Below the pieces are notes generated by a model, which saw only the letters and a list, made by a program, of their open reading frames with translations, ran no database searches and was not told the origin of the DNA. DNA of 36,016 nt from contig JACUUN010000014.1 of assembly GCA_014859265.1 (NCBI GenBank), positions 1 through 36,016 on the forward strand. The letters are read 5' to 3'. How positions within the stretch are numbered: the stretch's first letter is position 1; the number at the start of each line of letters is the position of its first letter. This document shows, one piece after another, positions 1 to 36,016 of this stretch. The DNA is from Coriobacteriia bacterium (GTDB lineage: Bacteria; Actinomycetota; Coriobacteriia; Anaerosomatales; SLCP01). The position numbers and the translations under genes were made by a program.

Positions 1-960
1 GAGGATAATGTGGCCAAGGGCGCCGTAACGCTTGCTTTCGGGATCGTAAAAGCTGAGGGTGCCTACACCGGCGGCGGTATCATGACGACCGTTTCGGCGA
101 CACGCGCCGCCTCGGCCAAGAAGTTGCGGGCGAACACGCGCCGGCTTGCCGAGGAGACGCTCTCGCTCGGGACCACCACCATCGAGATCAAGAGCGGGTA
201 TGGGCTTACCGTTGCCGACGAGGTGAAGCTGCTCGAGGTGGCGCGCGAGTTCACCCCGGAGACGACCTTCCTCGGCGCGCATGTCGTGCCTGCCGAGTAC
301 ACGGAGGACCGTGCAGCGTATGTCGCGCTCGTCACGGGAGAGATGCTCGAGGCGTGCGCGCCGTTCGCGCGCTGGGTCGACGTATTCTGCGATACCGGTG
401 CCTTCGACGAGGAAGAGACGCGGACGGTGCTCTCGGCAGGTGTCGCAGCGGGTCTGCTTCCGCGCCTGCACGGCAACCAGTTGGAGCACGGGCCCGGCGT
501 GCGGCTTGCTGTGGAGTTCAGAGCGGCGAGTGTGGACCACTGCACGCACCTCACCGGCGCCGACATCGCTTCACTGCGCGACTCCGGTGTCGTTGTCACG
601 TTGCTGCCGGGCGCCGATTTCTCGACTCGCGGCCCATATCCGGATGCCCGCGCTCTGCTCGACGCAGGCATCACCGTGGCTCTCGCTACCGACTGCAACC
701 CGGGCAGCTCGTACGTGACGTCGATGCCGCTCTGTATCGCGCTGGCCGTACGCGAGATGCTGATGACGCCCGCCGAGGCGCTGTTCGCCGCCACCGCCGG
801 CGGGGCGGCGGCGCTGCGCCGCAGCGACGTCGGCCGTCTGTCGCCGGGCGCTGCCGCCGATTTCGTGGTGCTCGATGCCCCGAACCACGTGCACCTGGCC
901 TACCGGCCTGCAGGGCGCGTGGTCGCGGAGGTGTGGAAGCGCGGCGTCCGCGCCCTCTAA
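1..960 (+). CDS. hutI: Imidazolonepropionase, 5' end outside window
   Basis: This metal-dependent amidohydrolase converts 4-imidazolone-5-propionate to N-formimino-glutamate in histidine breakdown, in the cytosol. The reading frame is open from base 1, so the roughly 80-100 N-terminal residues of a normal HutI of about 400, including the first HxH metal ligands, lie upstream; the GTG at base 10 is not the true start. Visible family landmarks in order are [24 protein letters not shown], the metal-ligand region FLGAHVVP, the LHGNQLEHG segment, SVDHCTHL, and the C-terminal [11 protein letters not shown] metal/substrate motif. The closing region [15 protein letters not shown] is typical of amidohydrolases. 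The residues near the active site look intact, so the gene is probably functional. No other hut gene is in the window. The gene ends convergently, 33 bases before the chagasin-like gene on the other strand. Confidence 0.9.
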
Positions 961-993
961 GGCGCATTGTTGAGTCTGTCCGGCGCCGGGACG

Positions 994-1401
994 CTACTCG
1001 ACGCTAACGGACATCTGGAACTCTTCTATCGGGTCGACGTCGGGCTCGAACGATCGCCAGTACTTGAGCTTGAGCGTGCCCTCACCCGGGGCCACGGCCT
1101 CGAACGTCCAGACCTCAGAGCCTCCGGCGCCGAGCGCGTCTGACTCGGAGGTGTACCTGGCCTCGCCGACCTGCTGGAGCTGCCCGGGTACCTCTCCCTC
1201 AACTGTCCACAGGTAGCCGGTCGTCGGATTCGCCTCAAGGGTGACGCTGATTTGCTGACCGACCTGCATATCGAGTGTCGATCCCCTGTCCGCCTGCGTC
1301 ACCTCGAGTGTGCCGGAGGAATCATCAGCGCAGCCGGGGGAAAGGCCGGCCACGAGGACGGCTACCGACATCAGCACGAACAAACGAAAGATGCGTTTCA
1401 T
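994..1401 (-). CDS. Chagasin-family (I42) cysteine protease inhibitor, exported
   Basis: This protein of 135 residues has an N-terminal signal sequence (KR, then a hydrophobic stretch to about residue 20) followed by GCADDSS. That suggests a lipoprotein, although the residues before the Cys (LSPG) are not an ideal lipobox. The mature part has the landmarks of protease inhibitor family I42 (chagasin/amoebiasin): NPTTGYLW in the first inhibitory loop, a Gly-rich GAGGSEVWTF segment, and YWRSFEP, matching the third loop that usually reads RPWE or similar. Known members block papain-like cysteine proteases. In bacteria they are thought to protect the cell from its own or outside proteases; here that is inference. 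The start is ATG with AGAAGG about ten bases upstream. It is a single gene, transcribed away from the next plus-strand gene. Confidence 0.8.
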   Translation of the reverse strand: MKRIFRLFVLMSVAVLVAGLSPGCADDSSGTLEVTQADRGSTLDMQVGQQISVTLEANPTTGYLWTVEGEVPGQLQQVGEARYTSESDALGAGGSEVWTFEAVAPGEGTLKLKYWRSFEPDVDPIEEFQMSVSVE

Positions 1402-1572
1402 CTGACATCGCCTTCTTTCGACACGTCGTCACCACGCCATAAGACGTTGCAGTCTACCCGTTCGTTCACGCTCCGGTACCGAGCCGTATCGCCGGTTCCC
1501 ACGATGTTAGACTGGTCAGCGACGCCCGAACACCGCGATCTGCGCCCTGGTGAACCGTACGGGAGGATGCAC

Positions 1573-2277
1573 GTGACGCCCGCATCGCCCACGAGTCCTC
1601 AGCAGCCTTCAGCGATATCCCGGCACGCGACGTGGATCATCGCCGCGGTAGCCTTCGTGGTGCTTGCCGGGCTGGTGGGGCTCATCGCCTGGGCCATCAG
1701 CAGCTCCGGCAGCGCCTCTGCCCCGCGACCGGGCTTCGAACGGTATGAGTCCGCATGGGAATCGGCTATGCGCAAGGCGAGCGTCAAGGCGACGTTCCCG
1801 GCCGGCCCGGTCGACCTCACGCTGGTTCGCACCTTCGGCAGCCAGTCGTTCGAGGCGACCTTCACCGCCGAGGAGATGGCTGCCCTGATGAGCGTCTACC
1901 GCTATGAGACGAGCGTCAGCGGTGAGAGCTTCTCGATTGGCGACGTCAGCGTGGCGTTTCCGGATGAGGACGTGGCCGCCTTGAACGTGACGCTGTTCAC
2001 GGAGGGTTCTCGCTACAAAGCCAAGGCGGAGGCGCCCTTCGCGTACGACGGCGGGCGCATCACGAGTCCGGGACTCACATCGCTGCGCGTCGAGGGTTTC
2101 TCGGTGAGCGGAGCGCGGCGGGACCAGGCGGGTGGCGCTCTGATCGACTACCTGAACCGGTATCTCAGTGCGGCTCCGGGGCTCAGCGTGGACGAGGCGC
2201 GAATCACCACTGATGGGCTCGCGGTCAAGGGTTCGGCTCCCATGAGCATCGAGCACCCCGAGCCGCTCGATCTCTAG
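1573..2277 (+). CDS. Membrane-anchored protein of unknown function
   Basis: I do not recognise this family. The open frame runs back to 1252, but that would overlap the inhibitor gene. GTG 1573 is preceded at six bases by GGAGG (1562-1566), whereas ATG 1567 sits directly against that motif, so 1573 is preferred, giving 234 residues. The protein has a short Pro/Ser-rich cytosolic start, one transmembrane helix (about residues 19-43, WIIAAVAFVVLAGLVGLIAW), and an outside part of about 190 residues. The outside part has alternating beta-like segments and no Cys. A likely topology is N-in with an extracellular domain that could bind lipid or act as an assembly scaffold; the sequence does not say which. 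It is followed by a 124-base gap and the carbamate kinase operon, which has its own promoter candidate. Confidence 0.7.
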   Translation: MTPASPTSPQQPSAISRHATWIIAAVAFVVLAGLVGLIAWAISSSGSASAPRPGFERYESAWESAMRKASVKATFPAGPVDLTLVRTFGSQSFEATFTAEEMAALMSVYRYETSVSGESFSIGDVSVAFPDEDVAALNVTLFTEGSRYKAKAEAPFAYDGGRITSPGLTSLRVEGFSVSGARRDQAGGALIDYLNRYLSAAPGLSVDEARITTDGLAVKGSAPMSIEHPEPLDL

Positions 2278-2325
2278 GCGGCTGAGACAGGGCTCAGGTT
2301 CGTGAAAGAGTATCCGGCGTCTCGA

Positions 2326-2353
2326 TTGACCTTGTGAGCTGGCAGGGTATACC
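2326..2353 (+). promoter_or_regulatory. Sigma-70-type promoter candidate for arcC operon
   Basis: TTGACC (2326-2331) and TATACC (2348-2353) are separated by 16 bases, close to the housekeeping -35/-10 consensus. They lie about 50 bases before the arcC start, in an AT-richer gap. This is the best match of its type that I found in the window. It was read by eye only. Confidence 0.55.
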
Positions 2354-2401
2354 AGACCTGAGAGCACCGGCGCATCTACAACACAATTCCGAGGAGTCTT
2401 C

Positions 2402-3322
2402 ATGCAGAAGCAGACCATCGTGGTTGCGCTGGGCGGGAATGCGCTGCTCAAGCGGTCGGAACCGATGACTGCGGAGACGCAGCGCAAGAACGTCCGGATC
2501 GCGGCGCACGCCCTTGCGCCCATCGCGATGGAGCACAATCTGGTCCTCGCACACGGTAACGGCCCTCAGGTCGGGTTGCTCGCGCTTCAGGCAGCGGCTT
2601 ACGCGGATGTCGAACCATATCCGCTGGACGTTCTCGGAGCACAGACCGAGGGCATGATCGGCTACGTGATCGAACAGGAGCTCGGCAACCTGCTTCCGTT
2701 CGAGAAGCCGCTCGCGACCATTCTCACGATGGTCGAGGTCGACCCGGCCGACGAGGCGTTTTCAAACCCGACGAAGTTCGTCGGGCCAACGTACACCAAG
2801 AGGGAGGCCGATCGCCTCTGTAAGAAGAAGGGCTGGGTCTTCAAGAAGGACGGCGGTGCCTGGCGCCGCGTTGTGGCCTCTCCCGAGCCCAAACGCATCT
2901 TCGAACTGAACCCCATCAGATGGCTTATCGAGAAGGGTACGGTCGTCATCTGCGCGGGCGGTGGCGGCATCCCCACGGCCTACCTTCCGGATGGCTCGAG
3001 GACGCTGGTGGGCGCAGAAGCCGTCATCGACAAGGACCTGGCCAGCGCGCTTCTCGCTGGTGAGCTGGGTGCCGACCTGTTTGTGATGGCGACCGATACC
3101 GACGGCGTCTATCTCGAGTGGGGCACCCTCACGCAGCGCCTCCTCGGGCGCGTGACCGCCGATGAGATCGCATCCTATGAGTTTCCGAGCGGCTCTATGG
3201 GACCCAAGGTCGAGGCGGCCGTGCGGTTCGTCAGGGCGACAGGGAAACGCGCAGCTATCGGGAGTCTGGACGACATCGAACGTATTGTCGCGGGTGAGGC
3301 GGGCACGAGCGTGATCCCGTGA
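2402..3322 (+). CDS. arcC: Carbamate kinase
   Basis: A cytosolic enzyme that makes ATP and carbamate from carbamoyl phosphate and ADP, the last step of arginine deiminase or agmatine/allantoin catabolism. Its 306 residues match the family's usual length of about 310. Landmarks are the N-terminal [10 protein letters not shown] loop, [10 protein letters not shown], the [13 protein letters not shown] segment, NPTKFVGP, the glycine-rich [11 protein letters not shown], the [10 protein letters not shown] motif, MATDTDGVY, and [13 protein letters not shown] near the end. ATG 2402 has GAGGAG about seven bases upstream. The stop overlaps the next gene's start (TGATG), so translation is probably coupled to the M28 peptidase. 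Arginine deiminase is encoded 27 kb away on the same strand; the ornithine carbamoyltransferase normally placed between them in arc operons is absent here. The kinase could therefore also serve another carbamoyl-phosphate source. Confidence 0.95.
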
Positions 3323-4524
3323 TGAGAGAGCGGATCGAGGAGTACCTGCGAGAGCTCGTGTCCTACCCCGACCGGCACGTGGGCAGCTTCGGCAACCGGA
3401 TGGCCACAGCGATGTTCGCCGAGCGCATGCACTCGTTCGGCTTCGACGTGCGGCGCACTACGTTCGGCTGCATCGAGTGGGAGTACGGTGCGGCGGTCCT
3501 GGAGGCGGGAGGGGAGAGTCAAGAGACATTCGTGGGCCCGTACTCGCTTCCCTGCGATGTCGTCGCTCCCCTTGTGGCGGCTTCGTCGGCCGAGGAGCTA
3601 GAGACCGAGGCTGTTCGCGGGGCGGTCGTACTCATCCACGGCGAGCTTGCCGCGGGCCAGATCATGCCCAAGAACTTCACCTTCTACAACCCTGAGAGCC
3701 ACCGCCGGGTCATCCGGGCACTCGAGGAACATGCCCCCGCCGCAGTCGTCGCGGCCACGGGGCGAGACCCCGGAATGGTGGGCAGCCAGTACCCGTTTCC
3801 GCTCTTCGAGGACGGCGATCTGGACATCCCGAACGCGTACATGAAGGATGTGGACGGGGCCCGACTGCTGGCCTTACTCGGCGAAGACGTGCATCTCCGA
3901 CTGGACTCGCGCCGGGTCCCCGCCACCGCCGAGCATGTGGTGGCGACGCTCCCGGGCAGTTGTCCCGGCCGCATCGTGCTCACGGCGCACATCGACAGCC
4001 GAAGGGGCTCGCCGGGTGCACTGGACAACGCGAGCGGTGTGGCGACACTCCTCGGCCTGGCGGAGCTGCTCTCGGGGTACCGGGAAGGGCCGAGCATCGA
4101 GATAGTGCCGTTCAACGGCGAGGACAACTACGCGAATCCCGGTGAGATGCTCTGGGTGGCCGAGAACGAGGGGCGCTTCGACGACATCATCCTCGGCATC
4201 AACGTCGATGACCTGGGGCAGCACGACACCACAAACCACGTCTCGTTCTACGACTGCCCGCCCGATGTCGAAGCGGCGGTCCGAAGGGCTTTGGACGCTC
4301 ATCCGATGATGTCCGAAGGTCCCCAGTGGTTCCAGAGTGATCACGCGATCCTCGGGCTCTACGGCCGCCCCGCCATCGCGCTGGCCTCAAGCGACATCGC
4401 CGGTTTCATGGCCGAGTACGCGCACTCCGAGCGCGACACGCTCGACCTCATGGACCCGGACCTTGTCGTCGGTGCAGCGAGGTTCCTGAACGATGTGGTG
4501 GCGGCGATCGCCGAACAGGAGTGA
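3322..4524 (+). CDS. M28-family zinc metallopeptidase
   Basis: A peptidase of 400 residues of the M28 (aminopeptidase S/Y-like) fold. All expected metal and catalytic positions can be placed: His223 in TAHIDS, Asp235 in GALDNASG, the Glu267-Asp268 pair in FNGEDNY (where the family usually has Glu-Glu; Glu267 would be the base and Asp268 a ligand), Asp297 in NVDDLG, and His368 in YAHSERDT. The spacing fits a two-zinc exopeptidase. Residues of about 80-200 form the usual inserted domain between the N-terminal part and the first ligand. There is no signal peptide, so it is probably cytosolic and may trim peptides into amino acids. ATG 3322 overlaps the arcC stop; GTG 3319 is an alternative start. 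It is the middle gene of a compact arcC-M28-GH3 operon, and its substrate is unknown. Confidence 0.85.
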   Translation: MRERIEEYLRELVSYPDRHVGSFGNRMATAMFAERMHSFGFDVRRTTFGCIEWEYGAAVLEAGGESQETFVGPYSLPCDVVAPLVAASSAEELETEAVRGAVVLIHGELAAGQIMPKNFTFYNPESHRRVIRALEEHAPAAVVAATGRDPGMVGSQYPFPLFEDGDLDIPNAYMKDVDGARLLALLGEDVHLRLDSRRVPATAEHVVATLPGSCPGRIVLTAHIDSRRGSPGALDNASGVATLLGLAELLSGYREGPSIEIVPFNGEDNYANPGEMLWVAENEGRFDDIILGINVDDLGQHDTTNHVSFYDCPPDVEAAVRRALDAHPMMSEGPQWFQSDHAILGLYGRPAIALASSDIAGFMAEYAHSERDTLDLMDPDLVVGAARFLNDVVAAIAEQE

Positions 4525-4532
4525 GCGCTCCC

Positions 4533-6938
4533 ATGCCCGAGATGGACGTTGCGGCCCGCGCTCGCGAGATCGTCGCAGGACTTTCTCTCGATGAAAAGGT
4601 GCGGCTCGTCTCCGGCCAGGATATGTGGCACCTGCAACCGGTGGCCCGGGCGGGCATCCCCGCTGTCAGAATGGCGGACGGCCCTCACGGCCTGCGCAAG
4701 GAAGTCGACATCGCAGTCGATGAGCCGGGGCTGTCGCCGAGCGTTCCGGCGACCTGTCTCCCGCCGGCAGCGACCATCGCATGCTCGTGGGACGTTGAGC
4801 TTGCCGAGGCGGTTGGACGTGCGGTGGGGACCGAGGCGCGTGTCCAGGGTGTCTCGGTCGTGCTCGGCCCGGGGCTGAATCTCAAGCGACACCCGTGCTG
4901 TGGGCGCAACTTCGAGTACTTCTCGGAGGACCCGCTGCTCTCGGGAAGAATGGCAGCGGCGCTCGTTCGCGGCATCCAATCAGCCGGAGTCGGGGCCTGC
5001 CTCAAGCACTTTGCGGTGAACAACCAGGAGACACACCGCATGACCGTCGACACGATCGTCGATGAGCGCACGCTTCGCGAGCTCTACCTCACCGGTTTCG
5101 AGATCGCCGTGCGCTATTCCGCGCCGTGGGCGGTGATGTGCGCGTACAACCGGGTCAACGGCGTGTACTGCTCGGACAACAGGCACCTGCTTACCGACAT
5201 TCTGCGGGAAGAGTGGGGCTTCGATGGTCTCGTCATGAGCGACTGGGGCGCCACGAACGACCGCGTGGCAGCCATCGCCGCCGGACTAGATCTCGAGATG
5301 CCGTCGAGTGCCGGGGCTTACGATATCGCGATACGTGACGCGGTCGCGAACGGAAGCCTGGCTGAGACACTGCTCGATGCGGCGGCCGGGCGTGTCGTCG
5401 AGCTGGCACTGAGGGCACTGCCGGCTCTGCAAGGTGGCGAGGTCTCCTTCGACCCGGCCGATCACCACGAGCTTGCCCGGCGCGCCGCCGCCGGGAGCAC
5501 AGTGCTGCTTACGAATGACGGCATCCTCCCGCTCGAGCCGACCGGGCGCACTGCGGTGATCGGCTCCTTCGCGGAGTCTCCCCGCTACCAGGGCGCGGGC
5601 AGCTCACGCGTCACGCCCACTCACCTCGACACGCCACTTGGCGCCCTGCGGGAACGGATCGAGGCCTCGGCCTCACTCATCTACGTGCGCGGCTACGACG
5701 CGCAGACCGGCGATGCCGACGACGCACTGATTGAGTCGGCGGTCTGTGCCGCCGCCGCAGCTGATGTTGCGCTGCTCTTCGTCGGCTTGCCCGGAATCTG
5801 CGAGTCCGAGGGGTTCGACCGCGAGCACCTGCGCCTGCCCGCCGGTCACGAGCGCCTCATCGAAGCCGTGTGCGCCGAGAACCCCCGCACCGTTGTCGTG
5901 TTGTCGAACGGCGCCCCGGTCGAGATGGCGTGGGCACACCTGCCCGCGGCTATTCTCGAGGGGTATCTCGGCGGCCAGGCAGGCGGCTTGGCGATAGTTG
6001 ACGTGCTGTTCGGCGATGAGGACCCGGGCGGGCGGTTGGCAGAGACCTTCCCCGTGCGGCAGACTGACGTGCCTGCAGACGCGAACTTCCCCGGCACGCC
6101 CCGTCAGGTGGAGTATCGCGAGGGACTCTACGTCGGTTACCGGTACTTCCAGACCGCACCGGCTCCGGTCAGGTTCCACTTCGGCCACGGACTTTCCTAT
6201 ACGACCTTCGAGTATGGCCAACCTCGTCTCTCCGCGGACTGGATCGCCGACGGGGATGTGGTCGAGGTGCGGGTACCGGTCACGAACACGGGGGGTCGCT
6301 CCGGCAGCACTGTCGTGCAGGTCTACGTTCGGGATGTCGCGTCGACGATGCACCGCCCCGCACTCGAGCTCGGAGGTTTCGCGAAGGTCAGGCTCGCTCC
6401 AGGCGAGACCATCGAGGCATGCGTGACGCTCGACCGCCGGGCCTTCGCCTTCTACGACGTCGGTTCGGCCGGCTGGCAGATCGAGCGCGGAGAGTTCGAG
6501 ATACTAATCGGCGCCTCTGTCGCCGACATCCGGGGTCGCGCTACGTTGAGAGTCGAGTCTTCGTTTGCGGCGACACCGGCTGCGAGACCACGAGCTTACG
6601 TTGCCGACGATATAGCCTTCGAGGCGATGCTCGGGCACCCGGCGCCCCGGCCGGAACCCACACGGCCCTTCAGCCGCACATCGACCGTCGATGACCTCGG
6701 GGCGACTCCGCTCGGCCGTCTGATCCGCCCGCGCCTCCTCGCCTCCGCGCGTCGCCGGGCGGCCGGCATGGACGATCCGTTGACGAGGGCGCTGGTGGAG
6801 CGCGCGGTGCTCGAGATGCCCCTGCGCAATCTGGTCACGATGTCCGGGGGGAAGTTCTCGTGGAGTACGGTCGATGCCCTCATCGATGCCCTCAACGGAC
6901 GGTACGGGTCATCGCTCAGGCGGCTGCTGAGTCGCTAG
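4533..6938 (+). CDS. Glycoside hydrolase family 3, beta-glucosidase type
   Basis: An 801-residue retaining glycosidase with the full GH3 layout: an N-terminal TIM barrel (about residues 10-300), an alpha/beta sandwich (about 320-540), a fibronectin III-like domain (about 590-670), and a further tail of some 120 residues. The nucleophile Asp is in VMSDWGA (about residue 237). Other landmarks are MADGPHGLR, GPGLNLKRHPCCGRNFEYFSEDP, CLKHFAVNNQE, the FVGLPGICESEGFDRE segment (general acid region), and HFGHGLSYTTFEYG ahead of the FnIII-like domain. There is no signal peptide, so it should act in the cytosol on imported oligosaccharides; beta-glucosidase is most likely, with beta-xylosidase or related activities possible. 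ATG 4533 follows AGGAG at about 11 bases; GTG 4521 overlaps that motif and the upstream stop. It ends converging with, and overlapping by 23 bases, the minus-strand phosphatase gene. Confidence 0.93.
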   Translation: MPEMDVAARAREIVAGLSLDEKVRLVSGQDMWHLQPVARAGIPAVRMADGPHGLRKEVDIAVDEPGLSPSVPATCLPPAATIACSWDVELAEAVGRAVGTEARVQGVSVVLGPGLNLKRHPCCGRNFEYFSEDPLLSGRMAAALVRGIQSAGVGACLKHFAVNNQETHRMTVDTIVDERTLRELYLTGFEIAVRYSAPWAVMCAYNRVNGVYCSDNRHLLTDILREEWGFDGLVMSDWGATNDRVAAIAAGLDLEMPSSAGAYDIAIRDAVANGSLAETLLDAAAGRVVELALRALPALQGGEVSFDPADHHELARRAAAGSTVLLTNDGILPLEPTGRTAVIGSFAESPRYQGAGSSRVTPTHLDTPLGALRERIEASASLIYVRGYDAQTGDADDALIESAVCAAAAADVALLFVGLPGICESEGFDREHLRLPAGHERLIEAVCAENPRTVVVLSNGAPVEMAWAHLPAAILEGYLGGQAGGLAIVDVLFGDEDPGGRLAETFPVRQTDVPADANFPGTPRQVEYREGLYVGYRYFQTAPAPVRFHFGHGLSYTTFEYGQPRLSADWIADGDVVEVRVPVTNTGGRSGSTVVQVYVRDVASTMHRPALELGGFAKVRLAPGETIEACVTLDRRAFAFYDVGSAGWQIERGEFEILIGASVADIRGRATLRVESSFAATPAARPRAYVADDIAFEAMLGHPAPRPEPTRPFSRTSTVDDLGATPLGRLIRPRLLASARRRAAGMDDPLTRALVERAVLEMPLRNLVTMSGGKFSWSTVDALIDALNGRYGSSLRRLLSR

Positions 6939-7566
6939 CCGCCCGGCTGTTCGTTCCCATGAGCCGCTTCACGGGGCCGAAGAGCGAGCCGTCCCGCCAC
7001 TCGCGATGGACGAAGTAGCCGAGCAGGATTCCGCCGGCGATGTCGATCGAATAGTGCCCGTGCGAGAGCAGCAGGGCAATCCACTGAGTGACCATGAGCC
7101 CGAGGGCAAGGCGCTTCATGGCGGGCGCACGCCGGGCGTCGATCACCAGGAAGCAGAGCAGTGCGGCAGCGACGTGGCCCGAGGGGAACATCCCCAGCTG
7201 GTCGAGGGGTATGAACCCGAAATGCCCCGGGCCGTCGTACGAGTTCGCAAGGGGTGTGAGGACCATCAATATCGAGCGCACGAGGTACATGATGCCGAAC
7301 ACCGCGACCATGTCGGCGAACTCGTGGCGAGCATGGCGCGCCGCGTAGGCGAACAGCACCACGAATGACCCGATTATCGCGATCTCGGTGGCATACTGCG
7401 CGTACTTGACGGACGGCAGTACTTGCAGCAGGAGATCTTGCGGGGTCGGGCGGTCGGGGAAGCGCGCAACTATCAACGCGTTTCCTGCAGCCGATGTGAT
7501 GCCGCTCACGAGCAGGAGTAGCGACGCGACGAGGAACGCTCGCGGCGTGTTCTCAGGAGCCCCCAT
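6916..7566 (-). CDS. PAP2_C-like integral membrane phosphatase
   Basis: A 216-residue polytopic membrane protein with about six hydrophobic helices. GMFPSGHVAA and LLSHGHYSIDIAGG match the catalytic C2/C3 regions of the PAP2_C (sphingomyelin synthase-like) branch of the phosphatidate phosphatase superfamily, providing the His...His...Asp set (SGH; GHYSID). Family members hydrolyse or transfer phospholipid headgroups at the membrane; the substrate here cannot be told. It starts only three bases after the stop of the acyltransferase-like gene upstream, so the two form one operon, and a joint role in envelope lipid chemistry is plausible. Its 3' end overlaps the GH3 gene by 23 bases tail-to-tail. 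The C-terminal NSRAASDSAAA tail is low-complexity and may be dispensable. Confidence 0.8.
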   Translation of the reverse strand: MGAPENTPRAFLVASLLLLVSGITSAAGNALIVARFPDRPTPQDLLLQVLPSVKYAQYATEIAIIGSFVVLFAYAARHARHEFADMVAVFGIMYLVRSILMVLTPLANSYDGPGHFGFIPLDQLGMFPSGHVAAALLCFLVIDARRAPAMKRLALGLMVTQWIALLLSHGHYSIDIAGGILLGYFVHREWRDGSLFGPVKRLMGTNSRAASDSAAA

Positions 7567-7569
7567 CGC

Positions 7570-8733
7570 TCAGAGCCCGCATTCGTAGATGCGCCAGGTC
7601 TTGTAGCGCTCGCCGCCCGCGAACTCGGCGGCACGCAGGACGAGATCGTTCTCTTCAAGCAGCATCGACGCCTCGATAGTCCGGTAGCCGCGCGAAACGG
7701 CGTAGCGATACGTCTCGTCGAAGAGTAGCGCATCGATTCCTCGCATGCGATGACCCGGCACGATACCGAAGAACATGAGCCGCAGCCGGGGTATACGCCT
7801 TCGCATGCGCAGCAGCCGTGCGGTCCGTACGAGGTCAGAGTCTCCCAGTGCTCCCCATCTCGGGCGCAGTGCCCAGTTGGGATCGGGAAAGGCGCCGATC
7901 ATCGCGACGAGCTCCCCATTGACCGATGCGAGGCGGACGAGACCGGGATCGATGATCGGCCGCAGCGAGTCGGCCACCGCTTCCGCCTCCTCGGGTGTGA
8001 GCGGCAGAAAGCCCCAGTTCTCGGTCCACGCTTGGTTGTAGATCTCGATGACGCGGCCGATCTCGGCGGTGAAGTCGTTGATGTCGACCGTACGCGTTTC
8101 GACCCGGTTCCGCTTCCTCACCCCTTCGGCGACGCGACTGAGTCGCTCGGCCGGGACGCGATCCAGATGGATCAGGTAGGCGTGGTAGTCCTTGATCTTC
8201 GAGAGGCCCCATCGTTCGAGGTACTCATCGTAGTAAGGAGGGTTGTGTGTGCACTCGACAGTCGGTGGCGTGTCGAATCCATCGATTAGAATGCCCTGGC
8301 GCTCGTGGGTCGCATTCGAGTACTGACCCGGTCCGCGCATCGCGGTCATCCCGCGGGCAGTCAGCCATTCCCGGGCGGCGTCGAGCAGAGCCGCCGCCGC
8401 CCCGTAGTCCTCCCCCGCCTCGAAGAAGCCGAAGAATCCGATGTCGGCGTACGAAGCCTGATACTCGTTGAAGCGCCGGTTAACCGCCGCAGAGATGCGC
8501 CCCACGGCCCGCCCGTCTCGCCGGGCGAGGAAGTGGGTGACCGTCGCGCTGCGATGGTAGGGGTGCGCGGCGGTGAGCAGGCCGTCGAGTCCGAGCAGCC
8601 TGCTGCCGAGCAGGTCTCCGTTGAGCGGGGGCGTCCAGTTCCGGTCGCCGCGATAGAGGCTCCAGGGCAGCATGGCGAACTCGCGGATGCGAGGGTCGCC
8701 GAGCGGGAACTCCTCGATCGCCAGCGCGCTCAT
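7570..8733 (-). CDS. GNAT-superfamily-like acyltransferase
   Basis: A 387-residue cytosolic protein. The open frame continues upstream to 9156, but that part is Arg/Pro/Ser-rich shadow sequence. ATG 8733 begins a normal protein start (MSALAIEEFPLGDP) with a weak AGGA just before it. Residues about 60-170 (HFLARRDGRAVGRISAAVN, then ADIGFFGFFEAGEDYGAAAALLDAAREWL) have the strand and helix pattern of an N-acetyltransferase domain; MRGPGQYSNATHERQGILIDGFD follows. The C-terminal half, with VPGHRMRGIDALLFDETYRYAVSRGY, resembles a second GNAT-type acyl-CoA binding loop. Double-GNAT proteins of this kind are widespread but mostly uncharacterised. It heads an operon with the PAP2_C-like membrane enzyme, which hints at lipid or amine acylation, but no substrate can be assigned. 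Confidence 0.7.
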   Translation of the reverse strand: MSALAIEEFPLGDPRIREFAMLPWSLYRGDRNWTPPLNGDLLGSRLLGLDGLLTAAHPYHRSATVTHFLARRDGRAVGRISAAVNRRFNEYQASYADIGFFGFFEAGEDYGAAAALLDAAREWLTARGMTAMRGPGQYSNATHERQGILIDGFDTPPTVECTHNPPYYDEYLERWGLSKIKDYHAYLIHLDRVPAERLSRVAEGVRKRNRVETRTVDINDFTAEIGRVIEIYNQAWTENWGFLPLTPEEAEAVADSLRPIIDPGLVRLASVNGELVAMIGAFPDPNWALRPRWGALGDSDLVRTARLLRMRRRIPRLRLMFFGIVPGHRMRGIDALLFDETYRYAVSRGYRTIEASMLLEENDLVLRAAEFAGGERYKTWRIYECGL

Positions 8734-8844
8734 TCCTGCAGCGTAGCAGAGTATTCGCTGTCGTGGTCGCCCAGCCTCGTCTTGTGCATGGAACTGTATA
8801 GCGGGTGCATCCAAACCGGAGTAACATCTGGCCTGTGGGTAACG

Positions 8845-8920
8845 GCGCCGCCTTCTGCGGCGCAACCCCGGCCCGGAGGGAGGTGGCCGAGATGGGACCC
8901 TCTCGCTCCTGTACGAGGGG
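8845..8920 (+). promoter_or_regulatory. Three-hairpin leader that can mask a ribosome-binding site
   Basis: Three hairpins lie back to back in the gap between divergent genes. Hairpin 1 is GCGCCGC (8845-8851) with GCGGCGC (8857-8863). Hairpin 2 is CGGCC (8869-8873) with GGCCG (8885-8889). Hairpin 3 is CCTCTCG (8899-8905) with CGAGGGG (8914-8920), including one T-G wobble. The 3' arm of hairpin 3 contains GAGGGG, six bases before GTG 8927, so folding would hide that ribosome-binding site. It does not match any riboswitch class I know. A small-RNA gene is also possible. Confidence 0.35.
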
Positions 8921-8926
8921 TTCGAC

Positions 8927-9190
8927 GTGCCCGCGTCGGCGACCCCCACACGGCACACCGTGCGCGGTACCACTGCGATGGCCGTCTCCTTCTTCGACAC
9001 GGGGAAGTCTTTGGAGGAGGGGGGCGAACCCATGAGGGTCAACGTTCTCGTGTTCGCACTCGACGGTGTCGAAGTGAGGATGGCCTCGTGGGCTTTCGAA
9101 CGCCTCACCGACGGCGAATGGGTGGTGCATCCGGCACTCAGCGTAGACGAGCTCATCGCGATTGCCGAGACGTTCGAACCGCTGGAGTAG
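8927..9190 (+). CDS. Small protein of unknown function
   Basis: An 87-residue protein that I do not recognise. GTG 8927 follows GAGGGG at six bases. An alternative ATG at 9032 follows a GGAGGAGGGGGG run and would give only 52 residues (MRVNVLVFALDGVEVRMASW onward). Codons between the two starts are strongly GC-ending, like the rest of the gene, which supports the longer version. The predicted chain is a short polar start, two beta-like stretches (VNVLVFALDGVEV; WAFERLTDGEWVV), and an acidic C-terminal helix (SVDELIAIAETFEPLE). There is no Cys, signal peptide or membrane segment, so it should be soluble and cytosolic. It is divergent from the acyltransferase gene and 200 bases before cysK. Confidence 0.5.
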   Translation: MPASATPTRHTVRGTTAMAVSFFDTGKSLEEGGEPMRVNVLVFALDGVEVRMASWAFERLTDGEWVVHPALSVDELIAIAETFEPLE

Positions 9191-9391
9191 GTCGGGGGCG
9201 CGTGCTCAGCCTACGCAGAGCGGGGAAGCCCCGGTCCTCGGTATCGTCAACCGGGACGCAGGTTCGCGCAGCCACCAGCGTATTGGTAGTGAACGCATAG
9301 CAGTACTGCGAAATACACATCGCGTCTCGTGCTAATCTGCAGGGGAGTGCGCATGCGACGGATGCTCTGACCGAGTCCGAGGAGGTCTTCA

Positions 9392-10360
9392 ATGGCGGAG
9401 GAATTCGCATACTACTTCGATAGCATCGTCGACACGATTGGTCATACGCCGGTCGTCCCGCTTCATCGGCTCGGCGAGGGCCTTGAGGCGACCGTCCTGG
9501 TGAAGCTGGAGTCCCACAACCCGGGCGGTTCGGTCAAGGACCGCATCGGCCTGTCCATGATTGAGGATGCCGAGGATCGCGGCGTGCTGACGCCCGGCAT
9601 CTCGGTGATAGTCGAGCCAACGAGTGGCAACACCGGGATTGCGCTCGCGCTCGTGGGCGCCGAGCGCGGCTACCGCGTCATCCTCACGATGCCGGAGTCG
9701 ATGTCGCTCGAGCGCCGCAAGCTGCTCGCCGCATTCGGGGCAGAACTCATCCTCACCCCGCGCGAGAAGGGCATGAAGGGCGCGGTCGAGGAGGCCGAGC
9801 GCGTCGCGGCCGAGACGCCGGACGCCTGGATTGCAGGACAGTTTGACAACCCTGCCAACCCCGCAGTCCACTACGCGACCACCGGACCCGAGGTGCACGG
9901 CGCGGTGGGCGACCACACGCTCGGCGCCTTCATCGCGGGCGTGGGCACCGGTGGTACGATCACTGGCGCCGGGCGCTACCTCAAGGAGAACCGGCCCGGC
10001 ACACTCGCAATCGCTGTCGAGCCTGCCGAGTCGCCGATCATCACGCAGACACTGGCCGGCGAGGCGATCACCCCCGGCCCGCACATCATCCAGGGCATCG
10101 GAGCGAACTTCATCCCTGCTGTGCTCGACGTCGATCTGCTCGACGAAGTCATCACCATCGATGCCGACACGGCAATCGCGACCGCCCGCCGGTTGGCTGC
10201 CGAGGAAGGCCTGCTCGTGGGCATCTCGACCGGGGCAAACGTTGCGGCGGCACTTCAGGTTGCGGCGCGCCCCGAGCTCGCAGGCACCGTTGTCGTGACC
10301 GTCGCTCCCTCGACCGGCGAGCGCTACCTGAGCACGAAGCTCTGGGAGGAGCTCGGCTGA
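9392..10360 (+). CDS. cysK: Cysteine synthase (O-acetylserine sulfhydrylase)
   Basis: A cytosolic PLP enzyme that makes L-cysteine from O-acetyl-L-serine and sulfide. Its 322 residues match the family's length. Lys49 in NPGGSVKDR is the expected Schiff-base lysine; PTSGNTGIALAL is the substrate-binding Asn loop; GTGGTITGAGRYLKE is the phosphate-binding loop; GIGANFIPAVLD and GISTGANVAAAL are further CysK marks, and the tail ends GERYLSTKLW. ATG 9392 has GAGGAGG about seven bases upstream. The 200-base gap before it shows a short GC hairpin (CGGGG-AAG-CCCCG, near 9222) but no S-box or T-box that I can recognise. It stands alone: cysE is not adjacent, so acetylserine must come from elsewhere. 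Iron-sulfur and heme proteins in the window depend on cysteine, a general link only. Confidence 0.95.
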   Translation: MAEEFAYYFDSIVDTIGHTPVVPLHRLGEGLEATVLVKLESHNPGGSVKDRIGLSMIEDAEDRGVLTPGISVIVEPTSGNTGIALALVGAERGYRVILTMPESMSLERRKLLAAFGAELILTPREKGMKGAVEEAERVAAETPDAWIAGQFDNPANPAVHYATTGPEVHGAVGDHTLGAFIAGVGTGGTITGAGRYLKENRPGTLAIAVEPAESPIITQTLAGEAITPGPHIIQGIGANFIPAVLDVDLLDEVITIDADTAIATARRLAAEEGLLVGISTGANVAAALQVAARPELAGTVVVTVAPSTGERYLSTKLWEELG

Positions 10361-10365
10361 AAGTA

Positions 10366-10384
10366 AGCCGGCCGTGTGCTGGCT
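10366..10384 (+). terminator. Hairpin after cysK, possible terminator
   Basis: AGCCGGC (10366-10372) pairs with GCTGGCT (10378-10384), one G-T wobble, five-base loop, six bases past the cysK stop. No T-run follows, so intrinsic termination is uncertain, though such GC hairpins are common after genes in high-GC Gram-positives. Confidence 0.35.
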
Positions 10385-10478
10385 CGATCGCCCCGCCGTC
10401 CCTATCCGTCGCATACGATGAGGCCGTATCTTCACGCCGACGCGTCGCGTTAGTACGGATATGAGGTCGAGACCGCGG

Positions 10479-11045
10479 ATGACTGCGATCGACGAGCGGC
10501 ACATTGACAGGCTTGTGCGGCGGTCCGTACGGGGTGACGCCGAAGCGTTCGGACGCATATTCGACATCTATGTCGACCGCGTCTTCGCCTATGCCTACGC
10601 GCGGTTGCGCGACCCGCACGAGGCGGAAGACGTGACGGAAACGGTGTTCCTCAAGGCATTCGCTGCGATACGGACGTATGACCGGCGTGGCGTGCCGTTT
10701 GGAGCGTGGCTGTTCCGCATTGCGCGGAACACGACCGTTGACCATGTGAGGCGTACGGGGTGGATACCTCAGCCGGTAGACGATCTCGAAGAGCTTGCGG
10801 GTCCCGACCCGATCGTGCTCGACGAGGAGATTGCGACTCGTCTGGACAGCGCAGTGGTCAGGTCAGCGGTGCGAAACCTTACCGAGGACCAGGCAGCTGT
10901 CATCGCGTGTCGCTTCTTCTGGGACGTGGACATCCGGCAGACTGCGCAGACCCTGGATCGGACGGAAGGCTCGGTCAAAGCGTTGCAGCACAGGGCACTC
11001 CGCGCGCTGGCGAGACTGCTCGAGGAGATGAGTGCCGATGAGTGA
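10479..11045 (+). CDS. ECF-type RNA polymerase sigma factor
   Basis: A sigma-70-family protein of 188 residues (194 if ATG 10461 is used; neither start has a strong ribosome-binding site). Region 2 covers about residues 20-85: FGRIFDIYVDRVFAYAYARL, then the -10-recognition helix with DPHEAEDVTETVFLKAF and the GAWLFRIARNTTVDHVRR segment. Region 4 covers about residues 125-185: NLTEDQAAVIACRFFWDVDI followed by the helix-turn-helix QTAQTLDRTEGSVKALQHRALRAL. There is no region 1.1 or 3, as expected for the extracytoplasmic function group. The stop overlaps the start of the DUF5667 gene, so the two are translated together and the neighbour is the likely regulator. I infer that it controls the exported proteins just downstream; no promoter pair could be confirmed by eye. 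Confidence 0.85.
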   Translation: MTAIDERHIDRLVRRSVRGDAEAFGRIFDIYVDRVFAYAYARLRDPHEAEDVTETVFLKAFAAIRTYDRRGVPFGAWLFRIARNTTVDHVRRTGWIPQPVDDLEELAGPDPIVLDEEIATRLDSAVVRSAVRNLTEDQAAVIACRFFWDVDIRQTAQTLDRTEGSVKALQHRALRALARLLEEMSADE

Positions 11046-11829
11046 CGGATACGAAGACCGGTCTGCCGGCTGCGGGACGCCGGTCTGCGATGTCCTGCGT
11101 TCGGCTGCCGAGCCGATGTCGCCCGACGCCCGGGAACGAGTGCGTGCCCGTGTGGTGGCTGCGGCCGCTTCGTCGACCTCAGGCGTGCGGATGCGCACCT
11201 CGTTGCTGAGGGCGGTCGTCGCTTTCGTCGTGCTTGCGCTTGCAATGACCGGTGTGGCGACCGCCGCCTCCGATTCGCTGCCAGGGGACGTGCTCTACTC
11301 TGTCAAGCGTGCGATAGAGCAGGTGCACATCGCTTTGACGTCCTCGAATGAGCGTCAGGCCGATGTGTACTTCGACATCGCGGACGAGCGCATCCGTGAG
11401 ATTGAGCGATTGATGAACACCAGCGTGTCTGCGCGTGCGATAAACGAAGCGGTCGAAGGATTCCGCGATGCGGCTCGCAGGGCTGTCGATCTTGAGCCCG
11501 ACGAGATGGCCGCCCAGCGGAGGGCAGATGAGATCCGCAAGCGTGTCGAGGGGGCGCCTGCTGCGGTCAGAGATGCCGTGGAGTCCGAACTTCGACAGCT
11601 GGACCCGATACCATCGGGTACGCCCTCTGTGTCTCCGGTTCCGCCCGAGTCGCCTTCGGCACAGCCAGATGGCGGCGATGCCGAGCAGGAAGGACCTTCT
11701 GCAACGCCTGCCCCACCTGCGCCTCTCGACTCCTCACGTGATGAGGATGGCAGCGACGGCCAGATCGATGGAATCGGAGATGCCGCGATCGACGGCCTCC
11801 GTGATTATCCCGGAAGTCTTTCTCCCTAG
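11038..11829 (+). CDS. DUF5667-type membrane protein, likely sigma-factor regulator
   Basis: A 263-residue protein with three parts: a cytosolic start of about 55 residues (Cys12 and Cys17; helical PDARERVRARVVAAAAS), one transmembrane helix (about 57-76), and an outside part. Directly after the helix, DSLPGDVLYSVKRAIEQVHIAL and the following helices match the DUF5667 domain that typically sits next to ECF sigma factors in Actinomycetota. The last 80 residues are a Pro/Ser/Asp-rich linker likely to span the cell wall. The gene overlaps the sigma gene by eight bases; GAGGAG lies about ten bases before ATG 11038 (GTG 11032 is the alternative). Role by context: holding the sigma factor and responding to an envelope signal. 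The N-terminal Cys pair lacks the HxxxCxxC zinc pattern of ZAS anti-sigma factors, so the mechanism would differ. Confidence 0.75.
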   Translation: MSDGYEDRSAGCGTPVCDVLRSAAEPMSPDARERVRARVVAAAASSTSGVRMRTSLLRAVVAFVVLALAMTGVATAASDSLPGDVLYSVKRAIEQVHIALTSSNERQADVYFDIADERIREIERLMNTSVSARAINEAVEGFRDAARRAVDLEPDEMAAQRRADEIRKRVEGAPAAVRDAVESELRQLDPIPSGTPSVSPVPPESPSAQPDGGDAEQEGPSATPAPPAPLDSSRDEDGSDGQIDGIGDAAIDGLRDYPGSLSP

Positions 11830-11900
11830 AACCGTAACCCAAGAGGAGGCTCGTTCGTTGTAGCCCGTGTAGGACCTGAGAGCGATTGGGAGGTGGCCAC

Positions 11901-12440
11901 ATGCTCCGACCGAGAACTGCTGTGATTGCTGCACTAGCGTGTCTGTTGGCGCTTTCATTGCCGCTGGCAGCGCTCGCCGGTGCCATGCCCCCGTCCGACC
12001 CGGCCGGATTCGGTATCGATCTCGCCGAACAGGCCGTGCATGGCCAGGTGCCGGTGGAGCCGAGCGCGCCCCCGTCTGTGACGGAGCAGCCAGCCGCTGG
12101 TGCCCCCTGGGTGGACACGACCGATCTGGGCGTGACGGAAGAAGATGTCGACGAAAACTCGCGGCCCGAGTGGGCAGGCAAGCCCGAGTGGGCAGGCAAG
12201 CCCGAGTGGGCAGGCAAGCCCGAGTGGGCAGGACGGCCGGACCTGACCGAGCAAGTCGAGGGTTCTGAAGAGACGACCGGCATCGCCCGTGCTCACAAGC
12301 AGATTCAGCGCAATATCGAGCGGGCAGAGGAGCGTGTCTCAGCCGGTCTTATGAAGCATGTCCCGCCGGGACTGCTCCACGTGCTCGAGAAGTTCATGAG
12401 CTGGCTCGGGATCACCCTCGTGCCCGAGAACGGTTCGTAG
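11901..12440 (+). CDS. Secreted protein with tandem PEWAGK repeats
   Basis: A 179-residue protein that I do not recognise. ATG 11901 follows GGGAGG at seven bases. A signal peptide with RPR, a hydrophobic core and an ALA-G cleavage site near residue 26 indicates export. The mature part is Pro/Ser-rich, then has four back-to-back hexapeptides PEWAGK (the last reads PEWAGR; about residues 89-112). An acidic stretch and a C-terminal amphipathic region (HKQIQRNIERAEERVSAGL, then PPGLLHVLEKFMSWLGIT) follow. No catalytic motif is visible. The helices may associate with membrane or wall polymer; this is inference. It lies 71 bases after the DUF5667 gene and before a tiny exported protein, so it is a likely target or partner of the sigma/anti-sigma pair. 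Confidence 0.7.
   Translation: MLRPRTAVIAALACLLALSLPLAALAGAMPPSDPAGFGIDLAEQAVHGQVPVEPSAPPSVTEQPAAGAPWVDTTDLGVTEEDVDENSRPEWAGKPEWAGKPEWAGKPEWAGRPDLTEQVEGSEETTGIARAHKQIQRNIERAEERVSAGLMKHVPPGLLHVLEKFMSWLGITLVPENGS
12165..12236 (+). repeat. Four 18-bp in-frame tandem repeats
   Basis: The unit CCCGAGTGGGCAGGCAAG occurs at 12165, 12183 and 12201 exactly, and at 12219 with the last bases changed to GACGG. The first three copies are identical at DNA level, including synonymous positions, which indicates recent expansion by slippage or unequal exchange. Each copy adds one PEWAGK hexapeptide, so copy number may vary between strains without breaking the frame. Confidence 0.95.
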
Positions 12441-12443
12441 AGC

Positions 12444-12486
12444 TCCGCGCGTAGCCCCATGCTGCGCGGAAGACCTTTCGGGGTCT
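12444..12486 (+). other. Two tandem hairpins between the two exported-protein genes
   Basis: TCCGCGC (12444-12450) pairs with GCGCGGA (12464-12470), with an inner AGC/GCT extension. AGACC (12471-12475) pairs with GGTCT (12482-12486) immediately after. They fill most of the 73-base gap. They could be an attenuator, an RNA-processing or stability element setting the ratio of the two products, or a weak terminator; no T-run follows. Confidence 0.4.
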
Positions 12487-12513
12487 GCATCGCAGAAGGG
12501 GGGTGAGACACGC

Positions 12514-12669
12514 ATGAAGAGACTGTTCGCTGTGCTTGTTGGCTCGTGTGCACTTTTGCTGGGCCTCGCAGCTCCTGCATTTGCTGTGATTCCACATCCG
12601 TTCCTCGGCATGATGCCGGCTGACGTCGCGGCATGGGTCGGTCCGCTGGTGCACGGACTCTTGCCGTAG
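12514..12669 (+). CDS. 51-residue exported peptide
   Basis: A very short gene. ATG 12514 is preceded by an AAGGGGGGTGAG ribosome-binding region, and the frame encodes MKRLFAVLVGSCALLLGL followed by APAFA, a textbook signal peptide with cleavage expected after residue 24. The mature peptide of about 27 residues starts VIPHPFLGMMPADVAAW and ends GPLVHGLLP. It is hydrophobic, rich in Pro and Met, and has two His. I know no family for it. It is the last gene of the sigma-factor locus, and a strong hairpin follows 40 bases after the stop. It could be a wall-associated or signalling peptide; nothing in the sequence decides this. Confidence 0.6.
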   Translation: MKRLFAVLVGSCALLLGLAAPAFAVIPHPFLGMMPADVAAWVGPLVHGLLP

Positions 12670-12709
12670 ACCAAGGGCAGCCAACCGTTTACGAGTCGAC
12701 CGACAAGGT

Positions 12710-12745
12710 ACGGCCCCGGTCCTTCGTGGGAAGGCCCGGGGCCGT
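12710..12745. terminator. Strong hairpin between convergent genes
   Basis: ACGGCCCCGG (12710-12719) pairs perfectly with CCGGGGCCGT (12736-12745), and an inner CCTT/AAGG pair adds four more base pairs. It sits between the plus-strand 51-residue peptide gene and the minus-strand transketolase gene, so it can end transcription from both sides. There is no T-run on either strand. Confidence 0.65.
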
Positions 12746-12785
12746 GGCGTACTCTGTCCAGGTCAGAATCAGGCGTCCGAGCTCA

Positions 12786-14801
12786 TCAGTTCCCCCGCTG
12801 ACGGCCCATCGCTGTTTTCACCGCATTCACGACAGCCTCGACCGTGAGCCCGAGCTCCCGCATGACGGTGTTTCCTGGAGCCGATGCACCGAACCGATCG
12901 ATGCCCACGGTCACGGGGCCGTCGCCGAGGTAGCTCTTCCAGCCGAGTACCGCCCCTGCCTCCACTGCGACAACAGGAACGCCCTCGGGCAGAACGGCCG
13001 CCCGGTACTCCTCGGCTTGAGAAACGAACAGGTCGATACACGGCATGCTGACGACCCGCGCCCGCACGCTCTCGGCGGCAAGCGCATCGCGCGTCTCGAG
13101 TGCGAGGTGCACCTCAGAGCCGGAGGCGACAACGATCACGTCTGGCGCGCCGCCCGCTTCGGCAAGCACGTAACCGCCTCTCATGACGCCTGCGTTGACC
13201 TGCGGATATGCGGCCGGGTCGAGGATTGGCAGCTTCTGGCGCGAGAGCGCCAGCATGACCGGGCCCGACCGCGTTTCGAGAGCGATGCGCCACGCGGCAG
13301 CCGTCTCGTTTGCGTCAGCCGGGCGCAGAACGAGCGACTTCGGGATCGCTCGAAGCGCGAGTAGCTGCTCCACGGGCTGGTGTGTCGGTCCGTCCTCGCC
13401 GAGCCCGACGCTGTCGTGCGAGAAGACGTGCACGACGTGGATGCCGCTCAGTGCTGCGAGGCGTATCGGCGGGCGCATGTAGTCGCTGAAGATGAGGAAC
13501 GTCGAGCCGTACGGCACGAAGCCGCCGTGGCAGGCCATCCCATTGAGCACGGAGCCCATCGCGTGCTCCCGCACTCCGAATCGCAGATTGCGCCCGTTGC
13601 GGTCATCCGCACTGAAGTCCGCGTACTCCGTGAGCAGCGTCTTGGTGCTCGGAGCAAGGTCTGCCGAGCCGCCCATAAGCTCCGGGAGTCGCCCGGCAAG
13701 AGCGTTCATCACCTTGCCGCCGGCATCACGGGTGGCCATCGCGCCGTCCTTGGCAGTAAACACCGGGATTGCGTCGGCCCAGCTCTCGGGCAGATCGCCG
13801 CGCATGCGCCGGTCAAACTCCTCGGCCAGCTCGGGGTGGGCGGCGCGGTATGCCTCGAAGCGCTCCCGCCACTGCCGGTGCCACTCGGCTCCGTGGGTAA
13901 CCGCCTTGCGGAAGTGGGCCAGGGCCTCGTCGGGGATGTGGAATGCGGGCTCGACTGGCCAGCCGAGCCGCTCCTTGGTGAGCCGGACTTCGTCGGCACC
14001 GAGGGGCTCGCCGTGTGCCGAGGCGGAGTCCTGCTTGTTGGGACTCCCGTAGCCGATCTGCGTGCGCACGGCGATGAGCGAGGGTCGGCGTGTCTCGTTG
14101 CGGGCACTCTCGATCGCTGCCTCGATGGCTGCGACGTCGGTACCGTCGTGGACGCGCTGAACGTGCCAGCCGTAGGCGGCGAAGCGGGCCACCGTGTCTT
14201 CGGTGAACGCGAGGTCGGTTGAGCCCTCGATCGATATGTGGTTGTCATCGTAGAGGGCGATGAGCTTGCCGAGGCCGAGGTGGCCGGCGAGGGATGCCGA
14301 CTCGGACGCCACACCCTCCATGAGATCGCCGTCGCTGCAGATCGTGTACGTGTGGTGGTCGACGACGGTGTGACCGGGCTTGTTGAAGCGCGCGGCCAGT
14401 GCTGCCTCGGCGATCGCCATGCCCACGGTGTTCGAGATGCCCTGACCCAGGGGACCGGTCGTCGCCTCGACGCCCGGAGTGAGACCATACTCTGGGTGGC
14501 CTGGTGTCCGGCTGCCCCACTGCCGGAAGTTCTGGAGCTCTTCCATCGGCAGGTCGTATCCGGTCAGGTGGAGCAGCGAGTACAGCATCGCGCAGCCGTG
14601 GCCCCCGGAGAGCACGAACCGGTCGCGGTCGGGCCAGTCCGGGTCGGCAGGGTCGAAGCACAAGAAGCGGTCCCAGAGCGTGTAGGCGGCGGGTGCCGCG
14701 CCCATCGGCATGCCCGGATGCCCCGAGTTCGCCTTCTGGACCATGTCGACCGCGAGGAACCGGATGGTGTTGATACAAAGGTCGTCAAGGGTTGCGTTCA
14801 T
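12786..14801 (-). CDS. tkt: Transketolase
   Basis: A 671-residue thiamine diphosphate enzyme of the non-oxidative pentose phosphate pathway, which moves two-carbon units between sugar phosphates; cytosolic homodimer. Full length for the family (about 660). Landmarks in order are [16 protein letters not shown], the [17 protein letters not shown] segment, the diphosphate and metal site in [13 protein letters not shown] with [14 protein letters not shown], and [20 protein letters not shown]. The second domain has [32 protein letters not shown] with the catalytic Glu, [22 protein letters not shown], and [17 protein letters not shown] at the end. It is monocistronic, divergent from the membrane protein at 14925. 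Without transaldolase or other pathway genes nearby, its regulation cannot be inferred. TATACC about 30 bases upstream could be a -10 box, but no clear -35 was seen. Confidence 0.97.
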
Positions 14802-14924
14802 GATGTTCTCCGTCCGGATGGCAGGGTATATCGTCTGCGTGGAGGTAGTGAGCTTCGCTGACTACATACCCGTAGTACCTCGGATTCGTTGCACGGGCGG
14901 GGCCGCGGGGCAAAGGAGGGCCAT

Positions 14925-15635
14925 ATGGACGCGAACACAGCATGGACCACGGGGGTGCTCGCGCTGCTCGTCCTCGCGTGGACGGTCTGGCTGACGCGCT
15001 CGGTCGTGCTGGGCGGCGCGCGGGACAATCGAGGCCGCGAGCTTGAGGGCGTGCGCCCGGGAGCGGCGGAACGCGAGCCCGATACGGTGACCGCCTATCA
15101 CTACCGCACGTCGAGCAGGTTCGGCGAGTACGTGCAACTCCGCTTTCACGGGGGCGTCCTTCAGGTCTCTGGCCGACGGCTAGGTGTGGGCGGCTACTGC
15201 TTCTTCATCGGCCTGCAGGTCCTGTTGATGGCGCTCGTCCCGGTGGCGCTGGCGGCAGCGGTGCTCGCTGCCGACTGGTGCTGGGTACTCGCAGCGGTCG
15301 CGCTCTTCGCGGCCTTCGCATTCGCCTCCTCGGCGATGGCGGGCGGCTTCTGGGAGGGACCTGGCATCGCTGCGTGCCAGGAGCCGGCGACTCTCTCCCG
15401 TGTGGAGTTTCCTCTTGAAAGCGTGAGCGACATCAGCATAGGTACCGGTTGGGCGCGCAACCGCCTCGCAATCGTAATATGGCCTTTCGTGAAGTCGATT
15501 GACGCGCTTGCCGCGGGCCATGCGGTCTCGTTTGAGGCGCCCGATCCCGTAAGCGGGCGACGCGTCGTGTACGCGATGCACTTCTACACCGCCGAGGAGG
15601 CTGCGGAGTTCGTCGAGCGGTTGTGGAGTGAGTGA
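14925..15635 (+). CDS. Membrane protein of unknown function
   Basis: A 236-residue protein of no family that I recognise. ATG 14925 has AAAGGAGG about six bases upstream; the open frame continues to 14889 but without a better start. It has an N-terminal helix (about 8-28), a polar stretch of some 55 residues with TAYHYRTSSRFGEYVQLRFHGGVLQVSG, then two close hydrophobic helices (about 92-145). A C-terminal cytosolic domain follows, with FPLESVSDISIGTG and VSFEAPDPVSGRRVVYAMHF, resembling the alternating strands of PH-like bacterial membrane domains. The topology would place that domain with the polar loop on the same or opposite side depending on the first helix. It stands alone between transketolase and the YqeY gene. 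Confidence 0.65.
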   Translation: MDANTAWTTGVLALLVLAWTVWLTRSVVLGGARDNRGRELEGVRPGAAEREPDTVTAYHYRTSSRFGEYVQLRFHGGVLQVSGRRLGVGGYCFFIGLQVLLMALVPVALAAAVLAADWCWVLAAVALFAAFAFASSAMAGGFWEGPGIAACQEPATLSRVEFPLESVSDISIGTGWARNRLAIVIWPFVKSIDALAAGHAVSFEAPDPVSGRRVVYAMHFYTAEEAAEFVERLWSE

Positions 15636-15733
15636 GCGTGCCCGCGCTTTGATACGCTTGGAATGCGTACCGGCGCAGCATACAGAGCCGACCGGGTCAG
15701 CCGGGCGGACCATCAGAGGAACCGGAGGCAGAC

Positions 15734-16177
15734 GTGAACAAAGATCTGCTGGGCGCCGAGATCACACAGGCCATGCGCGACCACGACAAACCCCGCATCT
15801 CGATATTGCGTATGGTCAAGAACGAGATCGACACGCGCGAGAAGGAGACGCGGCAGCCCGTGTCCGATGAGGACGTGGCGGCTGCGCTGAAGAAGGTCCT
15901 GAAGCAGACCAGTGAGACGCTCGAGGGCTCGATTAAGGCAGGGACGAACGAGGAGCGCACAACTCTGCTCCAGACCCAGGTGGAGATACTCGAGGGCTAC
16001 CTGCCGGAGCAGGTCACAGGTGACGCGCTCGCTGCCATCATCGACCGCGTGCTTGCCGAGCACGGCTTCAGCGAGAAGCGCGACATGGGCAAGGCGATCG
16101 GTCTCGTCGTCTCCGAGACCGGCGGCAACTGCGACAAGGCCGAGGTCGCGCGCATCATCGGCGGCCGGCTCGGCTAG
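15734..16177 (+). CDS. yqeY: GatB/YqeY-domain protein
   Basis: A 147-residue soluble protein matching the whole YqeY family (about 150 residues), which is related to the tail of the amidotransferase subunit GatB. Marks are the start LLGAEITQAMRDHDKPRISILRMVKNEI, the central LKQTSETLEGSIKAGT segment, ILEGYLPEQVTGDALAAIID, and the closing DMGKAIGLVV with KAEVARIIGGRL. The GatB tail binds the tRNA elbow; what free-standing YqeY does is not well settled, though a tRNA-linked role is usually assumed. GTG 15734 has CGGAGG at a normal distance. It is followed after three bases by a broken metallo-beta-lactamase gene, so they share a transcript. Confidence 0.92.
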   Translation: MNKDLLGAEITQAMRDHDKPRISILRMVKNEIDTREKETRQPVSDEDVAAALKKVLKQTSETLEGSIKAGTNEERTTLLQTQVEILEGYLPEQVTGDALAAIIDRVLAEHGFSEKRDMGKAIGLVVSETGGNCDKAEVARIIGGRLG

Positions 16178-16180
16178 CCG

Positions 16181-16561
16181 GTGAGCGAGCCGCGGCTTTC
16201 GGAGATTCTGCCGGGCATCTGGACCGCCGAGGTGTCGTTGCCGGGCTTCGAGGTCTGCAGCGTGGTACTGCTCGGCGCCACCCGGATGCTCGTCTTCGAC
16301 ACGCTGGTGCGTCCGGGCGACATGCGCCCGTTCGCCGAACTCGCCGGGGATCGCGAGATCGTCACCGTTTACAGCCACGCCGACTGGGATCACATCTGGG
16401 GCACTGCCGGGTTGCCCGCGCGCGGGGGAGAGGTCGTAGGGCACGCCTCGTGCCCAAATCGGTTTCGCACCGATGTTCCCGAGACTCTGGCGAAGAAGTG
16501 TGCCAAGGAGTCCGGGGCTTGGGACGACGTCGAGCTGGTCGCGCCCCGGTACGGTGGGTGA
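16181..16561 (+). pseudogene. Truncated metallo-beta-lactamase-fold gene
   Basis: A frame of 126 residues beginning GTG 16181 (SEPRLSEILPGIWTAEVSLPG), with the N-terminal half of a metallo-beta-lactamase fold: two strands, MLVFDTLVRPGD, then YSHADWDHIWGTAG, a variant of the HxHxDH metal motif in which the second His is Asp. It stops at 16559 after VELVAPRYGG, where a full enzyme needs about another 80-120 residues carrying the later His/Asp ligands. None of the following frames supplies them; the next 80 bases lead into a lipoprotein gene. I read it as a 3'-truncated remnant that may still be translated with yqeY, and not as a working hydrolase. An unusual half-size protein cannot be ruled out. 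Confidence 0.65.
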
Positions 16562-16644
16562 GTCCGCCTCCGACACGGGGGCGGGCGTTTTGCTAGCGTG
16601 TACAGGCGATGGCCTGCCGACGTCCGGATTCCATAGGAGACGAC

Positions 16645-17754
16645 GTGAGACGCTTCGCAGCCCTCTTCCTTCTGCCCCTTGTGGTGGCCGTGTCGCTGTC
16701 GGGTTGCACGCTGCCCGGCTTCGTGTCGCTTCCGTCGGACGTCGTCTACCCGAGCATCGAGCCGCTGAGCGATGCCGGACCGATGGCGCCCATGACGCTT
16801 GCATGGCAATTCGAAGGCGCCGAGGTCCGGCTCTCGGTTCCGGTCGATGCGGCCGTCTACCGGGGAGCCAAGAATGCCCAGAAATCCGCTCTCTTCTTCC
16901 GCGAGATTGAGGAGATGGAGTGGATTCCCGAGTACTACCGGGCCTTCGTGGGCGAGCCTCACCAGGAACCGCTCTACGAGTCGATGCTGCAAGGCCTGCG
17001 CGCCCTGCGCGACTCCCTCGGTCTGGGCGAGGACCGCTACGCCGAGCTGATCGTGACTCTTGTGCAGTCGCTCGAGTACCGCACCGATCCCGTCTATCTT
17101 GAGCCGAAATTCCCAGTCGAGACCGTGGGCGACGCGAACGGTGACTGCGACGATAAGACCCTGCTGGCTGCGGCGCTTCTGGCGCGCGAGGGGTACGATG
17201 TTGCCATCCTTCTCTTCTCGGCCGAGCAGCATGTTTCGCTCGGCATCCGAAGTGACGGCAGCACCTACAGCCGCAGCGGGTACGCCATTGTGGAGACGAC
17301 GACGCCGATCCTCTTCGGCTGGGTTCCGGACAGCCTCAACGGCGACATCTCGCTCGCGTCCGAGCCGATGGTGATCCGCATCGGCGAGGGTACGCGCTCG
17401 TATGGGGCGGGGCGCCAAACCGATGCCATCCGCGATAGATTCGACGAGGCAGTCGTCGAAGCCGAGGAGCTGGGTGAGCGCGCCTCAGAGTCCCAGCGTG
17501 ATCTCGAGCGCAGGGCCCGGGAGGTCGAGGAAGTTCGGGCACAGATGGATGCGCTGGCTGCTGCAGGTGACGCCGCTGGCTACAACAAGCTCGTCCCGCG
17601 CTATAACCGCCTGGTCGAGGAGTACAATGCGGCGGTCGAGGAACACAACGCGCTCGTGGCGCAGCAGAACGAGGCTGTCGCGACCGCTGCGCGCATCACC
17701 GAGGGTCAGACCGACCGGTACGGCTTGGCGCGCTTTCTCGGACTGGGCTCGTAG
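16645..17754 (+). CDS. Transglutaminase-like lipoprotein with C-terminal coiled coil
   Basis: A 369-residue exported protein. GTG 16645 has TAGGAGA just upstream; the earlier ATG 16609 would put twelve polar residues ahead of a clear signal sequence. A lipobox, SLSGC, places the lipid-linked Cys at about residue 18. Residues about 70-240 form a transglutaminase/protease-like domain, with Cys168 in NGDCDDKTLLAAALL and His196 in SAEQHVSLGI. The third catalytic position is less clear (perhaps in YAIVETTTP). Residues about 260-350 are a long charged coiled coil (VVEAEELGERASESQRDLERR and on), typical of wall or membrane attachment or oligomerisation. Family members can be peptidases, cross-linking enzymes or inactive scaffolds. 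It follows the broken metallo-beta-lactamase gene and ends before a large inverted repeat. Confidence 0.72.
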   Translation: MRRFAALFLLPLVVAVSLSGCTLPGFVSLPSDVVYPSIEPLSDAGPMAPMTLAWQFEGAEVRLSVPVDAAVYRGAKNAQKSALFFREIEEMEWIPEYYRAFVGEPHQEPLYESMLQGLRALRDSLGLGEDRYAELIVTLVQSLEYRTDPVYLEPKFPVETVGDANGDCDDKTLLAAALLAREGYDVAILLFSAEQHVSLGIRSDGSTYSRSGYAIVETTTPILFGWVPDSLNGDISLASEPMVIRIGEGTRSYGAGRQTDAIRDRFDEAVVEAEELGERASESQRDLERRAREVEEVRAQMDALAAAGDAAGYNKLVPRYNRLVEEYNAAVEEHNALVAQQNEAVATAARITEGQTDRYGLARFLGLGS

Positions 17755-17780
17755 CCTACCCGACTCCGAGAGCTCGCCGC

Positions 17781-17817
17781 TTCTCCTCGATTACTGCCAC
17801 ATAGCCTTCGAGGAGAA
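17781..17817. terminator. Inverted repeat between convergent genes
   Basis: TTCTCCTCGA (17781-17790) is perfectly repeated in reverse as TCGAGGAGAA (17808-17817), separated by 17 bases. It lies between the ends of the transglutaminase-like gene and the minus-strand toroid gene, where a two-way terminator is expected. A protein-binding operator is less likely at such a site. Confidence 0.5.
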
Positions 17818-17876
17818 CCGGCCGCACGAGGAAGTGCTCAGATGTGAGGCCTGGGAAGCGGGTTACACTGTCGTGC

Positions 17877-18956
17877 CTACGAGCCGGAGTGCCGGATGGC
17901 CCCTACCATCCCGAATGCCGCAAGCATACTGAGCGCCCGCCACGTGAGCCAACGGCTCGGGCGGCCCTTCTCCTCGACATCAGCCAGCATCTTGCCATTG
18001 AACGTCGTGCGCAACGTCCAGCGCATCTGCTCATCGCCAGCGCTCTCCACTAGTTCGATCGCGGGCTCGTACTCGGGTCGCCGGGTCTCGCCCACGCCTG
18101 CAAGCGCGAGCAGGCACTCGAGCGCGTCGGAGTTGTACGAGAGCGGATACCCGAACCGCAGCCATCCGGGCTTCTCGCGGTAGTGCAGGGGTTCGTGCTC
18201 GGCGAGGAAGCGCTCGCGGAACCCGTGGCGGCTGGCAGCGGGCATCGACCAGAGCGCGTCCTGGAACTCCCGTGACTCCGCCGGGAGCGACCGGAAGATC
18301 TCCTTTTCACGCAGTGCCGCCACGCACGCATCACGCAGCTCCGCAGCGCCGTCAGGCCAGAGTCCCTGCGGTACCTCGGCCAGGAAGAGCAGCACTTTCG
18401 GGGTGAGCATGTGGCAGTAGCCGTTGAGCTGGTAGAGACGTCCCTCCCGGCAGTCGACGACGCCGAGCTGGCGGTGCAGATTGACGCAGTACGCGAGGGC
18501 GCCGATCACGCGGTCGTCCTCCGCCCACCCCATGCGAGCGAGCGCGCGTCCGACGTTGGCGGTCAGGCACGTGATCGACCCGGTTGGCCGCATGTTCATG
18601 CAGCTCCACGACCCGTCCGGCAGCTGGCGCGAGAACGCGTAGGCAGCGGCCCGTTGCACCCGCTCGTCGTCCCCGTTGGCGTGTAGTTCGCCGAGAAGGT
18701 GAATCTGCCAGAGCGAGCCGCCGTACTTCTGGTAGTCGCGTCCGGGCGTCGCCCACGACCCGTCGGAGTGCATGAGGTCGAGGATGCGCACAACGGGTGT
18801 GTACTCGTTCCGCTTCGCCCAAAGGCTACCGAGTTCATCCGAGTGCGGCTCGCCGAGGAGATGCATGCGCGTGAGCGCCGCGACAGCCGGACTCTCCCGA
18901 TCGGTGAGCCACTCGACGGTCTCCTGCGGCACGCGGGTCATGATCGAAGCTGCCAC
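17877..18956 (-). CDS. Squalene-cyclase/prenyltransferase-like alpha-alpha toroid protein
   Basis: A 359-residue soluble protein built of repeated helix pairs with short Gly-Ser-Trp turns: HSDGSWATPGRDYQKYGGSLW (about residues 63-83) and LPDGSWSCMNMRPTGS (about 111-126) are QW-like repeats of the prenyltransferase/squalene-oxidase fold. The DxDD acid motif of squalene-hopene cyclases and the zinc ligands of protein prenyltransferases are not evident, so enzymatic cyclisation is doubtful. Six or more Cys occur, including SWSCMN, ITCLTAN, VVDCREG and GYCHML. GTG 18956 has GGGGAGG at seven bases. The N-terminal half of the large fusion protein at 24673-26988 seems to be of the same fold. It is a single gene 43 bases before the lipoprotein at 19000, which reads in the same direction upstream of it. 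Confidence 0.6.
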   Translation of the reverse strand: MAASIMTRVPQETVEWLTDRESPAVAALTRMHLLGEPHSDELGSLWAKRNEYTPVVRILDLMHSDGSWATPGRDYQKYGGSLWQIHLLGELHANGDDERVQRAAAYAFSRQLPDGSWSCMNMRPTGSITCLTANVGRALARMGWAEDDRVIGALAYCVNLHRQLGVVDCREGRLYQLNGYCHMLTPKVLLFLAEVPQGLWPDGAAELRDACVAALREKEIFRSLPAESREFQDALWSMPAASRHGFRERFLAEHEPLHYREKPGWLRFGYPLSYNSDALECLLALAGVGETRRPEYEPAIELVESAGDEQMRWTLRTTFNGKMLADVEEKGRPSRWLTWRALSMLAAFGMVGAIRHSGS

Positions 18957-18999
18957 GGCGACACCTCCCCGGAAGGTATGTACCGCCGCGCCGCCTTTG

Positions 19000-19437
19000 C
19001 TACTCGGCCGCCCCGGGCGTGTCGCTCAGTTCCGCGACCGTCTCGGCGATGATTTCCGGACCGGCCATGCGGATCGACGCGCCGTCGAACCGCTCGCCGA
19101 TAACGGAGACCGTGCGTCCCTCGAGCGGGGCGAGCGTGTTCTGCAGCTCGTTGCCGTTCGTGATCACGGCAATGGTGGCCCCTTCATCTTCCTCGGCTGC
19201 GGTGCCGCCGGTGACGGCCCAGAAGCCGCCCTCGAGATCGATCCATTCGAGCGTGCCGATGGCCTGGGCGGTACCGTCATCAAGGTCGTAGAGGCCGGGT
19301 GCAAGTCTCAGATCCATACCGGGTGCCTCCCCGGGCCGGGTGGAAGCGCCCTCGTCCGGCTCGGCTGGTGTCGAGCACGCGACGAGCACGAACGCGAGCG
19401 AGAGCGCCAGAAGCGCAGACACTGTGCGTACGAGCAT
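19000..19437 (-). CDS. Small lipoprotein of unknown function
   Basis: A 145-residue protein. ATG 19437 has GGGAGG five bases upstream. It has a clear lipoprotein signal: MLVRT, hydrophobic SALLALSLAFVLV, then AC, with the modified Cys at about residue 21. After an acidic Pro-rich linker the mature domain of about 100 residues has repeated short beta stretches (LAPGLYDLDDG, GTLEWIDLEGGFWAVTG, ATIAVITNG, RTVSVIGERFDG, ASIRMAGPEIIAETVAEL). This resembles an OB-fold-like outer-surface domain, such as those in DUF-type proteins with an EGGFWAV-like core. I do not know its ligand. It is probably co-transcribed with the toroid protein that follows. Confidence 0.65.
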   Translation of the reverse strand: MLVRTVSALLALSLAFVLVACSTPAEPDEGASTRPGEAPGMDLRLAPGLYDLDDGTAQAIGTLEWIDLEGGFWAVTGGTAAEEDEGATIAVITNGNELQNTLAPLEGRTVSVIGERFDGASIRMAGPEIIAETVAELSDTPGAAE

Positions 19438-19776
19438 GGTTGCCTCCCTGGTCGTTGTCGAGTTCTTACCCCGTATGACGAAGGGGTGAGGCTGGGGGTT
19501 CGGGGTTGGTCGAGGTATCCAGGCATCGGTAAGGGGGCGGGGATTCAATCAGTTGACATCTATATGTTGTCCACACCCGAGTCCGCACAGTTCTGGGCTA
19601 GCCGCGGCAGTGTGGTACCGGGTAAGCGCTGCAATCATCCGAGCGAAGGATGGTGGGAGTTGTGCACATCGCAGAAAATATGGTTCTTGGGATACAAACC
19701 AACAGCTGTGAGGCGATGAAGCTCCTCGAGGGGCTTTGCTGTGGTAGGAGCGAACACCTTATGGGAGCAAGGCCGT
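19438..19776 (+). promoter_or_regulatory. Structured leader before the multiheme cytochrome gene
   Basis: 339 bases without a recognisable gene, less GC-rich than its surroundings. It holds CATCC/GGATG (19636-19640 with 19648-19652, seven-base loop). It also holds a compound stem-loop at 19698-19745: ACC and ACAGC pair with GCTGT and GGT, enclosing AAGCTCC-TCGA-GGGGCTT. A perfect TTGACA at 19553 lacks a matching -10 box at 16-18 bases. The compound stem-loop ends about 30 bases before ATG 19777. Leaders of multiheme cytochromes are sometimes riboswitches; this one does not show the conserved cores of the cyclic dinucleotide classes I know. Confidence 0.4.
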
Positions 19777-22700
19777 ATGCCAGGTGCTGAGCGGTTGGAT
19801 GGTCATAACGAGAGCTGGGCCGCGACGGGCTCCATCTCGAATGGCCGGGGACGATGGCAGCGTCTGGGAAGACGCGGCCAGACGGTCCTCGTGCTGGTTG
19901 TGGTCTCTGTCGTGGCAGCGGCCGGTGTGGCGATTGCGTTTCGTCCCGATCCGCCTCCATATGCGAATGCCCCCACCAGCCTGCTTGTGAATGACACGAC
20001 AAGCGTGACGGCTGGCATCACGACCCAGACGGGCAATCCCCGGGAGATAGTGTCACAGGTAGTTCTCAGCTTTCCAGCTAACACCGACGTGTCCGCCATC
20101 GATGAAACATCCGTGAGCTTCACCCACGAGGATGCCGGGACGATCAGCTTCTCCGTCAATCGCGACGTAACCTCGCGCACGGTCACCATCGACATCGATC
20201 CCTACACCGTGACGAGCGGCTCCAACCCCCGTGCTGTCTCGGTCACCTTGAGCGATCTGAGAAACGCCTCGGTACCGGGTCAGTACACATACTCTGTGAC
20301 GTTCGTGAGCAACAGAGATACGGCCTCGCTGACAAGCGATCCGTATGCGCTCGAGCCGAACCAGGTCGCTCTAGGGGTGGGCGTCATTACGCTCAGCGAC
20401 TACGTCGAGAGTAAGCCGAGCTCCTATGCGGTTCCGATCACGCTGGGCATGAACGGCAGGCTCGCCGCTGATGCTCAGCCGGCTGGGGTCACGACGCCAA
20501 ACGAGATATACGCCGGTTTCCCGGAACCCTTCGCGCTTCCGACGGCTCCGTCGGCGTCGAGTGTGACGGTGAACGGGTACTCGCTCGACGAGGCTCCGAC
20601 CGTCTCCGGTCAGACTGTGACGATCAAGATCCCTGCAGGGCTGACCATACCCGGTGGCGACATCGCGACGGTGGTCTTCAACGAGTCGTTTGGCATCATT
20701 AATCCCACTGCAGGTACGTACGAGCTTCAAGCGAGTACGAGTGCCGAGGTTCTTCCGGGCACGAGTCAGTCTTTCACGATTACGGGTGTCCCGACGATTC
20801 TAACGGTTACCTCGGCAAATCAGCCTGCTGCGGCCACCGTGGGACCCGGACGTTCGCAGGTCGTCGACGGCTTCACGCTTGCTCGCACATCGGGTCCGGC
20901 GGGTATCGAAGTGAGCTCAGTGGCCATCGAGAACTCGGGCACAGCCCCCTCGTCAACTGTGTCGGGCGTCTACGTGTACCGGGACGACGGAGACGGCATT
21001 TTCGGCGCTGAAGATACCGTTCTCGCGCTGGCGGGCGCGCAGTTCGTTGGCAGTACAGCCGAGGTCTCCTTCTCATCGCCGGAGTCCGTGACCGATGTCG
21101 CTCGGCAGTACTGGGTGGTGTACGAGTTTGCCAGCACTGCCTCGCATAGCGCGACCGCGAGTTCACGTGTCGCCGATGTCGCTCACAACGCTGGCGGTCT
21201 CGCGAACAACGCAGTCACGGGATCGACGTTCCTCGTAGACACCACCCCGCCCACCGTCACCCTCACCGTCGTCCCGGCCGAGCCCGACGGGCTGGCGGGC
21301 TTCTACGTGAGCACGCCGCTTCTCACGGCGAGCACCGACGAGACGGCCACCGTCTTTTACAGCTTCGTGTCGGACGGCGGCCCGTGGACGCTTTGGGCCG
21401 ACCCCTCCTCGCCCGTCGCGCCGGCCGAGGGCGTCTCGACGCTGCACTACTACGCCGTCGATGCGGCGGGCAACGCCAGCCCGGTCGCCGCGCGCGGGTT
21501 CTCCGTCGACACGACGGCGCCTGACGCGCCCGCCGGCGTGAGCGCGACGGCCGCCGGCGCGGCCGCGATCGACGTGAGCTGGGACCCGGTCCCGGACGCC
21601 ACGAGCGGGCTTTCCCACTACACGCTCTACCGCTCCGACGGCGCCACCGTCACCGTCACCGGCGAGACCTCCCACACCGTCACCGGGCTTGACCCGGATA
21701 CGGCCTACGGCTTCTACGTCACCGCCGCCGACGCGGCCGGCAACGTCTCCGCGCCAAGCGCCACGGCGAGCGCGACGACGGGCCCGGGCGACACCACCCC
21801 GCCCACCGTCACCCTCACCGTCGTCCCGGCCGAGCCCGACGGGCTGGCGGGCTTCTACGTGAGCACGCCGCTTCTCACGGCGAGCACCGACGAGACGGCC
21901 ACCGTCTTTTACAGCTTCGTGTCGGACGGCGGCCCGTGGACGCTTTGGGCCGACCCCTCCTCGCCCGTCGCGCCGGCCGAGGGCGTCTCGACGCTCCACT
22001 ACTACGCTGAGGACTCCCGCGGAAATACGACCGGCTTGAACAGTCAGGACTTCAACGTTGACACGGTCAGTCCTGACGCACCTGCAGGCGTGACCGCCGA
22101 GGCGTACGGATGGCTCTCGGCGCTCGTAACCTGGAGCGAGGTTGTCGACGCCACGAGCGGCACCGACTATTACGAGGTGCTTGTCGGCGATGAAGTCCGG
22201 GCGACGACGGCCGAGATGAGCACGGTCGTCGCAGACCTAGAGTCGGGTGTCGTACACACGATAACGGTGCGGGCAGTCGACAGGGCCGGTTGGGTTTCAG
22301 ATCTCAGTAGCGCTGTCACGGTCGAGACGGAAGAGCCTCCGAGCTACGCCAGCCCCCCGTTACACGCTGTGGTCATCGCCCCGCGCGCCTCGGAGGTCTT
22401 CGTTGCGTGGAGCAGGCCATCCGACACGATCGGTGACGTGACCTACAATATCTACCGGCGCTCCTCGGAGGCTAAGCCGCTCGCCCGCATAGGCTCGGTC
22501 GTGGGCATCGGCAATAGGTCGTTCGTAGACATGTCGACGGCATCGTCTGCCTCTTACTCGTATGCAATCGCCGTTGAGGATGACCGGGGCGCAGGCCCGC
22601 CGAGCGAGATCTCGACGACCTCGGTAGTGCTCACTCCCGCTCCGCCCGCTCTCCGGGGACTAACATCGGCAGTGACCACATCAGTTCCGGGTGAGGTGCG

Positions 22701-24174
22701 ACTCAGCTGGACCGCGGCGAGCGTTCCCAACGTCGTCGGCTACCTCGTGTTCAGGGCGGAGGCGAGCGGTGGAGCCGTCACAACACTGACGCCAGAGCCG
22801 GTGAACGCGCCTTCCTACGTCGACGACACGGTCTCGCCGTACCGGCGCTACTGGTATTCGGTGGTGTCGGTCGACACGAGTGCTGCTGTAGGCCTGCCCT
22901 CCCCGGAGGTCTATGTGCGCGCCGTGAAGACACCATCACCCTCCAGCCCGCACTCACTCTTTGCCGAGCCCGGCAGCAACCGATGTCAACTCTGTCATAC
23001 CATCCACAATGCACCCGGCAGCGCGAACCTCCTCTCGGTAGCCGGCCCGAACGAGCGTGCGCTGTGCGAGACGTGTCATGACGGCACCGGAGCCACGGCG
23101 ATCACGGCGGACATGGAGGGTCCTCCGGTGACGTTGGACCAGGAGCCTGGTGGCGGCACTTCTCACTCGCTTGGGGAGGGCGGCTCGCTCAGCTGTGCAT
23201 CGTGCCATGATCCTCACGGCCCCGGCACTTCATCCGATACACGGAGACTCCTGAGGGCTGGTGACGCCACTGGAGGCAATGACTTCTGCTACGCATGCCA
23301 TGGCGAGGGAAGCGGGCTGGCCCGTGGCGACATGAGACCGTTCGAATCCTCCGGCCACGACTCCGGAATCACTGCGCCATCCGGCGGGAGCGAGACCACC
23401 TGTCTTGCCTGCCACGAGTCCCACGGCTCACCGAACGAGAGCTTGCTGAAGTACCGTAGCCTGAACGATTGTCTAAGGTGCCATACTCCGGCAGCTGAGA
23501 ATGACGACAGCTTTGACATCCTCTCGCTGCTCTTCTACGGCCCCGACAACCGGGTGCGCCATGACGTCCTTCCAGGTGACCAGGAGCAGAACGGCTCACA
23601 GATGACGTGCCAGAACTGCCACAACGCCCATGGGACAGCCATTCTCGTTGACCCGTACAATCCGTCGCTAACGGGCACCTGGGCGGGCAGCGCGAGTGAC
23701 TTCTGCTTCTCGTGTCATGACGGTTCGCTGCCGTCCGCCCAGGACACGCTTCCATGGGCGTTACCGCCTCTTGGTCCGGGCGGGGCCACCACTACCGTCG
23801 ACATCAAGGCCGCGTATCTCACTACTGACCCTCATGGTGCCGCAGGTTCGGCGGAAGCGACCGGCTCGGCCCGGTTCCTCCGCTCGGAAATGGGCTTCAC
23901 TGCTGGCAGCGTGCTTGAGTGCGCCACGTGTCATGAGCCGCACGGCGCAGCGAATCATTACGCCCTACGTGGTGACGTGACCTCGGCCGACGGCACATTC
24001 ACGCAGCGTGGGCTGGTCGTCTATGGTATCGCTGACGAACTCGGGGGCGGCTATGACACACGCTTCTTCTGTGCCGCCTGTCACGACATGCCGGACGATG
24101 CGCACCCGGGGCCGGACCCGATCCCCTTCCCGACCGACTGCACGGAGTGTCACACTCATACTGCTGGCAATTAG
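19777..24174 (+). CDS. Surface-anchored multiheme c-type cytochrome with fibronectin III domains
   Basis: A 1465-residue protein; GTG 19741 is an alternative start but lies inside the leader stem-loop. Order: a charged N-terminus, one membrane helix (about 36-55, TVLVLVVVSVVAAAGVAIAF), and Ser/Thr-rich beta domains to about 480. Two copies of an Ig-like module follow (about 488-560 and 672-744), with fibronectin III domains between and after them (FnIII-like starts near 575, 765, 860 and 955). A C-terminal heme domain has eleven CxxCH motifs from about 1070 to 1459: CQLCH, CETCH, CASCH, CYACH, CLACH, CLRCH, CQNCH, CFSCH, CATCH, CAACH and CTECH. Several are followed by DPH/ESH/NAH/EPH, as in the doubled-CXXCH family. 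The layout suggests a wall-spanning stalk presenting an electron-transfer head outside a monoderm cell. Cytochrome maturation genes are not in the window. Extracellular electron transfer is inference; binding or structural roles are possible. Confidence 0.88.
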   Translation: MPGAERLDGHNESWAATGSISNGRGRWQRLGRRGQTVLVLVVVSVVAAAGVAIAFRPDPPPYANAPTSLLVNDTTSVTAGITTQTGNPREIVSQVVLSFPANTDVSAIDETSVSFTHEDAGTISFSVNRDVTSRTVTIDIDPYTVTSGSNPRAVSVTLSDLRNASVPGQYTYSVTFVSNRDTASLTSDPYALEPNQVALGVGVITLSDYVESKPSSYAVPITLGMNGRLAADAQPAGVTTPNEIYAGFPEPFALPTAPSASSVTVNGYSLDEAPTVSGQTVTIKIPAGLTIPGGDIATVVFNESFGIINPTAGTYELQASTSAEVLPGTSQSFTITGVPTILTVTSANQPAAATVGPGRSQVVDGFTLARTSGPAGIEVSSVAIENSGTAPSSTVSGVYVYRDDGDGIFGAEDTVLALAGAQFVGSTAEVSFSSPESVTDVARQYWVVYEFASTASHSATASSRVADVAHNAGGLANNAVTGSTFLVDTTPPTVTLTVVPAEPDGLAGFYVSTPLLTASTDETATVFYSFVSDGGPWTLWADPSSPVAPAEGVSTLHYYAVDAAGNASPVAARGFSVDTTAPDAPAGVSATAAGAAAIDVSWDPVPDATSGLSHYTLYRSDGATVTVTGETSHTVTGLDPDTAYGFYVTAADAAGNVSAPSATASATTGPGDTTPPTVTLTVVPAEPDGLAGFYVSTPLLTASTDETATVFYSFVSDGGPWTLWADPSSPVAPAEGVSTLHYYAEDSRGNTTGLNSQDFNVDTVSPDAPAGVTAEAYGWLSALVTWSEVVDATSGTDYYEVLVGDEVRATTAEMSTVVADLESGVVHTITVRAVDRAGWVSDLSSAVTVETEEPPSYASPPLHAVVIAPRASEVFVAWSRPSDTIGDVTYNIYRRSSEAKPLARIGSVVGIGNRSFVDMSTASSASYSYAIAVEDDRGAGPPSEISTTSVVLTPAPPALRGLTSAVTTSVPGEVRLSWTAASVPNVVGYLVFRAEASGGAVTTLTPEPVNAPSYVDDTVSPYRRYWYSVVSVDTSAAVGLPSPEVYVRAVKTPSPSSPHSLFAEPGSNRCQLCHTIHNAPGSANLLSVAGPNERALCETCHDGTGATAITADMEGPPVTLDQEPGGGTSHSLGEGGSLSCASCHDPHGPGTSSDTRRLLRAGDATGGNDFCYACHGEGSGLARGDMRPFESSGHDSGITAPSGGSETTCLACHESHGSPNESLLKYRSLNDCLRCHTPAAENDDSFDILSLLFYGPDNRVRHDVLPGDQEQNGSQMTCQNCHNAHGTAILVDPYNPSLTGTWAGSASDFCFSCHDGSLPSAQDTLPWALPPLGPGGATTTVDIKAAYLTTDPHGAAGSAEATGSARFLRSEMGFTAGSVLECATCHEPHGAANHYALRGDVTSADGTFTQRGLVVYGIADELGGGYDTRFFCAACHDMPDDAHPGPDPIPFPTDCTECHTHTAGN
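21238..21455 (+). repeat. Internal repeat of cytochrome gene, copy 1
   Basis: A 218-base stretch matching 21790-22007 at all but one base that I could find (G at 21443, C at 21995). It encodes DTTPPTVTLTVVPAEPDGL through STLHYYA, one Ig-like module. Near-perfect identity at synonymous positions means a recent duplication or gene conversion. The stretch is markedly more GC-rich at third positions than the flanking parts of the gene. Confidence 0.95.
21790..22007 (+). repeat. Internal repeat of cytochrome gene, copy 2
   Basis: Second copy of the 218-base repeat, shifted by 552 bases (184 codons), so the frame is kept. The two copies bracket a fibronectin III module (21456-21789) with the same GC-rich codon style. 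The sequence diverges sharply after 22007, where it becomes EDSRGNTTGLNSQDFNVD. Confidence 0.95.
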
Positions 24175-24242
24175 GTCGCGGCCAGCGCGGGCCGCGACCA
24201 GCGCACGATAGAGCCGCTCACCATCGGCGGGAGGAGCCCGCG

Positions 24243-24640
24243 GTGGTTGTCGATCTTCTCGTTATCGTCGCCGGCAGCAGCGCGGCGCTCTCACTTCTGG
24301 GAGGCCCGACACGGGGGGCATCGTTTCTCCCGGCGACTCTGAGTTCGCTTGTCGTGGCACTTGCGGCCGCGGCACTCTCCGAGCTCGTGTTCACTCCTGA
24401 AGTGGTGTGCCCTCCAGTCCGCCCGGCGTTCGGCAGCATGTGCACCGCAGATGCAGAAGTCGACGAGTTGCTGCGCCTGATATCGACTGCCGAGGAGGAG
24501 GGCAGCTTCCCTCGGCAAAGCTCGTTCAGCGCCTGCACAGCCATGGCGACTTCGCACTCAAGAACATAGCGGAGCCCGTTGAGGTGATCGAGGTGCTCTG
24601 GAGTGACGGGCGGCCGCCGTCCCCGCCGAGCCGGTCCTGA
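24243..24640 (+). pseudogene. Frameshifted membrane protein gene with class III cyclase-like tail
   Basis: GTG 24243 has GGGAGGAG seven to eight bases upstream and opens a frame with two hydrophobic segments (VVDLLVIVAGSSAALSLLGG; LPATLSSLVVALAAAALSELVF). It runs to VDELLRLISTAEEEGSFPRQ and stops at 24569. In an overlapping frame, from about 24505 to 24640, the sequence reads AKLVQRLHSHGDFALKNIAEPVEVIEVLW. This matches the closing segment of class III adenylate/guanylate cyclase domains (F-LK-I-EPVEV-EVLW). A frame change near 24500-24510 would join both parts. The catalytic core of a cyclase (metal Asp, GDG-type motifs) is absent, so this is a decayed remnant. It starts 69 bases after the cytochrome stop and is probably read with it. 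Confidence 0.45.
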
Positions 24641-24672
24641 TAGTCTCGCACGCGCTGAAGCCGCTCGCCTGC

Positions 24673-26988
24673 CTACCGGAGCGGTTTGAAGACCGCACCC
24701 GCCGGACGCCGCGTCAACGGGCTCATCGAGGGTACGAAGGTCACTCGTACGTCAGCGGAGTAGATGAAGCGCCCGGTCTTCGTGGCACTCTCGATGATGG
24801 CCGAGAGCCAAGCGGCCGGTGTCTCTCCGAACACGTGCACCACCACGCGGGGTTCGGGTTCGGCGACTGCGTCCCACACGCCCGCGACCCGTCCGTCCAC
24901 GAGTACCACCGATGACGCGCGGCCGGCCGTATCGAACACGAAGGGGCGGTACGCGTCATCGATAAAGCGGCCCCGCCGCCGGTATCCCATGAGCAGCGAA
25001 TCGAGGCAGGGTAGCATCGCGATCGAGGGGCTCGGCGGCGCGCCGACCGACGCGAGCTCATCGACGTCTGCGGCGTGCATCAGGAACTCGCCCTCGGTGC
25101 CGAGGAGAACCACACTCATGATCTCGTCGCCCAGCGTGTCGAGCGCCCTGCGTGTGCGCTTGCGACCGAGACCGGTCCACCACGCGGCGTCCTCGAAGAG
25201 CACGGGCCCGAACGCGCGGACGTGTGCTCGCGTGAGCGTGACGTCGGCGTCATCCTGTCGGACAGAGTCGAGCCTTATGTCAGGTAGGGCGTCGGCAAAC
25301 GGGATGTAGGTTGCGCGCCGGTCGTGCCAGTCGAACACCGGGCGGTCGCGCAAGAGAATACCCTCGGCGCACATGAGGTTCACGGCAGCAGCCACGTCGA
25401 GGTCAAGGTCGACGCGCTCGCGAATAGCGGCTGTCGTTAGAGGGCCGTCTGCGAGCGCGCCGAGTATCGCTTCGCGAGCATTATCGAGCGCGGTGCCGGA
25501 GACACCGCGGAAGGTTGCGTAGGTGCGGGCGTAGTTCACGACCGGCCGGTTCGTGGCGGCGAAGACAACGGGCAGCATGTCCGTGCGCACTAGGTAGACC
25601 ATGCCGCGCATGCAGCGGATCCTCGAGAGCGAGCGCCGCTCGTAGAGCGCCGAGTCAAGTCGTTCGGGGGTCATGCCGCCGAACCTGGCGGCCAGGGCGA
25701 GGTACGGTGTCGTCGGCGTCATGAACTGGGCCCCGACGATGTCGCCGACCACCGTCTCGATGCTGGCCGGCTCCCACAGAGCGCCGAGGTGATGTCGGGC
25801 GAGTATGCGGGTCACCGCGCGGAGCGAGGGAAAGACGGGAACAGTCGTGGGCACGGGGCACGGGGGCACTTCTTTCCGGCGCGGCGGCAGGGCGGCGCTC
25901 CTGCCGCTCTGCGAGCTCGGAAGGGCCTCGACGTCGACCGAGGCGATTTCCTCGGCCAGGTCGGTTACGCGCGACAATGCGACCAGGCAGCGCGCGGTGG
26001 CGAACGGCGAGGGCTGTTGCTTCCGCCCGAACGAGAAGTCCTCGAAGCCGCGGCAGACGCGCCTAGGCGTGACCGTGCCGTCACCGTCGAAGTTGTACGC
26101 AATCAGACACGCGGCGAGCTCGGCGACGGAGCGGCGGTCCTCCGAACGCGCACGTGGCCCTCTCCATACCTCCGGATACCTTCCGACGGTTTCGAGGGCC
26201 CACAGGACGTCGTACCAGAAATTCGGCCACTTCACGCTCTTGAACTGGTATCCGTGACCGAAGCCATACGGCCGCTCGTCCGTGCGTCTGCGCCAGATCT
26301 CCAGCGGGGTGCGTGCCGCCTCGGCGATACCTGACGGGCGCTCGTCATGCGGCAGATGAGAGAAGGCCCGCAGCCCCTCGAGGGTGACCTGCGGGCACAT
26401 ATCGGCTCCCCGGCCTGGCATGCGAAAGAAGGCGTGCTGCTCCGGCACGCACTGCCAGGCACGCCCCTGCGGGGTGGCGGCGAGGTCGGCGACCATGCGC
26501 CCGAGCGCCCGGCGGACCCCGCGTTCCCCGCCGCGACCGAAACGGAGCAGCACGTCGACGACGACGTTCGTGTCGCACAGAAGCGAGCCGGTCTCCGGTT
26601 TCCGGCGACCTCCGTCCGGCCCCGCTGCGTGAAAGCGCCCACGCGCGTCCTGCTGCTCGAGCATGCCATCGAGCAGCTCCTCCACCCGTTCGAAGTCACC
26701 GGCACCCACACCCATATCAGCGAGCAGGTTAAGCCGGTTGGGAGGGAATCCGGGGCTGTGGTGGCCGGTTGTGCCCTCGCCGGAGTCCCATGCGGGCAGG
26801 TCGTCGACGAGCCGTCTCACCGTTTCGTTATGCAGGAGATTCGAGTGTGCGGCGTTGACATCGGGGTCGCCGGGCGGGCGCGCGAGCACTCCCGTGAGCG
26901 TCGCCCACACCGCGTATGGCTCGTCCGAGCCGAGGAGCCAGGGCACGGGGTCGGCGCCGACCAGCTCCGTGAAGTCGAAGTCAGTCAT
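24673..26988 (-). CDS. Fusion: alpha/alpha-toroid region plus AlkZ/YcaQ-like winged-helix domain
   Basis: A single uninterrupted frame of 771 residues with two unrelated halves. Residues about 1-375 resemble a prenyltransferase/squalene-cyclase-type helical toroid, with repeated helix pairs and HSPGFPPNRLNLLADMG, EQHAFFRMPGRGADMCPQVT and FGHGYQFKSVKWPNFWYDVL. A low-complexity linker (about 375-400) follows. Residues about 400-771 match the winged-helix HTH_42 family of AlkZ/YcaQ DNA glycosylases: VVGDIVGAQFMTPTTPYLALAARFGG, RIRCMRGMVYLVRTD, DAAWWTGLGRKRTRRAL, and PCLDSLLMGYRRRGRFIDD near the end. Where bacterial AlkZ-type enzymes carry Q-x-Q (or Q-x-D) this protein has GAQF, so the first Gln is Gly. 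Known relatives unhook DNA crosslinks or repair bulky alkyl adducts. It is the last gene of a four-gene operon, six bases after the radical SAM gene. Confidence 0.75.
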   Translation of the reverse strand: MTDFDFTELVGADPVPWLLGSDEPYAVWATLTGVLARPPGDPDVNAAHSNLLHNETVRRLVDDLPAWDSGEGTTGHHSPGFPPNRLNLLADMGVGAGDFERVEELLDGMLEQQDARGRFHAAGPDGGRRKPETGSLLCDTNVVVDVLLRFGRGGERGVRRALGRMVADLAATPQGRAWQCVPEQHAFFRMPGRGADMCPQVTLEGLRAFSHLPHDERPSGIAEAARTPLEIWRRRTDERPYGFGHGYQFKSVKWPNFWYDVLWALETVGRYPEVWRGPRARSEDRRSVAELAACLIAYNFDGDGTVTPRRVCRGFEDFSFGRKQQPSPFATARCLVALSRVTDLAEEIASVDVEALPSSQSGRSAALPPRRKEVPPCPVPTTVPVFPSLRAVTRILARHHLGALWEPASIETVVGDIVGAQFMTPTTPYLALAARFGGMTPERLDSALYERRSLSRIRCMRGMVYLVRTDMLPVVFAATNRPVVNYARTYATFRGVSGTALDNAREAILGALADGPLTTAAIRERVDLDLDVAAAVNLMCAEGILLRDRPVFDWHDRRATYIPFADALPDIRLDSVRQDDADVTLTRAHVRAFGPVLFEDAAWWTGLGRKRTRRALDTLGDEIMSVVLLGTEGEFLMHAADVDELASVGAPPSPSIAMLPCLDSLLMGYRRRGRFIDDAYRPFVFDTAGRASSVVLVDGRVAGVWDAVAEPEPRVVVHVFGETPAAWLSAIIESATKTGRFIYSADVRVTFVPSMSPLTRRPAGAVFKPLR

Positions 26989-26994
26989 GCTCTC

Positions 26995-27903
26995 TTATGC
27001 CCCGTTCCGAGCGAGCCGGTGCAACCCGTATCTGCGGGCCGATTCGAGGGCGGACGCGTATTCGTCAGCCGTGATACCCCGCGAAAGCTCCGGGAACTCG
27101 CGCGCCCGGTGGCACGGCCGGTACTGGGCCATCACGTTGACATAGGTGCCGGGGGAGATCTCCCTCGCGATAAAACGCATCACCTCGTGCGTGCCCGCAA
27201 GGTCGTCGGGAAGTACGAGATGCCGTACGAGAAGGCCCCGCCGGGCGACTTTTCGCCTGTCGATCGTGAGGTCGCCGACTTGCCGATGCATCTCCCGTAT
27301 CGCGGCGAAGGCACGCTTCGGGTAGTCGGCGGCACCCGAGAGGCGCGCCGCCATCCCGGGGTCCGCGTACTTGACGTCGGGCATGTAGACGTCCACGACT
27401 CCGTCGAGCAGCGCGAGGGTGTGGAGTGACTCGTATCCGCCCGTGTTCCACACGAGCGGCAGATCGAGTCCGGCCGAGGCGGCGAGACCGAGGGCGGCGA
27501 GTATCTGCGGCGCATAGTGAGTGGGACTGACGAGGTTGAGGTTCTCGCAGCCGGTCCGCTGGACGTCGAGGAAGATGTCGGCGAGCTCATCCACTGAGAC
27601 GTCCTCGCCGTGTCCGAGGTGCGAGAGGTCGGCATTCTGGCAGTACACACAGCGCAGGCTGCACCAGGCGAAGAACACCGTGCCCGAACCGCCCTCTCCC
27701 ACGAGCGGGGGCTCCTCGCCGAAGTGCGGTCCGGCACTCGCGACGCGCGGCAGAGCACCTGCCCGACAGATTCCTCGTTCCCCGGCTGTGCGATTCACCC
27801 CGCACTCATGCGGGCAGACACGGCAAGAGGCAAGCCCGTCGACGGCACGCCTCGCACGGCGTCCGAGCTCACCGCTCGCTGAAAGGTCGGGGTAGCGGAG
27901 CAT
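26995..27903 (-). CDS. PflX-like radical SAM protein
   Basis: A 302-residue cytosolic iron-sulfur enzyme of the pyruvate-formate-lyase activating enzyme-like group. The S-adenosylmethionine cluster motif CxxxCxxC is at Cys81, Cys85 and Cys88 (CSLRCVYCQN). An N-terminal Cys group, C27RVC30PHEC34 and Cys46 in GERGICRAG, matches the pattern of the PflX family. Further marks are VGEGGSGTVFFAWCS, GCENLNLVSPTHY, PLVWNTGGYES, DVYMPDVKY, LLVRHLVLP and the end VNVMAQYRPCHRA. The true substrate of PflX-type proteins is not established; there is no glycyl-radical enzyme in this window. ATG 27903 lies inside the last 35 bases of the upstream membrane protein gene, so translation is coupled. Another start farther in is possible. 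Confidence 0.85.
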   Translation of the reverse strand: MLRYPDLSASGELGRRARRAVDGLASCRVCPHECGVNRTAGERGICRAGALPRVASAGPHFGEEPPLVGEGGSGTVFFAWCSLRCVYCQNADLSHLGHGEDVSVDELADIFLDVQRTGCENLNLVSPTHYAPQILAALGLAASAGLDLPLVWNTGGYESLHTLALLDGVVDVYMPDVKYADPGMAARLSGAADYPKRAFAAIREMHRQVGDLTIDRRKVARRGLLVRHLVLPDDLAGTHEVMRFIAREISPGTYVNVMAQYRPCHRAREFPELSRGITADEYASALESARRYGLHRLARNGA

Positions 27904-28621
27904 GGTCCGTTGCTGCCTCCGCCCCTTTCTTAAGCGTCCCCGCCATGAGGAAGCCTGCGAGCAGGAGTGCCGACGCTACCATCTCGGCTACATACAGGCC
28001 GACGGTCATGCCGGCCCGGGCCATCGATCCGGCGCCCGCTATCACTATCGTCCCCGCTGCAATCAGCACGTTCGCCCACATCCGGTAGGCGTATTCGCGC
28101 TTGCGCGCAAAGCGCCATATCGACACGATCGCGCCGCCCAGCAGGAAGATGGTCCCGGTGATGTTGAACGGAAGCGACATCACGCGCGGGAATGACCCGC
28201 CCGCGCCGAGCGCCTGGCCCCCCACGACGATGCCGGCCACCAGCTTGTCCTCGAGCAGGTCGACCGTGAAGGTCCCGTAGAAGAAGATGACCAGGCATAC
28301 GAGCAGGAAGGCAAGGTAGAGCCTCGGCCAGAGGCGGTTGCGCGAGATGAGGTAGAGCGTGCCCAGTCCGAGGAAGCCTACGAGCGAGGCGGCCAGCACG
28401 ATGTAGATCCGGTATACCCAGGGGACCCACTCGCCGGTGTACTCCGAGTACGCCTCCATGGCGGCGGCCGCACCGTACATGAACAGACCGATCGTCCAGG
28501 CGAGCTGGTGGGGTTTGCGACGCTGATACCATTGATTCAGCACCAGACCAGTGAACACGAACCCAAGGATCGCCGTGGCTGCTGGCCACCACCATCCGGA
28601 CCAGAACTCCTGCGCGCTCAT
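27869..28621 (-). CDS. Seven-helix membrane protein of unknown function
   Basis: A 250-residue protein with about seven membrane helices, which I do not recognise. ATG 28621 has GGAGGAGG six bases upstream; the open frame begins at 28636 but lacks such a site. Conserved-looking polar residues inside or between helices include YQRRKPHQLAW, GAAAAMEAYSEYTGEW, VYRIYIVLAAS, and FARKREYAYRMW. A loop of about 25 residues after helix 4 has VGGQALGAGGSFPRVMS. There is no CxxCH motif. The charged residues in membrane regions (E in AMEAYSE) might bind a cofactor or ion. It sits 33 bases after the one-heme peptide gene and overlaps the radical SAM gene, suggesting a membrane partner of the small heme protein; this is inference from position only. 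Confidence 0.65.
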   Translation of the reverse strand: MSAQEFWSGWWWPAATAILGFVFTGLVLNQWYQRRKPHQLAWTIGLFMYGAAAAMEAYSEYTGEWVPWVYRIYIVLAASLVGFLGLGTLYLISRNRLWPRLYLAFLLVCLVIFFYGTFTVDLLEDKLVAGIVVGGQALGAGGSFPRVMSLPFNITGTIFLLGGAIVSIWRFARKREYAYRMWANVLIAAGTIVIAGAGSMARAGMTVGLYVAEMVASALLLAGFLMAGTLKKGAEAATDHAPLPRPFSER

Positions 28622-28654
28622 GCGGCCTCCTCCCAATCGTGGTGCGTGGCGCTC

Positions 28655-28834
28655 TTACGGCTCGCGGACGTCGGCGGACTCCGTCACGAAGTGGCACGCC
28701 CAGCACGCCGAGGACGGGTGACCTGTAGGTGCCTCCTGGTCGGGATGCACCGGAGAGATGAAGATGTGCAGTGCGCCCCATGCGACCAGCGCCAGGACGA
28801 CGATCGCCCCTGCCCAGATGGCCACGCGCTTCAT
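28655..28834 (-). CDS. One-heme membrane-anchored mini-cytochrome
   Basis: A protein of only 59 residues. ATG 28834 has GGGAGG six bases upstream (the open frame begins at 28861 without one). One N-terminal helix (about 5-27, VAIWAGAIVVLALVAWGALHIFI) is followed by an outside segment SPVHPDQEAPTGHPSSACWACHFVTES containing a single heme c motif, CWACH. His residues before it (VHP and GHP) could act as distal ligand. Typical membrane mono-heme cytochromes are larger, so this could be a minimal electron-carrying peptide or a subunit of a complex. It heads the operon with the seven-helix protein, the PflX-like protein and the fusion protein. Maturation requires cytochrome c assembly outside the window. 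Confidence 0.65.
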   Translation of the reverse strand: MKRVAIWAGAIVVLALVAWGALHIFISPVHPDQEAPTGHPSSACWACHFVTESADVREP

Positions 28835-28889
28835 CCGCTCCCTCCCCGGTCGCCACAGCACATGCTAGCACCGTGCACGTCTGGCGGTC

Positions 28890-29912
28890 TCACTCCTGGG
28901 CGAAGAACGCGTCGACCTCGGCCATGCGCGCATCGGTCTCACCGGCGGGCAGGAACGATGCCTCGAACGAGTTGCGGGCGAGCGTGTGCAGGTGTTCCCT
29001 GGTAAGACCGAGTTCGTCGATGGCAGCCCGGTAGTTGTCCAAGAGGTAGCCTCCGAAATACGCCGGGTCATCGGAGTTGATGGTCGCCACGATCCCGACG
29101 TCGAGCATCACCCGCAGCGGGTGGTCGCGCACGGAGGCGAAACCCCCGAGCTTCACGTTGGAGAGCGGGCAGACCGTCAGGGGCATGCGCTCACTCACGA
29201 GGCGGGCCACGAGATCCGGGTCGCTCATCACGCTGACGCCGTGGTCGACCCTGGAGACATGCAGGACGTCGAGGGTGCGGCGCACATGGTCCGCATCTCC
29301 TTCCTCGCCTGCATGCGAAACGGTCTGGAACCCCTCCGAGCGCGCCAGGTCGAAGACACCGGCGAACTTCTCGGGCGGGTTGCCGACTTCGGCCGAGTCG
29401 AGCCCTACTGCCGTGATCGCGTCCCGGTAGGGGAGCGCGTCTCCGAGGGTCTGGATGGCATCCGTTGCCGGCAGATCGCGCAGGAAACACATGACGAGCC
29501 GCCAGCTGATGCCCAGGTCGCGCTCGCCCTCCCGCAACGCTGAGACGATGCCGTCGATGACATCGTCGAAGCGCAGACCCCGCCGTGTGTGCGCCTGCGG
29601 GTCGAAGAAGGGCTCGAGATGTCGCACACCATCGGCTGCCGCGCGGTCGAGGTAGGCCGCGGTCAGGTCGTGGAAGTCCTCGGCCGTCCGCAGCACCGCG
29701 GAGCCCTCGTAGTAGACGTCGAGGAAGCTCTGCAGGTCGGTGAACTCGTAGGCGCGGCGAACCTCCTCGGCCGAGGAGAAGCGCACCGGCACGCTGTTGC
29801 GCTCGGCGAACTCGAGCAGCATCTCGGGTTCGAGGGTCCCTTCGAGGTGCAAGTGGAGTTCCGCCTTGGGCATGCGCCTGGCAAGGCCGGTGAGTGTGGC
29901 GACGTCTTGCAT
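28890..29912 (-). CDS. Adenine deaminase-like member of the adenosine deaminase family
   Basis: A 340-residue cytosolic zinc enzyme. ATG 29912 has GGGAGG five bases upstream. Zinc and catalytic landmarks are His20 and His22 in AELHLHLEGT, AVGLDSAEVGNPPEKFAG, FQTVSHAGEEGD, VSRVDHGVSVMSD, PLTVCPLSNVKLGGF, and IVATINSDDPAYFGGYL. The last pieces (SNVKLGG and NSDDPAYFGGY, where true adenosine deaminases usually have NTDDP) favour the adenine deaminase branch over adenosine deaminase; the distinction by eye is fair but not final. It makes hypoxanthine (or inosine) and ammonia in purine salvage. It is divergent from the DUF454 gene and tail-to-head with the one-heme gene after a 55-base gap. No other purine gene is near. 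Confidence 0.88.
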   Translation of the reverse strand: MQDVATLTGLARRMPKAELHLHLEGTLEPEMLLEFAERNSVPVRFSSAEEVRRAYEFTDLQSFLDVYYEGSAVLRTAEDFHDLTAAYLDRAAADGVRHLEPFFDPQAHTRRGLRFDDVIDGIVSALREGERDLGISWRLVMCFLRDLPATDAIQTLGDALPYRDAITAVGLDSAEVGNPPEKFAGVFDLARSEGFQTVSHAGEEGDADHVRRTLDVLHVSRVDHGVSVMSDPDLVARLVSERMPLTVCPLSNVKLGGFASVRDHPLRVMLDVGIVATINSDDPAYFGGYLLDNYRAAIDELGLTREHLHTLARNSFEASFLPAGETDARMAEVDAFFAQE

Positions 29913-29998
29913 TGGGCCTCCCGGGCTCCGGCGTGACGGCGGTGCGTCACGCGTGGACATGCCGTACTGGCGTAGCTCTCACTGGTACATTGTCGATC

Positions 29999-30421
29999 AT
30001 GGGAACGTTGATGCGGCCACTGCTGATAGCGCTAGGTACGGTCTCGCTCGGTCTGGGAGTCTTTGGGATGTTCGTTCCCATCCTGCCGACAACACCGTTC
30101 CTCCTGCTGTCCGCGTTCTGCTACGGGCGTTCGTCGGAGCGTCTCCACCGCTGGCTCATCAACCACCCCCGACTCGGAGTCTATCTGGTCGGGTTCTTGT
30201 ACGGCGGAGGCATACCGCGCCGGGCGAAGCGGGCGGCTCTCCTCACGCTCTGGCCGGGCATCGCACTCTCGTCCGCGATTATCGTGTGGAGGGGCGGCAA
30301 CCCGGTCGTCTACATCGGCGTGCCGCTGCTCATCATCGCCATCGCAACGGTGGTGACCGTCTACATCGTCACGCGTCCCGAGTGCGTCGACTCAGCGGAG
30401 GAACCCGACCCGTTCTGCTAG
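29999..30421 (+). CDS. DUF454 (YbaN-like) inner-membrane protein
   Basis: A 140-residue protein with the DUF454 signature: LIALGTVSLGLGVFGMFVPILPTTPFLLLSAFCYGRSSERLHRWLINHPRLG, where the PTTPF motif and the polar YGRSSERLHRWL helix are typical. Two more helices follow (about 75-95 and 105-125) and a short polar tail. The family has no established function. The start is unsure: ATG 29999 and ATG 30011 are close and neither has a good ribosome-binding site. It is divergent from the deaminase gene and 40 bases before the arginine deiminase gene, with which it may be co-transcribed. Confidence 0.8.
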   Translation: MGTLMRPLLIALGTVSLGLGVFGMFVPILPTTPFLLLSAFCYGRSSERLHRWLINHPRLGVYLVGFLYGGGIPRRAKRAALLTLWPGIALSSAIIVWRGGNPVVYIGVPLLIIAIATVVTVYIVTRPECVDSAEEPDPFC

Positions 30422-30461
30422 GCTTTCCGTAGGTGCACACCCGTACCGGGGAGGAGTTCGC

Positions 30462-31730
30462 GTGGAGCAGATCGGGGCATACTCCGAGGTCGGACGTTTG
30501 CGGACGGTACTCGTGCACCGGCCGGGCCGGGCGCTCGAGCGGCTCACGCCACACAATCGCGAGGAGTACCTTTTCGACGACCTCGTGTGGGTTGAGCGCG
30601 CCCAGCGCGAGCACGACGACTTCGTCGCCGCTCTGTGTGACCGCGGGGTCGAAGTGCTCTACCTCCGCGACCTGTTGGTCGAGGCTCTGGAGGTGTCTGC
30701 GGACGCCCGCTACCACATCGTGGCCCGCGCGGTCTCCTCTTACACGGTGGGCCCCTCGCTCGTTCAAGACCTGAGGGAGTACCTCGTTGGTCTGCCTGCC
30801 GGGCGGCTTGCCGATGCACTGATCGAGGGGTTGCTCATCGGCGAGATCGATGGGCTCGACCCGGCCGAGCTTGCCCGCTACTCCCTCGGCGCCGTGCTCA
30901 CCGACGCCGACAGCTTCGTGCTGCCGCCCTTGCCGAACACTATGTTCACGCGTGACTCCAGCGCCTGGCTCTACGGCGGGGTCGTGCTGCCGCCGCTCTT
31001 CTGGCACGCACGGAGGATCGAGGTCGTGAATACCTCGACGATCTACCGGTATCATCCACGCTTCGCCGAGGCGGATTTCCGCTTCTGGTATCCGCCGGAT
31101 GGTGACGCTGAACGGTTTGCCGTCGAAGACCTCGGGCAGGGCGTCTCGCTGGAGGGCGGCGACATCATGCCAATCGGCAACAAGACCGTCCTCGTGGGCA
31201 TGGGAGAGCGCTCGACCGGGCGGATGGTCGAGCACATCGCCCGGTCGCTGTTCGCCGCGGGCGCCGCCGAGCGGATCATCGCGTGCCGCATGCCCCAGGA
31301 CCGCGCATACATGCACCTCGACACCGTGCTGACCTTCGTCGACCGTGACGCCATGACGCTCTACCCGCGGGTCATAGAGGCTACGAAGGTCTACAGTGTC
31401 CGCCCGGGTGAGCGCCCCGACGCGTTCGATATCACCGAGGAGCCGGGTCTTCTCGAGGCGCTCGCCGATGCGCTCGACGTAGACGCTATGCGAGTCGTGC
31501 CGACCGGAGGCGATGCGTTCCAGGCCGCCCGCGAGCAGTGGGACGACGCCAACAACGTCGTGGCGATCGAGCCCGGCGTGGTGGTCGGCTACTCGAAGAA
31601 CACCCACACCAACGCCGCGCTCAGGGCGGCCGGCATCGAGGTCATCGAGATCGAGGGCTCCGAGCTCGGCAAGGGCCGGGGCGGCTGCCACTGCATGACC
31701 TGCCCGATCTCGCGCGACCCGGTCGAGTGA
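30462..31730 (+). CDS. arcA: Arginine deiminase
   Basis: A 422-residue cytosolic enzyme turning L-arginine into L-citrulline and ammonia; the family averages about 410. The start GTG 30462 has GGGGAGGAG about six bases upstream. Marks are the N-terminal GRLRTVLVHRPG, PLPNTMFTRDSSAW (substrate Asp), SLEGGDIMPIGNKTVLVG, and the end GRGGCHCMTCPISRDP, where Cys411 should be the nucleophile; the extra Cys409 is a small oddity. With arcC it gives the start and finish of a pathway that yields one ATP per arginine and raises pH, but ornithine carbamoyltransferase, an antiporter and an ArgR/ArcR operator are not visible here. It lies behind the DUF454 gene and converges with the heliorhodopsin gene after 34 bases. 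Confidence 0.95.
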   Translation: MEQIGAYSEVGRLRTVLVHRPGRALERLTPHNREEYLFDDLVWVERAQREHDDFVAALCDRGVEVLYLRDLLVEALEVSADARYHIVARAVSSYTVGPSLVQDLREYLVGLPAGRLADALIEGLLIGEIDGLDPAELARYSLGAVLTDADSFVLPPLPNTMFTRDSSAWLYGGVVLPPLFWHARRIEVVNTSTIYRYHPRFAEADFRFWYPPDGDAERFAVEDLGQGVSLEGGDIMPIGNKTVLVGMGERSTGRMVEHIARSLFAAGAAERIIACRMPQDRAYMHLDTVLTFVDRDAMTLYPRVIEATKVYSVRPGERPDAFDITEEPGLLEALADALDVDAMRVVPTGGDAFQAAREQWDDANNVVAIEPGVVVGYSKNTHTNAALRAAGIEVIEIEGSELGKGRGGCHCMTCPISRDPVE

Positions 31731-31764
31731 GCCCTGCCGTCGTCCCCGCCTGCCGGCGCAGACC

Positions 31765-32523
31765 CTACGTCGGCACGAGCGTGTTGGCGAACACCAGCCA
31801 CGCCAGAAGCGACTTCGCACTCAGACTCAGCAGCACGTACGCAGCCTCACCGAAGAGGTAGTCGCGCCACGGTCCCACCCGCTTGTACTGGAGCACCATG
31901 TTGATCGCGAAGCTGCTGAAGAACACGAACATCGACACGAAGATCCAGTAGACGAACGCTGGCGGGTTCGCCTCCGATCCGGGGCTCCAGACATAGAAGC
32001 CGATGGCGAGCCAGGGCACGATCCCTGTCAGGCACCCGAAGAGATACGGCATCCAGTTCGGACGGCCCGGTTCCTCGTAGTGTTCCATGAGCAGGCCGAA
32101 GAGGATCATCGATGCGTTCACGCCGAAGATGGCCAGCAGCGCGGCGATGTCGAAGATGCCCGGCAACAGCGCGATGAGGACGACCATCAGCGATGAGCTC
32201 AGCGAGTACTCGATCCAGCGAGCGTAGTTGCGGTTGCGCTTGAGGTTCCTCACGTACCATGGGTAGACGCCCGGAGAGGCGATCGTGAAGTGGGCGAGCG
32301 CGGAGAGGAAGATGAACGCCGCGACCGCAAAGCCGAGCGGGATCTCAAATAGGGTCTCAGGCGGCCCGGGCGGGGTGCCGGGAGGTCCTTGCAGGAAGCC
32401 CGCGGTCACCGGCAGGGCGAAGTCGTTCGAGAGGGCGGCGATCGCCACGCCCTGGCCGAAGTGGAAGAGTCCCATCACCACGTTGTAGACGCGCAGACGC
32501 TTGAACCGCGCTTCCTCGGCCAT
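31765..32523 (-). CDS. Heliorhodopsin
   Basis: A 252-residue retinal protein with seven membrane helices; ATG 32523 has AGGAG eight bases upstream. The helix-7 lysine for the retinal Schiff base is Lys237 in LLSLSAKSLLAW, and the helix-3 counter-ion is Glu105 in ARWIEYSLSSSLM, both heliorhodopsin hallmarks. His21 and His78 fall exactly two residues before the His23 and His80 positions of the well-studied heliorhodopsin 48C12, as does Glu105 against its Glu107. Heliorhodopsins are inverted in the membrane relative to other rhodopsins (N-terminus inside), have a slow photocycle, do not clearly pump ions, and are found mainly in monoderm bacteria and archaea; their roles remain debated. No carotenoid or retinal synthesis gene is in the window. 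The gene stands alone, divergent from a MoaD/ThiS-like gene. Confidence 0.9.
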   Translation of the reverse strand: MAEEARFKRLRVYNVVMGLFHFGQGVAIAALSNDFALPVTAGFLQGPPGTPPGPPETLFEIPLGFAVAAFIFLSALAHFTIASPGVYPWYVRNLKRNRNYARWIEYSLSSSLMVVLIALLPGIFDIAALLAIFGVNASMILFGLLMEHYEEPGRPNWMPYLFGCLTGIVPWLAIGFYVWSPGSEANPPAFVYWIFVSMFVFFSSFAINMVLQYKRVGPWRDYLFGEAAYVLLSLSAKSLLAWLVFANTLVPT

Positions 32524-32692
32524 GCCCGACACTCCTCTCAGCGCGGCTCCCCGTCCAGGGCCCCTCGATCTAACTCATGCTGGCAGGTGTATACCCGTGC
32601 GGCGTACCACGGGGACGCTCCGCCTCCGGAATCGGCCGAGGGGTATCTACTCCGCAGCGACTCAACGTTCATACACTCGGGAGAGAGACGAC

Positions 32693-33004
32693 ATGACACC
32701 ACCTGCCACGGTCCGCATGTTCGGGCTGCTCTACTCGATCAGGCAGGAGCGTGGTCTTCCATCGGTGGTCGAGCTCGACCTGCCGGAGGAGGGCGTCTCG
32801 GCGCGCCAGATCGCCATCGACCTCGAGCTGCCCGTGGACGACATCGAGGGCGTCTTCTGCAATCACGTCGTGCACAGCCTCGATCACCGCATCAGGCCGG
32901 GCGATCGTGTCGCGTTCGTCCCCCCCGGCACGCCGGGGCCCCATCGCTTCCTGCTCGGACTTTACCGGGTAGGGAAGGAAGATGCGGGGAACGCTGCAGG
33001 GTGA
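32693..33004 (+). CDS. MoaD/ThiS-like beta-grasp protein
   Basis: A 103-residue soluble protein; ATG 32693 has GGGAGAGAG about six bases upstream. TVRMFGLLYSIRQERGL, VVELDLPEEGVSARQIAIDL and FCNHVVHSLDHRIRPGDRVAFVPPG give the strand-helix-strand order of the ubiquitin-like MoaD/ThiS group (a Mut7-C-associated relative is also possible). The usual C-terminal Gly-Gly is not at the end: after VPPGTPG the chain continues PHRFLLGLYRVGKEDAG and ends NAAG. It may therefore not carry sulfur, or it may need trimming. No E1-like MoeB/ThiF gene is adjacent. It is divergent from the heliorhodopsin gene and meets the histidine kinase gene tail-to-tail with one base between. A sulfur-carrier role is plausible but unproven. 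Confidence 0.72.
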   Translation: MTPPATVRMFGLLYSIRQERGLPSVVELDLPEEGVSARQIAIDLELPVDDIEGVFCNHVVHSLDHRIRPGDRVAFVPPGTPGPHRFLLGLYRVGKEDAGNAAG

Positions 33005-33005
33005 T

Positions 33006-34115
33006 TCAGGTAGCGAGCGGCAGCCGGAAGCCCACGGTCGTACCGGTGCTCGGTTCGCTTTCCGCGAACACCTCGCCGCCGTGGTCCTCGATGATGCGCC
33101 GGCTGATGGAGAGGCCGAGTCCTGCTCCGCCTGTGGCCGAAGCGCGCGCAGAGTCCGCCCGCCAGAAGCGTTCGAAGACGTGCGGCAGGTCTTCGGCGGA
33201 GATGCCCTCGCCCGTGTCGCTCACCCGGACCTCGGCCAGGCCGCCTTGTGTGCCGACGGTCACTTCGATGTGTCCTGTCTGCGTGTGGCGCACGGCGTTA
33301 ACCAGCAGGTTCCTCATCACCTGTGAGAGGCGGCCCTCGTCCCCGATCACCTGTACGGGCGAGTCTCCCGTAAGCGGTCTGACCACGACACCAGGAGCGG
33401 CAAGAGCCGCGGCCCGGGAGGCCTCGCCCGCTGCGAGCGCAACGACATCCAGCGGCTCCATCTCGTAGGCGAGCCGACCCGCCTCGGCCAGGGCGAGTTC
33501 CTGGAGGTCGTCGACGATGCGCGACAGGTGGGTGAGGTCGTCCACGAGTGACTCGAGTCGCGCGGTCTCGGTCGGCAGGACGCCCTCGGCCATGCCCTCG
33601 GCCTGGACGCGGGCGGCGGCCAGGGGGTTACGCAGCTCGTGAGCGACGTCGGCGACCATTCGTCGGCGCAACTCCTCGGCGTGCTGGAGCGAGTCTGCCA
33701 TCGCATTGAAGCTTTGTCCGAGCGCGACGATCTCGCCGGGTCCTCCGACTTCGACCCGGTGCGCGAGGTCTCCGGCGGCGAGCAGCGCCGCCCCGTCCTC
33801 GAGGCGCCGGAGCGGATCGGTCAGAGCGCGGGCGAGCAGGAACGCCGCTACCGCGGCCACCGCTGCAGCCACGAGTCCGCCGAGCAGCACGCCCCGATCG
33901 ACGCTCGTGAGGAAGGCCTGTTCGGCAGCGCCTACAACGGCAGTCCGGCCGCCTCCCATCATCCCCATACCCCTGGGGCCGGGGAGCGTCTGGACGTAGG
34001 CACTGAAGGCCCGGGTGAAGACGGTACGGGTCACGAGGCCGACGGTGAGCACGGAGCCGAGGCCCACGGTCAGCGTGCCGAGGAAGATGCGCCAGAAGAG
34101 GCCCGATCGCATCAT
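33006..34115 (-). CDS. Sensor histidine kinase
   Basis: A 369-residue membrane kinase. Helix 1 (about 8-30) and helix 2 (about 74-95) flank an outside sensor loop of only about 45 residues containing the Met/Gly-rich run GPRGMGMMGGGR. A HAMP linker (ARALTDPLRRLEDGAALLAAGDL) leads to the dimerisation domain with the phospho-acceptor His159 in VADVAHELRNPL, then the ATPase with N box NLLVNAVRH, DTGEGI, and GGAGLGLSI. The start is ATG 34115 or 34112, three bases after the response regulator stop, so it belongs to the operon with that regulator and a secreted protein. The short Met-rich loop could bind metal or monitor the membrane. This is typical of EnvZ/BaeS-type kinases. Confidence 0.92.
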   Translation of the reverse strand: MMRSGLFWRIFLGTLTVGLGSVLTVGLVTRTVFTRAFSAYVQTLPGPRGMGMMGGGRTAVVGAAEQAFLTSVDRGVLLGGLVAAAVAAVAAFLLARALTDPLRRLEDGAALLAAGDLAHRVEVGGPGEIVALGQSFNAMADSLQHAEELRRRMVADVAHELRNPLAAARVQAEGMAEGVLPTETARLESLVDDLTHLSRIVDDLQELALAEAGRLAYEMEPLDVVALAAGEASRAAALAAPGVVVRPLTGDSPVQVIGDEGRLSQVMRNLLVNAVRHTQTGHIEVTVGTQGGLAEVRVSDTGEGISAEDLPHVFERFWRADSARASATGGAGLGLSISRRIIEDHGGEVFAESEPSTGTTVGFRLPLAT

Positions 34116-34118
34116 CGC

Positions 34119-34799
34119 TCAGCCCTCGACCTTGTAGCCGACGCCGATCATTGTGCGGACGTAGCGTGGAGCGCGCGGGTCCTCGCCGAGTTTGCGGCGG
34201 ATGTTCTTGATGTGCGCATCGATGGTGCGTTCGTATCCCTCAAACGCCTCGCCAGAGACGATCTCGAGCAGATGCCCGCGCGTGTAAACACGGCCCGGGT
34301 GAGCGGCCATCGCCGCGAGCAGGTCGAACTCGGTGCGGGTGAGTTCCACCTGGCGCTCGCCGATCAGAACCGCCCTGCGCTCGAGATCGACCGTGAGTTC
34401 GCCAACCCGCAGCGGCGGGGTGCCCGCCGGCCGCGAGCCGTGCTCGTAACGGCGAAGGACCGCCTTCACGCGAGCCACCACCTCACGCGGGCTGAACGGC
34501 TTGGTCACGTAGTCGTCGGCACCGACTTCGAGACCGATGAGACGGTCGATCTCGTCGCTGCGTGCGGTCACGAGGATCACCGGGATGCCGAGTGTCTGGA
34601 AGCGCCGGGTGAGTTCGATACCGTCCATGCCCGGCAGCATGATGTCGACGAGCGCGAGATCGGGCCGGTGGGCCTCGGCCAGCGAGAAACCCTCAACACC
34701 GTCAGTGGCGGTGAGGGTATTGAAGTCCTCGGCATGCAGGTACTCCGAGAGGACCTCGACTATCTTCACGTTGTCGTCGATTACGAGAACGGTGCGCAT
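34119..34799 (-). CDS. OmpR/PhoB-family response regulator
   Basis: A 226-residue transcription factor. ATG 34799 has GAGGAGG six bases upstream; the longer frame to 34868 enters the neighbouring gene region and lacks one. The receiver (about 1-120) has acidic Asp8-Asp9, phospho-acceptor Asp52 in LALVDIMLPGMDG, a Thr in LVTAR and Lys in YVTKPFSPRE. The winged-helix domain (about 130-225) has VGELTVDLERRAV, LTRTEFDLLAAMAAHPGRVYTRGHLLE and YERTIDAHIKNIRRKLGEDP, ending VRTMIGVGYKVEG. It is the partner of the downstream histidine kinase and follows the gene for a secreted protein by 41 bases; that protein may be its target or its sensed companion. Confidence 0.95.
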   Translation of the reverse strand: MRTVLVIDDNVKIVEVLSEYLHAEDFNTLTATDGVEGFSLAEAHRPDLALVDIMLPGMDGIELTRRFQTLGIPVILVTARSDEIDRLIGLEVGADDYVTKPFSPREVVARVKAVLRRYEHGSRPAGTPPLRVGELTVDLERRAVLIGERQVELTRTEFDLLAAMAAHPGRVYTRGHLLEIVSGEAFEGYERTIDAHIKNIRRKLGEDPRAPRYVRTMIGVGYKVEG

Positions 34800-34840
34800 C
34801 CAGCCCTCCTCGGTGTGTCGCTGTGGGGTGGCCGGGCTGC

Positions 34841-35395
34841 CTACTGACTGTTGGGGTATGCGCCACAAGCGCCGCTACCCTGACCGCCGAAGCCGCGCTC
34901 ACCGCCACCGGGCCCGCGTCCGCTGCCCATGCCGAAACCGTTGCGACCGGTGTCGGTCGATGTGACCCGCTCGGTAAGACGGTCGCTCATCCGCTCGAGC
35001 ATGGCGTCGGCCTGCTCTTGCGTGATAGTGCCAGCGGCAACCATCTCGTCGAGGACTGTCTTGCGCGCCTCGAGTGCAGCGTCTACCACCTCATCGGCGT
35101 CGACGTTCGCGGAGGCCGCGATGTCGGCGATGCTCTCGCCATCAGCGCGCTTCGCGGCCACGTCGTCGGCGGACAGGCCAGTCAGGTCCGCAACGATGTC
35201 GAGCAGGTGCCCGCCTGCATCGCGCATCATCGGACCGAGTCTCAGTCCCTGACCTTCACAGGCCTCGCCACTCGCGGCCCAATCCGGTCGGGGAGCCTCG
35301 GCGTTGCGCGCGGCGAACGCGCTCGCCATGTTGCCGATCACCAGGCCCGCCACCAGTGTGGCTGCCGCGAGTGCGATCGCACGTTTCTTGTTCAC
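34841..35395 (-). CDS. Exported DUF2680-like protein with Gly-rich tail
   Basis: A 184-residue protein; GTG 35395 has GAGGAGG eight bases upstream. A signal peptide (KKR, hydrophobic AIALAAATLVAGLVIG, then ASAFA) indicates export. The middle (about 58-140) is helical: LLDIVADLTGLSADDVAAKRADGESIADIAASANVDADEVVDAAL, then MVAAGTITQEQADAMLERMSDRLTERV. This repeats the pattern of DUF2680/YckD-type proteins, with the paired short helices often seen next to two-component genes. The tail is Gly-rich (GFGMGSGRGPGGGERGFGGQG) and flexible, with Met and one Cys (GACG). It leads the operon with the response regulator and kinase; an envelope or metal-stress link is inference. Confidence 0.75.
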   Translation of the reverse strand: MNKKRAIALAAATLVAGLVIGNMASAFAARNAEAPRPDWAASGEACEGQGLRLGPMMRDAGGHLLDIVADLTGLSADDVAAKRADGESIADIAASANVDADEVVDAALEARKTVLDEMVAAGTITQEQADAMLERMSDRLTERVTSTDTGRNGFGMGSGRGPGGGERGFGGQGSGACGAYPNSQ

Positions 35396-35506
35396 TTCGT
35401 GAGCCTCCTCACACAGGGGTTGTAATCCTACAAGGGCATCATCCCGCCCCCGCGTGAATTCGCCGTGAACGCCGTGCGCACGATCCGTGTGCGGTTTGCG
35501 CTCGTC

Positions 35507-35923
35507 CTAGGCCTCGGCGCCTCCAGGGGCCACGCCGAGCTTGGCGAGCTGCTGCTCGGCGACCTCCTTGAGGACCTTGGCGCGCGCAATCGGATCGAGG
35601 CTGTCGAGCTCGGCCCGGACCGCTGCTTCGGCGGCGTCGATGCGGCCCTCACGGCGCTCCAGCGCGCCGGCGATTAGCAGAGCAGCGCCGCCGGTGAGAA
35701 GGATCGCCGGCAGGAACCACGCCCACACGTCCCGCTTGCCGCCGAGCAGGTTGATGATCGCGGCGACGATTCCGGAGCCGATCAGTACCGCTCCCGCGGC
35801 GGTCTCGGTGGTCTGCGTCTCGGGAAGCTCTAAGTCCTCGCGCCACGCCTCGATGCGGTCGCGCACCTCGGGCATCCGCTCGCGGATGTCGGTCACTCGT
35901 TCCTTGATGTCGTCGATGTTCAC
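35507..35923 (-). CDS. Small membrane protein with amphipathic start
   Basis: A 138-residue protein of unknown function. GTG 35923 has GGAG about eight bases upstream; GTG 35932 is an alternative, and the open frame upstream to 36010 looks non-coding. A charged helix (NIDDIKERVTDIRERMPEVRDRIEAWREDLEL) precedes two membrane helices (about 55-75 and 80-100: AAGAVLIGSGIVAAIINLLGG; WAWFLPAILLTGGAALLIAGAL). A C-terminal charged helical domain (EGRIDAAEAAVRAELDSLDP, then VLKEVAEQQLAKLG) follows. Both ends would be inside the cell. It reads in the same direction as the two-component operon after a 111-base gap and is probably separate. No close family is recognised. Confidence 0.6.
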   Translation of the reverse strand: MNIDDIKERVTDIRERMPEVRDRIEAWREDLELPETQTTETAAGAVLIGSGIVAAIINLLGGKRDVWAWFLPAILLTGGAALLIAGALERREGRIDAAEAAVRAELDSLDPIARAKVLKEVAEQQLAKLGVAPGGAEA

Positions 35924-36016
35924 AGTTCTCACTCCGTCCGTTCGGAGGTTCTCGTGTCTTATTAGGTTCTTCCCACTCGGTGCCGGTTGCAGCGGATGGA
36001 AGGACCGCACCGAACG

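Follow-up and report, generated by a model that had tools for sequence, protein, structure and literature searches.

An inverted orientation in the membrane is the defining trait of the heliorhodopsin (HeR) family. The described proteins to which the HeR analysed here can best be compared are 48C12 from an uncultured freshwater actinobacterium (PDB 6su3, 6su4, 6uh3, 9ljj) and TaHeR from a Thermoplasmatales archaeon (PDB 6is6, 7u55, 7clj). HeRs have been found to modulate a photolyase (PMC9769723), a glutamine synthetase (PMC9529153) and an ABC transporter (PMC11109279), and a role in light or oxidative stress was proposed previously (PMC8612252). SDR-linked HeR operons represent one of ten groups of HeR neighbours (PMC11109279). 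HeRs also occur in anaerobes: the proteins of Thermococcus, Mesotoga and Dehalogenimonas were expressed and bound retinal (PMC7807009), MORN-HeRs were described in anaerobic Firmicutes (PMC8612252), and further HeRs are encoded in Bathyarchaeota (PMC7110647). The presence of HeRs in anaerobic monoderms is thus already established.

Here, we analysed a window (the whole stretch of 36,016 nucleotides, contig C196) from a genome of the order Anaerosomatales (OPB41), class Coriobacteriia, for which we found no earlier report of a HeR in the literature searched. The host genome has a size of 2.34 Mb and is 97.7% complete, with 255 contigs and an estimated contamination of 4.2%; the genomes G038 and G056 belong to the same genus. 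The HeR gene and its surroundings are listed in Table 1.

Table 1 Features of the window around the HeR gene, with positions counted from the first nucleotide of the window.
Feature	Position	Strand	Evidence or remark
Arginine deiminase (ADI), convergent neighbour, not an operon partner	30462..31730	+	PF02274, 383 bits
HeR gene, 252 aa	31765..32523	-	PF18761, 339 bits; NF038020, 332 bits; 48C12, E 4e-79; model TM 0.94-0.95 to 6su3/6su4
Ribosome-binding site AGGAG, 8 nt 5' of the HeR ATG	32532..32536	-	read from the sequence
Spacer between the HeR and ThiS-like genes, which diverge	32537..32692		should hold the HeR promoter here
ThiS/MoaD-like small protein (weak match), divergent neighbour	32693..33004	+	PF02597, 18.3 bits; cut-off 22.5

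The HeR reading frame runs on the minus strand from an ATG at 32523 to a TAG stop codon at 31765-31767 and contains no internal stops. Its start codon is supported, since the AGGAG motif precedes it by 8 nt and GAGAGGAGTGTCGG, located 5' of the ATG, is conserved between the window species and a genus mate (L110). The protein matches the Pfam heliorhodopsin family PF18761 over the entire profile (positions 1-242 of 242, 339.2 bits, E 1.6e-101, cut-off 26.7) and the NCBIfam HeR equivalog NF038020 (E 2.1e-99, cut-off 100), both far above the cut-offs, and it aligns over its full length with the 48C12 sequence from the PDB at about 50% identity. No match to PF01036, the family of type-1 microbial rhodopsins, was obtained for the protein in Pfam at E 0.001, and a PF01036 search of the window genome revealed no type-1 rhodopsin. 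In the order, the sole PF01036 match (G029) was the HeR of that genome cross-matching, and a type-1 rhodopsin was therefore rejected. The preliminary description, which had been made from the sequence and claimed an intact HeR gene with a good ribosome-binding site, is confirmed in both respects. We regard it as virtually certain that the gene encodes a genuine full-length HeR, and the protein is an ordinary member of the known family.

All of the residues K237, E105, H21, H78, R102 and S233 are present. As claimed beforehand, H21, H78 and E105 align with the corresponding positions of 48C12 at an offset of two, and K237 aligns with the lysine in TM7 of 48C12, in this case at an offset of four following a two-residue insertion in 48C12. 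The Schiff-base lysine K237 forms an SxxxK motif in TM7 together with S233, and the counter-ion E105, which corresponds to E107 of 48C12, lies in TM3 within RWIEYSL. Both positions are invariant in the HeRs compared, with the retinal lysine kept in 89 of 89 unique HeRs reaching TM7 and the counter-ion glutamate in 91 of 91. The two histidines (H23 and H80 in 48C12 numbering) are both replaced by leucine in 19 of the 91 HeRs (L074, L078, L082, L084-L086, L088-L094, L097, L098, L101, L103-L105), which form one well-supported clade of Dehalococcoidia/Thermoleophilia type and usually carry EYF in TM3 and KA in TM7.

The structure model, generated with AlphaFold2 from 31 natural homologues (pLDDT 88, pTM 0.83), displays seven long helices and an extended loop 1 with the strands E36-41 and E56-62. 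It superimposes on 48C12 (6su4) with a TM score of 0.95 and an rmsd of 1.4 Å, with scores of 0.94-0.95 and 52-53% identity in the structural alignment across the 48C12 structures. The window HeR shares with 48C12 the lysine, the glutamate, the two histidines and the strands in loop 1, but unlike 48C12 it belongs to a member of the Coriobacteriia of anaerobe type. TaHeR has the same fold (TM 0.90-0.93), but its host is an archaeon and its identity to the window HeR is 46%. Non-HeR rhodopsins reached TM scores of at most 0.65 by query length. If the N-terminus is placed inside, 13 lysine or arginine residues are predicted in the cytoplasmic loops and none in the opposite loops, a positive-inside pattern pointing to the inverted orientation with a cytoplasmic N-terminus.

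HeR genes were identified in 41 of the 69 Anaerosomatales genomes (~60%), whereas the 231 remaining Coriobacteriia genomes searched had none. In a tree of 89 HeRs, 33 of the 34 sequences from the order were located in one branch together with two other entries (support 84/89), and the window HeR clustered with its genus mates (support 99/97), which argues for a mostly vertical inheritance within Anaerosomatales. A divergent HeR with 51% identity to the window HeR (L115, G003:C1:1590230-1590961) is placed on a long branch outside the main group of the order, which suggests a separate acquisition. Pairwise dN/dS ratios were 0.10-0.13 in comparison to the four closest relatives tested and did not exceed 0.25 in comparison to the rest; from this we conclude that the HeR is under purifying selection.

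The two described Anaerosomatales isolates are obligate anaerobes of subsurface origin with many multiheme cytochromes (PMC9686372). No heme-copper oxidase was detected in the window genome or its genus, which, together with the family and fold matches, bears out the proposed HeR in a probable anaerobic monoderm. In the order as a whole, 15 of 69 genomes encode a heme-copper oxidase, including the HeR-bearing G014, G032, G046 and G136, so that an anaerobic lifestyle is inferred for the window genus but cannot be extended to all Anaerosomatales. The multiheme electron transfer that had been suspected for the genome is supported by a domain search, in which a 1477-aa protein (window 19741-24174, plus strand) showed a multiheme CxxCH region with an MtrC/MtrF-like match C-terminal to fibronectin III domains; it is likely to be a cell-surface electron-transfer protein. 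On the minus strand (24673-26988), a 771-aa ORF carries a C-terminal AlkZ-like DNA glycosylase domain (PF06224), its first 400 residues have no Pfam match, and it may be a fusion or a frame accident. The combination of a HeR with such a lifestyle had been called a surprising ecological mix. As a novelty this is not supported, because HeRs of strict anaerobes, and of anaerobic monoderms in particular, have already been published, and HeRs are common among the Anaerosomatales (41 of 69). The window HeR resembles those of Dehalogenimonas, Mesotoga, Thermococcus, anaerobic Firmicutes and Bathyarchaeota in its probably anaerobic host, but carries no MORN or Zn-finger fusion.

Carotenoid cleavage to retinal by known enzymes requires O2. 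Across all 69 Anaerosomatales genomes, members of the phytoene/squalene synthase family (7 of 14 controls positive), RPE65-type carotenoid oxygenases (two controls positive) and Blh (the profile was shown to work on genome G320) were absent. None of the known retinal or carotenoid genes searched is therefore present in the order, and the window genome itself has neither the phytoene synthase nor the carotenoid cleavage enzyme of an own retinal synthesis. Incomplete retinal genes are also a feature of Bathyarchaeota (PMC7110647); what the present analysis adds to the published HeRs of anaerobes is that phytoene synthase is missing throughout the order. Outside the order, a PF00494 match was found in 7 and Blh in 1 of 30 HeR-bearing genomes, so a missing retinal pathway is common among HeR hosts. 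From the lack of known retinal genes it follows that the chromophore is either scavenged or derived from an unrecognised route, and for the order scavenging would be the simplest solution. That this order of mostly anaerobic bacteria maintains a HeR under selection without scavenging, whether through an unrecognised oxygen-independent route to retinal, through another chromophore or because the opsin works without retinal, appears doubtful to us. The coexistence, across the order, of a HeR under selection with the lack of every known carotenoid gene deserves further attention, and the occurrence of the HeR in ~60% of the genomes of an order without phytoene synthase or a known retinal-forming oxygenase makes the chromophore source of anaerobes testable.

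In a first alternative, the apoprotein would function without retinal, e.g. as a membrane scaffold or a sensor of small molecules, and its light function would be vestigial in an order that cannot make retinal. The absence of phytoene synthase, Blh and RPE65 from the 69 genomes and the O2 requirement of known retinal-forming cleavage are in line with this. The subsurface origin of the two described members, i.e. anaerobes from an environment in which light is scarce, speaks against a light role as well (PMC9686372). However, the lysine is present in every HeR reaching TM7 and the counter-ion in all HeRs, including the order members examined, and purifying selection is strong. A lysine left without retinal would be expected to drift, and we consider a retinal-free function rather unlikely. 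Even less probable is an unrecognised, perhaps oxygen-independent, route to retinal or an analogue within the order. Aurantimicrobium minutum produces retinal without blh or diox1 (PMC7734400), and genus mates of the window species encode a retinol-dehydrogenase-like SDR 2.5 kb from the HeR. Yet A. minutum has carotenoid genes, so its precedent does not explain an order that lacks even phytoene synthase, with which carotenoid synthesis begins, and the retinol-dehydrogenase reading is a match at the level of the SDR family to a gene that does not lie beside the HeR in the window species.

Overall, we favour as the best explanation, with reasonable though not high confidence, a true HeR with scavenged retinal that serves in non-pumping signalling of light or photo-stress. 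The protein would be an inverted seven-helix, probably dimeric, retinal-binding photoreceptor, whose apoprotein would acquire all-trans-retinal, or a closely similar compound, from other organisms that produce it, and which would absorb green light at about 530-556 nm, as other HeRs do. A slow, non-pumping photocycle would lead to a conformational change that is passed to a protein partner, and the signal might warn an oxygen-sensitive cell of light or photo-oxidative stress. As in HeRs with tested partners, signalling would most likely proceed via protein contacts rather than pumping. As regards the combination of scavenged retinal with a use as light or photo-stress sensor, we see the chances as evenly balanced. 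A light-driven ion pump or channel, which would energise a fermenting or metal-reducing cell, finds a parallel in viral HeRs, some of which conduct protons (PMC9448325), but is very improbable, since hydrophobic residues seal the tunnel of 48C12 at its two ends (PMC6951262) and the window HeR closely follows 48C12.

The HeR had been described as lying beside ADI and a MoaD/ThiS-like gene rather than photolyase or retinal genes. The ADI assignment is firm, whereas the MoaD/ThiS-like one is weak, with a score below the cut-off. The contrast with photolyase or retinal genes is true of this contig, but the ADI adjacency is a feature of the genus plus one genome, as it was otherwise found only in G038, G056 and G084. 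Regulation of ADI by the HeR, which the shared adjacency in these genomes might suggest, is highly unlikely because the two genes converge tail-to-tail, implying separate transcripts, and their adjacency is not conserved in other loci of the order; for the same reasons ADI was rejected as a general functional partner. An order-wide conserved HeR operon was likewise rejected, as the neighbourhoods vary across loci. Scans for a sigma-70 promoter consensus and for terminators at the HeR locus found none. An ORF on the plus strand at 2402-3322, presumably a carbamate kinase, is located 27 kb from ADI, which could mean that the genes of the ADI pathway lie in separate places of the genome. A contaminating contig, for which the 255 contigs and the estimated contamination of 4.2% would leave room, can be dismissed, since two further genomes of the genus share the downstream block (ADI, DUF454, adenosine deaminase and further genes) at 73-91% identity and the HeR groups with its genus mates in the tree (99/97).

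Upstream of the HeR, the genus mates differ from the window species. Between the HeR and the ThiS-like gene, G038 and G056 carry about 3.9 kb with a GltS-like transporter, the retinol-dehydrogenase-like SDR mentioned above and an NAD(P)-binding NmrA/DUF2867 SDR; the latter has the same orientation as the HeR and lies upstream of it, at a distance of 29 bp from the HeR match. The ThiS-like gene is located 4.6 kb from the HeR in the genus mates. The two SDR genes just upstream of the HeR in the genus mates are absent beside the window HeR, and no copy of the DUF2867-SDR was found in the window genome. The genus mates resemble the published SDR-linked group (PMC11109279) in their same-strand SDR, a likeness at the level of the SDR, and the window species differs from that group in lacking the gene. 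A DUF2867-SDR also adjoins the HeR, or lies within 2.4 kb of it, in Chloroflexota and Acidimicrobiia (L046, L059, L070, L048, L062, L071, L095, L083, L096). Because this adjacency recurs in distant lineages, the arrangement in the window species probably reflects a loss. The DUF2867-SDR, encoded repeatedly next to or near HeR genes in both Actinomycetota and Chloroflexota, is a concrete candidate partner for a family of mostly unknown function.

For the favoured scavenging photoreceptor, the candidate partner in the closest relatives would thus be the DUF2867-SDR enzyme encoded directly upstream. In the window species, the HeR would be transcribed alone and its partner would have to be encoded elsewhere, because the DUF2867-SDR is gone. 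The genes around the HeR differ between the loci of the order, so no one partner is constant. SOUL, TspO, DUF1295, pirin and MarR genes lie beside the HeR in other relatives, and photolyase was not among the 25 commonest of 148 Pfam families in 149 neighbour proteins. At the genome level, photolyase is present in 19 of the 41 HeR-bearing and 5 of the 28 HeR-free genomes of the order (p 0.02, with kinship ignored). The HeR neighbours and the photolyase frequency fit a theme of light or oxidative stress. Photolyase and DUF2867-SDR are both kept in G038 and G056 and both absent from the window genome (G000), so the link to photo-stress is indirect for the window species. In G102, paralogous small proteins of ~98 aa starting with a KQNCWEF motif are encoded on either side of the HeR (L112:5816-6112 and L112:7113-7406).
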